From assembly GCA_018303885.1 (NCBI GenBank), contig JAGVXG010000006.1:1-51846 (forward strand): a DNA stretch of 51,846 nt, read 5' to 3'. A program made the position numbers and the translations under genes. The notes beneath the pieces are model-generated. The model was not told where the DNA came from, made no database searches, and saw only the letters and a program-made list of their open reading frames with translations. This DNA is from Candidatus Pacearchaeota archaeon (GTDB lineage: Archaea; Nanobdellota; Nanobdellia; Pacearchaeales; GW2011-AR1). How positions within the stretch are numbered: the first letter of the stretch is position 1; the number at the start of each line of letters is the position of its first letter. Positions 1-51,846 of the stretch are shown here, one piece after another.

Positions 1-1190
1 CTGTGTAACTGGCGTTGAAGTTATTACAGGCAAATTATTTACTGGCGGAACAACAACATTCTTTACCGTTAAAACATAGCTTTGTGAAACACTTCCTTTT
101 CCGTCTGAAACAGAAACAACAACATTATACTGTGTATCCGCGTTTACTTGCGGAGCTGTTCCAGTTATCAACCCCGTAGCAGAATTAATAGACAACCAAC
201 TCGGAGCCTGTGTTAACGAATAAACCAACGTATCTCCATCAGCGTCGTTTGCATTAACATCATAAACATAATTTTGTCCTTCATTAACCTGTGTAACTGG
301 TGTTGAAGTTATTACAGGTAAATTGTTTTGTGGTGGCACAACAATATTCTTTACAGTCAAAGTATATGCTTGACTTACACTTCCTTTTCCGTCTGAAACT
401 GAAACCACAACATTATAGTTTGTATCTGATGTCACTTGTGGCGCTGTTCCAGTTATCAATCCTGTTTGAGAATTTATTGAAAGCCAACTAGGCGCTGTTG
501 TCAATGAGTAAGTTAAAGTGTCTCCATCAGCGTCGTTTGCATTAACATCATAAACATAATTCTGTCCCTCATTAACCTGCGTAACTGGTGTTGATGTTAT
601 AACCGGAAGATGATTTACTGGAGGTGTTGGAACATTCTTTACAGTTATAGTGAAGACTTGAGTATCAAAATCTTTTCCATCATAGACTTTAACTGTTGCA
701 ATAAATTCGTAGTCAGCATCTAGCTGAGGAGCCACGCCTGTTATAAGTCCAGTCTGAGAATTAATTGACAACCAGCTTGGTTTCTGTGTTAATGAATAAA
801 CTAAAGTATCACCATCCGCGTCAGTTGCGTCAACATCATACACATAATTTTGTCCTTCATTAATCTGACTTATTGGAGTTGAAGTTATAACTGGTGGATT
901 ATTTACCGGCGGCACAACAACGTTTTTCACAGTTAAAACATAAGATTGTGTAACAGAACCCTTTCCGTCAGAAACACTAACAACAACATTATACTGTGTA
1001 TCTGCGCTTACTTGTGGTGCTGTTCCAGTTATCAATCCTGTTTGAGAATTTATTGAAAGCCACATTGGTGCTGTTGTCAAAGAATAAACTAATGTATCAC
1101 CATCAGCATCTGTAGCCTGAACATCATAAGCATAGTTTGCACCTTCATTAACCTGAGTAACAGGCGTCGATGTTATAACTGGTAATCTAT
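1..1190 (-). repeat. Tandem 288-bp coding repeats
   Basis: Equivalent bases in successive units fall 288 nt apart (for example the CTG of the conserved CTG-rich segment near 1, 289, 577, 865 and 1153). The spacing is exact, with no indels, and the units differ mainly at silent positions and at a few residues such as VTQVNEG versus ISQINEG. This suggests recent unit duplication or gene conversion. Copy number beyond the left edge is unknown. Confidence 0.9.
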
Positions 1191-1587
1191 TTTGTGGCGT
1201 TGGCGCTAAAACTTCAAGGTATAAATAATCAACATCAGTTTTTCCGCTTGGCGAACCAGTTACAGTCGCTTTTATTGAGTATGTTCCTGGATACAGATAT
1301 ACTTCTTGTCCGAAAACCATATGTTTGAAATATGAATCTTGTATTGTGTCAACATCTAAAAGATTTGTTTCAGAAGTGCCAAGAAAATCCACTCTTACAT
1401 TCATGCTATTTTCAAAGATAGAATCAGCACTAACAACTATTCCAACGTCATCGCCATTCATTATTTGAAGGCTGTCTGAAGTTGTCGCATCATAAAATAA
1501 TGAAACAGTTACGCTGTTTCCTGATGCAGAAACAAGCACGGCTAAGAAGATTAATGCCAAGGGCAAAATTAATAGTTTGTTTCTCAT
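1..1587 (-). CDS. Secreted Ig-like (He_PIG/cadherin-like) tandem-repeat surface protein, 3' end outside window
   Basis: The reading frame runs open from the ATG at 1587 to the left edge (529 codons), so the C-terminus is missing. It begins with a signal peptide (MRNKLLILPLALIFLAVLVS) and a unique domain of about 110 residues. Then follow four full copies and the start of a fifth of a 96-residue unit. Each unit carries PVITSTPVTQVNEG, DADGDTLVYSLT, WLSINSQTGLITG and a VSVSDGKGSV-like strand, typical of He_PIG putative Ig domains. The repeat period is exactly 288 nt and the copies are nearly identical. Its start overlaps the stop of the upstream gene by one base (TAATG), so the two are probably translationally coupled. 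The likely role is an extracellular adhesin or stalk; ligand unknown. Confidence in the fold is high, in the function low. Confidence 0.85.
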   Translation of the reverse strand, partial: MRNKLLILPLALIFLAVLVSASGNSVTVSLFYDATTSDSLQIMNGDDVGIVVSADSIFENSMNVRVDFLGTSETNLLDVDTIQDSYFKHMVFGQEVYLYPGTYSIKATVTGSPSGKTDVDYLYLEVLAPTPQNRLPVITSTPVTQVNEGANYAYDVQATDADGDTLVYSLTTAPMWLSINSQTGLITGTAPQVSADTQYNVVVSVSDGKGSVTQSYVLTVKNVVVPPVNNPPVITSTPISQINEGQNYVYDVDATDADGDTLVYSLTQKPSWLSINSQTGLITGVAPQLDADYEFIATVKVYDGKDFDTQVFTITVKNVPTPPVNHLPVITSTPVTQVNEGQNYVYDVNANDADGDTLTYSLTTAPSWLSINSQTGLITGTAPQVTSDTNYNVVVSVSDGKGSVSQAYTLTVKNIVVPPQNNLPVITSTPVTQVNEGQNYVYDVNANDADGDTLVYSLTQAPSWLSINSATGLITGTAPQVNADTQYNVVVSVSDGKGSVSQSYVLTVKNVVVPPVNNLPVITSTPVTQ

Positions 1588-3023
1588 TAGAATGTATACC
1601 TCAAATTTAATCTTCCGCTATTTTTCTCTCCAGTTCTGTTAAAAGAAGTTCCAACAGAGAAATTTTTAGTAAGTTTATAATCTGCACCAAAGCTAAATGA
1701 AAAATTTGTTGAATTGCTTGATTCTCCTTCCATAGGATCTCCTTTTATTGTTTCTCTTTTTCCCAATAATTTCTTGTTTCTTTCATGCCATACATCGCTT
1801 TCTCCTTCAATTGTCTCTTCTCTTCCGGAAAAAACTACTCCAGCTCTTACCGGAAATACCCATTTTTCTGATCTGAACGAAAATTCTGCTCCTAACTCTA
1901 CCTTGGCATCGTCTTCAGTTTTTGTTGTTGTTCTATCTACTCTATGTTTGTAAGTACCAGGACCAATCAATTCAACTCCTCTAAACAAAGTATCTGTTAC
2001 GCTGCCAGAAGAAATAGGATTTCCTCTTAGAACATAAAAATCTCCGTAACCTCCAACACTAATTGTTTTGCTCAAAGGAATATTTACAAAACCACCAACA
2101 ATTCCTTCTAATTCATTTTCTCCAGATAAATTTGTTCCAGCCCCAACTTCAAATCCATATCTTGTCTTTAATTTTTCTTTTCCATGAGATTTTCTTGGCC
2201 CATATGGTTTTGTACCAACAATTACTTTTCCTCTTTCCCTCGCTCTTTCTGCGTCAGCTTCTTTAATACTATCACTTACAAATTTGTCTCTTGCAACTTT
2301 TTCTCTTTCCAAACTATCTCTCACCTGTCTTGATACTCTATCTCTGATAGCCTCTTCCAAACTGTCAACATTAACTTTTGGCTTTGCATAACCATCTGAA
2401 TCAGTTTTAACATCAACTATAAAAGGGATGCTATTTGCTTGGTATACAGTCCGAATTCCTCCGACATTTTCAACAACTTCTGGACTTCTTACGACAAAAA
2501 TATATCTTCCATCTTTAATCCTCTCTTGTCCGCCGCTAAAAAGTGAATCCCCCCTATCAACCTTTCCGTCTCTAAGAGATTTTTCAAGCAAACTTACTGA
2601 TTTTGGATCACTATCTTCAGTACTTTTTGAAAGTCCCCTGAAATAATCTATACACGCTTTGATTCTATCTGTCATAGGTTCGCTTTTCCCTAAATATGAT
2701 AATATATCTGTATATCCTCTTTTTGTGCCTACGGCAGTAAGAGTAACTTGTCCTTTTTTAGACCTAAATGCCTTTTTTATATCGATGTCTGTATCTGGCT
2801 CAAGTTTTAAATTATGAACAAAATCTTTTAATAAAACCCCGTCGCCGCAAGCAGAGTAGTTAAGTTCAGAATCTGTAGAATAAATTAAATTTCTAAAAGT
2901 TTGAGTTTGTGACTGTTTTTTAGTTGAATCTGGAGCTTGCTGCGCATTTGCAGAATTATAACCTAAGCTTCCTAATGCAATCATAGCCGCAGGAATAATT
3001 GAATTATACAATGATTTTCTCAT
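1587..3023 (-). CDS. Secreted protein with beta-barrel-like C-terminal domain
   Basis: The 478-residue product has a clear signal peptide (to about residue 28, ending SANAQ). A globular/charged middle follows, including a TolA-like stretch rich in Arg, Lys, Asp and Glu around residues 230-270. The last 200 residues or so show alternating hydrophobic and polar strands separated by turns, with repeated Gly-aromatic pairs, and end in LNLRYTF. A terminal Phe with alternating residues is the usual ending of bacterial outer-membrane barrels. No specific family was recognised. It is the first gene of an operon with the Ig-repeat protein (TAATG overlap). A TATA box at 3045-3052 lies about 25 nt upstream of the ATG, suggesting a leaderless transcript. 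It could instead be a soluble beta-sandwich protein. Confidence 0.55.
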   Translation of the reverse strand: MRKSLYNSIIPAAMIALGSLGYNSANAQQAPDSTKKQSQTQTFRNLIYSTDSELNYSACGDGVLLKDFVHNLKLEPDTDIDIKKAFRSKKGQVTLTAVGTKRGYTDILSYLGKSEPMTDRIKACIDYFRGLSKSTEDSDPKSVSLLEKSLRDGKVDRGDSLFSGGQERIKDGRYIFVVRSPEVVENVGGIRTVYQANSIPFIVDVKTDSDGYAKPKVNVDSLEEAIRDRVSRQVRDSLEREKVARDKFVSDSIKEADAERARERGKVIVGTKPYGPRKSHGKEKLKTRYGFEVGAGTNLSGENELEGIVGGFVNIPLSKTISVGGYGDFYVLRGNPISSGSVTDTLFRGVELIGPGTYKHRVDRTTTKTEDDAKVELGAEFSFRSEKWVFPVRAGVVFSGREETIEGESDVWHERNKKLLGKRETIKGDPMEGESSNSTNFSFSFGADYKLTKNFSVGTSFNRTGEKNSGRLNLRYTF

Positions 3024-3042
3024 GTATTCTCTGAGAAAGGGG

Positions 3043-3086
3043 CTTTTATAAACTTTGCGGTAATGTAGTCATTATGAAATTACACT
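3043..3086 (-). promoter_or_regulatory. Promoter with 44-bp element shared with the S-layer-like gene
   Basis: On the minus strand, AGTGTAA begins the element and AAAGTTTATAAA ends it. The TTTATAAA box is 25 nt from the ATG at 3023. The same 44 positions upstream of the gene at 31119 match at 35 of 44 bases by my count, with no gaps. The conserved part extends about 30 nt above the TATA box, so it is more than a basal promoter. Confidence 0.75.
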
Positions 3087-3126
3087 TCATCAATAGAAAA
3101 GAGCATTTTCACTCGATAAAATATAT

Positions 3127-3211
3127 GAGGGAGACAGGATTCGAACCTGCGCAGGCACTAAGCCATAGGATCTTAAGTCCTACCCATTTGACCGGACTCT
3201 GGCACTCCCTC
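3127..3211 (-). tRNA. tRNA-Leu (anticodon TAA)
   Basis: The 85-nt minus-strand gene folds into a class II cloverleaf. The acceptor stem is GAGGGAG/CTCCCTC, and the anticodon stem-loop is TAGGA-CTTAAGA-TCCTA with anticodon TAA. The long variable arm is GGC-TTAGT-GCC, and the T arm is CAGG-TTCGAAT-CCTG. No intron. The long variable arm and anticodon fit Leu (UUA codons). Confidence 0.95.
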
Positions 3212-3289
3212 ATTAGAAAATCAAAACCGAACAGCCTTAAAAAACTTCTTGTTTTATAGAAAAATTATAACCTCTTTTATCATTTAATG

Positions 3290-3442
3290 TTACTTAAGAC
3301 TTCTAATTTCTTTAAGAAAATCTTGAGTAGACATTCTTTTGAATTTTCCTTGGTTATATTCCTTCCAAGCTTTTTCTGTTCTTTTTACAAATTTTAAGTC
3401 CTGTTCATCACTAAAAACAGGTCCCGAAACTTTTTTACGCAT
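3290..3442 (-). CDS. Small RelB-like lone antitoxin candidate
   Basis: This 50-codon frame begins at ATG 3442 and ends with TAA at 3290. The product is highly charged. Its C-terminal half (AWKEYNQGKFKRMS, then FLKEIRSLK) resembles the toxin-wrapping tail of small archaeal RelB-type antitoxins. There is no toxin gene next to it: the neighbours are tRNA-Leu and argS. An AT-rich box sits about 22 nt upstream, preceded by CACAATAATG, similar to promoters found near 33-41 kb. It could be an orphan antitoxin or an unrelated small protein. Confidence 0.45.
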   Translation of the reverse strand: MRKKVSGPVFSDEQDLKFVKRTEKAWKEYNQGKFKRMSTQDFLKEIRSLK

Positions 3443-3529
3443 ATCTTAAATAATGAAACGTAATTTATTAACATTATTGTGATAAGCCCATAAGAAAACT
3501 TTTATTAACAATCTTTCTGTTTAACTTAT

Positions 3530-5206
3530 ATGAAAGAAGCCATAGTCCGCATTTTAAAAAAAGCGCTGAAAGAAAAGGGTATTAATTTATCTGAAGCGGA
3601 AATAGAAAAATTCATTGAAATTCCGCCAAGTTCTGAAATGGGGGATTATTCTTTTCCCTGCTTTTTCCTTGCAGAAAAGCTTAAAGACAATCCTTCCCAG
3701 ATTGCAATAGAACTCCGCGAGAAAATAGGAAATGCTTCTGTGGAATTTGAAGACATCCAGACACAAGGCCCGTATATAAATTTCTTCGTAAACAGAAAAG
3801 CCCTCGCAAAGCGGATTGTCTTCCAGATTCTCAGCCAAAAAGATGATTTCGGTAAAGCAAATATTGGAAAAAAAGAGAAAGCCCTTATTGAACACACTTC
3901 AATAAATCCGAATGCCTCTCCACATGTCGGAAGGGCGAGAAACGCAATAATAGGTGACAGCATCGTGAAAATTCTTGATTTCCTCGGATTCAAAACAGAG
4001 ACGCATTACTACGTCAATGATGTTTCAAAACAGATAGCAATGCTTGTCCTTGCCAATGCAGAGAGTCTTAGTTTCGACAAGATGCTTGGCAAATACATTG
4101 AAATCTCAAAGAAAGTTGAGAAATCCAAGAAGCTCGAGCAAAAAGTTTTTTCTTGGCTGAAAAAATTCGAGTCCGGAGACAAAGAAGCCGAGAAAAAATT
4201 CGAAAAAATCACTAGGACATGCGTTAAAGGGCAAAGTGAAATTCTAAAGAAGCTCGGAATTCAATACGAATTTTTTGATTATGAATCAAATTACCTTGAA
4301 AGATCAAAAGAAATTCTCGAAGCCCTGAAGAAAACAGGAAAGCTTCGTAAAGACAAGGACAACAGGCTTTACCTTGACCAGTCCAATACAGAATTAAAGG
4401 GCATGATGAAATCCCCTGTTCTTGTTTTGACGAGGTCGGATTCAACAGGGCTTTATCCTCTAAGGGACATAGCATATACTATGGAAAAAATGCAGATAGC
4501 TGAAAAAAACATGATCGTCCTTGGCGAGGACCAGAAACTTTACTTTCTGCAGCTTAAAGAGGCTTTGAAACTTCTTAGTTCTGGTTCGCCAGAGGTTGTT
4601 CACTACTCTTTCATAAACCTTCTTGACTCAGAGGGCAAATCAAAAAAAATGTCAACACGAAAAGGAGACGTTGTCCTTTTGGAAGATTTTTTCGACGATC
4701 TTGTGGCCAAGGCAAAAAAAGAAATAACAAAAAGAAAAACAAAAGGCAATCCAGAAGTTGTTGCAATAGCTGCCTTAAAATACAAAATTCTGAAAAATTC
4801 TCCAAATAAATTAATCCAGTTTGATCCTGACGAGGCTTTGAACTTCGAAGGCGACACAGGCCCCTACATTCTTTACAGCTATGCCCGTGCTTCTTCAATT
4901 TTGAAAAAGGAGCCAAAATTGGAAAAATTTGAAGTTCATGATTTGGAAGAAAAAGAAATTGAACTCGTAAAAAAACTTTCACAATTTCCAGAAGTTGTCT
5001 TAAGTGCTTATAAAAACCTGAATCCTTCATTAATTGCAAATTATTCTTACCAATTAGCACAAGTTTTTAATGAGTTTTATCACGCTTGCAAGGTTATCGG
5101 CTCAGAAGAACAGGAAGCATTTAGACTTTCTCTTGTACAATCTTTCAGACAGGTTTTAAAAAACGCTTTGTGGTTACTTGGAATAGAAACTGTCGAGAAA
5201 ATGTAG
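3530..5206 (+). CDS. argS: Arginyl-tRNA synthetase
   Basis: A class I aminoacyl-tRNA synthetase of 558 residues, normal for ArgRS, that charges tRNA-Arg. The N-terminal Add1 domain occupies roughly residues 1-110. The HIGH motif appears as HVGR at 132-135 and the KMSKS motif as KMSTR at 373-377. The DALR anticodon-binding domain fills the last 110 residues and ends with WLLGIETVEKM. A TATA-like box (TTTTATTA, 3500-3507) is about 27 nt before the ATG, so the transcript is probably leaderless. Family assignment is secure. Confidence 0.95.
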   Translation: MKEAIVRILKKALKEKGINLSEAEIEKFIEIPPSSEMGDYSFPCFFLAEKLKDNPSQIAIELREKIGNASVEFEDIQTQGPYINFFVNRKALAKRIVFQILSQKDDFGKANIGKKEKALIEHTSINPNASPHVGRARNAIIGDSIVKILDFLGFKTETHYYVNDVSKQIAMLVLANAESLSFDKMLGKYIEISKKVEKSKKLEQKVFSWLKKFESGDKEAEKKFEKITRTCVKGQSEILKKLGIQYEFFDYESNYLERSKEILEALKKTGKLRKDKDNRLYLDQSNTELKGMMKSPVLVLTRSDSTGLYPLRDIAYTMEKMQIAEKNMIVLGEDQKLYFLQLKEALKLLSSGSPEVVHYSFINLLDSEGKSKKMSTRKGDVVLLEDFFDDLVAKAKKEITKRKTKGNPEVVAIAALKYKILKNSPNKLIQFDPDEALNFEGDTGPYILYSYARASSILKKEPKLEKFEVHDLEEKEIELVKKLSQFPEVVLSAYKNLNPSLIANYSYQLAQVFNEFYHACKVIGSEEQEAFRLSLVQSFRQVLKNALWLLGIETVEKM

Positions 5207-5208
5207 CC

Positions 5209-5952
5209 CTAATAATTATACCTAACAAAGGTACTTACCCCTTTATTTCTTGGAATTGCCTTGTTTTTAATGCTTAAATCACCATACAATTCAAAATGTA
5301 ATTTTGGAGATAAAGTATATCTTATGCCGTTTCTCAAATTCAATAAAAAGTCTCCATTTCCCTTAACTAAATCTACTAGGCCTGTTGCAGTTCTTATTCT
5401 GCCCATTTTATAGCCGGCTACAAAACCCATTGAGACCTCATTTGGCGGATTAACCCTGTCACGATTTCTTCCGGTATTATTATATTCAAATGAAGAGGTT
5501 AATTCGGCATTCTTATTGTTGAATAAATAAGTTATTGCTATGCCGGCTTTTTTGTCTATTCTCCCATTTCCTGTGGCAATGTTTTTACTTTCCCCAGTTG
5601 GAAAAGTTAAGGAAAAATATGGAATTAGATTTAAGTTTTTAATGCTGCTTCTTGGGCCAATACCAATAGAAACATCTCCAAATCCTCTTCCAGAACCATT
5701 TGGCGAATCTATAAATTTGTAGGGTATACTAACAAAACCAAATTTTCCAAATTTGCTTCCATCCCAATATTTTAATATCAAAATATTAGTTAGCAAGCCA
5801 ACACCATTCTCATTTTTAGAGAAAGAAAGCCTCTCATCTAACTGCAAATTTGTCGGTCCTCTTAAACCCTGAAAAATAGTCTGCCCACTAACTTTGCTGG
5901 GTAAAAGAGATGCTACTAGTGCTAAAGGCCACATAAACTTTTTTAGGTGCAT
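5209..5952 (-). CDS. Secreted beta-barrel-like protein (MetA-pathway transporter-like)
   Basis: The 247-residue product has an N-terminal signal peptide (to about residue 23, ending KVSGQ). The rest is built of short amphipathic strands with many Gly, Asn and aromatic residues. The segments SIPYKFIDSPNGSGRGFGDV and IPYFSLTFPTGES resemble the Phenol_MetA_deg/transporter group of outer-membrane barrels. It ends in STFVRYNY, an aromatic C-terminus. The stop is only 2 nt from the stop of argS, in convergent orientation. The gene is divergent from the TrmB-type regulator at 6041 and may be under its control. The family match is by pattern only. An archaeon would need a dedicated way to insert such a protein into a membrane. 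Confidence 0.5.
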   Translation of the reverse strand: MHLKKFMWPLALVASLLPSKVSGQTIFQGLRGPTNLQLDERLSFSKNENGVGLLTNILILKYWDGSKFGKFGFVSIPYKFIDSPNGSGRGFGDVSIGIGPRSSIKNLNLIPYFSLTFPTGESKNIATGNGRIDKKAGIAITYLFNNKNAELTSSFEYNNTGRNRDRVNPPNEVSMGFVAGYKMGRIRTATGLVDLVKGNGDFLLNLRNGIRYTLSPKLHFELYGDLSIKNKAIPRNKGVSTFVRYNY

Positions 5953-5988
5953 ATGTTTCCTTGATACGCGATGCTCTTAAATCTTTGT

Positions 5989-6021
5989 GGTATCATAACA
6001 ATACCATTAATTTTATATACC
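5989..6021. promoter_or_regulatory. Candidate operator in the divergent 5952/6041 promoter region
   Basis: A 17-bp inverted repeat, GGTAT-cataaca-ATACC, lies at 5989-6005, and another ATACC half-site at 6017-6021 follows the TTTATATA box (6012-6019) of the regulator gene. The site lies between the beta-barrel-like gene and the TrmB-type gene, so autoregulation and control of the divergent gene are plausible. This is inference from position and symmetry. Confidence 0.45.
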
Positions 6022-6040
6022 AAATAATACTAAAAATACT

Positions 6041-6778
6041 ATGATTGAAATATCTCTTAGGAAAATTGGATTGTCAGAAGGAGAAATTAAAGTGTATATG
6101 GCTTTACTTAATCTAGGGGCTTCCCCTGTAAACAGAATCCATGAAAAAACAGGGATAGAAAGAAGAAATATTTATGATATACTCAACAAATTGGTTGAAA
6201 GAGGTTTAGTCTCTTATATCACCGAAAATAAAAGAAAATCTTATGGTATTAGCCACCCTAATAAGATAGTTGGTTATATTGAAGAGAAAAAACATGATCT
6301 TGAAAAAAGTAAGCAAGAAGTAAGCAAAGACATTCCCTACCTTATTGAAAAATTTAATTCTAAAAAAGTTGAAATAAACGCAGAAGTTTATAGGGGAGAT
6401 GAGGGAATAAAAGCTGTATGGGAAGATATGCTTAACTATAAGGAAATTCATTGGATTGGTTCTGGGCGATATGTTCCTAAGAGATTTCCATACTTTTTTG
6501 ATAATTGGAATAGAAGAAGAATAAAAAAGAAAATTAGATTCATTAATTTAATAAGATATGAATTAAAAAAAGAAGTTAAGCCTCTAGCTCTAGAAAAATT
6601 AAAATTCCTTCCAAAAGAGTTCAGCGGAAACCCCACAGTTATATGTACCTATGGAAATAAGGTCGTTAATTTTCTTTATGGTGAAAATCTTTTTGCTTTT
6701 TTAATCGAAAGCAAAGAACTGGCAGATAATTACCGGAAATATCATAAGTATTTGTGGAATAAGATAGCAAAAACTTAG
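6041..6778 (+). CDS. TrmB-family transcriptional regulator
   Basis: A 245-residue protein. The N-terminal winged helix (about residues 1-75) has the TrmB signature: LGLSEGE-like IGLSEGEIKVYMALL, then RRNIYDILNKLVERGLV for the recognition helix. A short linker coil (KKHDLEKSKQEVSKD) leads to an effector-type domain of about 140 residues. The C-terminal domain is shorter than in sugar-sensing TrmB and shows no clear sugar site. TTTATATA at 6012-6019 is 25 nt upstream of the ATG, so the transcript should be leaderless. The divergent beta-barrel-like gene is the obvious candidate target. Confidence 0.85.
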   Translation: MIEISLRKIGLSEGEIKVYMALLNLGASPVNRIHEKTGIERRNIYDILNKLVERGLVSYITENKRKSYGISHPNKIVGYIEEKKHDLEKSKQEVSKDIPYLIEKFNSKKVEINAEVYRGDEGIKAVWEDMLNYKEIHWIGSGRYVPKRFPYFFDNWNRRRIKKKIRFINLIRYELKKEVKPLALEKLKFLPKEFSGNPTVICTYGNKVVNFLYGENLFAFLIESKELADNYRKYHKYLWNKIAKT

Positions 6779-6804
6779 ATCCCAAATCTCTCAAAATCAA
6801 AACC

Positions 6805-6812
6805 TATTTAAA
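6805..6812 (+). promoter_or_regulatory. TATA box and strong Shine-Dalgarno for the 6866 gene
   Basis: TATTTAAA lies at 6805-6812, and a strong Shine-Dalgarno GGAGGTTGA is placed just ahead of the ATG at 6866. Unlike most genes here, this one therefore has a leader of roughly 30 nt with a near-perfect ribosome binding site, suggesting high expression. Confidence 0.6.
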
Positions 6813-6865
6813 CCATTTTCCCTTAAAGAAATCGTTAGTTAGATATAAAATAAAAGGAGGTTGAG

Positions 6866-7204
6866 ATGGCAAAACAAGGTGGTATGGACGTTCTAGGAAG
6901 ATGGGCTTTTCTTATAGGAGTTATCCTAGCCGTAGTCCTCGGATTTTTAGGCCCGGTTTCAGGAACATGGGCAATGGTTCTGGTTGTTATCGGAATTATT
7001 GTAGGATTACTCAATGTTGCTGATAGAGAAGTAACACCATTCCTAATGTCTGGAGCAGTTTTGATAATTGCAAGCGCTCTTGGTGGCAACTTACTCGGTG
7101 GTTTACCTTACGTAGGAGCTATACTTGATGCATTACTTGCAATATTCGTACCAGCTACAGTTATCGTAGCGGTAAAAAACGTCTTCAGCTTAGCAAGAAG
7201 TTAA
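6866..7204 (+). CDS. Small membrane protein, four predicted helices
   Basis: The 112-residue product is almost entirely hydrophobic: helices near residues 12-30, 34-50, 57-75 and 82-105, with short Gly-rich turns and one charged loop (NVADREV). No enzyme motif is visible and I do not recognise the family. The strong Shine-Dalgarno and a long T-tract after the stop suggest an independent, highly expressed one-gene unit. Possible roles include a structural envelope protein, but nothing proves it. Confidence 0.7.
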   Translation: MAKQGGMDVLGRWAFLIGVILAVVLGFLGPVSGTWAMVLVVIGIIVGLLNVADREVTPFLMSGAVLIIASALGGNLLGGLPYVGAILDALLAIFVPATVIVAVKNVFSLARS

Positions 7205-7210
7205 CTTCCA

Positions 7211-7248
7211 ATTTTTATTTTTTTATTTTTTTAATTTATGTTTTTATG
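7211..7248 (+). terminator. T-rich archaeal terminator
   Basis: A run of T-tracts (ATTTTTATTTTTTTATTTTT and continuing) begins 7 nt after the stop at 7204. T-tracts without a required hairpin are the standard archaeal termination signal. Confidence 0.65.
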
Positions 7249-7273
7249 ATTTGAAAATTTAGTTTAGTGAAAA

Positions 7274-7480
7274 ATGCAAAGGTTAGACATAGAAAAAAGA
7301 GTTAGAGATGTAAGGCAAATTCTAAGTAATCCAAGAGTTCAATCTAAAATTGAGGCGGCTCAGCAAAGATGGGAAGATAAATATAGACCATTAACAGACC
7401 CTATTCAATGTTCAGCAAGATTGGCTACAGAAGATTACGAAGTCACGATAACTTCTCCGCCGGTTAGGTATAGACATTAG
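7274..7480 (+). CDS. Hypothetical 68-residue protein
   Basis: A small, charged protein. The first 45 residues look helical (RVRDVRQILSN, KIEAAQQRWEDKY), and the end is beta-like (YEVTITSPPVRYRH). No family recognised and no signal peptide. It lies between a T-rich terminator and the convergent VapC gene. Codon use resembles its neighbours, so it is probably real. Confidence 0.55.
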   Translation: MQRLDIEKRVRDVRQILSNPRVQSKIEAAQQRWEDKYRPLTDPIQCSARLATEDYEVTITSPPVRYRH

Positions 7481-7488
7481 CCTTCCTT

Positions 7489-7884
7489 TTATTTAACAAA
7501 TTCAACGTTATCTAAGTTCTCAAATTCATTATCTCCAGTGAGAAATTTAACTCCAAGTTGTTTTGCAAAGCAATAGCCTATGCAATCAGTCATTGATACA
7601 TTTCTTTTATTCAGCTGATTTTTTAGTTTGGCAGCTTCTTTAATAACTTTATCGTCAAATTCTTTTACAAATTTATAATAGATATTAAAAAATTTGTCGG
7701 CGTCGGTTTCTCCATATTCTCGAAGCAAAGCCAAATAAATCTCAAAAAGATTTAATTTACTAGTTATAATCTTGCTATCGCCATAAATTTTATAGCTCTC
7801 ACTTCCTTCATATATCTTATAAAAAGCATAGGTATCAAAAAAGAAAGCTTTTTCTTTAATTGTAAAGATCTCTTCTGAGCTCAT
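7489..7884 (-). CDS. vapC: VapC-type PIN-domain toxin
   Basis: The 131-residue PIN-domain protein is expected to be a Mg-dependent ribonuclease. The four acidic positions are visible: D17 (FFDTYAF), E48 (LNLFEIY), D100 (SMTDCIGY) and D118 (LTGDNEF). Its start lies 29 nt inside the end of the AbrB-type antitoxin gene, a standard VapBC overlap. The target RNA cannot be read from sequence. Confidence 0.9.
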   Translation of the reverse strand: MSSEEIFTIKEKAFFFDTYAFYKIYEGSESYKIYGDSKIITSKLNLFEIYLALLREYGETDADKFFNIYYKFVKEFDDKVIKEAAKLKNQLNKRNVSMTDCIGYCFAKQLGVKFLTGDNEFENLDNVEFVK

Positions 7885-8083
7885 CTTTTATTTGTTGCGC
7901 TGATTTTTTTATTTTACCTTTTCCCATACCAAAAGTTTCTTTGAAGGCGTTTTTCGAATCTTTTAAAACAATTAATTTTAAAGAATCGTTTTCTTTAATT
8001 TTTTCTTCCTCGATGATTTCAATAGGTATTACTACGCCAAATGAATTCCCCCAGCGCTTAACCTTTGTTTCTATAACTGTCAT
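7856..8083 (-). CDS. vapB: VapB-type AbrB/SpoVT antitoxin
   Basis: A 75-residue protein with an N-terminal AbrB swapped-hairpin domain (VKRWGNSFGVVIPIEII, then DSLKLIVL). The basic tail (residues 50-75) would wrap the VapC toxin. It is the upstream gene of the pair. TTTAAAT at about 8109-8115 is roughly 27 nt before the ATG, and an inverted repeat lies between them, fitting autoregulation. Confidence 0.9.
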   Translation of the reverse strand: MTVIETKVKRWGNSFGVVIPIEIIEEEKIKENDSLKLIVLKDSKNAFKETFGMGKGKIKKSAQQIKDELRRDLYN

Positions 8084-8085
8084 AA

Positions 8086-8100
8086 TTATACTTTGTATAA
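8086..8100. promoter_or_regulatory. Candidate VapB operator
   Basis: TTATAC-TTT-GTATAA is a perfect 6-bp-arm inverted repeat. It sits between the TATA box and the vapB ATG, starting 3 nt upstream of the start codon. Binding here would block transcription start. Position and symmetry fit an AbrB-type dimer site. Confidence 0.55.
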
Positions 8101-8163
8101 CTTATTATTTAAATGTTTCGATTCCCTTTATTTCTTCTTTACTCAATCTCTCTCTAGAATCAA

Positions 8164-8970
8164 TCACTTCACAGTCTTCATTTCATGCCAGGCAAGTTCA
8201 AACAATTGCTCTAGAGCACCGGCAAAGAAGTCTGTGTTTATCCAAACCCCAATATCATAATTAGGGTGGAATTTTTCGTCGTCGAGAAGCATGAACATCA
8301 ACTGACTCGAATCAATTATTGCAAATCTTGCTTTTATTTTTTCCATGTTTTTTACTTCTGCAACTCTCTTAAGCTCTCTTGCAACTTTTATATTGTTACT
8401 ATTTATTGGAGCAGCTATTCTTATTTTTATGCCGCGTTTCTTGCATTTTTCAAGACTCGGCATTAAGACTTCCATCTTTCTATTCAAACCTTCTGCTGTT
8501 GTTACGATGGTTATTGTTTTTTCAGCATCTCTTACCATCATATCAAGATGATTATACAAATTTTGGCGCCCTTTCAGGCTTCCAGACATGTCAGAAGGCT
8601 CTACAAATTTCACACCTTTAGTAAACAGAGAATTCAATTCATTAAGAACCTCATCACCCTTCAACGTTTCCAAACGCTTTGACCTTTCCTTTGCATCAAC
8701 CATAAGATTTTTCTTGACTCTTTCAACGACTTCTCCCGGCTTTAGTGCAATGAATTTTATCGGCTTGCCAAGCTTCATAATAATAAAGCCCTTTTTCTCA
8801 AGACTCTCGAGAATATCATATGTTCTGGACCTAGGAACATCAGATATGCTGCTCAGTTCTCCAGCAGTCGAAGTTCCACGAGAAAGAAGTGCCGCCCATA
8901 CCTTAACCTCATAAAGATTAAGATCAAATATTTTTCTAAGCCTGCCTAAAAATTCTTCTTTGACTATCAT
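8164..8970 (-). CDS. TrmB-family regulator with PLD-like effector domain
   Basis: A 268-residue regulator. Its N-terminal winged helix (about residues 10-75) has the TrmB pattern: FDLNLYEVKVWAALLSRGTS, with PRSRTYDILESLEKKGFI as recognition helix. A coil around residues 80-110 may dimerise. The C-terminal half (ITIVTTAEGLNRK, KKRGIKIRIAAPI, ARFAIIDSSQLMFML) matches the phospholipase-D-like ligand domain used by many archaeal TrmB-like proteins; the catalytic HKD is not present. It is convergent or unlinked to the genes around it, so its targets are unknown. Confidence 0.88.
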   Translation of the reverse strand: MIVKEEFLGRLRKIFDLNLYEVKVWAALLSRGTSTAGELSSISDVPRSRTYDILESLEKKGFIIMKLGKPIKFIALKPGEVVERVKKNLMVDAKERSKRLETLKGDEVLNELNSLFTKGVKFVEPSDMSGSLKGRQNLYNHLDMMVRDAEKTITIVTTAEGLNRKMEVLMPSLEKCKKRGIKIRIAAPINSNNIKVARELKRVAEVKNMEKIKARFAIIDSSQLMFMLLDDEKFHPNYDIGVWINTDFFAGALEQLFELAWHEMKTVK

Positions 8971-9036
8971 ATTATATTTCTAATTGCCCATCCTCTTTTT
9001 AAAGATTGTTATGATAAAAGAGTAACCGATTAAGGA

Positions 9037-11898
9037 TTACCTGTTGGTAACAATAATCGCGATTGAGCCCTTATTATCTTTTATTTTAAACTCAGTTTTG
9101 TTTTTAAATCTTTCCGTACTGCTTTTGAAAATTTCAAGTTTTTTTGCGTTTGTCCTTTCTTTTATGAAGGATTTTTGTTTTTCAAGGATATTTTTAAAAT
9201 CATCATCGGTGATTATGAAAAGTTCAATTCTGTCTTTTTTCTGCAGCCCAAGTTTTTTCCTGAAATCCTGCACAAGCCTAGACATTTCACGAGCATAACC
9301 CTCTGCTTCAAGCTCGGGTGTTTGCCTTGTGTCGAGCTCGACATATTCAGTATAACTTTCATCTTTTTTTAATTTTGGCATTTTGAACTCTACTTCCTTA
9401 ATATTCAACTGAGACTTTATTATATCTAAAAATTGATTGTAAGGTTCTTTTGTCCTTATGAATACTTTCATTTTTTTAAGCGGCCACCTCAGTCCTATTT
9501 TTTCCTTGTCTCTTTCTGCTAAGCCTTTTTCAATTATAACTACTACATTTCCAAATTCTTTTTCTAGTCCCTTATCAATTTTATTCTTATTAGCATTTGG
9601 CCAACTCCTTAGATGCACGCTTTCTTCTTTAACAATTCTTTTTTTTCTTAAGCTTTGCCAGATATTTTCTGTTATAAAAGGACAGAAAGGCGCGAGAAGC
9701 TCCAATAGGCTTAAATAAACCTCTTTAACAACAAACAAAGCTTCTTTATCCTCAGCAGAAATTCTTTCTCTAACAAATTGTATGTACCCCCTGCTAAAAT
9801 CATTCAGCCAAAAATTCTGCAATTCTCTCGTTGCGGTATGTGGATGTAACGCATTTAATTCTTCAGTTATTTTTTTTACAAGAGAATTTAATCTTGACAT
9901 TATCCATTTATCCTCTATCCGGCTTATCTTGGTTTCTTTTGAATTTTTCACTAGATTTTGAAGATTGTAAAAAATATTAAGATTATTTCTAGGCTCTTTT
10001 GCAACATGGAATCCAAATCTCATGTCTTGGCTTGGATCTTGAAGGCAATATAAAAACCTCATTGAATCTGCGCCAATTTTTTCAGCTGCTTCGTCAAATG
10101 GTATTGAATTTCCTTTACTTTTGTGCATTTCCTCGCCTTTTTCGTCTTTAAGAGTTTCATATCCAAAAAGAGACTTAAACGGAGCCTTTCCAGTTATTGC
10201 AATGCTCGCCCACATTAGTGCATTAAACCAACCTCTTGACTGTCCGGGCATGCTTTCAGATATCAGATCAGCAGGGAACCATTTTTCCCAATATTTTCTG
10301 TCTGTTAAATAATTTAAAGTGGAAAATGACACAATTCCAGCATCGAGCCAGGCATCTCCGACATCAGAAATTCTTGAGACTTCTTTGCCGCATTTTGAGC
10401 ATTTTACCTTTATTTCATCTATCCAAGGCCGATGTATATCTTTAAGGCCATCAACTTTTTTCTTGTCAATAGCCCTCTCTCTTAATTCCTGTAAACTCCC
10501 CGCAACAAAAACCTCTTTGCATCCAGGATTTTCGCATTCCCAAATCGGAAGAGGCAAGCCCCAGTATCTCTCACGGGAAATTAGCCAGTCCCCCATGTTT
10601 TTGAACCACTCTTCTTGCCTTACTTTTCCATATTCTGGATACCAATTGACTTTTTTATTTTCTTCAATTAATTTTTTTCTTATTTCGTCGCATTTTATGT
10701 ACCATTCTGAAACCAATCTAAAAACAAGCTCATTACCACAGCGCCAGCAGTGCGGATACCTATGCTTATAAGGAACTATCTTGTAAGAAAAGTCTCTTTT
10801 TTCCAAATCAGCGAGAACCTCTTTATTTACTTCTGAATATTTCTTTCCTGAAAAATCTCCGAATCCAGAGGAATAAATTCCTGCCTCATCCAAAGGAGAA
10901 ATAACATTTAGATGCAAATTTTTTCCTAGTTCATAATCATCTGTCCCGCAGCCCGGCGCAATATGAACGATTCCCGTTCCTTCTTCTTCAGAAGCAAGTT
11001 CCCATAAGACAACTTTATGAAGAGATTTTTTTTGTTCCAAGAAGTTTTTATAAGGCATTTCATAAGACAATCCAGAAAGTTCTTTTCCCTTTTTCTTTTC
11101 AGCGACTTTGTATTTCCCATTCAATTCACCAAGCCTTTTTTCAGCAATCCAATAACGTTCGCCATTCTGTTGTTCTGCTTTCACATAAACTATGTCTTTA
11201 TTTACAGCAATTGCAACATTTGCAGGAACAGTCCATGGCGTTGTTGTGAAAATTAAAAAGTATTCATTATTCTTTCCCTTGATTGGAAATTTCATGAATA
11301 ATGCCGGATGCGTTACTTCTTTGTAACCTTCTGTGACAATATCATGCTTTGAGCTCGCTGTTCCGCATCTCCAACACCACGGCACAGCGTCTCTTCCTTT
11401 GTATAACCATCCTTTTTTATGATATGTTTTAATCAAAAACCAATTATGAAGATTATTGTTATCTGTCATGGTATAATAAGAATTTTCCCAATCCATCCAC
11501 TGCCCAAGCCTTATTGATTGTTCTGTCTGAATCTTTGAGAATTTTTCAACTCTTTTTCTGCACGCCTCTACAAATTTTAAAATTCCGAACTTTTCAATGT
11601 CTTTTTTGTCTTTTAATCCAAGATCTTTTTCTTCCTCTCTTTCAACCCATAGTCCCTGGCAATCAAATCCGTTTTGAAAACGCATCTCGTAGCCTTGCAT
11701 TGACTTATATCTGTGAAATAAATCCTTGTAAGTTCTGCCCCATGCATGATGAACTCCCATGGGATTATTTGCAGTTATTGGCCCATCGATAAAACTCCAA
11801 GTTTTTCCTTTCTTGTTCTTTTTTCTGAGTTTTTCAAATATCTTTTTTTCTTTCCAAAACTTCAAAACTCCTTCTTCACTTTTCTTAAAATCGTACAT
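9037..11898 (-). CDS. ileS: Isoleucyl-tRNA synthetase
   Basis: A 953-residue class Ia synthetase that charges tRNA-Ile. The HIGH region is FIDGPITANNP followed by HHAWG at 50-54. The CP1 editing domain occupies about residues 190-390, with Cys pairs CWRCG near 175 and 385. A further zinc-like cluster, CENPGC...CSKCG, sits near 455-510. The KMSKS loop is unusual: MHKSKGN at 591-597. A tRNA-binding C-terminal domain follows. The same fold is shared with ValRS and LeuRS, but the ITANNPMGVHHAWG region and overall order favour IleRS. It is followed upstream by the transglutaminase-like gene, 34 nt away. Confidence 0.88.
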   Translation of the reverse strand: MYDFKKSEEGVLKFWKEKKIFEKLRKKNKKGKTWSFIDGPITANNPMGVHHAWGRTYKDLFHRYKSMQGYEMRFQNGFDCQGLWVEREEEKDLGLKDKKDIEKFGILKFVEACRKRVEKFSKIQTEQSIRLGQWMDWENSYYTMTDNNNLHNWFLIKTYHKKGWLYKGRDAVPWCWRCGTASSKHDIVTEGYKEVTHPALFMKFPIKGKNNEYFLIFTTTPWTVPANVAIAVNKDIVYVKAEQQNGERYWIAEKRLGELNGKYKVAEKKKGKELSGLSYEMPYKNFLEQKKSLHKVVLWELASEEEGTGIVHIAPGCGTDDYELGKNLHLNVISPLDEAGIYSSGFGDFSGKKYSEVNKEVLADLEKRDFSYKIVPYKHRYPHCWRCGNELVFRLVSEWYIKCDEIRKKLIEENKKVNWYPEYGKVRQEEWFKNMGDWLISRERYWGLPLPIWECENPGCKEVFVAGSLQELRERAIDKKKVDGLKDIHRPWIDEIKVKCSKCGKEVSRISDVGDAWLDAGIVSFSTLNYLTDRKYWEKWFPADLISESMPGQSRGWFNALMWASIAITGKAPFKSLFGYETLKDEKGEEMHKSKGNSIPFDEAAEKIGADSMRFLYCLQDPSQDMRFGFHVAKEPRNNLNIFYNLQNLVKNSKETKISRIEDKWIMSRLNSLVKKITEELNALHPHTATRELQNFWLNDFSRGYIQFVRERISAEDKEALFVVKEVYLSLLELLAPFCPFITENIWQSLRKKRIVKEESVHLRSWPNANKNKIDKGLEKEFGNVVVIIEKGLAERDKEKIGLRWPLKKMKVFIRTKEPYNQFLDIIKSQLNIKEVEFKMPKLKKDESYTEYVELDTRQTPELEAEGYAREMSRLVQDFRKKLGLQKKDRIELFIITDDDFKNILEKQKSFIKERTNAKKLEIFKSSTERFKNKTEFKIKDNKGSIAIIVTNR

Positions 11899-11932
11899 AT
11901 TAATTTTAACAGTTTGACATTTTTAAATTATT

Positions 11933-12577
11933 TTAATTCTTCTTGCGGACTTTCTTAAGCTTTTTCGGCTTCCACTCAACAATCTTTCCAGCTTCTATTT
12001 CTGGCTTGTCTGCGAGCCTTAAACCGGAAATCTGGCTTCTGGTTAATATGGGAAAGTGTTTGACTTTTGCAAGATAATCATCGACATACCATAAATCATC
12101 TTCAGAGATAATCCAGTTAAGATAATCAAATCTCGCCAGATTGACAGGCATCGAGTAACTTCTTAGCGTTTTTCTGCCAGAATCGTCGAAATATTCATGA
12201 AAAAAACTCATGACTAATTCTCTTATACTTTTGTAAATAGGTTCTCTGTAACGAAGAACAGCATGATTTGTCTTGCTTATTGCCCCCCAGTATCTGCCAC
12301 GTTTAAACACGCAGATAACATGATCAAAATCTTTTTTAACAGAAGTTAAATCAACAACAAGCGGCTTTTCCCCATGAATTCTTAAAGCAACAGCAGCCAA
12401 TAAAGCGCCTTCAATGCAATGCGCTTTCCATTCCCTTAAAACCATTCTTGGAGAAATGCACGTGTCTTTTTCATCTTCCTCAAAGTTTATTGGGATCTTA
12501 TTAAGAAAATCCTGAATTTTTTTCGGGGTGTTTAATGCCTTCAGGATTTTCATCTCCTTTTCATTTAAGCCGAACAT
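11933..12577 (-). CDS. Transglutaminase-like fold protein
   Basis: The 214-residue protein contains WKAHCIEGALLAAVALR (Cys54 at the start of a helix) followed by VVDLTSVKKDFDHVICVF (His86 on a strand). This is the Cys-His arrangement of the transglutaminase/protease-like superfamily; the third catalytic residue is not clear. The tail is very basic (KPKKLKKVRKKN). No signal peptide, so it is cytoplasmic. Archaeal homologues are uncharacterised as far as I know. It lies directly upstream of ileS and may be cotranscribed. The substrate is unknown. Confidence 0.65.
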   Translation of the reverse strand: MFGLNEKEMKILKALNTPKKIQDFLNKIPINFEEDEKDTCISPRMVLREWKAHCIEGALLAAVALRIHGEKPLVVDLTSVKKDFDHVICVFKRGRYWGAISKTNHAVLRYREPIYKSIRELVMSFFHEYFDDSGRKTLRSYSMPVNLARFDYLNWIISEDDLWYVDDYLAKVKHFPILTRSQISGLRLADKPEIEAGKIVEWKPKKLKKVRKKN

Positions 12578-12672
12578 GATTTGATTAGGGATTTTTAATA
12601 CTTAAATGTTAGGAAAATACCGCAAAAGTTCAATTAAATTAGCTGTTGGGATTAAAAACTTTTTATTGTCTA

Positions 12673-13367
12673 TTAGCTAAAACCTTCCAAAACTTCCTTC
12701 TCAAGAAAATGCAGCTCGCTCGGAATTATTATGCAGAAAGGCGCTTTAGCTTTTTGTTTTTTAAGCTTGCTAATATCACCATAATGAATATGAGAATCTT
12801 TAAGCCCAAGCCGTTCGCATATAACTACCTTCTCTAACTTAACATTCTTATTTCGGCAATCTTTTTCTAACTTTCTTAAGGCGTCATTAAAACTCATCCC
12901 AATATCAACAAGAATTAATGTATGCGCTTTTATACTTAAATTTGATTTAACAACATCGATATAACTATCTGCATCAAGATTTGGCAGACTCGTTGTTTTT
13001 CCAAATTTGTAAAGCTGAAGTCCTGTTTCTCCAATAGCATTTAAAATAGAAGCGTTATGAAGAACTTTGACTTTTATCTTTCTTTTTCTAGCTTCTTGAA
13101 TCAGAGAGATATGTGTTGTCGCTGCCAGCGGGCTTCCATAAACAAGCAAAACAATATCCTTGCTTTTTGCCTCGCCAAGAACCTTAAAGCTTTCAACAAA
13201 ATTTCTGTCAACAGGAACAACTTCTTGGTTAATCTCTTTTTCAAGTTCAGAAAATTTGTAAGGAAATTCAACAGTATAATTTTCAATGTAAACCTTGTCA
13301 GCCTTTTCTATTGCCTTACCCAGCTAAAACCTTCGTGATTCAAACCAAGTCCGATTAAGTGTAACAT
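12673..13367 (-). pseudogene. dph5: Diphthine synthase, interrupted by a frameshift
   Basis: Dph5 is the methyltransferase of diphthamide synthesis on EF-2. The N-terminus reads MLHLIGLGLNHEGFS from the ATG at 13367, the family's usual start. Around 13320 the frame shifts: the rest (GKAIEKADKVYIENYTVEF, then VYGSPLAATTHISL, then GETGLQLYKFGKTTSLP) continues in another frame to the stop at 12673. The start frame hits TAG four codons later, and the second frame has TAG just upstream of the junction. Comparison with the family suggests about 7 nt lost (1 nt minimum). Everything else is well conserved, so it may be a sequencing error, a recent mutation or programmed frameshifting. A restart at the TTG near 13149 would lack the methyltransferase N-terminus. 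Confidence 0.8.
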
Positions 13368-13391
13368 AAAAATAAGAGAAAAAACCAGTTT

Positions 13392-13610
13392 TTAAGCGTG
13401 TTGATTATCAGAGAATTTTTCTTCTATAATTCTTGATATCGGCTTCCCTGTTTTTTCTTTTAATTTCTTAAGCTTGTTTATAGTCTCGACTGAGAGAGTT
13501 ATGTCTATTCTCTTTCTTTGAAAAGGCAGCTCTCTAGTTTTATCATAATTTTCCAAGATTTCAAATACTTCTTTATATTTCTTCAAAATTATATCTTTAT
13601 TTAATTGCAT
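13392..13610 (-). CDS. Ribbon-helix-helix antitoxin of the Fic module
   Basis: A 72-residue protein. The C-terminal half, RIDITLSVETINKLKKLKEK then TGKPISRIIEEKF, is a ribbon-helix-helix DNA-binding unit. The N-terminal helix region (residues 1-30) is free to contact a toxin. Its start overlaps the end of the Fic gene by 14 nt, a typical toxin-antitoxin linkage, although here the toxin gene comes first. Confidence 0.75.
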   Translation of the reverse strand: MQLNKDIILKKYKEVFEILENYDKTRELPFQRKRIDITLSVETINKLKKLKEKTGKPISRIIEEKFSDNQHA

Positions 13611-13932
13611 TTTTTAGCCTCCATTCAATTTTTCTTATATCCTGAATATTGTTTTTTGCGATTGAAGTAATATGATGTACAAGCAAATCACGATCCACGC
13701 CTTTTTTGAATTCGTGAGCAAAACTTAATGATACATAAGCTGCTGTTCTTTTATTCCCATCTGAAAAAGGATGATCAACCAAAATTGATCTTAATAGATA
13801 AGCTAATTTTTTATAGTTTCCGAGTTTTTTATTGCCTAATTTATCTAAAGCATAGTCCAAGCTAGAATCACTTCTTAAATTTCCTCCAAATCCTTTGTTT
13901 ATTCTCAAAATTTCTTCCTTACCAATTTTCAT
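13597..13932 (-). CDS. Fic/Doc-family toxin
   Basis: The Fic motif HPFSDGNKRTAA is complete in its His, Asp, Gly-Asn and Lys-Arg positions. The form HPFxDGNKR is closer to Doc-type (death on curing) proteins than to long AMP-transferases with GNGR. Expected activity is phosphorylation or nucleotidylation of a translation factor; Doc acts on EF-Tu. The start MKIGKEEI (13932) is preferred over the upstream ATG at 13953, because a TTTATAAA box at 13956-13963 is correctly spaced for a leaderless start at 13932. That leaves 111 residues, normal for Doc-like proteins. Confidence 0.9.
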   Translation of the reverse strand: MKIGKEEILRINKGFGGNLRSDSSLDYALDKLGNKKLGNYKKLAYLLRSILVDHPFSDGNKRTAAYVSLSFAHEFKKGVDRDLLVHHITSIAKNNIQDIRKIEWRLKNAIK

Positions 13933-13955
13933 ACACATAAATATTGGTGACATAG

Positions 13956-13963
13956 TTTATAAA
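13956..13963. promoter_or_regulatory. Symmetric TATA box between divergent Fic and DUF1761 genes
   Basis: TTTATAAA is its own reverse complement. It lies about 27 nt from the Fic start at 13932 on the minus strand. On the plus strand it is about 27 nt from a predicted transcription start near 13987, just ahead of the Shine-Dalgarno GGAGGTGG (13991-13998) of the 14002 gene. One box may serve both directions. Confidence 0.55.
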
Positions 13964-14001
13964 TCTTTTGCTCTTAAACTTAAAATCAAAGGAGGTGGAA
14001 A

Positions 14002-14415
14002 ATGGTTTTAGGAGAAAGTGTAAATTTGTGGGCTGTTTTGGTCTCGGCAATTGCAGCCATGATTGTAGGCTCTTTGTGGTATGGTCCATTATTCGGTAAA
14101 GCCTGGATGAAGTTATCTGGAATGACGCCACAGAAGATGAAGTCAATGAAAACAAGTGTTACTCGGTCATATCTGCTCGCATTTATTGGAGCCCTTGTTT
14201 TGGCATATGTCCTTGGTGTGATTATTGGATGGGCAAACGTAACAACACTATGGTCAGGAGTTGTTGTAGGATTTTGCGTTTGGCTCGGATTTAGCGCAAC
14301 ACATGCCTTAGGAGCAGTTATCTGGGAAGGAAAACCTTGGACAGCGTTCTGGCTTAATGGTCTTGGTGGATTAGTTAGCTTGGTTATCCAAGGCGCAATA
14401 CTTGCCGCCTGGTAG
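14002..14415 (+). CDS. DUF1761 family membrane protein
   Basis: A 137-residue protein with four predicted helices (about residues 8-28, 55-78, 82-102 and 115-136). The family signature is visible: NLWAVLVSAIAAMIVGSLWY followed by GPLFGKAW. DUF1761 proteins are small membrane proteins of unknown function in bacteria and archaea. A strong Shine-Dalgarno at 13991 and a leader make this one of the few leadered genes in the window. Confidence 0.85.
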   Translation: MVLGESVNLWAVLVSAIAAMIVGSLWYGPLFGKAWMKLSGMTPQKMKSMKTSVTRSYLLAFIGALVLAYVLGVIIGWANVTTLWSGVVVGFCVWLGFSATHALGAVIWEGKPWTAFWLNGLGGLVSLVIQGAILAAW

Positions 14416-14430
14416 CTCTTTTAATTTATT

Positions 14431-14700
14431 CTAATTTTTTCTTTTAGAGTTCTTTTTTATTCTTGGTTTTGATAAGCTCCTGCTTGTAACAATTGCAATA
14501 AAAGCAAAAGTAAAAAGCAAAGCATCATTTCTAAAAATCAAGCTTAAGATAACCCCTAAAAAACTCGCTAGTATTATTAATTTAAACCAAAATTGTCCCT
14601 GCTTTAGTTCTTCTTTTGTTTGCTTTGCAAGATAGTTGCCAATGGGAAAGCCTAAAATTAGTATAACGATTCCAATTAATAGATTAATTAAGTGGGCCAT
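14431..14700 (-). CDS. Small membrane protein with basic tail
   Basis: An 89-residue protein with three hydrophobic segments (about residues 5-22, 40-56 and 61-75) and a strongly basic C-terminus (KPRIKKNSKRKN). The motif LGFPIGNYLAKQTKEEL between helices 1 and 2 recurs in small archaeal membrane proteins, but I cannot name a family. It is convergent with the DUF1761 gene. Confidence 0.65.
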   Translation of the reverse strand: MAHLINLLIGIVILILGFPIGNYLAKQTKEELKQGQFWFKLIILASFLGVILSLIFRNDALLFTFAFIAIVTSRSLSKPRIKKNSKRKN

Positions 14701-14737
14701 AAAAACCAGAGGAAAAAGATATTAATAAATCATTTGA

Positions 14738-15007
14738 TTAAACTTCACGAAACACGCACTCTAGTTCGCCTTCAAGATCAATAGGTTTGCCATCATTTTT
14801 TTCCTTAAGCAATTTAAAAACTTTTTCTCCTATGTCATCATATTTCTCGTCCGGAAGATCACTTTTACTTAAGATGAGCTTCATATCCTTAAATCTAGCT
14901 TGTTTATTTAGTATATCTTCTTTTACCATTTCGTAAAGATTTAGACTAACACAAGGAAGAGCGTAGTATTGACCACCAGACTCATAGACTAAAATCCTCC
15001 ACGGCAT
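14738..15007 (-). CDS. Hypothetical 89-residue protein
   Basis: A soluble, acidic mixed alpha/beta protein beginning MPWRILVYESGGQYYALP. No motif recognised. An AT-rich box (TTTAAATTTATA region near 15030-15040) lies about 27 nt upstream of the ATG, so it probably has its own leaderless promoter. It is divergent from dtdA. Confidence 0.6.
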   Translation of the reverse strand: MPWRILVYESGGQYYALPCVSLNLYEMVKEDILNKQARFKDMKLILSKSDLPDEKYDDIGEKVFKLLKEKNDGKPIDLEGELECVFREV

Positions 15008-15112
15008 AAAACAAATTACCCTCAGTTTTATTTAAATTTATATGTGTTATTCTAATATAGGGCTGTTTTTATTAATCATAAACTTTAAAATCCAGCCTGT
15101 TTATCTAAAATC

Positions 15113-15907
15113 ATGGCATATGAGAAATTTTTGATAGCGGCTTCGAAACTCGATAAAGCAGGAATCAACATAACAACCCAGCTAAGCCAGTTTGGAGATT
15201 TTAAGTTTTATCTTGTTGACGGAGAGATAATCCATACAGAAAGTCTAGACCTTGAAAAAATAAATTCTTTTGATTTCGTAGTCTTTGCATCTAAGCATAA
15301 GTCTGAAAGTCGCGAGAAGACACTTTCTGTCCACGCTCCTGGAAATTGGCGCTCTGCCGAGTTTGGCGGTCAACCAGGACACGTATGTAAAAGCTCTGCA
15401 TTCTTCATGAAACAGATGTTTGAAAAAATGCATGAAAACATGCTGCAATACAATTTGAAAGAATACAAATTGACTCTCGAAGCGACGCATCATGGTCCCT
15501 TAATTGACAAGCCATGTGTTTTTGTTGAAATCGGCTCTACAGAAAATGAATGGACAGACAAGCGTATTGGTTTCATTGTCGCAAAGGCAATTTCCGAAAC
15601 CCTGAAAAACTTTAAGCCAAATCCTTACAATGAAATAGCTGTTGCAATCGGCGGTCCGCACTACTGCCCAAACTTCAATAAAATTCAACTGCGTTCGAAT
15701 GTTGCGATTTCTCATGTTATTCCCCAATACGCCTTTCCCTTTACAGAAGAAATGATAACCGAAGCCGTGCATAAAACAGAAGAAGAACTCGACTTTGTAC
15801 TTCTAGATTGGAAAGGGCTTGGAAATGCAGAACAACGCCAGAAAATTATCGAAATTCTCAACAAGCTTTATATAAATTACAAAAAAACAAGCGATGTTGG
15901 TAAGTGA
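15113..15907 (+). CDS. dtdA: D-aminoacyl-tRNA deacylase, archaeal type
   Basis: DtdA (GEK1 family) hydrolyses D-amino acids from mischarged tRNA and is the archaeal/plant replacement for bacterial Dtd. The 264-residue protein shows the family blocks: FASKHKSESREKTLSVHAPG (about residues 61-80), LEATHHGPLIDKP (about 123-135), and IGGPHYCPNFNK with HVIPQYAF near residue 200. The conserved His residues of HAPG, THHG and GPHY are candidate metal ligands. TTTAAAA at 15084-15090 is about 26 nt from the ATG, consistent with a leaderless start. Assignment is secure. Confidence 0.95.
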   Translation: MAYEKFLIAASKLDKAGINITTQLSQFGDFKFYLVDGEIIHTESLDLEKINSFDFVVFASKHKSESREKTLSVHAPGNWRSAEFGGQPGHVCKSSAFFMKQMFEKMHENMLQYNLKEYKLTLEATHHGPLIDKPCVFVEIGSTENEWTDKRIGFIVAKAISETLKNFKPNPYNEIAVAIGGPHYCPNFNKIQLRSNVAISHVIPQYAFPFTEEMITEAVHKTEEELDFVLLDWKGLGNAEQRQKIIEILNKLYINYKKTSDVGK

Positions 15908-15922
15908 AATAGTTCAATAAAA

Positions 15923-16288
15923 TCAAGCAGCTTCTTCTTTAGGCGCAAGGCTATCCAAGAATTCAACTTCTCTGGAAGTAAATTCTGCAAGCAGTTCACT
16001 CATTGATTTATGGTCAGGTCCTGGAAGACCAACAGCATTGTTTTGTATCAACGTTTCCAAAGGATTTCTAAGAGTTGTTCCTCTCATTGTGACCCCGCGA
16101 AATTCACCGCCCACATATTTTGTGTGCGAAATTAGTACACCATGTACATTAATATCATAATTATAAACTGACATAACAGCTTCTGGTAAATTTTCAGTTA
16201 TTCCCTTGGCAAGTTCTCTATCGTCGCCTTCATAAAGAACAGCATATCCTTCTTCTACTTTTTCCTTAACAAAATATCTTTCTGCCAT
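15923..16288 (-). CDS. Hypothetical 121-residue protein
   Basis: An acidic, soluble protein with no family I recognise. Segments such as YAVLYEGDDRELAKGI and VHGVLISHTKYVGGEF suggest a small alpha/beta fold, with a helical, acidic tail ending APKEEAA. Convergent with dtdA (15 nt between stops). Coding bias looks real across its length. Confidence 0.6.
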   Translation of the reverse strand: MAERYFVKEKVEEGYAVLYEGDDRELAKGITENLPEAVMSVYNYDINVHGVLISHTKYVGGEFRGVTMRGTTLRNPLETLIQNNAVGLPGPDHKSMSELLAEFTSREVEFLDSLAPKEEAA

Positions 16289-16349
16289 GAGATTTTTAAG
16301 AAGCCCTAGTTTTTAAATATTTCTATTTGTTACTCTTTTAGAATTAATA

Positions 16350-16820
16350 CTATCTCTTTTTCTTCCACGCAACAAATCCGATAACAATACCATATGCTAG
16401 GGTTCCCAGCCCTCCAGCAATAAAACCAAGCAGCGGGGAAAGAGCCAGCCATCCAGGATATCTAAGTTTTTCAAAAACTCTCCAGTTAGAAATAATAAAA
16501 AGAGCCCCAACTGCAATCCACCCTAAAATAGGAATTATTAATAGGAATACCCATGCCCAATGAAATCCTCCAAGTTGCAGCCACATTGCTATATTAGCAA
16601 ACGGAATCCACGCAAGCCAAGGATGCTTATGACCGCGTTTCTTTGCAACAGTATACCATGCCCATGCAAAATAAATGTAGACAGCTATAAGAATAATTAA
16701 GGCAAGAATAATAAAAGCCGCAATAGTAGCTCCTAAAGTTGAAGCTAAAACTGTTTGTTGGAAGTCAGGACTACCCCATATATCCCATCTGCTAACATTT
16801 GCTAAATCAAAAAAGGTCAT
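16350..16820 (-). CDS. Membrane protein, DUF5684-like
   Basis: The 156-residue protein has about four membrane helices. The pattern WYTVAKKRGHKHPWLAWIPF followed by ANIAMWLQLGG resembles the DUF5684 group, where K-RG-KPWLA-IPF-N is typical, and the tail GFVAWKKKR is basic. Function unknown. It is divergent from the GGDEF gene, with 71 nt between the chosen starts. Confidence 0.7.
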   Translation of the reverse strand: MTFFDLANVSRWDIWGSPDFQQTVLASTLGATIAAFIILALIILIAVYIYFAWAWYTVAKKRGHKHPWLAWIPFANIAMWLQLGGFHWAWVFLLIIPILGWIAVGALFIISNWRVFEKLRYPGWLALSPLLGFIAGGLGTLAYGIVIGFVAWKKKR

Positions 16821-16891
16821 TCCAAAAATACGCGAATCCTGTTTATAAAACTTTTTACAAAACTTTATTAATATTCCTTCTTTTTAAGTTC

Positions 16892-17506
16892 ATGGACAAA
16901 AAACTCGGAAAGAAAACACCTAAGAAGTTACATACTTTTGATCTTAAAACAAAGGAAAAAATCGAAGAGCTTTTTGGCGACGCGGATCGCCGCCAGAAGA
17001 AATATATTTCTTGGCTCTATGAACTTGCAACTCGTGATGAAAAGACAGGACTTTACAACAACAAGTTTTTTGAAAGCATTCTTGGAATGGAAATGGAAAA
17101 AGCACAAAGAGGTTATGGAGAACTTTGTTTGTTCATAATAGACATTGATTTTTTCAAGAAAATAAACGACAAATACGGACACATAAAAGCCGATGAACTT
17201 CTCAAGCGCTTGGCTTTGGTTTTAAAAAAACAACTTAGAAAATCAGACATTGCCGCAAGATTCGGAGGTGAGGAATTTTTCATTCTCCTTCCAGAAACAA
17301 ATTTAGAGAAAGCAAAAAAGATAATTTCTCGTTTTCAAGCGTCAATAAAATCAGATAAAACTCTCAAACGTCATGGAATTACTGTTTCCGGCGGTTTGAC
17401 GCAACATCAAGAAAAAGACACAGAAAAATCCTTCAAGGAACGCGCAGATAAGGCGCTTTACAAGGCAAAAAAAACAGGAAGAAACAGGTTTGTTGTGGTG
17501 GAGTAA
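16892..17506 (+). CDS. GGDEF-domain diguanylate cyclase
   Basis: Diguanylate cyclases make the second messenger c-di-GMP from two GTP. The start MDKKLGKK at 16892 is preferred, giving 204 residues; a longer frame back to 16799 would run into the divergent gene. After a basic, helical N-terminus of about 50 residues comes the complete catalytic domain. It has TRDEKTGLYNN, then FIIDIDFFKKINDKYGH (metal and guanine site), RKSD (an RxxD inhibitory I-site), five residues, then GGEEF at 125-129, and finally ADKALYKAKKTGRNR. There is no sensor domain or membrane helix. All key residues are present, so activity is likely. No EAL/HD-GYP partner is visible in the window. Confidence 0.92.
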   Translation: MDKKLGKKTPKKLHTFDLKTKEKIEELFGDADRRQKKYISWLYELATRDEKTGLYNNKFFESILGMEMEKAQRGYGELCLFIIDIDFFKKINDKYGHIKADELLKRLALVLKKQLRKSDIAARFGGEEFFILLPETNLEKAKKIISRFQASIKSDKTLKRHGITVSGGLTQHQEKDTEKSFKERADKALYKAKKTGRNRFVVVE

Positions 17507-17652
17507 GATTTTTTCTCACTAAAATAATAGAAACTAATTTATACCTTAAGAAAAAGTCAGTATGGTTTTCGTAATTAAATGTTAAGGCGAGCTTAGAATA
17601 AATTAGGATTATTAATAATTAAGCGAGCGAATATATTATTAAATAAAATTAA

Positions 17653-18810
17653 CTAATTTATAACTCTGCTGTTTTCATACACGCCCATTTTTCTTTTTCT
17701 TAGTTCTTTGAAGAAAAGTTTAGGCGGCACAATGTCTTCAGGAGAATAACTGCCTGGTTTATTTATAACTTTCTTGAAAATCATTTGTGCCATTATACTC
17801 GCAGGCATCCCAGTGTCAATATTGCACCCAGCATCTTCCCAGCCTTTTAATGGCGGAACAATGCATTCCATTAATATTTCCTTATTTTTTCCTAAATGTT
17901 TACCTTTTATTAAAACCCAAAGATTTTCTGTTTCCTTGTAACCTTTTGGCATTCTCAATCTTTTAAGTAATTCAGTAAGAAATTCATCTGGCCAAATATC
18001 CATGCCTTTAAATTTAACTGGTTTTTTACTTTCAAATCCTAAATCTACCAACTTTTGAATAACTTCCATAGAATGGTCTGGGAAGCCAGCATAAAATTCA
18101 ATATTCTTTACCCCCTTCTTTTTGCAAAACTTATGAAAAGTATATGTCTCAGGATGATGTCCGACATTGAACTGATTTTCTTTTCCAACCGCCTTATGAT
18201 AAACCCTAACAATGGAGTCTGTTGGCCTTATTTTCATTACCTTGTGATTGTGCCAATAAGGCGCAATCATTGTAAATTCTTCAAGAATGCTTTCTATTGA
18301 AAAAGGAACTACAAACTTTTTTATGTTTGAATCCCAAGCAAAGCCAACCTCAACAGTATCTATCTTATCAAATTTTCCATCAGCATAATTAAGCATCACA
18401 TTTCCAATTCCAGGCACAGAGCCACACCCTGTTATGTGAATTAACTTACTTTTCTTTAAGGTTTTATTCAAAGCGAGCTGTTTTTTTAACATAGGAATAT
18501 CAGAACCAAGATCAATTGAATGAACTCCGGCTTTAATACAAGCTTTCAGACAATTTAAATTCCAGTCTCCTTCTGCAGCACAAACAACGACTTTTGCACC
18601 TGATCTTTTTATTACCCTAACAGCATTCTCCATATCACTTAAATCAACATACATAAAACCGGTTTTTTTCTTGAATTTCCTTAATAAATGTTCTACTCGA
18701 CTTTTATCTCTACCGCACATTAAAACAGAGCAGCCGCTTTCAGCCAAATCTCTTGTAACAATTCTGCCCTGCATTCCAGTAGCGCCAATAATACAAAAAT
18801 CAAATTTCAT
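17653..18810 (-). CDS. Saccharopine dehydrogenase-like oxidoreductase
   Basis: A 385-residue protein with an N-terminal Rossmann domain (IIGATGMQGRIVTRDLAES, dinucleotide site at residues 7-16). KVVVCAAEGDWN and GVHSIDLGSD follow, then CGSVPGIGNVMLNY, as in the saccharopine dehydrogenase/carboxynorspermidine synthase family. The C-terminal domain would bind the substrate. The reaction is probably NAD(P)H-dependent reductive amination or its reverse; the substrate cannot be deduced. The DAO-family flavoenzyme gene is 71 nt upstream on the same strand, hinting at a joint amino-acid or polyamine pathway. TATA-like sequence is weak, so cotranscription is possible. Confidence 0.88.
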   Translation of the reverse strand: MKFDFCIIGATGMQGRIVTRDLAESGCSVLMCGRDKSRVEHLLRKFKKKTGFMYVDLSDMENAVRVIKRSGAKVVVCAAEGDWNLNCLKACIKAGVHSIDLGSDIPMLKKQLALNKTLKKSKLIHITGCGSVPGIGNVMLNYADGKFDKIDTVEVGFAWDSNIKKFVVPFSIESILEEFTMIAPYWHNHKVMKIRPTDSIVRVYHKAVGKENQFNVGHHPETYTFHKFCKKKGVKNIEFYAGFPDHSMEVIQKLVDLGFESKKPVKFKGMDIWPDEFLTELLKRLRMPKGYKETENLWVLIKGKHLGKNKEILMECIVPPLKGWEDAGCNIDTGMPASIMAQMIFKKVINKPGSYSPEDIVPPKLFFKELRKRKMGVYENSRVIN

Positions 18811-18881
18811 TTTTCCCTCTTTTACTACTTTTCTCTTTTTATTAATAATAGGACTTAATTTAAAAATATAACTAAGATAGT

Positions 18882-20165
18882 TTAGGTTTGAAAATACTCA
18901 TTTAAATGACTCAGTGCAAAAGTTATTCTTTTTCCAAGAATATTTTTTAAGTATTTAGGAACAAAAAATTTTCTGCCTAATTTTGTGAATTCAGATAAAT
19001 CTTCTACTTTTTTACCTATTATTCTTCTTGCTATATAGTCCCCACAATATGCAGCCCAAGGAAGCCCTGCACAGCCCAAAGCATATTGAATAGATTTATT
19101 ATTTTTATCATAATCTACAATAGGTTGGAGATCTTGTGTTACGTCAGCTAAGCCAGCCCAGTAATAAGAGAACTTGACATTTTCTAAAAGAGAAACTCTT
19201 TTTTTTAATTCATTGATAAATTTTTCTATTATTTTTGAAGAAAAATTTTCAGAAGAATAAGTTGTCCAAAGTCCAGAACCACCAATAATAATTCTGTTGC
19301 CAGCTACCGGTCTATAATGCATATAAATTATCCTAGTGTCCCAACACATTAGCTCTTCTTTTGGGTATAAAGCTTCTATTTCATTTTTGCTTAAAGGTTC
19401 ACTGACCGCCAAATAACTTTGAATGTGATAAATTTTTTTTGAAATCTCTTCATTAAACTCAGCTTTCATTTTATCAATGCAAATCAATATATTTTTTGCG
19501 ATTATAGAACCAAGACGCGTTCTTGCGGTGTTTCCCTCAATCTTATGGACTTCGCTGTCTTCGTAAATTTTCACGCCTTTTTCCAAAAGCAGGTTTTTCA
19601 TTTCCTGGCAATATGAAAATGGATTAATTCCATAAGAACCAGGATACTTTAAACCAAGAGTATAATTTTTTACGGGATGAATTTTTTTAAGGTTCCTTTC
19701 ATCAATCAATTCAAATGGCAAATTTTCTTTTTCTCTAATATTAGCTTCCTCTTTTAACCACTTTTCATGAGACTTTTTAAAGGAGAGATATAGCGAATCC
19801 TGTTTTCTAAGATCACAATCAAGGTTATATTTTTTAATCATTTTTAAAATAAGATCAACACCCTTTTTTGGAATTTCGTGAAGTGCCTTGGCTTTTTTTT
19901 CTCCATAAACTTTGATAAGTTGATCCACATCTTTTTCACTTTCAGGAGTTAGAAAGCCCGCACTTTTTCCAGAAGAGCCGCCGCCGCAAAATCTTTTTTC
20001 AAGAAGAACAACTTCTTTTCCCGCATTAGCTAGGGTTAAGGCAGCATGCAAGCCAGCAAAACCACCTCCAATAACCAAGCATTCAGTTGTAATATTTTTA
20101 TCAAGAGGCGGGCAATAAGGCGATTTTACTTTAGAAGAGATCTCAAACCAATTTTCATATATCAT
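18882..20165 (-). CDS. FAD-dependent amine/amino-acid oxidoreductase (DAO family)
   Basis: The 427-residue protein has a Rossmann FAD site (CLVIGGGFAGLHAALTLANA, G33-G38) and VVLLEKRFCGGGSSGKSAGF. This second segment is the region that in DAO enzymes precedes the flavin. The C-terminal LGCAGLPWAAYCGDYIARRI is the second FAD contact. The overall plan resembles gamma-glutamylputrescine oxidase and glycine/D-amino-acid oxidases. It sits upstream of the saccharopine-dehydrogenase-like gene. No signal peptide. The exact amine substrate is unknown. Confidence 0.88.
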   Translation of the reverse strand: MIYENWFEISSKVKSPYCPPLDKNITTECLVIGGGFAGLHAALTLANAGKEVVLLEKRFCGGGSSGKSAGFLTPESEKDVDQLIKVYGEKKAKALHEIPKKGVDLILKMIKKYNLDCDLRKQDSLYLSFKKSHEKWLKEEANIREKENLPFELIDERNLKKIHPVKNYTLGLKYPGSYGINPFSYCQEMKNLLLEKGVKIYEDSEVHKIEGNTARTRLGSIIAKNILICIDKMKAEFNEEISKKIYHIQSYLAVSEPLSKNEIEALYPKEELMCWDTRIIYMHYRPVAGNRIIIGGSGLWTTYSSENFSSKIIEKFINELKKRVSLLENVKFSYYWAGLADVTQDLQPIVDYDKNNKSIQYALGCAGLPWAAYCGDYIARRIIGKKVEDLSEFTKLGRKFFVPKYLKNILGKRITFALSHLNEYFQT

Positions 20166-20253
20166 TTTATCACCTATTTTTATAATACAAATTTAGTAAT
20201 TAACATATAAAAACTTACCTTCCTTGACGTCTAATAATCAACTCTATCTATAG

Positions 20254-20847
20254 TTATACTACTTTAACAATTTTAGCATGGTTTTTTATTAACTGACTAT
20301 TTTTGGCTATTCTCCAAACAAAAATTTCCTCAAAGAATAATTTTTTATTTGCGACTTCTTTAGCTTTAAAACCCAAGCCATTAAAATTTACACTTTCTGA
20401 GTGTGAGCTTGTTATTAAAAAAATCTTGCCCTCTTTAGTTAAATGTTTTTTTGCCTGTTTTAGAAACTTAATAATTATCTCATTTCCTTTTTTGCCACCA
20501 GTCGTTTCTCTCCTAGAATTTTTCGGTTCTTTTTCATCCAACGGCAAATAAGGCGGATTGAAGACAATGACGTCAAAGCGTTGTCCATCAATTTTGCTGA
20601 ATAAATTAGATAAAATAACTTTAAACCCTAAACTCCTACAGTATTTTACTGCTTTACTATTAACATCTACTCCTAGTATATTGTCAATTTTAATTCCTGA
20701 TGATTTAGCAGTCACTAAATTAATTCCGCTTCCAGCTCCCATCTCTAATAATCTCAAATTAGGATTAACCTTTAATAATTTTGGCAATTCTTTTCTTAGA
20801 GCTTCAGACATTAAATAAGAATCTTCTGCAGGCTCGTAGATTGGCAT
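20254..20847 (-). CDS. HemK2/Mtq2-type protein N5-glutamine methyltransferase
   Basis: A 197-residue class I methyltransferase. It begins MPIYEPAEDSYLM, the archaeal/eukaryotic HemK2 signature, has the SAM loop EMGAGSGIN (residues 35-43) and the catalytic NPPY at 97-100. The expected target is the GGQ glutamine of release factor aRF1. It lacks the long N-terminal domain of bacterial PrmC, as archaeal forms do. The winged-helix gene lies 18 nt upstream on the same strand and may be cotranscribed. Confidence 0.9.
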   Translation of the reverse strand: MPIYEPAEDSYLMSEALRKELPKLLKVNPNLRLLEMGAGSGINLVTAKSSGIKIDNILGVDVNSKAVKYCRSLGFKVILSNLFSKIDGQRFDVIVFNPPYLPLDEKEPKNSRRETTGGKKGNEIIIKFLKQAKKHLTKEGKIFLITSSHSESVNFNGLGFKAKEVANKKLFFEEIFVWRIAKNSQLIKNHAKIVKVV

Positions 20848-20865
20848 TTTAAGAAGTAATCATGA

Positions 20866-21171
20866 CTAAGAATAAACTTCTTGTTCCTCTCCTTTTATGA
20901 AGTTCCAATCTAGCTTCAAAAGTTGTTTGACGGCAGGATTATTCGTATTAAGCTTATACAAATCTGATTTTCCAACCCTTCTTGTTTTCATAACAATATT
21001 GTTTTTTTCTAACTTATTCCAAAATGTTTGAAGAGTTGAGTAACTAACTCCTGAATTTCTTGCTATTTCTGTTAAAGGATAGTCAAACAATTGATAAGTT
21101 ATAAGAAAATCTAAAGCCTTCATAATAGGATTATTTCCAAATATTTCAATAAAGATACTTTCGTTTTTCAT
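20866..21171 (-). CDS. Winged-helix transcriptional regulator
   Basis: A small DNA-binding protein. MKALDFLITYQLFDYPLTEI leads into a helix-turn-helix (ARNSGVSYSTLQTFWNKLEK) and a wing (IVMKTRRVGKSDLYKLN). The start at 21171 (MKNESIFIEIFGNNP, 101 residues) is chosen over 21186 because a TTTAAAA box at 21194-21200 is about 26 nt away. It is divergent from the 21269 gene and may control it and itself. Confidence 0.8.
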   Translation of the reverse strand: MKNESIFIEIFGNNPIMKALDFLITYQLFDYPLTEIARNSGVSYSTLQTFWNKLEKNNIVMKTRRVGKSDLYKLNTNNPAVKQLLKLDWNFIKGEEQEVYS

Positions 21172-21268
21172 TATAAATTTTAGCATTTCTCACTTTTAAA
21201 TGTTTCTATTAATGTTTTTATATTCCAATTATAAGAACATTTAAATATTACTTATGGTTTAATATTTT

Positions 21269-21544
21269 ATGGAATTTAATGATGAGGATAAAATTAAAGC
21301 AACTATCCTTTATCATTTAAGAAGAAAAAAAGTTATTGGCGGTGTTCATACCCCCTTTGATACTGTTACAAGAGGTTTTCCTTCTCATTTAGGTAAAGAT
21401 GTTAAAAAAATAGCTGAAGAGCTAATTAGAAAAGGATACATTATTAAAAAAATAACAAATTATGGTTTGCATATTAGCTTAAATAAAGATAAAATAAAAG
21501 AAATTGAAGAATTCATCAAAAAAATTCTTGATTATAGCTTTTGA
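21269..21544 (+). CDS. Small winged-helix-like protein
   Basis: A 91-residue protein (DEDKIKATILYHLRRKKVIG, then GKDVKKIAEELIRKGYIIKK, then YGLHISLNKDKIKEIEEFI). This is a helix-helix-wing arrangement typical of small archaeal wHTH proteins. TTAAATA near 21240-21247 is about 26 nt from the ATG. It shares an upstream region of under 100 nt with the divergent winged-helix gene. Function unknown. Confidence 0.65.
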   Translation: MEFNDEDKIKATILYHLRRKKVIGGVHTPFDTVTRGFPSHLGKDVKKIAEELIRKGYIIKKITNYGLHISLNKDKIKEIEEFIKKILDYSF

Positions 21545-21546
21545 TT

Positions 21547-22098
21547 TTACATCACAGAAGCTTTCTTTATAACAACCCCTTCCAAAGGTCTATCTTGGCC
21601 ATCTGTTTCAACTTTGGAAATTTCATCAACAACGTCCATTCCTTCAACAACTTTGCCAAAGACAGGATGTCTTCCATCTAAGAAGTTATTGTCAATAAGA
21701 TTTATGAAGAACTGGCTTCCTCCAGTATTCGGGCCTGCATTTGCCATTGATATTGTGCCACGGTTATTTTTATCCAACGCGCTTTTTGTAAATTCATCTT
21801 TAATTGTGTAACCTGGCCCGCCCATTCCAGTTCCTTTAGGATCTCCGCCTTGAATCATGAATCCTTCAATAACTCTATGAAAAACCACACCGTCGTAAAA
21901 ACCCTTGGAAACCAGGGTTTTGAAATTTCCTACAGTGATTGGCATTTCATCATATAATTCTATTACAATATCTCCGTGGTTAGTTTCAAGTTTAACTTTA
22001 GCTTCCTTTGTTTGCACCATATTATTTATTCCGAATCCGATTAGCAAAACTAAAATAATTGCTGTTATTATAAAGATTGTCTTTTTGTTTGGTTTCAT
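21547..22098 (-). CDS. Membrane-anchored cyclophilin-type peptidyl-prolyl isomerase
   Basis: The 183-residue protein has one N-terminal membrane helix (residues 7-26, TIFIITAIILVLLIGFGI). A compact cyclophilin domain follows: FHRVIEGFMIQGGDPKGTG (catalytic Arg), ANAGPNTGGSQFFI and LDGRHPVFGKV. It should catalyse proline isomerisation on the outer face of the membrane and help fold secreted proteins such as the surface proteins in this window. It is convergent with the small winged-helix gene. Assignment is secure. Confidence 0.95.
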   Translation of the reverse strand: MKPNKKTIFIITAIILVLLIGFGINNMVQTKEAKVKLETNHGDIVIELYDEMPITVGNFKTLVSKGFYDGVVFHRVIEGFMIQGGDPKGTGMGGPGYTIKDEFTKSALDKNNRGTISMANAGPNTGGSQFFINLIDNNFLDGRHPVFGKVVEGMDVVDEISKVETDGQDRPLEGVVIKKASVM

Positions 22099-22229
22099 TT
22101 TCAGATTTGTTTAGGCATATGAGAAAGAGAAGAAATTTTGGTTAAATAATCTTTCTAAGAATAAAAGCCAACAATACACACAAATAGACAGCTATTTAAG
22201 GGGGGCAAATCTAATTTTCGGAGAGAAAA

Positions 22230-23207
22230 ATGAACGAATTTCTTACTTATGCCATCGATAAGAGCAAGAATATTTACTGTTTAAGGGGCATTATAACAAA
22301 GAAAAATAAATTAAAAGCGAGTCTTGTATATGTTAATGTAAAAAAGAGTTTAGCAGATAGATACAATCCTAAGGGTGGCTTTTTCTATGCGCGTAGAGTA
22401 TTAGACACAAAATTGGATAATTCTTATATGGGGGATTTGGATAAAAATACTCGGGCTAAAATAAACAAGTATAAAGTAAAAAATCAGAATGACTTTTTCT
22501 TAGAAGTCCCCCTAGTAGAAATAAAAAAAACAATTCCTCCTATGAATCTAAAGAAGAAATATTCATCTTTATCAAAAGAAATAAAAAAATTTGTAGATTT
22601 TTTAGAAATCAAAGGAATTCCTAAAAGTAAAATGTTTTTATATGGAACAGAGGTTTTAGGACTAGAAAGACTGGGAAAAAAGAAATACAAATATCCACCA
22701 GATTTTGATTTAGCAATTGTTGGTTTGAAATACAGCGAAAAACTTAATCAAATAAAAGACCAAGATTTTGTTAAATATACCGGCTACAAAAGGGATAAGA
22801 CTATTTATTCTAAATACAAGGGAGATAATAAGTTCTTGCTTGCCAAATATAGATCCAAATCAAAATTAGCATTTATTTTACCAAAAAGAAAGGGTAGGAT
22901 GATTGATATTAGATTTATAAGAGAATCTCCTAAAAGATACATGATAAAAATTCCACCTGGGCATTCTTCTCTTATTATTAGTGGGAAGGTTTTAGATGAT
23001 TTAGAAGGCCCAACAATGCCCGCAATATATTCAGTTATTACAAAAAAAGGAAAACCCATCACAGTAATAACCGATATGTTTAGATATCTTGGTGCTGCTT
23101 GGAAAGGAGATTATGTCAAAGCCAGAGGATATTTTATACGCAAAAATAACACCCTTTTCGTGACTAAATATGATAATTATATCTCTCCAATAAAAAAGCC
23201 ATTTTAA
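22230..23207 (+). CDS. Orphan protein with nucleotidyltransferase-like core
   Basis: A 325-residue basic protein I cannot name. Residues 137-170 (SKMFLYGTEVLGLERLG, then YPPDFDLAIVG) and a later strand GRMIDIRFI fit the Gly...DxD...D pattern of polymerase-beta-like nucleotidyltransferases: FLYGTE, DFDLAI and IDIRF. The region after GHSSLIISGKVLDD may bind a substrate. A TATTTAAG box (22193-22200) and a GGAGAG Shine-Dalgarno precede the start. It lies just ahead of two minus-strand tRNAs. An RNA-modifying role is possible but unproven. Confidence 0.45.
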   Translation: MNEFLTYAIDKSKNIYCLRGIITKKNKLKASLVYVNVKKSLADRYNPKGGFFYARRVLDTKLDNSYMGDLDKNTRAKINKYKVKNQNDFFLEVPLVEIKKTIPPMNLKKKYSSLSKEIKKFVDFLEIKGIPKSKMFLYGTEVLGLERLGKKKYKYPPDFDLAIVGLKYSEKLNQIKDQDFVKYTGYKRDKTIYSKYKGDNKFLLAKYRSKSKLAFILPKRKGRMIDIRFIRESPKRYMIKIPPGHSSLIISGKVLDDLEGPTMPAIYSVITKKGKPITVITDMFRYLGAAWKGDYVKARGYFIRKNNTLFVTKYDNYISPIKKPF

Positions 23208-23211
23208 AATA

Positions 23212-23380
23212 CGCCCACTGCAGGAATCGAACCTGCGAGCCCCGAAGGGCCGAGATCTTTGCATCCTCTTTTAAGGGAGGGTGATGGTCAGGGAACCGTA
23301 CTCTCCCAAAGGAGATGGTGCGGAAGAACTTTGGTTCTTCTGCTTAGCAATCTCGTGCAATACCATTATGCGAAGTGGGC
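23212..23380 (-). tRNA. tRNA-Ser (anticodon GCT) with intron
   Basis: The 5' exon (23345-23380) and 3' exon (23212-23256) make a class II cloverleaf. The acceptor is GCCCACT/AGTGGGC with discriminator G, and the D arm is GCA...TGC. The anticodon arm is CGAGA-TTGCTAA-TCTCG with GCT. The long variable arm is GCCC-TTCG-GGGC, and the T arm GCAGG-TTCGATT-CCTGC. An intron of about 88 nt (23257-23344) splits the loop after position 37, the standard archaeal site. The exact splice points depend on a bulge-helix-bulge that I could not fold rigorously. Confidence 0.9.
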
Positions 23381-23430
23381 ATAAATCTATAGAATTCCTA
23401 GACATTATAAAGATTTCTTAAAGAAAAAAA

Positions 23431-23505
23431 TAGCAGTGATTGGATTTGAACCAATGATCCCCGGGTTATGGGCCCGGTGAGGACTCCAAGCTCCTCCACA
23501 CTGCT
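23431..23505 (-). tRNA. Initiator tRNA-Met (anticodon CAT)
   Basis: The 75-nt gene has acceptor AGCAGTG/CACTGCT, giving the A1-U72 pair of archaeal initiators. The anticodon arm is CCGGG-CCCATAA-CCCGG, with the three G-C pairs typical of initiator tRNA. Discriminator is A and the T loop is TTCAAAT. No intron. Confidence 0.93.
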
Positions 23506-23643
23506 ATACTATTGCTCTAACGAAATTTACTTATAAAGCTTTCTTTTGTAAAAAATGATTCCTAGTCGTATAATCTTGATAAATGTTGTCTTTTCTAAAT
23601 TAACAAGATAGTATAAATATTGAATAAAATTAGAGGCCATGTA

Positions 23644-24666
23644 ATGGGTACCATAAATAAAGAGGTTGCAGAATGTGTTGGATTATGGCTAGCTGAAGGA
23701 GATAATAAATCTGCACGGGAACTCACATTTACAAATAATTGTTGGGAACTCATAGAATTTTTCAATACAAATATGAAAAAATTATTTAGGGAATTTAAAT
23801 ATAATAAAAGAATTTATGTATACACCCCTGATGGTTCAAGGCCAGAGATACAATTAAAAGATTGTCAAATAAACTATTATACTCATAAAAGAGCCACAAA
23901 ACCTTATTTTATATTCAAAATTGCCTCAGTAGAGATAGTTAGAAAATGGAAAGAGATAGTTGAAAGTTTATTAAATAAAAATGAATTTTATCCTTCTATT
24001 CTTAGAGGTTTTTTTGCAGGAGAAGGGAATATACATGAAGGAAAAAGAAGTGTAAGGGTAATAAGGATATCGCAAAAAGAAAGAAAAAAATTTATCGACG
24101 AAATTTTAGACTCTTTAAGTTTGAAATATAACTTTACAAAAAATAATAGAATGTATAACTTATCAAATAAGAGAAATTGGGACATTTTTGCTAAGCACAA
24201 GCTCGCGAATTTACATCCTAAGAAGAAAGATAAGTTCTGGAGACTTTATAACAGCTATAAACAAGAACATTATGACAAGTTTTATCTAAAAAATAAGATA
24301 TTGGAATTATCTAAAGATCCTCTTACTACTAAACTACTTTCGAGTACCCTTAACAGATCCGAGGCCAGGATTTGTGAGGTGCTAATCGATCTGAAAAAAG
24401 AGAATAAGATAAAAAATTATCGGGTGGGAAGCGTTAGCTATTGGATTTCCGATAAAGATTTGATTATCATCTCAAAACTTAAAAAGGACTATCTCTTATT
24501 TTCAGATAGGCCAAAACAAACTTCAGAATTTGCAAAAAAATTTAACGTAAGCTGGAAATCTTCCTTCAAAAGGCTTAAGGAACTTGAAAAATTAAATTTG
24601 GTAATAATAGACAATACAGGAAAATGGATAAAAACTCAAAAACCCAAGGCAATACTCGCAATTTAA
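23644..24666 (+). CDS. Free-standing LAGLIDADG endonuclease with C-terminal helix-turn-helix region
   Basis: Two LAGLIDADG helices are visible: CVGLWLAEGDN (residues 11-21) and LRGFFAGEGNI (about 120-130). A basic linker follows, then 110 residues that look like tandem winged-helix units (PLTTKLLSSTLNRSEARICE; then TSEFAKKFNVSWKSSFKRLK). The ATG at 23644 fits a GTATAAATA box near 23610-23618; a TTG 24 nt earlier is less likely. It is not inside an intron or intein. It lies 138 nt from the initiator tRNA and near the intron-bearing tRNA-Ser, and its stop is 2 nt from the rnhB start. It could be a mobile homing enzyme or a domesticated WhiA-like DNA-binding protein. Confidence 0.8.
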   Translation: MGTINKEVAECVGLWLAEGDNKSARELTFTNNCWELIEFFNTNMKKLFREFKYNKRIYVYTPDGSRPEIQLKDCQINYYTHKRATKPYFIFKIASVEIVRKWKEIVESLLNKNEFYPSILRGFFAGEGNIHEGKRSVRVIRISQKERKKFIDEILDSLSLKYNFTKNNRMYNLSNKRNWDIFAKHKLANLHPKKKDKFWRLYNSYKQEHYDKFYLKNKILELSKDPLTTKLLSSTLNRSEARICEVLIDLKKENKIKNYRVGSVSYWISDKDLIIISKLKKDYLLFSDRPKQTSEFAKKFNVSWKSSFKRLKELEKLNLVIIDNTGKWIKTQKPKAILAI

Positions 24667-24668
24667 TA

Positions 24669-25337
24669 ATGGGCCTAGATGATTCGGGAAGAGGTCCTGT
24701 TTTAGGTCCAATGATCCTTGCTGGATGTCTCATTGACACAGAAACAGAAAAAGAGTTCAAACGTCTTGGCGTTAGAGACAGCAAACAACTATCACAAAAA
24801 AGAAGAGAATTTCTAGAAGAAATAATAAAAGAAAAAGCAATTAGTTTTGAGGTCATTGTTGTAAGTCCTGAAGAAATAGACACGAGTAATAAAGAAGGAA
24901 TAAAACTGAATGAAGTCGAAGCTTTGGCCATGGCAAAAATAATAAATAAACTAAATTTTTCCGAGAACACAAGTGGTGCAAAAATAAAAGTAATCGTTGA
25001 CTGTCCTTCGAATTCTATAATTAAATGGTGTGATTTCCTCAAGATGCATATAAAAAATCTTTCAAACCTTGAAATATCATGCGAGCACAAAGCAGACATA
25101 AATCATATATCTGTTTCTGCGGCCTCTATCCTTGCCAAAACCCAAAGAGAAAAAGAAATGGAAAAACTAAAGAAAGAATACGGGCCGGAAATTGGCTCTG
25201 GCTACGGTGCAGATCCAGTCACAAAGAAATTTCTTGCGAAAAATGCTAGCAATAAAAAACATCAAAAAATCTTCAGAAAAACATGGTCAAACTGGAAACA
25301 GGCAAATAACAATATGGGCCAGAAAAAATTGATTTAA
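24669..25337 (+). CDS. rnhB: Ribonuclease HII
   Basis: Removes RNA from RNA-DNA hybrids and misincorporated ribonucleotides. The start MGLDDSGRGPVLGPM (24669) aligns with the usual family start; the longer frame from 24624 overlaps the endonuclease gene and adds a polar tail. Further catalytic Asp residues are in VIVDCPSN and EHKADINHISVSAASILAK. The second acid of the first motif is Asp (DD) rather than the usual Glu (DE), a conservative change. The product is 222 residues. It is probably cotranscribed with the endonuclease gene (2-nt gap). Confidence 0.93.
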   Translation: MGLDDSGRGPVLGPMILAGCLIDTETEKEFKRLGVRDSKQLSQKRREFLEEIIKEKAISFEVIVVSPEEIDTSNKEGIKLNEVEALAMAKIINKLNFSENTSGAKIKVIVDCPSNSIIKWCDFLKMHIKNLSNLEISCEHKADINHISVSAASILAKTQREKEMEKLKKEYGPEIGSGYGADPVTKKFLAKNASNKKHQKIFRKTWSNWKQANNNMGQKKLI

Positions 25338-25456
25338 ATTCTATTAAAATTTATATTAAATATGAAAAAAGCCGGCATTTTTGAACCATAGTTTCATAAA
25401 TTACATTATTGCTGTCTTTTTACTTTAAAAACCCCAAAATTTCATCAATAAAAACC

Positions 25457-25484
25457 TTTTAAAGAATTCCCGAATTCTTTAAAA
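25457..25484. promoter_or_regulatory. Perfect 13-bp inverted repeat at the SMC promoter
   Basis: TTTTAAAGAATTC-CC-GAATTCTTTAAAA is perfectly symmetric over 28 bp; the two 13-bp arms are exact reverse complements. The right arm contains the CTTTAAAA TATA box about 27 nt from the smc ATG at 25508, so any protein bound here would control transcription start. Confidence 0.7.
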
Positions 25485-25507
25485 ATAGTCTTTGGCTAAT
25501 TTTTACA

Positions 25508-28381
25508 ATGAGTTATATAAAAAAAGTGGTGATGCACGGCTTCAAAAGTTTCCCAAGGAAGACAGAGGTTCCATTCACACCAGGAATCAATGTAATTTTC
25601 GGCCCAAATGGCTCCGGAAAAAGCAATATTTCTGATGCACTTTGTTTTGTTTTAGGAAGGTTAAGCATCAAGTCTATGCGCGCGGCAAAAGCAGAAAATC
25701 TTATTTTCTTAGGAACAAAAGAAGCATCTCCGGCAAAAGAAGCCTCTGTGGAAATGGTTTTTGACAACACCCGGAAGATATTTTCCACAGAAGGAGACGA
25801 ATTGGTAATAAAGAGAATAGTAAGAAAAACTGGGCAAAGTGTTTACAAAATAAATGGCGAAACCAAAACAAGGCAGGAAGTCCTTTCCTTGCTCGCCCAA
25901 GCTGGAATAGACCCAAACGGATTTAACATAATTCTTCAGGGAGAAATACAAAATTTTGTAAGAATGCAGCCTGAAGAAAGAAAAAAAATAATAGAAGAAG
26001 TTTCTGGTATTTCAATCTATGAATCAAGAAAAGAAAAATCCATGCATGAGCTGGAAAAAACAGAAGAAAGGCTGAAAGAAGTAAGTTCAATTCTTCGCGA
26101 AAGAACTGCTTACCTTAACAATCTTGAAAAGGAGCGCCAACAAGCTTTGAGATATAAAAAACTTGAAGCAGATGTTAAAAAGTTAAAGGCAAGCATAATA
26201 AATCATGACTTATTAAGAAAAAAGAAACAGGCAGAAAAAGTAAATTCAGATATAGAAAATGAGAAAAAAGAGACTGAAAGGCTAAAAAAAGCAATAAACG
26301 AGATAGAAGCCAAAATAAGTGGTTATAAATTAAAGGTGGAAGAAATTAATTCTAATATACAGAAATCAACTGGCTTGGAGCAGGAAAAGCTTAACCACGA
26401 GATAGCTAATTTAAGAGCCGAACTTGCCGGGATAGATGTGAATTTGAAAAATCAGGAAACCCGTTTGCTAAACCTATCCAAACAGAAACAAGACACGCAA
26501 GAAACATTAAAAGAAAATGAAACCTCTCTCAAAGAGCTTAAAAATGAGCCGGTAACAGAAGAAAAGAAAAAAAGAGAAATTCAAGAGAAAAAGAAATTGT
26601 TCGAAAAAATTGAGGAACAAAGAAAAAGATTTTATATGCTAAAATCAGAGTTAAATTCTGTAAAAGAAAGAATCCAGGATAAAACCAACCTTGTCCAGAA
26701 TTATGATAGTGAATCGAGCTTCCTTCTAAAACAGATAGAAGCAATTTCTTTAGGAGTTTCTGACCTAAAGACAAACCACTCAAAGCTTGATAAATTAAAT
26801 GAGTATTTTTCACAGCTTAAAGTTTCCCTGAACAAAAAATCAAAAAGGCGCGTGGAGCTAGAGAAAAAAATACTGTTAAACAAAACAGAAATAGAAAACC
26901 AGAAGAAAATGATAGAAAAAATCTCAAAACTTGACATATGCCCTGTATGCAAAAGCAAGGTAACAAAGGAGCACCTTGAAGAAATTAGGGCTGAAACTTT
27001 GCCAAAGACAGAATCATTGAAAGAGGAGATAAATTCTTATTCTGCCGAGCTGAACGCTTTGTTGAAAGACTATGAAAATTCTATAATAGAAGCAGAGCAG
27101 ACAAAGGAAAAAATTTCAAAGACAGAATCCGACATTAACAAAATTTATAGCATAGAAGAAAAGAAATCCCAAATTAAAAGCCTCCATGAAAAGTCAGAAA
27201 GAACCAAGGCAGAGATTTCTCTTTTAGCTAAAAAAATAGAATCTCTTGAAAAATACCTTAGAGAAAATTCAAATATAGATGAAAAATACGAATCTTTGAA
27301 CCTTGAAATCCAGGATATATCTCTCAGAACAAGAGAGACAGTGCAGCCAGAAACAGGGTTTAAAGCCAGAGAGCTTGAAAGGTTTAGGATTTCTTTAAAA
27401 CAATTATTAAGGGAAGAGCAGGATGTAAAGGACGAGCTCGTTAACACCAAAAAAATTTTTGATGAAAAGCAGAGAATCCTTGCCGAAAAAAGACGCCAGG
27501 AAGAAGAATTAAATAAAAAATTCCACAAATTAATCTCAGAACGTGAAGAATTAAGCAAAAAGATAAGAGACGATGAATCTGAAACCTTTTCTAAACAGCA
27601 TAATCTAAGAGCGACAGAAGAAAAGATGAATGAGATGAAAATTGAAAAGGCAAGGGTTGATGCAGAAGCTGAAAATCTTCAGACAGAAATGCTTTCATTT
27701 TCTGACATAGAAACAATTTCCGGCAACCGAGATATGTTAATCGAAAGACTTGGAAGAGTCCAAGAAGAATTTTCAAGAACAGGCACAGTAAATCTTAGGT
27801 CTTTAGAAGTTTACGATTCTATAAAAAAAGAATATGATAGCATAAAAGAAAAGTCAGAAATTATTATAAAAGAAAAAGAAAACATCTTAAAAGTTATCAA
27901 TGAGATAGATGTGAAAAAGAAAAAAGTCTTTTCACAAACCTTGAAAAAACTAAATGAGCTTTTCTCAAGAAACTTCTCAGAGTTGAGCACAAAAGGGCAT
28001 GTTTTCCTTGAAGTGGAAAAGCCGGAAACGTCCGAAGAATCCCCGGAGGAAAATTCAGGCGTTAAAATAATTGTAAAAACAGGGCACGGAAAATATTTCG
28101 ATGTTCGCTCTTTGTCAGGAGGAGAACAAACACTCGTTGCCCTTTCCTTAATTTTTGCGATTCAGGAATACCGCCCATATTATTTTTATATCCTTGATGA
28201 GATTGATGCCGCGCTTGACAAAAGAAATTCAGAAAGGCTTGCCGGTTTGCTGAATAAATATATGCAAAATGGACAGTATATAATCATCACGCACAACGAT
28301 GAAGTCATTCAAAGAGCGACAAATTTATATGGCGTGAGTATGCATGATGGTATAAGTAAAATAATTAGTTTGAAGGTGTAA
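25508..28381 (+). CDS. smc: SMC-family chromosome protein with Rad50-type zinc hook in place of the hinge
   Basis: The N-terminal head is SMC-like: VVMHGFKSFPRKTEVPFTPG, Walker A GPNGSGKS (32-39) and LILQGEI-like IILQGEIQNF. The C-terminal head has RSLSGGEQTLVALSLIFA (signature near 869) and Walker B YYFYILDEIDAALD. Two long coiled coils join them. The centre has no recognisable Gly-rich SMC hinge. It has DICPVCKSKVTKEHLEEI instead, with C478 and C481 at the exact midpoint of the 957 residues. CPxC plus this helix is the Rad50 zinc-hook pattern. Canonical SMC proteins are longer, at about 1170. It may organise chromosomes or act in repair; the AP endonuclease gene follows at 1 nt. ScpA/ScpB are not nearby. 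Confidence 0.88.
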   Translation: MSYIKKVVMHGFKSFPRKTEVPFTPGINVIFGPNGSGKSNISDALCFVLGRLSIKSMRAAKAENLIFLGTKEASPAKEASVEMVFDNTRKIFSTEGDELVIKRIVRKTGQSVYKINGETKTRQEVLSLLAQAGIDPNGFNIILQGEIQNFVRMQPEERKKIIEEVSGISIYESRKEKSMHELEKTEERLKEVSSILRERTAYLNNLEKERQQALRYKKLEADVKKLKASIINHDLLRKKKQAEKVNSDIENEKKETERLKKAINEIEAKISGYKLKVEEINSNIQKSTGLEQEKLNHEIANLRAELAGIDVNLKNQETRLLNLSKQKQDTQETLKENETSLKELKNEPVTEEKKKREIQEKKKLFEKIEEQRKRFYMLKSELNSVKERIQDKTNLVQNYDSESSFLLKQIEAISLGVSDLKTNHSKLDKLNEYFSQLKVSLNKKSKRRVELEKKILLNKTEIENQKKMIEKISKLDICPVCKSKVTKEHLEEIRAETLPKTESLKEEINSYSAELNALLKDYENSIIEAEQTKEKISKTESDINKIYSIEEKKSQIKSLHEKSERTKAEISLLAKKIESLEKYLRENSNIDEKYESLNLEIQDISLRTRETVQPETGFKARELERFRISLKQLLREEQDVKDELVNTKKIFDEKQRILAEKRRQEEELNKKFHKLISEREELSKKIRDDESETFSKQHNLRATEEKMNEMKIEKARVDAEAENLQTEMLSFSDIETISGNRDMLIERLGRVQEEFSRTGTVNLRSLEVYDSIKKEYDSIKEKSEIIIKEKENILKVINEIDVKKKKVFSQTLKKLNELFSRNFSELSTKGHVFLEVEKPETSEESPEENSGVKIIVKTGHGKYFDVRSLSGGEQTLVALSLIFAIQEYRPYYFYILDEIDAALDKRNSERLAGLLNKYMQNGQYIIITHNDEVIQRATNLYGVSMHDGISKIISLKV

Positions 28382-28382
28382 A

Positions 28383-29141
28383 ATGAAGATTATTTCCTGG
28401 AATGTGGCTGGATTAAGATCTTGTTTCAGTAAAGGTCTTTTGGATTTCATGAAGAAAGAAGGCGCAGATGTTTATTGTTTTCAGGAAGTGAAATGCCAAG
28501 CAAATCAATTTCCACATGAACTTAGCGGATTAAAAGGCTATGAAGCATTTCATTCTTTTGCTCAGAAAAAAGGGTATAGTGGTGTCTCTGTTTACACAAA
28601 AATCAAACCTATTAATGTCATATCTGGAATTGGTAATGATCTTTTTGATTTTGAAGGCCGCACGATTACACTGGAATTTGGAAATTTCTTTTTAGTTAAT
28701 GCATATTTTCCTCACTCTCACAGAGAACTGAAAAGATTAAGCTTTAAATTAGGTTTTAATAAACATTTTTTGAAATTCTGCAAAAAACTTGAAAAAATCA
28801 AGCCAGTTGTTATAGCCTCCGACTTTAATGTTGCTCATAAAGAAATTGACCTTAGAAATCCTAAGCAAAACCTAAAAAATGCCGGTTTCACAAAAGAAGA
28901 AAGAGAATGGTTTGATTTGTTCTTAAAAGAAGGATTTATAGACACCTTTAGAGAGTTTACTCAAGAACCAGGACATTATACTTGGTGGACTTATCGAAAT
29001 AACGCCAGACAAAGAAACATTGGTTGGCGTGTTGATTACTTTATAATAAGCACGAAGTTAAAAAGCAAATTGAAAAAGAGTACCATACTTAAAGATGTGC
29101 TTGGATCTGATCATGCCCCAATATCTCTAGAGATTGATTAG
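28383..29141 (+). CDS. xth: AP endonuclease/exonuclease III
   Basis: Cuts DNA at abasic sites in base-excision repair. The 252-residue protein has the metal site Glu in CFQEVKCQ, ISWNVAGLRS at the start, the catalytic DFNVAHKEIDL, NIGWRVDYFI and the terminal GSDHAPISL. Its start is 1 nt after the smc stop, so the two are very likely one operon. No signal peptide. Assignment is secure. Confidence 0.95.
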   Translation: MKIISWNVAGLRSCFSKGLLDFMKKEGADVYCFQEVKCQANQFPHELSGLKGYEAFHSFAQKKGYSGVSVYTKIKPINVISGIGNDLFDFEGRTITLEFGNFFLVNAYFPHSHRELKRLSFKLGFNKHFLKFCKKLEKIKPVVIASDFNVAHKEIDLRNPKQNLKNAGFTKEEREWFDLFLKEGFIDTFREFTQEPGHYTWWTYRNNARQRNIGWRVDYFIISTKLKSKLKKSTILKDVLGSDHAPISLEID

Positions 29142-29180
29142 TTTCTCAACATATATAAATTCCAGGCACTTTGTTTTTAT

Positions 29181-29822
29181 ATGGACAAGCTCCAGCTTCT
29201 TCAAAGCCTTAAACAAAAGAATTTTCCCGAAGAAGTAATAGAAGCCTTTTCTGAAGTTAAAAGAGAAGACTTTATCTCTGAAGACCTTACTGAAAAAGCC
29301 TATGATGACACTCCTCTGCCGATTGGACAAGGGCAAACAATCTCGCAACCACACACTATTGCGATAATGCTCTCTGAGTTAAATATCAAAAAAGGGCAAA
29401 AAGTCCTCGAAATAGGTTCTGGTTCTGGATATGCCCTTGCTCTGCTTTCTGAGCTTGTTGGAAAAGGCAGTTCGTCTAAGCGTAGCCGAACCGAAGGAAA
29501 GGTTTTTGGCATAGAAATAATTCCTGAACTAGTTAAAATGTCAAAAAAAAATTTAAGAAATTACAAGAACGTTAAAGTATTCAATCAAAGCGGCTCTGAC
29601 GGCTTTCCCGAAAAAGCGCCGTTTGACAGAATTCTCATAAGCGCCGCGATACACGAAATTCCCGAAAAATTAATGGCACAGCTGAAAGTTGGAGGGGTTT
29701 TAGTCGCGCCTAAAGGCTCTCGTTTTGAACAACAAATTATCACAATAAAAAGAATTTCAGAAACAGAATTTATGATAAAAAAGCTTCCCGGGTTTTTTAT
29801 TTTTGTGCCGTTTGTTGAGTAA
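29181..29822 (+). CDS. pcm: Protein-L-isoaspartate O-methyltransferase
   Basis: Repairs isoaspartyl residues in aged proteins using SAM. The 213-residue protein has PIGQGQTISQPHTIAIML, the SAM loop LEIGSGSGYALALL (about residues 75-88) and the closing GGVLVAPKGSRFEQQI. Between the second strand and FGIEIIPEL it carries an extra basic stretch (GKGSSSKRSRTEGK) encoded by a sequence with GTTCG/CGAAC arms. ATATATAAAT (29150-29160) lies about 26 nt before the ATG, so it has its own leaderless promoter. Assignment is secure. Confidence 0.95.
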   Translation: MDKLQLLQSLKQKNFPEEVIEAFSEVKREDFISEDLTEKAYDDTPLPIGQGQTISQPHTIAIMLSELNIKKGQKVLEIGSGSGYALALLSELVGKGSSSKRSRTEGKVFGIEIIPELVKMSKKNLRNYKNVKVFNQSGSDGFPEKAPFDRILISAAIHEIPEKLMAQLKVGGVLVAPKGSRFEQQIITIKRISETEFMIKKLPGFFIFVPFVE

Positions 29823-29864
29823 GAAGAAAGTTAAGTAATATTGGCCCAGCTAAACCAATTAAAA

Positions 29865-29904
29865 ATATAAAAATAATAAAAAAGAAAAAATAAAAAGAAA
29901 AAAT
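29865..29904 (-). terminator. T-rich terminator of the S-layer-like gene
   Basis: The minus strand just after the stop at 29905 is a series of T-tracts interrupted by A and C (A-rich on the plus strand), the usual archaeal termination signal. The pcm gene ends convergently about 80 nt away. Confidence 0.6.
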
Positions 29905-31119
29905 TTAGTAATAACTTTCGCCGAACTCTTCTTTCTCAGGTTTCTTTCCAATCAGGACAATCAAAACTACAAGCAATATAACGAAAATTATTGCAAGTAT
30001 GACTGTCAAAACAACGATTGGACTTGAAGCGCTTCTTCCTTGTGTAGTTGTGCTAAAGTTTACTGTGTCTACAAGTGTTCCGTCTGCAGTGAAAACATTC
30101 ACAGAATAAACCTGTGTTCCTTCTACAGATGATACTGCGCTAACAGTTACTGCCTTGCTTGATCCAGCAGGAACAGCAACCAAACTATCGCTAACACTTA
30201 CTGACAAAGTGCCTGTTGATTCAGGAATTAATCTGTATACAACTACCTCATTTGTCGGATTGACAATAAGCAATTGATTTCCAGACACAATAAAGTTTCC
30301 TGAAGAAAAGGCGTTCTTCACAACAAGCTGAGCACTCTCGCTTGAGGTAGTATCTTCATTCTCTACCATTACATCAAGTGTGTAAGTTCCTGACTTAGCA
30401 TCATATGGAGCCTGAAGGAAAAGTCTTCCATTCACAGTATCTTCGTCGTCTTCATTACATTTTCTGTTAATGTTGACGCCGTAGTTTTCCACAGCTGTAT
30501 CGTCATCGTCACACTCAAGAGCAACTAGCTCACCGAAGAAAGCTGTTCTTTCGACGCCCAAAGCAGATATTTTTGCAGTTACAAACACATCATCTAGGTC
30601 GTTATAACCCGTATTCTTCAAAACAACATCAACCGGGAATGTTTCCCCAGCCTTTACTGTTTGAGGAACGCTAACAGATACTATGTTTGCATTGAAAGAC
30701 TCTCTCTGAATCCTTAAGGTATAACTTGCTTCTGTTCTGAAACCATCTCCGCTTACTTCAACGTTAACGGTTGCAAAATCACTAAGTGAATCCTTAAGAT
30801 CGAAAGGAACTTCAAGCCTCAATGTTCTTGTATATTCCCTTCCAGATTCAACATCAAAAGATCTTGTCTCTGCTTTAACATCTTTTTTGTCCCCTTCAAT
30901 TTCCACTTCTACTGTAACGTCAGAAGCGTTAACCAAAGAACTGAACTCTACTCTAACATCAACTGAGTCACCTACAACAAGAGCAGGATCACTGTTGACA
31001 TTAAGTCCGTCAACTTCAACACTTGAAAGAGTTGCAAGCTGAGCAGCACTAACAGTAGCTACTAGGAACAAAACACTTAAAAGCATCACGAAAGAAACCA
31101 AAAGTTTCTTTGTATTCAT
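29905..31119 (-). CDS. S-layer-like, membrane-anchored surface protein with Ig-like domains
   Basis: The start MNTKKLLVSF (31119) gives 404 residues, with signal peptide ending near ATVSAAQ. The ectodomain has two or three beta-sandwich domains with CARDB-like strands (VSVPQTVKAGETFPVDVVLK, then NTGYNDLDDVFVTAKI). It also has acidic loops with Cys (LECDDDDTA, RKCNEDDED), which could form a disulphide. A C-terminal helix (IVVLTVILAIIFVILLVVLI) and a short cytoplasmic tail (GKKPEKEEFGESYY) anchor it. The plan fits an abundant envelope protein. It uses a promoter nearly identical to that of the beta-barrel-like gene at 3023, and its leader contains a hairpin. Confidence 0.75.
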   Translation of the reverse strand: MNTKKLLVSFVMLLSVLFLVATVSAAQLATLSSVEVDGLNVNSDPALVVGDSVDVRVEFSSLVNASDVTVEVEIEGDKKDVKAETRSFDVESGREYTRTLRLEVPFDLKDSLSDFATVNVEVSGDGFRTEASYTLRIQRESFNANIVSVSVPQTVKAGETFPVDVVLKNTGYNDLDDVFVTAKISALGVERTAFFGELVALECDDDDTAVENYGVNINRKCNEDDEDTVNGRLFLQAPYDAKSGTYTLDVMVENEDTTSSESAQLVVKNAFSSGNFIVSGNQLLIVNPTNEVVVYRLIPESTGTLSVSVSDSLVAVPAGSSKAVTVSAVSSVEGTQVYSVNVFTADGTLVDTVNFSTTTQGRSASSPIVVLTVILAIIFVILLVVLIVLIGKKPEKEEFGESYY

Positions 31120-31149
31120 TTTGTATCTCATGTAATTTATTTGGAAAAA

Positions 31150-31164
31150 GGAAACAAAGTTTCC
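31150..31164 (-). promoter_or_regulatory. 5' leader hairpin of the S-layer-like mRNA
   Basis: GGAAAC-TTT-GTTTCC is a perfect 6-bp hairpin. It lies between the predicted transcription start (near 31175) and the ATG at 31119. A compact hairpin near the 5' end could stabilise an abundant message. Confidence 0.5.
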
Positions 31165-31195
31165 TAATTTTTTACTATTTCTAAACACTAATAGT

Positions 31196-31239
31196 TCTTT
31201 ATAAACTTTACGGTGATGTTGTAATTATCCAGTTACACT
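31196..31239 (-). promoter_or_regulatory. Promoter of the S-layer-like gene, second copy of the 44-bp element
   Basis: The TATA box TTTATAAA is at 31198-31205, and the AGTGTAA end of the element is at 31233-31239. It matches the element at 3043-3086 without gaps. The predicted start near 31175 leaves a leader of about 55 nt. Confidence 0.75.
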
Positions 31240-31291
31240 AGTACTAAGTGTTAGTAACAAAAAGTGAAAGATTTTTTGCTTCCCAATAAAT

Positions 31292-32500
31292 CTAAAAACT
31301 CAATAATTTTATCTTTGTGTCCGTCGTCGTGAAATTCTTAGCAACTATAATTTTTATACCCGTTTCTTCTGCATCGCTTATTATCATGTTGTTTGCAGTG
31401 CCATCAATGACTATCGCAAATGTTTTTCTCCCAGATTTTTTTAATGTTCCAGAAAGACTTTTCACTGAAACGCTCTTTATCTCTTCAAAAGAATCATCAA
31501 TCAAAATTGCTTTTCCAGTTCCTTTGTTTTTGTTAAAAATTTTCTTTAGTTTTTCAATAGATTCATCATTAATATCTGACTCTTCTTTCATTTCAGGTTC
31601 TTTAGAACTCTTCTGGGAGAAAGCAGAACCAGATGCCCTGCTTGAATACTCCCCAGTTTGGCCAAGCCTGGACGAGCTCTCCCTAGAAGAATTTAGATAT
31701 TCTCCAACAGACATTTTTCTTCTCAAAGTCATGAGAATTTCTTTGCCTTGAAGTTCCTCAACTTCTTTTCCATCTGGCGCAACAACAACATACTTTATGC
31801 GGGCATTGTCTAGAACGTTTTGAATAATGAGTTTACCGCCACGATCCCCATCAACAAAAAGAGTTATGTCTTTTTCCTGGCTGAGTTTCTTTACCCCCTC
31901 AGGCAGCTTTGTTCCATTCATTGCTATAACGTTTTTTATCCCAGCTCTCAGTAAATTCAAAACATCAGCGCGTCCTTCAACAACAATCAATTCCTGCTCT
32001 GAAAGATCCCCATAAGGAAGTTTTTCCTCTCCATACTCTTTAACATCAGAGGTTCTTGCAGAATCTTTGATTGTCTTAGAAATTTCCCTAGAATCTGTCT
32101 GCCCGCTGATTTCTACCATTAACTTTTTAGCACGCTCAATGATATAATCCCTCTTGCTGCCACGAACATCTTCAATTCTTTCAACCTCAATTTGCGCGTC
32201 ACATGGACCTATTTTTTCAATTGTCTCAATAGCAGCAGCAATCAAAGTTGTCTCTGATTGGTCCAAGGCAGTTGGAACTTTAATCACTCCAGATGTAATC
32301 TTATCTTTTCTTTCTAATTCAACTTCAATTCTTCCTATTTTTCCTTCTTTCTGGAGTTCTCTCATTTCTAAATCCGAGCCAAGAAGTCCTTCTGTTTGCC
32401 CGAAGATAGCTCCGATTACGTCCGGCTTTTCCAAAGCGCCTTCTACTCTAAAATTCGCATAAATCATGTATTTTATAGATACTGGACTTATTTTTGCCAT
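31292..32500 (-). CDS. dnaG: Archaeal DnaG-like primase/exosome subunit
   Basis: A 402-residue protein of the archaeal DnaG family, which has primase activity in some species and is a stable part of the archaeal exosome. The N-terminal domain starts ISPVSIKYMIYANFRVEG. The Toprim domain (about residues 170-250) has VVEGRADVLNLL and LFVDGDRGGKL with the metal-binding acids. The Ser-rich linker around 285-320 is low in complexity. A Shine-Dalgarno TAGGAGT is 11 nt ahead of the ATG. Upstream lies a 303-nt gap with three hairpins. Family assignment is secure. Confidence 0.95.
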   Translation of the reverse strand: MAKISPVSIKYMIYANFRVEGALEKPDVIGAIFGQTEGLLGSDLEMRELQKEGKIGRIEVELERKDKITSGVIKVPTALDQSETTLIAAAIETIEKIGPCDAQIEVERIEDVRGSKRDYIIERAKKLMVEISGQTDSREISKTIKDSARTSDVKEYGEEKLPYGDLSEQELIVVEGRADVLNLLRAGIKNVIAMNGTKLPEGVKKLSQEKDITLFVDGDRGGKLIIQNVLDNARIKYVVVAPDGKEVEELQGKEILMTLRRKMSVGEYLNSSRESSSRLGQTGEYSSRASGSAFSQKSSKEPEMKEESDINDESIEKLKKIFNKNKGTGKAILIDDSFEEIKSVSVKSLSGTLKKSGRKTFAIVIDGTANNMIISDAEETGIKIIVAKNFTTTDTKIKLLSF

Positions 32501-32803
32501 TTTGTTTTTTACTCCTATGTTTTTATTTAATTATATAGAAAAATATTGAAATCTTTTGCGTAGTTTCTAAAATAAATTCAACTACATGAATCTTTTACAT
32601 TACTTTCTCAAAAAGGGAAAGTCAATGAAAGTGAACGTGAATGTGATTATTCGGTATAATCTCAGTACTTTTCTACACGAAAAGTACGATTATGGGGTTT
32701 TTAAGATTTTGGGTTCCAAAATCTTACTACCTATGGCTTCCTCTCCAACGAATGCAATTCCTTTCTTCAGATGCGTTTCACAAAGAAACCATCGCAGAAA
32801 GCA
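32501..32803. other. 303-nt intergenic stretch with three hairpins
   Basis: No convincing gene is seen. Hairpin 1 (32656-32693) pairs ATAATC and GTACTTTTC with GAAAAGTAC and GATTAT, with a 3-nt bulge. Hairpin 2 (32702-32726) is TAAGATTTTGG-GTT-CCAAAATCTTA. Hairpin 3 (32761-32801) pairs CTTTCT, GATG and GTTTC with GAAAC, CATC and AGAAAG; a related copy lies at 39629-39664. The stretch could be the leader of dnaG, the trailer of the upstream gene, or a small RNA. Confidence 0.5.
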
Positions 32804-33355
32804 TTATTTTCTTTCAAGAGAGTGTAACTCCTTTCTTCTTCCTAGGTTTTCATATAAAACCTTGAGTTTTTCTCTTATTTCAGCTCTTTCTGATTCAGTT
32901 ATCCTCATTTCCAAAAGCTTCTCGTAAATTTGCATTGCATTCGTTCTTTTCATGTTTTTTTCAAATATATCTGCTTGCGTTTTGTAAAGCCTTAGCGTCT
33001 GCTGGTAGATTTCTTCTCTTTGCACAGAATTCGCATCTGACATTGCTTTTTTCATTGCTTCTTCACTGCCAACAACATCACCGCCTTTAACATATGTCTC
33101 AACGCTTTTCATATGGTGCTTGATTTTCTCAACGAAAGTTATTGAAAGACCTGCCATGTTATCATACATTTTCGCGGCTTCCTTAAACATGTTAATTTTC
33201 TCATATGTTTCCCCGAGTTTGAGATAAACAAATTTCTTCATGTCCATTGTCAAAGGCTCTTTCAGAAATCTAGTAAGCCAGTCTATTTGGACATAAGTTC
33301 CTTTTTCCGCAATTTCTTTTTCAATCTCGCTTTTCGTCATCCCTGCTTTTAACAT
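32804..33355 (-). CDS. Helical-repeat (TPR-like) hypothetical protein
   Basis: The start MLKAGMTKSE (33355, 183 residues) is preferred because a TATA box at about 33378-33383 is 25 nt upstream. The sequence is almost wholly helical. Pairs such as FVYLKLGETYEKINMFKEAA and RLYKTQADIFEKNMKRTNAM look like TPR helices in tandem. No enzyme motif; a scaffold or adaptor role is likely. Its promoter has the ACAATAATCCTTAAAA pattern seen at several genes in this sector. Orphan, unnamed. Confidence 0.65.
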   Translation of the reverse strand: MLKAGMTKSEIEKEIAEKGTYVQIDWLTRFLKEPLTMDMKKFVYLKLGETYEKINMFKEAAKMYDNMAGLSITFVEKIKHHMKSVETYVKGGDVVGSEEAMKKAMSDANSVQREEIYQQTLRLYKTQADIFEKNMKRTNAMQIYEKLLEMRITESERAEIREKLKVLYENLGRRKELHSLERK

Positions 33356-33447
33356 ATGAAAATAAAACAAGACTTCTTTTTAAGGATTATTGTTGAAGAA
33401 ATTATTTAATGGCCTAAAGTAAACCAGAGAAACTAGGGGGCAGGAAA

Positions 33448-33882
33448 TTACATTTTGGAAAAAACAATGAGCCCAATACCTATAATAACTATGGCAATGC
33501 CAAGAATTTGTAAACCAGAAACCGACTCTTTGAAAATGAGCCAACCAGTTAATGAAGCTAGAGCGATAGTGCCGCCGTAAATCAGAGGAACAACATATGG
33601 TAAACCACCTTTTTCAAAAATCTTTATTAGTAAAATAGAAAACAATGCAATCGCGATACCAGCAAGTATAGAATAAATTATTCCAGAGCCCGTTGTCGCA
33701 ATCAATTTTACACCTTTTGAAAATTTATAGAACACATAAATGATCAACGGAAGTATGGCACCCAATCCATTAAAAATAACAGAACCTAAATTTGCGTCGA
33801 TTCCTTTGCTCGCCTTTGAAACGAAAATATCAAAAAGAGTATATAGGATTGTCGCGATAATAATTAGTATTATGAGAGACAT
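33448..33882 (-). CDS. EamA-domain small membrane transporter-like protein
   Basis: A 144-residue protein with five hydrophobic helices. The first helix (SLIILIIIATILYTLFDIFV) and the end (GLQILGIAIVIIGIGLIVFS) match half of a drug/metabolite transporter (EamA/SMR-like), so it probably works as a dimer. Conserved Gly and Pro in YVVPLIYGGTIALASLTGWL support this. Substrate unknown. A TATA box (about 33906-33910) is 26 nt before the ATG. Confidence 0.75.
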   Translation of the reverse strand: MSLIILIIIATILYTLFDIFVSKASKGIDANLGSVIFNGLGAILPLIIYVFYKFSKGVKLIATTGSGIIYSILAGIAIALFSILLIKIFEKGGLPYVVPLIYGGTIALASLTGWLIFKESVSGLQILGIAIVIIGIGLIVFSKM

Positions 33883-34015
33883 AAATAAAGTAGAATGGCA
33901 GGATATTTAAAATTATTGTTAGAGAATTTGTTTAAATATCTTTCTAAGTTTTTAGTTACTATGGTTTTTAAGAATTATTGTTGAAGATTTTGATGTCTTA
34001 CTGCAAATTAGCTTT

Positions 34016-34078
34016 AAAACCAGCACAGATTTTCTTTGAAAATCGCCGAATGCAAAGCATTCGGTTCGTGCTGGTTTT
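34016..34078. other. Three-way-junction element (63 nt)
   Basis: An 11-bp outer stem (AAAACCAGCAC with GTGCTGGTTTT, 34016-34026 and 34068-34078) encloses two inner hairpins: ATTTTC-TTT-GAAAAT (34029-34043) and CCGAATGC-AAA-GCATTCGG (34046-34064). All stems are perfect, and only 2-3 nt separate them. No coding sequence overlaps it. It could be a structured small RNA, a processing signal or a fold-back mobile element. Confidence 0.7.
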
Positions 34079-34118
34079 GTATAAAAATTAATTAATAGAA
34101 AGCTGATATTTATTAGAA

Positions 34119-34286
34119 TTATTCTCTTTTATATTTACCTACACCATACTTTTTATCTTGCTCATCCATTTTTCTTAAACTTTCTTGAATTCTGTACCTA
34201 ATGCCATCTATTTGAACTCCTAAAAAACTTAAAGCGCTACTTATTAGCAGATAATCTTCGTCTTTAATCTCTTCATCTAGTGCCAT
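34119..34286 (-). CDS. Small hypothetical protein (55 residues)
   Basis: ATG 34286 to TAA 34119. The product is helical and charged (MALDEEIKDEDYLLISSALS, then IDGIRYRIQESLRKMDEQDK). It has no recognisable family. It follows tuf on the same strand 48 nt away, where rps10 usually lies. It is not S10, which is about 100 residues and has a very different sequence. Probably real, because the frame stays coding-like from start to stop. Confidence 0.5.
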   Translation of the reverse strand: MALDEEIKDEDYLLISSALSFLGVQIDGIRYRIQESLRKMDEQDKKYGVGKYKRE

Positions 34287-34334
34287 TTTTTTCTCTTCAG
34301 AATTCTTAGGCGATTCTTTACCATCACCTTAAAA

Positions 34335-35621
34335 TCAACCCTTCTTTTTCACAATCTCGTTGCAGATTCCGGCAGCAACTGTTGCGCCGGCGTCTCTTAC
34401 TGCAAACCTGCTCATGTAAGGATTCTCTTTCTGAGTTTCAAGGCAAAGATTTCCCTGCGGCTTGATTCTTACTTTTGCAGAATCTCCGTTTTTTAAGAAA
34501 TCAGGATTTTTCTTAATTACTTCTCCTGTTCTTGGGTCAATCTGTTCAATCAATTCAACAAACTGGCATGGAACCTGAGCTGTGTGAACATGGAACACTG
34601 GTGTGTAACCTTTAGCCAAAACAGTAGGATGATTTATAACAGTGATTGTTGCAATAAATTCTTCAACAATGTTTGAGGGTCTTGCTGCCTCGCATATAAC
34701 ATCGCCACGTGCTATATCTTTTTTTCCAACACCCCTAATGTTTATTCCAACATTGTCACCAGCAAGAGCTTCAGGAATAGTTTCATGATGCATCTCTATT
34801 GTCTTAACCTCGCCAGTAATTCCTGTTCCTGTTCTTCCAGGAAGCACTATGACTTTTTGTCCGACTTTCATAATTCCTGTTTCAATTTTCCCAACAGGCA
34901 CTGTTCCAATTCCTGTAATTTCATAGACATCCTGAACAGGCATTCTCATTGGCAAGTCAGTAGGAAGCTTTGGTTCAGGGAACTGATCAAATTGCTCAAG
35001 AACTGTTGCCCCTTTATACCATGGCATGTTCTCAGATTTCTTTACAACATTATCTCCCTTTAATCCAGAGCATGCGATGAATGGAGTAGTCTCAAGCTTT
35101 ATTCCCACGCCTTGCAGTAATTTTCCAACTTCTTCTTTAACTTTGTTGAATTTATCTTCTTTGTACTCTACAGCGTCCATCTTGTTGATTATGACAGCGA
35201 CGTTTTTTACACCCATTGTTCTAAGAAGCCAAAGGTGTTCTGTAGTTTGTGGCTGAACTCCGGCAGGAGCAGCAATAACGAGGAAAGCGGCATCTGCTTG
35301 GCTTGCTCCTGTAATCATGTTTTTAACGAAGTCCCTGTGTCCAGGCGCATCAATGATTGTGATTTGGAATTTCTGTGTTAATATTTTTCTGTAAGCAAGA
35401 TCTATTGTCACGCCACGCTCTCTTTCTTCCTTAATTTTGTCCATGACGTAAGCGAACTCAAAACCAATTTTTCCGTGCTTTTCAGCTTCCTGTTTTAATT
35501 TTGCCATTTCCTGCTCAGAAACAGCGCCGGTGTCGAAAAGCATTCTTCCTACGACTGTCGATTTTCCTGCATCGACGTGCCCGACGAAAACAACATTCAT
35601 GTTTGGTTTTTCTTTTGCCAT
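34335..35621 (-). CDS. tuf: Translation elongation factor EF-1A
   Basis: Carries aminoacyl-tRNA to the ribosome in a GTP-dependent way. The 428-residue protein has P-loop GHVDAGKS (14-21), the switch region with RERGVTIDLAYRK, DAPGHRD and NKMD, then two beta-barrel domains ending VAAGICNEIVKKKG. Length and motifs are archaeal. It is the last gene of the rpo-str block. A 20-bp palindrome lies 10 nt above the ATG and a TTTTTAAACC box near 35679. Assignment is secure. Confidence 0.97.
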   Translation of the reverse strand: MAKEKPNMNVVFVGHVDAGKSTVVGRMLFDTGAVSEQEMAKLKQEAEKHGKIGFEFAYVMDKIKEERERGVTIDLAYRKILTQKFQITIIDAPGHRDFVKNMITGASQADAAFLVIAAPAGVQPQTTEHLWLLRTMGVKNVAVIINKMDAVEYKEDKFNKVKEEVGKLLQGVGIKLETTPFIACSGLKGDNVVKKSENMPWYKGATVLEQFDQFPEPKLPTDLPMRMPVQDVYEITGIGTVPVGKIETGIMKVGQKVIVLPGRTGTGITGEVKTIEMHHETIPEALAGDNVGINIRGVGKKDIARGDVICEAARPSNIVEEFIATITVINHPTVLAKGYTPVFHVHTAQVPCQFVELIEQIDPRTGEVIKKNPDFLKNGDSAKVRIKPQGNLCLETQKENPYMSRFAVRDAGATVAAGICNEIVKKKG

Positions 35622-35631
35622 GTTAACTTGA

Positions 35632-35651
35632 AAAATTCTTATAAGAATTTT
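35632..35651. promoter_or_regulatory. 20-bp palindrome upstream of tuf
   Basis: AAAATTCTTATAAGAATTTT is perfectly self-complementary. It lies 10 nt upstream of the tuf ATG and includes TTATAA. If transcription starts from the TTTAAACC box near 35679, the palindrome is in the leader and could fold. Otherwise it could itself act as promoter or operator. Confidence 0.5.
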
Positions 35652-35724
35652 CTGATAATGATTAATGAAAATTTAGGTTTAAAAACTTTTTGTTTAAGGA
35701 CTTAAGAAAGATTTTGTTTTTATT

Positions 35725-36063
35725 CTAATGATTAGCTCTTTGTAAAAACTTATTATCTGGATCTCTTACAGGGTCTTCTTTTGTTGAAAAATATACCTCA
35801 AAATCTGGAGTAAGCCATAACGCATCATAATTTTGACTGTTTATTACAACTTCCAAAGGATTTAATAATTTTTCAAGAGAGTCTCCAAATTGTCCAATAT
35901 CTTTTAAGGGTTTCCAGTCATCATCTAAATAAGATTTTTCATCATAACCTGGATATATAATTCCTTTATCATCTATAGTAATGAAACCTAATGGCACCCA
36001 AGCATCTGGTTCAGGAGGCCTCATAAAAAAATGAGTTATTTTTCTTCTTTCAAAATCCATCAA
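35725..36063 (-). CDS. Orphan protein between fusA and tuf
   Basis: A 112-residue protein with aromatic-rich beta-like segments (ITHFFMRPPEPDAWVPLGFI, YDALWLTPDFEVYFST). No family recognised. It sits in the fusA-tuf gap, and its own TATA box (TTTATAAAG, about 36080-36088) is about 22 nt above the ATG. It is therefore an independent unit within the operon rather than just a cotranscribed gene. Confidence 0.6.
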   Translation of the reverse strand: MMDFERRKITHFFMRPPEPDAWVPLGFITIDDKGIIYPGYDEKSYLDDDWKPLKDIGQFGDSLEKLLNPLEVVINSQNYDALWLTPDFEVYFSTKEDPVRDPDNKFLQRANH

Positions 36064-36092
36064 ATTTTAGAAAAAACATACTTTATAAATTC

Positions 36093-38282
36093 TTACTGAT
36101 TCTCCGCCAATCCCTTTCTTGTTCTTATCTTTCTTATAACCTCAGCCTGGATGCTTGCAGGTGTTTTTTCAAACATCTGGTCTGCTAAAGCACTCGTGCC
36201 ACGTCCTTCTGTGGCAGAACGTAAGTCAGAACTCCAGCCGATCATTTCTGCAACAGGAAGTTTTGTTTTCATTTCAGTTCCAGATGCATCTTGCTTTACT
36301 TCTAACATTTGTCCTCTCTTTCCGCCGACGAGTTTTGTAACAGCGCTTAGGAATTTGTCAGGCATTTCAATAACATGAATCTGCATTGGCTCTAAGAGTG
36401 CAGGGTTTGCCTTTCTCATTGCTTCGTGAATTGCTTCTCTGACTGCAGGATAAACCTGAGCAGGGCCACGATGGATAGCATCTTCATGTAGTCTTGTATC
36501 GTCAAGAGAAACTTTCATTTTTATGCAGGGTTCTCTAGCCAAGGGCCCCTGATCGACGACCATCTCGAAAGCGTCAAGAACCATTTCAATTACTTCCCCA
36601 ATATGAACTTCACCACGAGTGTCATCCATGAAAATATTTCCTTTGTAAACATCTCTGACATTTCTTATTGAATCTCCTGTCCAGCCGAGTTTAGAAAGAA
36701 CGCTTGCGAGCTCATCGCTTTTTTTCTTTACCCTTCCTTCGTGCAGCTCTCCGCTTTTTATTGCGTTGTAAATTTCATCTTCCAATGGCTCAACTTTTAT
36801 GTAAAAACTATTGTGCTTATTCGGGCTACGTCCTTCTACAACAGGAGATTCTTTTCCTATGGTTTCTCTGTAAACTATGATTGGCTCTGAAGTTTTCACA
36901 TCAAGGCCTTTCTCTGTCTTAATTCTGTTTTCAATAATTTCAAGATGAAGTTCTCCCATACCAGACATAAGAGACTCGCCCGTTTGTTCATTAATCTCTA
37001 TTTTTATTGAAGGGTCTTCTTTTGCAACTTTTTTAAGAATTTCGACGAGTTTTGGAAGATCGCTCGTTTTTTTGACTTCAATGGCTTTAGTGATGACTGG
37101 TTCGAAAATATGTTTTAGTTCTTCGAAGGGAGTTTCTGGTTCAAGGGTTATTGTTTCCCCGGCTTCTCCGGTAACTCCAGATATTGCCAAAACATTTCCT
37201 GAACCGATTTCATCTATCTGTTCTGGTTTTATTCCGTTATAAATAAAAAGCTGCTGTATTCTTTGTTTTTGTTTTGCAAGATTAAGATAAACTTCTGTTC
37301 CTGTTTTTAACGTGCCCGAGAATAATCTTCCGGCTGAAATTTCCTTTCCACTTTTTGGCTCGATGACAATTCTTGTAATTACAAAAGCAATTTTTCCCTT
37401 TGGGTCACAGTTAATCAAGCTTTTTCCTAATTCAGAATCTATTTCTCCGTGCCAGATTTTTGGAATTCTGTACTTCTGCGCTTCCAATGGATTTGGAAGA
37501 TGTTTTACTACCATATCTAAAAGAACTTCGTATAAAGGAGCGTTTTTCCAAACCCATTCTTTTTTCTCTTTCTCTTCCATTTCATAAAGCTTGAATATAT
37601 CTTTGAAAGTTATTGCTTTTTTCTGCATGAAAGGAACAGAGAGTGCCCAGTTTTCTCTCGCAGAGCCAAAAGCAACACTGCCATCTTTTATGTCAACAGC
37701 CCACTTGTCCTTGAATTCCTGATCTGCAATTTTTTTTATCAAATCATTAAATTCATGGAAAATATCTATGAATCTTTGCTGCATTTGCTCTGGAGTAAGC
37801 TTCAGTTCCTTAATCAATCTGTCAACTTTATTGATGAACAAAACAGGCTTGACTCTTTCTCTTAATGCCTGCTTGATTACTGTTTCTGTTTGAGGCATTA
37901 TCCCCTCGACAGCACAGACAAGAACAACAGTTCCATCAATAGCTCTCATCGCCCTCGTTACATTTCCGCCAAAGTCCACATGACCTGGCGTGTCGATAAG
38001 ATTGATTAAATATTCTTTACCGTGAAAATCGTGGACCATAGAAACATTTGCAGCATCGACAGTCAGCAGCCTTTCCTGCTCGTCGGCGTGCTGCCATGTC
38101 GTCATTCCTGCTTCCAAGCTTCCGGCAAATTTCTCGGCCATGTGTCCAGACGCTGCAAGAAGATTATCTGTCAGGGCCGTTTTTCCGTGATGTATGTGCG
38201 CACTGGTTGCAATATTACGAATATGCTTCTGGTCGCTGCTAATTCTTTTTATCTTCAAAAATTGTGTTTCTTTTTCTGCCAT
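36093..38282 (-). CDS. fusA: Translation elongation factor EF-2
   Basis: Drives ribosome translocation with GTP. The 729-residue archaeal EF-2 has P-loop AHIHHGKT (28-35), DTPGHVDF and NKVD. Domain IV ends with LHEDAIHRGPAQ, and the histidine at 604 is the diphthamide site, intact here. That matters because the dph5 gene in this window is frameshifted. A leader with the hairpin ACGGT...ACCGT (38295-38310) ends in the Shine-Dalgarno AGGTG at 38290-38294, 7 nt before the ATG. Assignment is secure. Confidence 0.97.
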   Translation of the reverse strand: MAEKETQFLKIKRISSDQKHIRNIATSAHIHHGKTALTDNLLAASGHMAEKFAGSLEAGMTTWQHADEQERLLTVDAANVSMVHDFHGKEYLINLIDTPGHVDFGGNVTRAMRAIDGTVVLVCAVEGIMPQTETVIKQALRERVKPVLFINKVDRLIKELKLTPEQMQQRFIDIFHEFNDLIKKIADQEFKDKWAVDIKDGSVAFGSARENWALSVPFMQKKAITFKDIFKLYEMEEKEKKEWVWKNAPLYEVLLDMVVKHLPNPLEAQKYRIPKIWHGEIDSELGKSLINCDPKGKIAFVITRIVIEPKSGKEISAGRLFSGTLKTGTEVYLNLAKQKQRIQQLFIYNGIKPEQIDEIGSGNVLAISGVTGEAGETITLEPETPFEELKHIFEPVITKAIEVKKTSDLPKLVEILKKVAKEDPSIKIEINEQTGESLMSGMGELHLEIIENRIKTEKGLDVKTSEPIIVYRETIGKESPVVEGRSPNKHNSFYIKVEPLEDEIYNAIKSGELHEGRVKKKSDELASVLSKLGWTGDSIRNVRDVYKGNIFMDDTRGEVHIGEVIEMVLDAFEMVVDQGPLAREPCIKMKVSLDDTRLHEDAIHRGPAQVYPAVREAIHEAMRKANPALLEPMQIHVIEMPDKFLSAVTKLVGGKRGQMLEVKQDASGTEMKTKLPVAEMIGWSSDLRSATEGRGTSALADQMFEKTPASIQAEVIRKIRTRKGLAENQ

Positions 38283-38294
38283 GGTAAGACACCT

Positions 38295-38310
38295 ACGGTT
38301 TCTTGACCGT
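38295..38310 (-). promoter_or_regulatory. Hairpin in the fusA leader
   Basis: ACGGT and ACCGT arms around a 6-nt loop lie immediately upstream of the Shine-Dalgarno AGGTG. The TTTAAAAAC box near 38360 would give a leader containing this hairpin. A role in start-site access is possible. Confidence 0.4.
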
Positions 38311-38403
38311 CAACTTCCCTTACGAGAAGAATAGTTAAGGAAGAAAAAAATTGTTTTTAAAGTTGTTGGTGAGAAAACTTATTCACGAATGAACTTATTT
38401 TAT

Positions 38404-38637
38404 CTATTCTAATGCCTTTCTTTCCAACTCATTAGCTATGTTTTTTATATCACGTCTAAATAGTGGGTCTCTTAGAACATCTCTTATCATGGCATGGGGT
38501 AAACTCCCTAAAAATCCAACTAATTTTTTCGCTTCTTTAGAAGGGTTATAAGCACTATTCGGTCTAGCAATCAATTCAATTCCAGTCCCGTATACTTTTT
38601 CTTGGCCAGTTGGAAGATAAATTTCAGTTACTTTCAT
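38404..38637 (-). CDS. Orphan protein between rps7 and fusA
   Basis: The start MKVTEIYLPTGQEKV (38637) fits a TATAA box at 38661-38665, 26 nt away; the longer frame adds only MFLFFC. That gives 77 residues, basic near the middle and helical at the end (DIKNIANELERKALE). No family recognised. Its promoter has the extended CAACAATAATTCTTATAA pattern. An insert in the otherwise classic rps7-fusA arrangement. Confidence 0.6.
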   Translation of the reverse strand: MKVTEIYLPTGQEKVYGTGIELIARPNSAYNPSKEAKKLVGFLGSLPHAMIRDVLRDPLFRRDIKNIANELERKALE

Positions 38638-38681
38638 GCAAAAAAATAGGAACACTCATTTATAAGAATTATTGTTGTGAA

Positions 38682-39287
38682 TCATCGCGCGCTGTCCGCC
38701 TGTTTCTCAGATTCATTTTTTTTCTTCATGGCGAAACTTTCCTGGTTTTTATCAGCTGCGAGCATGATTTCTTCTGCAAGAGTTTGTGAAACATTTTTTT
38801 TCTTGCCAAAGGCTTTCTCAGAAGCCCCATGTACAATATGTTTTAAGGCAAGACTAACACGCCTCAAAGGAGACACATCAACTGCCTGAGGGTATCTTGC
38901 TCCACCATATTCTATGACTGTTATTTCATCTCTAGGCGCAGCATTTTCAACTGCTCTTACAAGAACCGCAATAGGATTCTCTCCGGTTTTCTTTTCGATG
39001 GTTTCAAAAGCTTCTAAAATAATTCCCGCGTTTCTTGTGTATTTTCCTGTTGCCGACCCTAAAATAATTCTGTGCTTCTTGCCACGATGGCCCGCAACAG
39101 CAAATTTATTTATGAGTCTTTCAACAAGATTAACTTTTATCTGCCCAAATTTTTGGAAATTTCTTCCATGGCTTTTCAATGCTAATTTAGGATGCAAGTT
39201 TATAACATTTCTTAGCCCTTGATCTTGAATGGTAATTCCGCTTACATCATATTTGTCAAAAATCTTGAATAACATTTGTTCTGTCAT
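38682..39287 (-). CDS. rps7: Small ribosomal subunit protein uS7
   Basis: Binds the 3' domain of 16S rRNA and initiates small-subunit assembly. The 201-residue protein has the archaeal S7 blocks VNLVERLINKFAVAGHRGKK, NPIAVLVRAVENAAPRDE and ARYPQAVDVSPLRRVSLALK. The last 40 residues are a charged, low-complexity extension (NESEKQADSAR end). A Shine-Dalgarno AGGAGTG (39292-39298) precedes the ATG. The hairpin CGCGAA...TTCGCG at 39303-39321 is just upstream. Assignment is secure. Confidence 0.97.
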   Translation of the reverse strand: MTEQMLFKIFDKYDVSGITIQDQGLRNVINLHPKLALKSHGRNFQKFGQIKVNLVERLINKFAVAGHRGKKHRIILGSATGKYTRNAGIILEAFETIEKKTGENPIAVLVRAVENAAPRDEITVIEYGGARYPQAVDVSPLRRVSLALKHIVHGASEKAFGKKKNVSQTLAEEIMLAADKNQESFAMKKKNESEKQADSAR

Positions 39288-39302
39288 TTGGCACTCCTGT
39301 GA

Positions 39303-39321
39303 CGCGAATTTCCTGTTCGCG
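39303..39321 (-). promoter_or_regulatory. Hairpin in the rps7 leader
   Basis: CGCGAA (39303-39308) pairs with TTCGCG (39316-39321) around a 7-nt loop, 5 nt upstream of the AGGAGTG Shine-Dalgarno. Several genes of this block have a comparable GC-rich hairpin next to the start. Confidence 0.45.
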
Positions 39322-39365
39322 GAACCTTTTGACGAATGAATGAAAATCTTTGATTTGCTTCCATT

Positions 39366-39617
39366 TTAAACTCTATGCACCTCAAAATCATGATTTCTTT
39401 GATACAACGCTCTTTTAATGCGATTTTTTTCAAAATTAGTCATTAGCCCAGTAATTATTGCTGTGGGCACAATCCCAAGATTTAAATTTTCTTTTAATAT
39501 TCTTCCTTGAACCGAATCGTCAGGGTGCCATTCAACCAATGAAAGTTTTTCTAGTCCTGGAAAATACTTCACTTTTCCGTTATTTACATAAAATCTGTAC
39601 TGTCTGATTGGTGCCAT
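39366..39617 (-). CDS. Orphan protein between rps12 and rps7
   Basis: An 83-residue basic protein (IRQYRFYVNNGKVKYFPGLE, then MTNFEKNRIKRALYQRNHDF). No family recognised. Its leader contains the GATGCGTTT/AAACCATC hairpin (39629-39664), also found upstream of dnaG, and an AT-rich box near 39670-39680. It lies in the rps12-rps7 gap, which is usually empty or very short in archaea. Confidence 0.6.
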   Translation of the reverse strand: MAPIRQYRFYVNNGKVKYFPGLEKLSLVEWHPDDSVQGRILKENLNLGIVPTAIITGLMTNFEKNRIKRALYQRNHDFEVHRV

Positions 39618-39628
39618 TTTATCTTCTA

Positions 39629-39664
39629 CCCTTCAGATGCGTTTTTGCAAAAAAACCATCGCGG
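39629..39664. repeat. Second copy of the GATGCG/CATCGC hairpin
   Basis: CCC...GATG-c-GTTTTT...AAAAAAAC-CATC-gc-GGG folds like hairpin 3 at 32761-32801. The shared core is TTCAGATGCGTTT followed by AAACCATCGC. Only these two copies were seen in the window. Confidence 0.5.
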
Positions 39665-39689
39665 GTTGTATTATTTAAAATTTTTATAA

Positions 39690-40112
39690 TCATCTTCTAC
39701 CCTTCTCGATTTTGCCGAGCCACAATAAATGCAGCGGCTGATCATTTACTTGAATAACCTGAAACCTGACACCAGGAATGTCTCCCTTTGTTCTTCCCTG
39801 CTTTCCGCCGATTCTTTCAATTAAAACCTCGTCGTGCTCATCGATAAACTTTTGAGCCAGGTTTCCAGGAATGAAAGCAGTGACTACCTTGCTATTTTTT
39901 GTTAACTGAACTTTGCAGCATTTTCTCATCGCAGAGTTTGGCTGTTTTGCCTCTTTCTGAACTTTTTGAAGCACAATTCCCTTTGCTTGGTTTGCTCCTT
40001 CAAGAGGATCTGATTTAGCATAAAGATTTAGAGTTTTCACTTTATATTTTCTATCTTTCCATCTAAATTTCTTTCTGTTTTTCTGCAGTTTTAAAGCGTT
40101 TTTTAATCCCAT
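39690..40112 (-). CDS. rps12: Small ribosomal subunit protein uS12
   Basis: A decoding-centre ribosomal protein. The 140-residue product has the hallmark [15 protein letters not shown], then VTAFIPGN and [20 protein letters not shown]. The archaeal N-terminus ([20 protein letters not shown]) is basic. TTTATAAACC near 40139-40148 is upstream with a short leader, so this gene has its own promoter within the block. Assignment is secure. Confidence 0.97.
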
Positions 40113-40178
40113 TTTGTATAGAATAATTAATTAGAAATTGGTTTATAAAGTTTCTGTAGGAACTTGCGTCGAATGTAA

Positions 40179-40979
40179 TTAATAAAAATCTTCATTTAAA
40201 CAAAACTTTCTAAGATAAGCCCTAATAAAACCCATCGTTAATTCCCTTGGATGATTGGCTTTAATTTTGTAGCTTCCATAAAAAGTTGGTTTGTGAGTCT
40301 CTGTAAACTTCTCTCCTTGTAAAGGATGTAATCCCAATGCTGTTAAGAAGCTTTTGTCATTATCTTCACGCATTTTTGGAAAAGTTATATCTAAACTATC
40401 GCAAATATCCTTAGTACCTTCTCTTTGCATTCTAACAACAAAAAAAGGTTCTATATTTAAACTCAAACAAAGAGTAGGCTTTACTCCCTCTAATTCCGTA
40501 TTTATTTCATGTACTAAAAATGGCTTTATTCTTTTTTCAATACCTTTGTTAATATCATAAACTGCGAAATATAATGATTTTGGCCATCTATGTAATCTAA
40601 GATTTTCAATATAACTTTCATCCGTAACTTCTCTTATAGAGTTCCAAGGGCTATGCTGTTCCTCTATCTCTTTTAAAATAGCATCATGTGAAATTTCTTT
40701 TCTTCTGCCCACAGCTCTATTTTTATTATAAACCTCAACCATTCTTTGAGAACTTAATGGAGAAAACCTAGTATACTGAAATTGCAAAACCCTTACTCTA
40801 CCACCCTTTTTTATAATCGCAGGTTTAGATATTCTAACAAGTTTTGTTCCATTTACAGGATTAATTTGAGCAGGAAGTAATTCTGTTCCAAAAGAATTAC
40901 ATATTTTTTCAAGCAAAACCTCTGTTGTTGAAGGATTATATTGTGAAATTCTATTTTCGAATCTGGCTCTTCTAGTCAT
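40179..40979 (-). CDS. Orphan protein between nusA and rps12
   Basis: A 266-residue soluble protein I cannot assign. It has Arg-rich ends (MTRRARFENRI; HPRELTMGFIRAYLRKF) and mixed alpha/beta segments (KLVRISKPAIIKKGGRVRVL, then PTLCLSLNIEPFFVVRMQRE). The arrangement does not match rpl30e or another ribosomal protein. TATAA at 41003-41007 lies 26 nt before the ATG within the motif CACAATAATTCTTATAA. It is one of the independent units inserted in the rpo-str block. Confidence 0.65.
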   Translation of the reverse strand: MTRRARFENRISQYNPSTTEVLLEKICNSFGTELLPAQINPVNGTKLVRISKPAIIKKGGRVRVLQFQYTRFSPLSSQRMVEVYNKNRAVGRRKEISHDAILKEIEEQHSPWNSIREVTDESYIENLRLHRWPKSLYFAVYDINKGIEKRIKPFLVHEINTELEGVKPTLCLSLNIEPFFVVRMQREGTKDICDSLDITFPKMREDNDKSFLTALGLHPLQGEKFTETHKPTFYGSYKIKANHPRELTMGFIRAYLRKFCLNEDFY

Positions 40980-41002
40980 TTAATTCTTGAATTAAGCCAC
41001 CT

Positions 41003-41018
41003 TATAAGAATTATTGTG
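41003..41018 (-). promoter_or_regulatory. Extended promoter, CACAATAATTC-TTATA type
   Basis: The same motif (minus-strand consensus CAACAATAATTCTTAWAA) is seen at 33377-33394, 33905-33922, 33965-33983 and 38661-38677. In four cases the AT box is 25-26 nt before a chosen start codon. The sequence just above the box is CAACAATAATT rather than a purine-rich BRE. Confidence 0.65.
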
Positions 41019-41024
41019 ATTTAA

Positions 41025-41438
41025 TTAAACAATCCTAAACTCCTTTCCGAAAAAATCCTTGACTATCTTTTGCATTTCAAACAATCGGCGTTTGTTTCTT
41101 CCTATAAGAATTGCCTTGTTGTCCCCGCCGCTGATTAAGATCTCATTGCCCCTTATCTCGAAATTTCTGAAAGTCGTCGGGCTTACAACAGCTCTTATAA
41201 AATATTCAGCATCTCTTAATCCTTCTGGCTGCGCTACTACTTTTATTCTTCTATCTAAAATCTCACTCATTTCTCTTATGTTTCTTCCGCCTTCTCCAAC
41301 TGATTTATGAACAAGTGGTTTTGGAACACAGAAAACTATTGCTTCGTTATATTTAAAACAGAAACGTGTTCTTACGCCCATTATCCTCTCAAACAAATTC
41401 AGATAGCGAATTTCCTGCATATCAATCGTGCTGGCCAT
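41025..41438 (-). CDS. nusA: NusA-like KH-domain transcription factor
   Basis: The archaeal NusA homologue consists of two KH domains and lacks the bacterial N-terminal domain. The start MASTIDMQEIRYLNLFERIM (41438, 137 residues) matches the family; the longer frame to 41612 overlaps another gene and is not conserved-looking. KH-like loops: HKSVGEGGRNIREM and ILIGRNKRRLFEM. It sits after rpoA as in other archaea, though rpl30e is not between them. Assignment is strong. Confidence 0.92.
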   Translation of the reverse strand: MASTIDMQEIRYLNLFERIMGVRTRFCFKYNEAIVFCVPKPLVHKSVGEGGRNIREMSEILDRRIKVVAQPEGLRDAEYFIRAVVSPTTFRNFEIRGNEILISGGDNKAILIGRNKRRLFEMQKIVKDFFGKEFRIV

Positions 41439-41503
41439 GTTAACTAAAATGTCTAGAAATATTTCTTTTATAAACTTATCTTTTATTTTTTGAGAATTAA
41501 AAT

Positions 41504-41848
41504 TTATTTGTTTTTTATTATTATACTCCCAATTCTTCTTATGAAAACAAAAGCATAACCCCAAATTATCGGAAGCCATATAGGAACTCCTAACAAAGTA
41601 GAGTCCTGCCAATATTGCATTCTATAAAATAATCCAAGAATAACTTCAATAAAAAAACCAAGGATTAATCCTATAAAAAATAAAGCCCATTCACCTTTAT
41701 AATATTTTATTTTGAAATTAATTAATAAGACAAAAATAACCGTTATAGTAAAAATCAGTTCATTCCCTTTAGTTATTGTCAGAATAATAAATGCTATTAT
41801 TAAACTTAATATTTGAAATAAAATCTCCTTTAAATTTTCTTTCTTCAT
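41504..41848 (-). CDS. Small membrane protein in the rpl30e position
   Basis: A 114-residue protein with four predicted helices (about residues 9-25, 31-47, 55-72 and 87-105). The segment LLGVPIWLPIIWGYAFVFIRR stands out. It lies between rpoA and nusA where many archaea have rpl30e. It is not a ribosomal protein. No family named; function unknown. Confidence 0.65.
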   Translation of the reverse strand: MKKENLKEILFQILSLIIAFIILTITKGNELIFTITVIFVLLINFKIKYYKGEWALFFIGLILGFFIEVILGLFYRMQYWQDSTLLGVPIWLPIIWGYAFVFIRRIGSIIIKNK

Positions 41849-41863
41849 TCTATTAAACTAAAT

Positions 41864-44800
41864 CTATTTATTCGTTGCTTCAACAACCTTACTCTCCGCC
41901 CTTTTCTTATCAGCTTCTTTTTTTACGAGGGGCCCAACAACCTTGACAAGCAATCCCGGTAACCCGGTACCGACGGGGACTGGCTGATTCAGAATTACGT
42001 TTTCTATCACACTTAAAAGATGATCTTTATTTCCTTTTATTGTTGCATTAACAAACTGCTTTACAGGAGTTTCGAAAGTCGCTCTTGCAAGTATCGAAGA
42101 TTTCTGCGCGATAATTCCTATTCTCGTTACTCCTTTAACTTCTCCAGTGTTAGTCATGGCGTCTGATACAAGTTTCAAATGTCTTTTGTCTATGTTCAAG
42201 CCTTGTGTGTTAAGAACTTCCTGTATTTCATTGATTATAAGCTGTCTTGCAGCCTCAATTCCAAACACGCTCGCAACTTCATGAAGATCATTGGAAAGTA
42301 ATTTCTCTGGAGCAACTTCTTTAATCTCAAGCATTTTCTTAAGATTTGTCCCTAAAGTCATAATTACAAAATCCCTGTCTTTTTTCACAATTAAAATCTG
42401 CTTTATTCCTTTGACCCCAGAGATAATTGTTTTCTTAAGTTTTTCTTTAATCTGATAAATCTCTTTGAAATTCATTTCAGAAGCACCAATAGTTATTGAA
42501 TCTTGTTTTTCCTTTGCATTAAATCCCAATTCATTGAGTTTTTCAACAACTTTTTTCAAAGAAATGTGGCTGTGCCTGATTCCTTCCTTGTCAATTTTTA
42601 TTTCTATTTTTTTGTTGCTGAAATCAAGGTCAATTTCAGACGCAATGTCTTTTATCGTAACCTCTTTAATCTTTTCTGCAAAAACTCTGGCGTCTTTTTC
42701 ATTATCGTATTCTTTCTTTAGATATATTTCCATTTTAGGCGAGCTCGGTTTCTTTCTTGCATCAAAAATTTCTATCAAACGCGGCAGTCCTTGAGTAACC
42801 TGCATTTCTGAAACACCGGCAAAGTGGAAAGTTCTTAAGACCATCTGTGTAGAAGGCTCCCCAAAACTTTGTGATGTCACAACGCCAATCGCTTCTCCGG
42901 CTTCGAGTTTGCCACCGAGATGAAGTTTTGAAATGTCCATGCCGTCGTCTCCATATATGAACTGAATAATATTATTATTGCTGTCTCTTATTGTTTCATC
43001 ATACTCTTTTCTTAAATCCTGCATAGCGTTTGCAAGCCTTCTATATAAATATCCGGATTTTGGCGTCCTTAATGCAGTGTCCATAAGCGTTGCCCTTCCC
43101 GTCATTGCTCCAAAGAAAAATTCATCTGGCTTCAAACCCTTGATGAATGGGCTTCTTATGAACCCCTTTGCTCTTGGGGAAAGATCTTTTTCTTTGAAAA
43201 AAGAAAGAGTTCTGTTATTGTAACCGATGTCAATTCTTTTTCCTTCCAAATCCTGCTGGCCAACACAACAAGCCATTTGCGTAATATTCAAAATATTTCC
43301 TCCCCCGCCAGATCTTATCATGTAAGTTACAGGATTCTCCTCTGGAAATTCTTTTTTTACAACCTCTCCGATTTTAGTTCTTATCTCGTTTAGAACCTTG
43401 AGAATTTTTATTTCTCTTGATTCTTCTGCAGTCTTGCCCTGAATCACCTCGAGAGTTCCTTTGCCATAATCATTAATTATTTCTCTGGCTCTTTCCTCTG
43501 CTTTCTTTACTATTTCTTCGCTTATGTCAACAACTTTCTCCTCGACGTCAAGATCATTAAGAGCAATTGTTATTCCTCTTTCTGTAAGATGATTTTTTCC
43601 AAGATTGAATGCCCTTTTTATTGCCTCAAATGAATCTTCTCTTCCCATTTTCTTATCAATCTCCTTGATTAAAGCCCCGTCTTCGCTGCCGAAAAGGCTG
43701 TTGTCAACAAAACCATGAGTTATTTCCCCGTCTTTAATTTTAATTGCTTCATTAGAAAAACTAATCTTTGGAAGAATGCTTGAAAAAATTTCTAAACCAG
43801 AAACGTTTTTCTTCGAGAAATGATGATTTATTCCTGATTTGTAGAGAAGTTGATTAGCGTCTTCTCTTGAGAAATTACCTATGCTAAGAAGATAGCCTCC
43901 TGTGATTGCGTCCTGAGAGCATCCTATCCAGTTTGTGTTGTTTTTTGGAGATATTAAATTCTTCTTTACTCCAAGGAGAATCTTTGCTTCGGATTTAGCT
44001 TCTTCTGTCTGAGGGCTGTGTATGTTCATCTCGTCTCCGTCGAAATCAGCGTTATAAGGTGCTGCGACAGAAGGATGCAATCTGAACGTTCTTCCAGGAA
44101 GAACTTTTACATAATGAGCCATGAGGCTTCCTTTGTGCAGGCTAGGGTGCCTGTTGAATAATACAATGTCTCCGTTTTCAAGATGCCTTTCCACTTGGTA
44201 TCCAGGAGAAAGCTCGCTCATTATTTCTTCTTTTAGCTCAGGTGTTATTTTTTTTCTTTTTCCGTCTGGCCTTATGACATAATTTGCTCCAGGATATTCT
44301 GAGCCGCGTTCCACGAGTTTCTTTATTTTTTCAATATTCAAATCATTGACTGTTTCAGCCACTGTCACAACTCTTGCAATTTCATACGGAATTCCGACTT
44401 CGTTAATTTCTATCGACGGATCCGGAGAAATAACTGTTCTTCCGGAATAATTCACTCTTTTACCAGCGAGGTTTTTTCTGATTCTTCCTTCTTTACCCTT
44501 GATTCTTTCTGTTATTGTTTTTAATGGTTGCCCAGAACGATGCCTTGCCGGTGGAATCCTTGCCACGGTATTATCAAAGAAAGTCGTTATATGGAACTGC
44601 AACAAATCCCATAGGTCTTCAATGATGACTTCAGGAGCTCCCGCATTTAGGTTTTCCCAAAGACGTTGATTAGCTCTTATGATGTCTGAAAGTTTGTGTG
44701 TTAAATCATCTTCGCTTCTTTCTCCAGATTCAAGAATAATGCTTGGCCTTACAGTTACTGGAGGAACAAGCAACGTGGTTAGCACAGCCCACTCTGGCTT

Positions 44801-45349
44801 AAAGTTTTTCGGATTCATTCCTATTTTTATTAGCTCATCATCAGGAATCTTGACAAGAATCTCTCTAATTTCAGTAGGGAAAATTCTTATCTTTCCTTTG
44901 TAAAATGTCGTCGGCTTGTCTAGCCTTATTTTTTCCTGATTAGCATTGCAATGGGGACATTTTTTTGAATCCTTTGCCTTTTTGACCCTAGTGCTTGGGG
45001 TGTTTTTATCAAATTCTTTATCAGTAATCATTAGTTTTCCGCAATCATGACAGAAAGATCTTAGACAAAGCTCTATTACCGGAACATATTTAAGATGCAT
45101 CACAGAACGAGCTAAGTCAATGCTTCCAGAGTGTCCTAAACATTCTTTAAGCCTGCCCCCGCAAGTTCTGCAACGAACTCCGGGATCTATTGCACCAAGT
45201 CTTAAGTCCATCAATCCACCGTCGACAGGATAACCATCTATGTCATAAAGTTCAGGAGTCACGATTTTCGCAACCGAAATTTTTTTGATTTTTTCAGGGC
45301 TAAGAAGAGAAAATCCTATTTCCCCGATCTTTTTCTTTATTATTTGCAT
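41864..45349 (-). CDS. rpoA: RNA polymerase subunit A' and A'' fused in one gene
   Basis: The largest subunit of archaeal RNA polymerase. The N-terminal part (A') has zinc ligands CRTCGGRLKECLGHSG and CHDCGKLM. The catalytic NADFDGDEM with its three Asp is near residue 435. The A'' part starts near residue 780, with GEAIGVVTSQSFGEPSTQM and TFHFAGVSEMQVTQGLPRLI (trigger loop and bridge region). Archaea usually encode A' and A'' separately; here 1161 residues read through without a stop. A' plus A'' is usually about 1260, so this is compact. Basic tail ends KRAESKVVEATNK. Assignment is secure. Confidence 0.97.
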   Translation of the reverse strand: MQIIKKKIGEIGFSLLSPEKIKKISVAKIVTPELYDIDGYPVDGGLMDLRLGAIDPGVRCRTCGGRLKECLGHSGSIDLARSVMHLKYVPVIELCLRSFCHDCGKLMITDKEFDKNTPSTRVKKAKDSKKCPHCNANQEKIRLDKPTTFYKGKIRIFPTEIREILVKIPDDELIKIGMNPKNFKPEWAVLTTLLVPPVTVRPSIILESGERSEDDLTHKLSDIIRANQRLWENLNAGAPEVIIEDLWDLLQFHITTFFDNTVARIPPARHRSGQPLKTITERIKGKEGRIRKNLAGKRVNYSGRTVISPDPSIEINEVGIPYEIARVVTVAETVNDLNIEKIKKLVERGSEYPGANYVIRPDGKRKKITPELKEEIMSELSPGYQVERHLENGDIVLFNRHPSLHKGSLMAHYVKVLPGRTFRLHPSVAAPYNADFDGDEMNIHSPQTEEAKSEAKILLGVKKNLISPKNNTNWIGCSQDAITGGYLLSIGNFSREDANQLLYKSGINHHFSKKNVSGLEIFSSILPKISFSNEAIKIKDGEITHGFVDNSLFGSEDGALIKEIDKKMGREDSFEAIKRAFNLGKNHLTERGITIALNDLDVEEKVVDISEEIVKKAEERAREIINDYGKGTLEVIQGKTAEESREIKILKVLNEIRTKIGEVVKKEFPEENPVTYMIRSGGGGNILNITQMACCVGQQDLEGKRIDIGYNNRTLSFFKEKDLSPRAKGFIRSPFIKGLKPDEFFFGAMTGRATLMDTALRTPKSGYLYRRLANAMQDLRKEYDETIRDSNNNIIQFIYGDDGMDISKLHLGGKLEAGEAIGVVTSQSFGEPSTQMVLRTFHFAGVSEMQVTQGLPRLIEIFDARKKPSSPKMEIYLKKEYDNEKDARVFAEKIKEVTIKDIASEIDLDFSNKKIEIKIDKEGIRHSHISLKKVVEKLNELGFNAKEKQDSITIGASEMNFKEIYQIKEKLKKTIISGVKGIKQILIVKKDRDFVIMTLGTNLKKMLEIKEVAPEKLLSNDLHEVASVFGIEAARQLIINEIQEVLNTQGLNIDKRHLKLVSDAMTNTGEVKGVTRIGIIAQKSSILARATFETPVKQFVNATIKGNKDHLLSVIENVILNQPVPVGTGLPGLLVKVVGPLVKKEADKKRAESKVVEATNK

Positions 45350-45401
45350 TTTTATTTATGAAAGTCTCCTAATCTTTATTTTTGAAAATTTATTTTTCAT
45401 T

Positions 45402-45767
45402 CTAACTTGAAAATCTTTGTAAAAATTTAAATTTACCATTACCCGTGCCTATTGGAATCTGATTCTGCGCAGGCCTTTGTGGCATTTCTTTTACTCTATG
45501 GCCATTACCATTGCCATTAATTATGCGCCCGATTTCAAATTGAACAACGCCATCAACCTTATCAGATAATTCAATTGTTCTTTTTTGATCATTATATCTT
45601 ATAACTCCATCATTGTCAAAAATATAGTAACTATTTCCATTTACAGAAATTTTACGGAGTGCTAAATCTCCAGCCCATTCAATTATTTCATCATACACTC
45701 TAGCATCTTGAACTTTAACCATTTTAGTGTATGTTATTTCTTTTTGTGCCATTGTTTGCGTCGTCAT
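45402..45767 (-). CDS. Orphan protein between rpoB and rpoA (second)
   Basis: A 121-residue protein with beta-like segments (KISVNGNSYYIFDNDGVIRY, then TIELSDKVDGVVQFEIGRII) and an Asn-Gly-rich tail (NGNGNGHRV, QIPIGTGNGKF). No family. It begins 1 nt downstream of the stop of the other orphan (45769), so the two form a pair inserted between the polymerase genes. Confidence 0.6.
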   Translation of the reverse strand: MTTQTMAQKEITYTKMVKVQDARVYDEIIEWAGDLALRKISVNGNSYYIFDNDGVIRYNDQKRTIELSDKVDGVVQFEIGRIINGNGNGHRVKEMPQRPAQNQIPIGTGNGKFKFLQRFSS

Positions 45768-45768
45768 T

Positions 45769-46116
45769 TTATTCTTGATGTTCTATTTTCTTAGGTTTAA
45801 TTTCAGCCGAAATTTCTTTTAAATCGTCATATATTCCTTCTGGGCATTCAAGAACCTTTACTTCTATCCCCCCAAAAGGATTTCTAGATGTTTTTATTTC
45901 TCCCCCATTATTTAACCCATAAATTATTTCACCATTTTCATGCTTAACACTACCTACAACTTCAGGTCCTAATCTAGTTAAATAAGCGACAATAGTGGGA
46001 TATGTTGTCTCTGCATTAACATACCAGCTTCTATCTAAGCGTCTTCCTTCTAAAGAAGGCGTTCCTGCATACATTATCTGCGTACCATCATCTTGTTTAA
46101 TAAATTGTATGGCCAT
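45769..46116 (-). CDS. Orphan protein between rpoB and rpoA (first)
   Basis: A 115-residue protein (GTQIMYAGTPSLEGRRLDRS, then NPFGGIEVKVLECPEGIYDD). Mixed beta and helical, no family recognised, tail KPKKIEHQE. Its ATG is 2 nt from the rpoB stop, so it should be cotranslated with the polymerase message. The next orphan follows immediately. Confidence 0.6.
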   Translation of the reverse strand: MAIQFIKQDDGTQIMYAGTPSLEGRRLDRSWYVNAETTYPTIVAYLTRLGPEVVGSVKHENGEIIYGLNNGGEIKTSRNPFGGIEVKVLECPEGIYDDLKEISAEIKPKKIEHQE

Positions 46117-46118
46117 TT

Positions 46119-49100
46119 TTATTCGTACTTGTTTTTTAATCCGAAAGTTGTGTGAATATGTAACCCTTGAAGCTCTTCCATAAGAAGTTTGAATGCATAA
46201 GAGATTTCAACAGATTCAACTTCTTCGCTTCCACAAACAGAGCAGACTTTTTTATTTCTGATATTGTCTTCTATAGCAACAGAGCCGCATTTACTGCATA
46301 TAGGAAGAACGACTTTATCAGAATCATATCTTTCTTTTAACAACAGTGCTGCTCCATGCGCAACTAATGCCTGCTGTTCCATTTCTCCCAAACGCAAAGC
46401 GCCACCACGAGAACGCCCTTCCACTGGCTGTCTTGTTAACAAAGCAACTTTTCCAGAAGCTCTCCCATGAAGTTTGTTTGCAACCATATATTTAAGCTTC
46501 AAGTAATAAAGATTTCCAACGAATATTTTTGCGCTTATTTTTTTTCCAGTAACGCCGGAGCGCATTGTTTCTTTGCCGTCGTAGCTGAATCCAAGACGTT
46601 CTAATTGCGTTTCAAGTTCTTCCTTGCCAACGCCTGAAAACGCGGTTCCGTCGACAATTTCTCCGCTTAAACATCCTACTTTTCCAGCAAGCAACTCAAG
46701 CAAATAGCCAACAGTCATTCTGCTTGGAAGTCCGTGTGGATTAAACATGATATCAGGTCTTATTCCTTTTGATGTGAAAGGAACATCTTCTTCTTCGAGA
46801 AGCAAACCCAAAACTCCTTTTTGTCCGTGAGAAGTTGCAAATTTATCTCCTGGCTCAGGAATTCTTTGATCCCGGACTTTTACCTGAACAATTTTATTTC
46901 CGTCTTCGTCTTCTGTAATAAAAACAGCTTCGACAGTTCCTTTCTCTTCCTGTTTCATTGTCACGCTTGATTCTTTTTTTGTTCTTACAGAAATCTCCCT
47001 TGCTTCAGATAAGAATTTTGGAGGAGACATTTTTCCGATTAAAACCTCGCCTTCATTGACTTCTGCTTCTGGATACGCTATACCGTCAGTTTCCAAAAAA
47101 CGATAGCTAGCTTCTGTCTTATACCCAGATGCATCTTTTTCAGGAACAGCTATCTCGTCTTTCAAGCCTCCTGCATAATTCATTTCAATTGCGCTGTAAG
47201 GCCTGAAATAAAAACTTCTGCCTACGCCACGGTCAACACTTCCTTTGTTGAGAACAAGAGCATCTTCCATGTTGTATCCTTCATAAGGCATTATTGCAAC
47301 AACAAGATTTTGTCCAGCAGAATAGGCATTTAAAGTGTCATAAACAAAACTTCTTACAATTGGCTTTTGCGGATACTGCAAAACAGAAACGTCTGTATCG
47401 AGTCTTGCAAGATAATTTGCAGCATACAACCCAAGAGATTGTTTTTGCGTCTTGCTTCCACGATTTAGTCTCGAACTTTGGTCGTGGTTGCCATAAGGAA
47501 CTAAGCTCGTAATTACGCCAAACAAATCCATATGGTCGACTTCAAGATGTGTATGTTCTGGCGTAATGTCTTCTTCATTTAAGACAACCAGCGCACTTTC
47601 CTCTTCCGAGGCGTCTAGGTATTCTATTATGCCTTCTTTGATTAAATCATTCCACATCATTTCTCCTTGTTCTATCTTTACCAAATGTTCCTCTTTGAGT
47701 TTTGAAGAGCTGTTCTCAATAATTATCAATGGCCTCAAGACTCTTCCTGGTTCTGTTGAAATCAAGACGTTTTGGAAATAAGGATCATATCTTATGTTCA
47801 TTTGTATCGGCAACGCGCCCTCCCGTCTCTTCTTCCTTATTTTTTCAGTAAATTCCCGTGGGTTTTTAACAGAGCCTATGAAAATTCCATTGAAGAAAAC
47901 TTCTGTATCTTCTGGACCTTCTTTTACAAGCCCTTCTGATTCAAGGGTTTTTAAAAAATCTTCTTGATTAAGCTCAACCCTTGTTGAAACTTTTGCCATA
48001 ATCGCCAAGTTCTTTCTCAGCCCGATTTCAGTTCCTTCAGGAGTTTCAATAGGGCAGAATCTTCCATAATGCGTCGGATGTAAAGTCCTCGCGGCGAAAT
48101 TTTCCTGATCGCTTGGAAGCATAGAAGAAACACGCTGAAGCTGGCTTATAGTTGCAAGATAATTTGTTTTGTCCATGTTCTGTGTTATGCCAGACCTTTC
48201 TCCTGTCCAGCTTCCTGTTGCGATTGCAGATTCAACCCTATGAGAGAACAATGTTGACTTTGCAATTATTTTTATTGAAAAGAATTTTCTTCTTTTAGTT
48301 GCTTTTTGTAAAGAATATTGGATATCTCTTATTAAAATTCCAAGATTAACTCTGAATAACGTTGCCAGTAAGTCTCCAGAAAGTCTGACACGTTTGTTTG
48401 CATAATGGTCCTTGTCTGTTCTTAGGCTCGGGTTCTCTTTTGCAATTAAAAACTGTTTTATCAGCTTGCAGAGAGTTACTGCCTTCTTCATCCTGTCTTC
48501 TTTTTTCTGTCCGATGTGCGGAAACAAGTAGGAGTCTATTCTCTGCCTTACTCTGTCGAGAATTTCTTTTTTTGTTCCCTGAAGGTTTGCCTTCTCAGAA
48601 ATATACATCATCGCATCTTCCTTAGTTGCCACGTTGACAAATTCATAAAGATTCACAATGACAGAATCTGTTTCTTTTCCTAAATATTTCTGAATGTCAG
48701 ACTCTCTTGTCATCCCAAGCGCTTTGAGAATAATAACTGCAGGAATATCTTTTAGTTTGCTGAACGAAACTTCAAAAATTCCTTCTTTACTTTCTGATAT
48801 TAACACAGGAATTCTGTATGTTCCTTTTAATGAAAATAGTTTTAAAGAAAGTCCTCGTCTTGAATCTGATTCTATGAAGGGCTGGTTTTCTGCAAGATCT
48901 TCTGCCATTACCATAACTCTTTCGTTTCCTCTTATGATGAAATATCCTCCTGGGTCAAGAGGATCATGATAACTTTTTATTAGCTCATCACGTGACATGC
49001 CATTGCTGTTGCACGCCTTGCTTTTCACCATTATTGGAATTTTTCCTATTTCAACAATTTCTGAGTCGACTTGGTCGTCTTTCTTGACTGTTATTTCTAA

Positions 49101-49373
49101 GGTCACTGGCGCAGCATAAGTCAGATTTCTCATTCTTGCTTCTGAAGGAGTTATCAAAGAAGAACTTCCGTCTGCTTCAATGACTCTTGGCTTTCCGACT
49201 GCAATTTTTCCAAGGGTGATTTCAAAATCTTCTTTATCTATTGTTTCAGAAATCTCATTTACGATTTCCTGCATCCTTTTTTCCAGAAAATTATTGAAAG
49301 AAATAACATTAGATTCTACTAGGGAGTGCTCTTTAAGATATTTTTTCACGATTAGATGTTTTCTGTTTTCCAT
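46119..49373 (-). CDS. rpoB: RNA polymerase subunit B, unsplit
   Basis: The second-largest polymerase subunit, 1084 residues in one gene; some euryarchaea split it into B' and B''. Hallmarks: NMEDALVLNKGSVDRGVGRS, GDKFATSHGQKGVLGLLLE, MTVGYLLELLAGKVG and RGGALRLGEMEQQALVAHGA. A zinc site ICSKCG...CSVCG is near the C-terminus. A hairpin lies just upstream of the ATG. Assignment is secure. Confidence 0.97.
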   Translation of the reverse strand: MENRKHLIVKKYLKEHSLVESNVISFNNFLEKRMQEIVNEISETIDKEDFEITLGKIAVGKPRVIEADGSSSLITPSEARMRNLTYAAPVTLEITVKKDDQVDSEIVEIGKIPIMVKSKACNSNGMSRDELIKSYHDPLDPGGYFIIRGNERVMVMAEDLAENQPFIESDSRRGLSLKLFSLKGTYRIPVLISESKEGIFEVSFSKLKDIPAVIILKALGMTRESDIQKYLGKETDSVIVNLYEFVNVATKEDAMMYISEKANLQGTKKEILDRVRQRIDSYLFPHIGQKKEDRMKKAVTLCKLIKQFLIAKENPSLRTDKDHYANKRVRLSGDLLATLFRVNLGILIRDIQYSLQKATKRRKFFSIKIIAKSTLFSHRVESAIATGSWTGERSGITQNMDKTNYLATISQLQRVSSMLPSDQENFAARTLHPTHYGRFCPIETPEGTEIGLRKNLAIMAKVSTRVELNQEDFLKTLESEGLVKEGPEDTEVFFNGIFIGSVKNPREFTEKIRKKRREGALPIQMNIRYDPYFQNVLISTEPGRVLRPLIIIENSSSKLKEEHLVKIEQGEMMWNDLIKEGIIEYLDASEEESALVVLNEEDITPEHTHLEVDHMDLFGVITSLVPYGNHDQSSRLNRGSKTQKQSLGLYAANYLARLDTDVSVLQYPQKPIVRSFVYDTLNAYSAGQNLVVAIMPYEGYNMEDALVLNKGSVDRGVGRSFYFRPYSAIEMNYAGGLKDEIAVPEKDASGYKTEASYRFLETDGIAYPEAEVNEGEVLIGKMSPPKFLSEAREISVRTKKESSVTMKQEEKGTVEAVFITEDEDGNKIVQVKVRDQRIPEPGDKFATSHGQKGVLGLLLEEEDVPFTSKGIRPDIMFNPHGLPSRMTVGYLLELLAGKVGCLSGEIVDGTAFSGVGKEELETQLERLGFSYDGKETMRSGVTGKKISAKIFVGNLYYLKLKYMVANKLHGRASGKVALLTRQPVEGRSRGGALRLGEMEQQALVAHGAALLLKERYDSDKVVLPICSKCGSVAIEDNIRNKKVCSVCGSEEVESVEISYAFKLLMEELQGLHIHTTFGLKNKYE

Positions 49374-49376
49374 TGT

Positions 49377-49396
49377 GTTTTTTGTTTACAAAAAAC
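49377..49396 (-). promoter_or_regulatory. Hairpin immediately upstream of rpoB
   Basis: GTTTTTTG-TTTA-CAAAAAAC is a perfect 8-bp stem ending 3 nt before the rpoB start codon. A hairpin so close to the start may affect ribosome access. Confidence 0.45.
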
Positions 49397-49545
49397 GCAG
49401 CTAAAGTGAGCCTGCGAACTTTTGTCTTTTGGTTTTAATTTACTCGCTATATTCATTCGAATTAATTTTGGTTACTAATATTCAAAACTTTTACATTAAA
49501 ATTTTGATTTATCCTTGCGAGTTTAATCTCTTAGTTGCAGGAGAT

Positions 49546-49568
49546 GCAGAACCCGCGGGTGGTTCTGC
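49546..49568 (-). promoter_or_regulatory. GC-rich hairpin between rpoH and rpoB
   Basis: GCAGAACC-cgcgggt-GGTTCTGC forms an 8-bp stem in the 247-nt rpoH-rpoB gap. No gene is seen in that gap. It could be a processing or termination/readthrough signal separating rpoH from rpoB. Confidence 0.45.
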
Positions 49569-49620
49569 GAGCAAGCTATTTTCATTAATTATATTATTAC
49601 TTGATATTATTTTTCCCATT

Positions 49621-49827
49621 TCATACAACAACCCTATAATAAAAGACTGTGTCTTCTCCGTCCTTTCTTTCAATTTTGATTATGTCCCCAACTTCAGAAC
49701 CTTCAGGTAAAGCAGGGTCATCAGAGAAAACCTTTGGAAGCTGGGCACGAGAAATATTAAATTCCTTAAGTAGTTCCTCAGCCTCTTTCTCTTTGAGTTT
49801 TATGTGTTTTGGTTGTAGAATATGCAT
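49621..49827 (-). CDS. rpoH: RNA polymerase subunit H
   Basis: The archaeal counterpart of the C-terminal domain of eukaryotic Rpb5. The 68-residue product has the family pattern: HILQPKHIKLKEKEAEELLK, FNISRAQLPKVFSDDPAL and KIERKDGEDTVFYYRVVV. It opens the classic rpo block. AT boxes near 49884 and 49965 give two possible starts with leaders. Assignment is secure. Confidence 0.95.
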   Translation of the reverse strand: MHILQPKHIKLKEKEAEELLKEFNISRAQLPKVFSDDPALPEGSEVGDIIKIERKDGEDTVFYYRVVV

Positions 49828-50004
49828 GGTTTTGGGGTTGAATGGAAATGCGACGCTTTAGACTTTTATCGTCGGTAAATTTAAATGATGAAATTTGTTG
49901 AAATTGTAATCTATTTAAGTTGCTTTAGTGACTTGCCGATAATAAAAGATACCAAAATTTGCTTTAAAAATCTTTCTATGATTGAGGGTTTATGTTTTAT
50001 GACC

Positions 50005-50895
50005 TTAGTTTCTAGAATAATCATCATCACATCTAAAGGGCTTTAGTCCGGATTCTCCGGATTCTTGTTTTTCGCTAAACTCTTCAACTGCTTGTTTAAT
50101 CATTCCTTCCAATCCACCCATAACCCCTGTAATAAGATCTCTCCCAAGAATACATTTAACAGTTTCCTGCATCATTGAAGAGGCCATATTTCCTAAAACC
50201 TGAAACGATGTATCTTTAACCTGAGACATAAATTCCAACGAGTTTAGTGCACGATAAAGCAGTCTAATTTGATTAGTAACATTCTGATAATCTCCAAAAT
50301 TTCCCGCAACAGAGAAAACATCAGAATCTTTTACTCCTCTATCAAGAAGATAATCTAATTCTAAAATATCTGGAAACGCCCCATTTTCCAAAAGTCTGAT
50401 TTTTAGATACCATTCTTCTCTACCTGCTTTGTCTATCAAATAATTGTAAACACCTACCCCCTCTTTTCTCAATCTTTCTGGCACACTATCTAAAAACTCA
50501 TCTGGAACGATCCCATTTGCAAACAGAATATAATCTCTTCCATTTTGAAGTTTGCCATCTTTATAATGTTTTTTTAAGTGTTCAATGATTTCTTTGTCTC
50601 CTTCTGCTATGCCTTTAATTTCTGGTACAGGCAGTAGTCTTAAAAAATAAGTCTCTTTAATCTCTTCTTCTGTAGGTTTACTTTTTCCAAGCGAACCCAA
50701 GTCTATTCCTTTTGCACTCCTTCTCACAAGATCAATAGCTTCTTCTCTTTCTGGAATTCTTGATTTTGAAATTGTTGCTATCTGCGTGGCTTTTGCCTTT
50801 CCCCCAACTAATGGTCTTTTTAATGGCTTTGCTCTTCTGCCAAAAACTTCGTTAGGAACAATCGCTCTATATGTTGGTAATTCTATTTCTGTCAT
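50005..50895 (-). CDS. Unrecognised protein, third gene of the PafA/Dop-like operon
   Basis: A 296-residue protein, no family recognised. The N-terminus is basic (EVFGRRAKPLKRPLVGGKAK). The middle is acidic and mixed alpha/beta (EETYFLRLLPVPEIKGIAEG-like segments, then LQNGRDYILFANGIVPDEFL). The last 90 residues form long helices (MASSMMQETVKCILGRDLIT) before a polar tail. No signal peptide. The ATG is 1 nt after the stop of the preceding gene. It may serve as a substrate adaptor or chaperone of the PafA-like protein, but that is inference from linkage only. Confidence 0.6.
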   Translation of the reverse strand: MTEIELPTYRAIVPNEVFGRRAKPLKRPLVGGKAKATQIATISKSRIPEREEAIDLVRRSAKGIDLGSLGKSKPTEEEIKETYFLRLLPVPEIKGIAEGDKEIIEHLKKHYKDGKLQNGRDYILFANGIVPDEFLDSVPERLRKEGVGVYNYLIDKAGREEWYLKIRLLENGAFPDILELDYLLDRGVKDSDVFSVAGNFGDYQNVTNQIRLLYRALNSLEFMSQVKDTSFQVLGNMASSMMQETVKCILGRDLITGVMGGLEGMIKQAVEEFSEKQESGESGLKPFRCDDDYSRN

Positions 50896-50896
50896 G

Positions 50897-51310
50897 TTAT
50901 AATTCTCCTCTCAAAACAGCCATGGCTGCCCTGGGATTTTTCTCAAAAACTTGAAAAGATAAGCTTACCATTTCAAATTGCCTTCTTAATTGCTCTGGAA
51001 CTTCTATATTTAAATTTATCCCTGTTTCTTTTTCGAATTGAGTTGTTACTTGCTGATTTCTTAAATCTGAATAAGAAGCAACTGTCAAAAGGACATTATA
51101 ACCAGGAGCTGTTACTATTCCATCTTTTTGTTGAGATACCATTAGTAAATAAGGTTCTGTCGCTTCTTTGAATACAGCATATTTAACAGTGCTTCCTAGT
51201 CCAACCAGAACATTTGTCAATGGCTCTGAACATTTTCTTACAGCTTCTTCTAAAGAATCATCATATCTTCCAAGTTTTACTAATGTTCGCGGTGTTTTAA
51301 TTGAAACCAT
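50897..51310 (-). CDS. Unrecognised protein, second gene of the PafA/Dop-like operon
   Basis: The start MVSIKTPRTLVKLGRYDDSL (51310, 137 residues) is preferred: it is 1 nt after the stop of the PafA-like gene (TAAAATG), whereas the longer frame overlaps that gene. Segments LLMVSQQKDGIVTAPGYNVL and TGINLNIEVPEQLRRQFEMV suggest an alpha/beta fold. The C-terminus RAAMAVLRGEL is not the Gly-Gly-Glu/Gln ending of Pup. No family recognised. Tight linkage suggests it works with the PafA-like enzyme. Confidence 0.6.
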   Translation of the reverse strand: MVSIKTPRTLVKLGRYDDSLEEAVRKCSEPLTNVLVGLGSTVKYAVFKEATEPYLLMVSQQKDGIVTAPGYNVLLTVASYSDLRNQQVTTQFEKETGINLNIEVPEQLRRQFEMVSLSFQVFEKNPRAAMAVLRGEL

Positions 51311-51311
51311 T

Positions 51312-51846
51312 TTATAATCTATCTTCCAACCCCAAATAATTATCGAAAGGATCGCCCAATCCAATTTTTCTATTTATAATACCTGTACCTTGAATACAAC
51401 TTGAACAGTTACAACGACCTTCTTCTCTCCTTTTTTCTAACTCTTTTCTTCTTTTTTCATCTGGTGTATCTGAATAATATAGATAATCCCATCCAATTTG
51501 TTTTTCTGGTATATCATCTCTAGAAACAATTGCTCCTCTAAATCTCGCCCTTGTATCTTCTGGGGGATGTTCAACAGCGTGTTCTATTTGTTCATCAGTT
51601 AACATTCTATCAACCAATCCTCTTGACTGAAGCATATAAAATAATCCAGTCTGTCTATTAACTTCATGATATTGTAAGTCAATGTTTCTAACAGCAGTAT
51701 CATTTAAGCCCTTTCCAGTTCTAGCCATATAAGAATCTATCAATTTTTTCTTAATTACCCAATCAAGCCATCTATCCAAGCTCATTGGATTTCCCTGAAG
51801 AGAATCTAAAACAAACTTCCATCTATTGAGAATATCATCAGTCATT
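51312..51846 (-). CDS. PafA/Dop-family protein (Pup ligase/deamidase-like), C-terminal part
   Basis: The gene runs off the right edge; the ATG at 51845 is probably an internal Met. The visible 177 residues match the C-terminal part of Pup ligase PafA and Pup deamidase/depupylase Dop, glutamine-synthetase-fold enzymes. Matching segments are RWKFVLDSLQGNPMSLDR with LDWVIKKKLIDSYMARTG, then IDLQYHEVNRQTGLFYML, LTDEQIEHAVEHPPEDTRA and RFRGAIV, and finally a WDYL near the usual WDS. A long extra tail follows, with a Cys cluster (CNCSSC) and many charged residues. The ATP and catalytic N-terminal part lies outside the window, so activity cannot be judged and PafA cannot be told from Dop. Confidence 0.85.
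   Translation of the reverse strand, partial: MTDDILNRWKFVLDSLQGNPMSLDRWLDWVIKKKLIDSYMARTGKGLNDTAVRNIDLQYHEVNRQTGLFYMLQSRGLVDRMLTDEQIEHAVEHPPEDTRARFRGAIVSRDDIPEKQIGWDYLYYSDTPDEKRRKELEKRREEGRCNCSSCIQGTGIINRKIGLGDPFDNYLGLEDRL

Follow-up and report, generated by a model that had tools for sequence, protein, structure and literature searches.

A probable Pup conjugation operon in the chromosome of a Pacearchaeota archaeon

Gene content and the join between two contigs

The window analyzed is the whole of contig C1 (51,846 nt), which belongs to a 720-kb genome in 17 contigs, 84.8% complete. At its right edge, an ORF on the reverse strand runs open to the contig end and corresponds to the C-terminal third of Pup_ligase. 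Its residues 2-122 align with positions 320-440 of the 441 of the Pfam profile PF03136 (E = 6e-36), and at 124.8 bits (cut-off 25) the match is not due to chance. A sequence-only reading of the window had taken this gene to be PafA/Dop-like; the profile search agrees, placing the fragment in this family. Within its own genome, the fragment has a single further match, where contig C6 ends. C6 closes on 76 bases that are identical to those opening the reversed window; this overlap sits within a 101-nt exact repeat common to dop and pafA, which explains the assembly break. Because the other contigs have no match, C6-C1 is the sole available join. C6 holds mpa, dop, pup, and then the 5′ two thirds of pafA; joined to C1, the order is mpa-dop-pup-pafA-P1-P2 (Table 1). 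The mpa/dop, dop/pup, and pup/pafA junctions have overlapping start and stop codons. The pafA/P1 (TTA TAA A ATG) and P1/P2 (TTA TAA C ATG) junctions both show the 1-nt gaps first read from the window alone. That reading had also put the two partners directly upstream of rpoH-rpoB: the order is right, but "directly" was loose, as rpoH begins 177 nt past the end of P2.

Table 1. Features of the joined locus and its archaeal flank (positions are those of the window unless C6 is named)
Feature	Position	Strand	Remark
Mpa/ARC-type AAA ATPase, 503 aa	L005 (C6) 12233-13744	+	TIGR03689
Dop homolog	L005 (C6) 13734-14981, plus tail ORF 14974-15420	+	PF03136
Pup, 62 aa, ends EYKQTGGQ	L005 (C6) 15407-15595	+	between dop and pafA
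pafA, 5′ two thirds	L005 (C6) 15595 to contig end	+	continues onto C1
Contig overlap, 76 nt identical (C6 end = locus start on C1)	51771-51846		exact sequence match
pafA, 3′ part (Pup ligase homolog)	51312-51845	-	codons 312-488 of joined 488-aa protein; PF03136
P1, 137-aa accessory protein	50897-51310	-	starts 1 nt past pafA stop; scattered homologs
P2, 296-aa accessory protein	50005-50895	-	starts 1 nt past P1 stop
Archaeal flank, outside the system: rpoH 49621-49827, rpoB 46119-49373	46119-49827	-	collinear with G031

The joined PafA matches PF03136 over the full length of the profile with 375 bits (cut-off 25). It matches Dop 4b0r (2e-70) and PafA 4b0t (7e-57) in the PDB. The N-part of the Dop homolog scores 322 bits on PF03136 (cut-off 25). 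The sequence-only reading had made its assignment hang on GS-fold ATP/Mg motifs upstream of the contig edge, and the pafA part on C6 has them (GSEQEYG, YVDCGHPEY, SQRA, NTKDDP, RLHVINGDAN). In an alignment with Nitrospirota members, the ATP/Mg and catalytic-Asp motifs (GxExE, YxDxxHPEY) are conserved in both PafA and Dop. No relative of PafA was found in a viral collection.

The assignment of the two paralogs to subfamilies is less straightforward. The N-part of Dop has 275 bits on the Dop model TIGR03688 (equivalog cut-off 492, not reached) versus 201 on the PafA model TIGR03686. PafA has 289 bits on TIGR03686, below the equivalog cut-off of 551, and scores slightly higher on TIGR03688 (316 bits). 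For this reason the genes are named by position and relative scores, together with their relatives and the absence of the long insert. The Dop-loop comprises 40-65 residues before strand β2 (PMC8599861), and the insert at this place is long in the Dop homolog and much shorter in PafA; the loop's sequence shows no clear conservation with that of actinobacteria. Identity between the two products is 42% in the N-part and 27% in the tail, but reaches 98% over a stretch of 116 residues in the C-domain. The 98% tract looks like a recent homogenization (gene conversion) between the paralogs and points to recent recombination between two copies that have both been kept; an assembly effect appears less likely.

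Beyond the operon, the flank is that of an archaeal chromosome. RpoH (Rpb5_C, E = 1e-17), RpoB, and RpoA′ are of archaeal type and encoded on the same strand as pafA-P1-P2, and among PDB chains, those of archaeal-type RNA polymerases give RpoB its top score (996 bits). Between rpoB and rpoA′ lie two small genes on the reverse strand (45402-45767 and 45769-46116; 121 and 115 aa) with no match in Pfam or in G031, a congeneric genome assembled as one contig.

Modifier, ATPase, and accessory proteins

Pup proteins are recognized by a length of 50-90 residues, a C-terminal G[E/Q], and a gene beside one of the PafA family (PMC2588565). The small protein encoded on C6 has 62 residues, ends in GGQ, and has a PafA-family gene as neighbor. 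It has no match to Pup models, including PF05639, in Pfam, in NCBIfam, or in the genome search. When its last 32 residues are aligned with a Nitrospirota Pup, however, the score is reached by none of 2,000 shuffles; against a profile built from four bacterial Pups the protein stays at background, so that the C-terminal alignment is the one test that rose above it. Judged by its sequence, the modifier is Pup-like. The proposal that a modifier ending in GGE or GGQ might lie beyond the contig edge is thus borne out, whereas the one that it might be of a new type is not. P1 and P2 had also been put forward as the modifier, and this idea is abandoned: a Pup-GGQ exists on C6, and neither of them has such a C-terminus.

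The best family of the ATPase is pup_AAA (TIGR03689), with 355 bits versus 185 for the next family, although below the equivalog cut-off of 505. It has an OB_N domain (PF17758, 28.8 bits, over the cut-off), Walker motifs, an aromatic pore loop, and a coiled coil of just ~30 residues. The other AAA matches in the genome are two modules of one 834-aa frame of CDC48 size. In actinobacteria, a C-terminal GxYx docks Mpa on the 20S proteasome (PMC6466877). This motif is absent here, the protein ending in NRSYNRGKHGH, and together with the short coiled coil its absence would argue against standard docking. The operon contains no prcBA; the archaeal 20S of the genome is encoded away from it, by alpha and beta genes on contig C16.

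P1 has 137 residues counted from the junction ATG, and not the 155 of the ORF with a TTG start. Neither P1 nor six of its homologs have a Pfam match, and the homologs are short genes scattered among relatives without a detected Pup ligase. P2 has homologs (33-40%) in three genomes, G063, G151, and G015, and Pup ligase was not found in these either. In G015, the P2 homolog lies directly before an ATPase scoring 407 bits on the pup_AAA model, and the same stretch (L112:1119-3597, reverse strand) has several small unknown genes. This adjacency links P2 with the motor and is the sole functional clue; P2 probably serves the Mpa ATPase. Several ORFs of G015 end in Gln, which is taken to result from the overlap of stop and start codons and not to mark modifiers. 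A "ubiquitin binding" (UBM) match of P2 was likewise attributed to chance, as it misses the cut-off (E = 0.034) and does not recur in the homologs. Single-sequence structure models of P1 and P2 (mean pLDDT 43.6 and 33.7) are too poor for a fold search.

Distribution and relation to known tagging systems

Pup_ligase is present in five of 181 genomes of the family and in five of 371 genomes drawn from the phylum. The Pup locus is absent from the ten other genomes of the genus. A second locus was found in G263, a genome from a different family within this archaeal class. Like the C6-C1 operon, it has mpa, dop, Pup, and pafA on an archaeal contig, in this case one with an archaeal Cbf5 (426 bits). 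It differs in its order, mpa-dop-pup-prcB with pafA on the opposite strand, in its bacterial-type prcB, and in its enzymes, which are ~29-35% identical to those described here (N-part). Its Pup ends in EKSGQ, and prcA likely follows prcB. Nine other genomes of that family have no Pup_ligase. Such a patchy occurrence points to transfer; most of the N-part tree lacks resolution, and the donor lineage is therefore left unnamed.

Other arrangements exist around members of the ligase family. G002 encodes a 61-aa protein ending in NSGE (L014:14551-14736, reverse strand) directly upstream of a PafA-like gene, with the contig ending nearby. Its C-terminus aligns weakly with bacterial Pup (score reached by 44 of 2,000 shuffles), and the genome gave no Mpa-type match; it is possibly a Pup without need of deamidation. 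In G181, a 97-aa ORF ending in GSAE (L038:6388-6681, reverse strand) overlaps the end of a Pup_ligase homolog, has no Pfam match, and is possibly a modifier of its own kind. Homologs in G162 (L016:9497-10849) and G161 (L017:8963-10321) lack an adjacent Pup and lie in the same gene neighborhood: an FAD oxidoreductase-like gene, the homolog, seryl-tRNA synthetase, and an antiporter-like gene. In an uncultured bacterium (L049:7823-9809, forward strand), a 53-aa protein ending in AGGE precedes a PafA-like protein that contains a hydrophobic insertion, similar to the membrane type described in Plesiocystis and Rhodopirellula (Iyer et al. 2008, PMC2588565).

Among named relatives, PafA is closest to those of Nitrospirota (36-42% identity). 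Their locus (Ca. Manganitrophus, Troglogloeales), mpa-dop-pup-prcB-prcA-pafA, has the same families in the same relative order as here, with Pup between dop and pafA in both. It differs by the presence of prcBA and by a Pup-GGE, whereas the archaeal operon lacks prcBA, has a Pup-GGQ, and adds P1-P2. The Nitrospirota Mpa ends in TGHYL and has a long coiled coil, in contrast with the short coil and missing GxYx of the archaeal one. The actinobacterial system (Mycobacterium tuberculosis, Corynebacterium glutamicum) shares with the archaeal operon the combination of Pup-GGQ, Dop, and PafA. The latter departs from it in having an archaeal 20S instead, a Pup below the model cut-offs, two extra genes, and a host from another domain of life. 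C. glutamicum itself lacks 20S genes and uses Pup nondegradatively (PMC12288473).

Sporadic occurrences of Pup outside actinobacteria have been listed in bacteria only (Iyer et al. 2008, PMC2588565), and a 2021 review regards pupylation as of exclusively bacterial origin (PMC8223512). A full-text search limited to open-licence papers, preprints excluded, found no report of archaeal pupylation. The described archaeal tagging is that by SAMP-type modifiers. SAMP/Urm1 systems also tag lysines and possibly deliver to the proteasome, but they use a β-grasp modifier and E1-like chemistry, with no homology to Pup or to the GS-fold ligase (PMC3511204 and general knowledge).

State and meaning of the operon

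Several observations count for a Pup conjugation operon: PafA and Dop homologs with GS-fold motifs, an Mpa-type ATPase, a Pup-GGQ, tight gene junctions, a gene order like that of Nitrospirota, collinearity with G031, the 98% identical tract shared by dop and pafA, and the 20S proteasome of the genome. Against it count the broken dop frame, a join made over a contig break, a Pup unseen by the models, an Mpa without GxYx, and enzymes below the equivalog cut-offs. Taken together, these make it highly probable that the archaeal chromosome carries such an operon, and acquisition by this archaeon, DPANN-like in its genome size and gene content, would be the best explanation of its presence. In the cycle that one can predict from the gene content, the Dop homolog, if functional despite the break in the assembly, would convert the last residue of Pup-GGQ from Gln to Glu by deamidation, and PafA would use ATP to link the side chain of this Glu to lysines on its targets. 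Next, the Mpa/ARC-type ATPase would grip Pup and unfold the tagged protein, which would either be passed on to the archaeon's own 20S proteasome or simply be remodeled, as in C. glutamicum. Dop would also take the tag off, and P1 and P2 would be accessory, P2 working with the ATPase. That the operon is active today seems moderately probable on these grounds; that it feeds the 20S proteasome is a tentative and somewhat doubtful proposal. The most elaborate version, in which working Pup tagging in archaea of this class feeds the archaeal 20S via an Mpa without docking motif and P1 and P2 are new adaptors, so that a bacterial tag and its motor would have been grafted onto an archaeal protease, is unlikely.

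The operon could instead be an acquired one in decay, in which recombination with pafA has damaged dop and Pup is neither activated nor conjugated any more. Relative to pafA, dop lacks 26 nt just past the 101-nt repeat, after codon 408, and its frame is lost in the assembly. This matters because Pup-GGQ must be deamidated before ligation (PMC3511204) and should therefore need Dop; the absence of the locus from the other genomes of the genus also fits decay. However, the deletion adjoins a repeat left unresolved in the assembly and hence may be an artifact, the remaining genes are all open and tightly coupled, and the catalytic motifs are conserved in both enzymes. We consider decay rather unlikely.

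A role of the PF03136 enzymes as amide ligases acting on a metabolite or peptide, and not on Pup, is suggested by the homologs of G108, G161, G162, and G325, which have neither Pup nor Mpa beside them and indicate that the family is not always tied to Pup in these archaea. In the present genome, the ligase is accompanied by the Dop homolog, Pup, and the Pup-type ATPase, arranged as in bacteria, which makes such a role very improbable.

The genes of the window are collinear with 459-494 kb of G031, and those of C6 up to thioredoxin with 61-78 kb, so that both contigs belong to an archaeal chromosome and contamination of the bin could be discarded. Thus, despite the bacterial affinities of PafA and the patchiness of the locus, a mis-binned bacterial fragment, or one chimerically joined to archaeal DNA, is barely credible: besides these long collinear stretches, the base composition agrees, the 3′ part of pafA, P1, and P2 share a contig with rpoH-rpoB-rpoA′, and the Pup locus of G263, likewise archaeal, shares its contig with archaeal Cbf5. 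G031 itself lacks the Pup locus, and the two flanks of the operon are far apart in it, which implies a rearrangement between the species at this place or one that the join conceals.

The occurrence of Pup loci in two archaeal families indicates that the Pup system has crossed between domains, in this case into a genome that already had a 20S proteasome. Whether Pup and Mpa can plug into the archaeal proteasome, and what P1 and P2 add, are testable questions.
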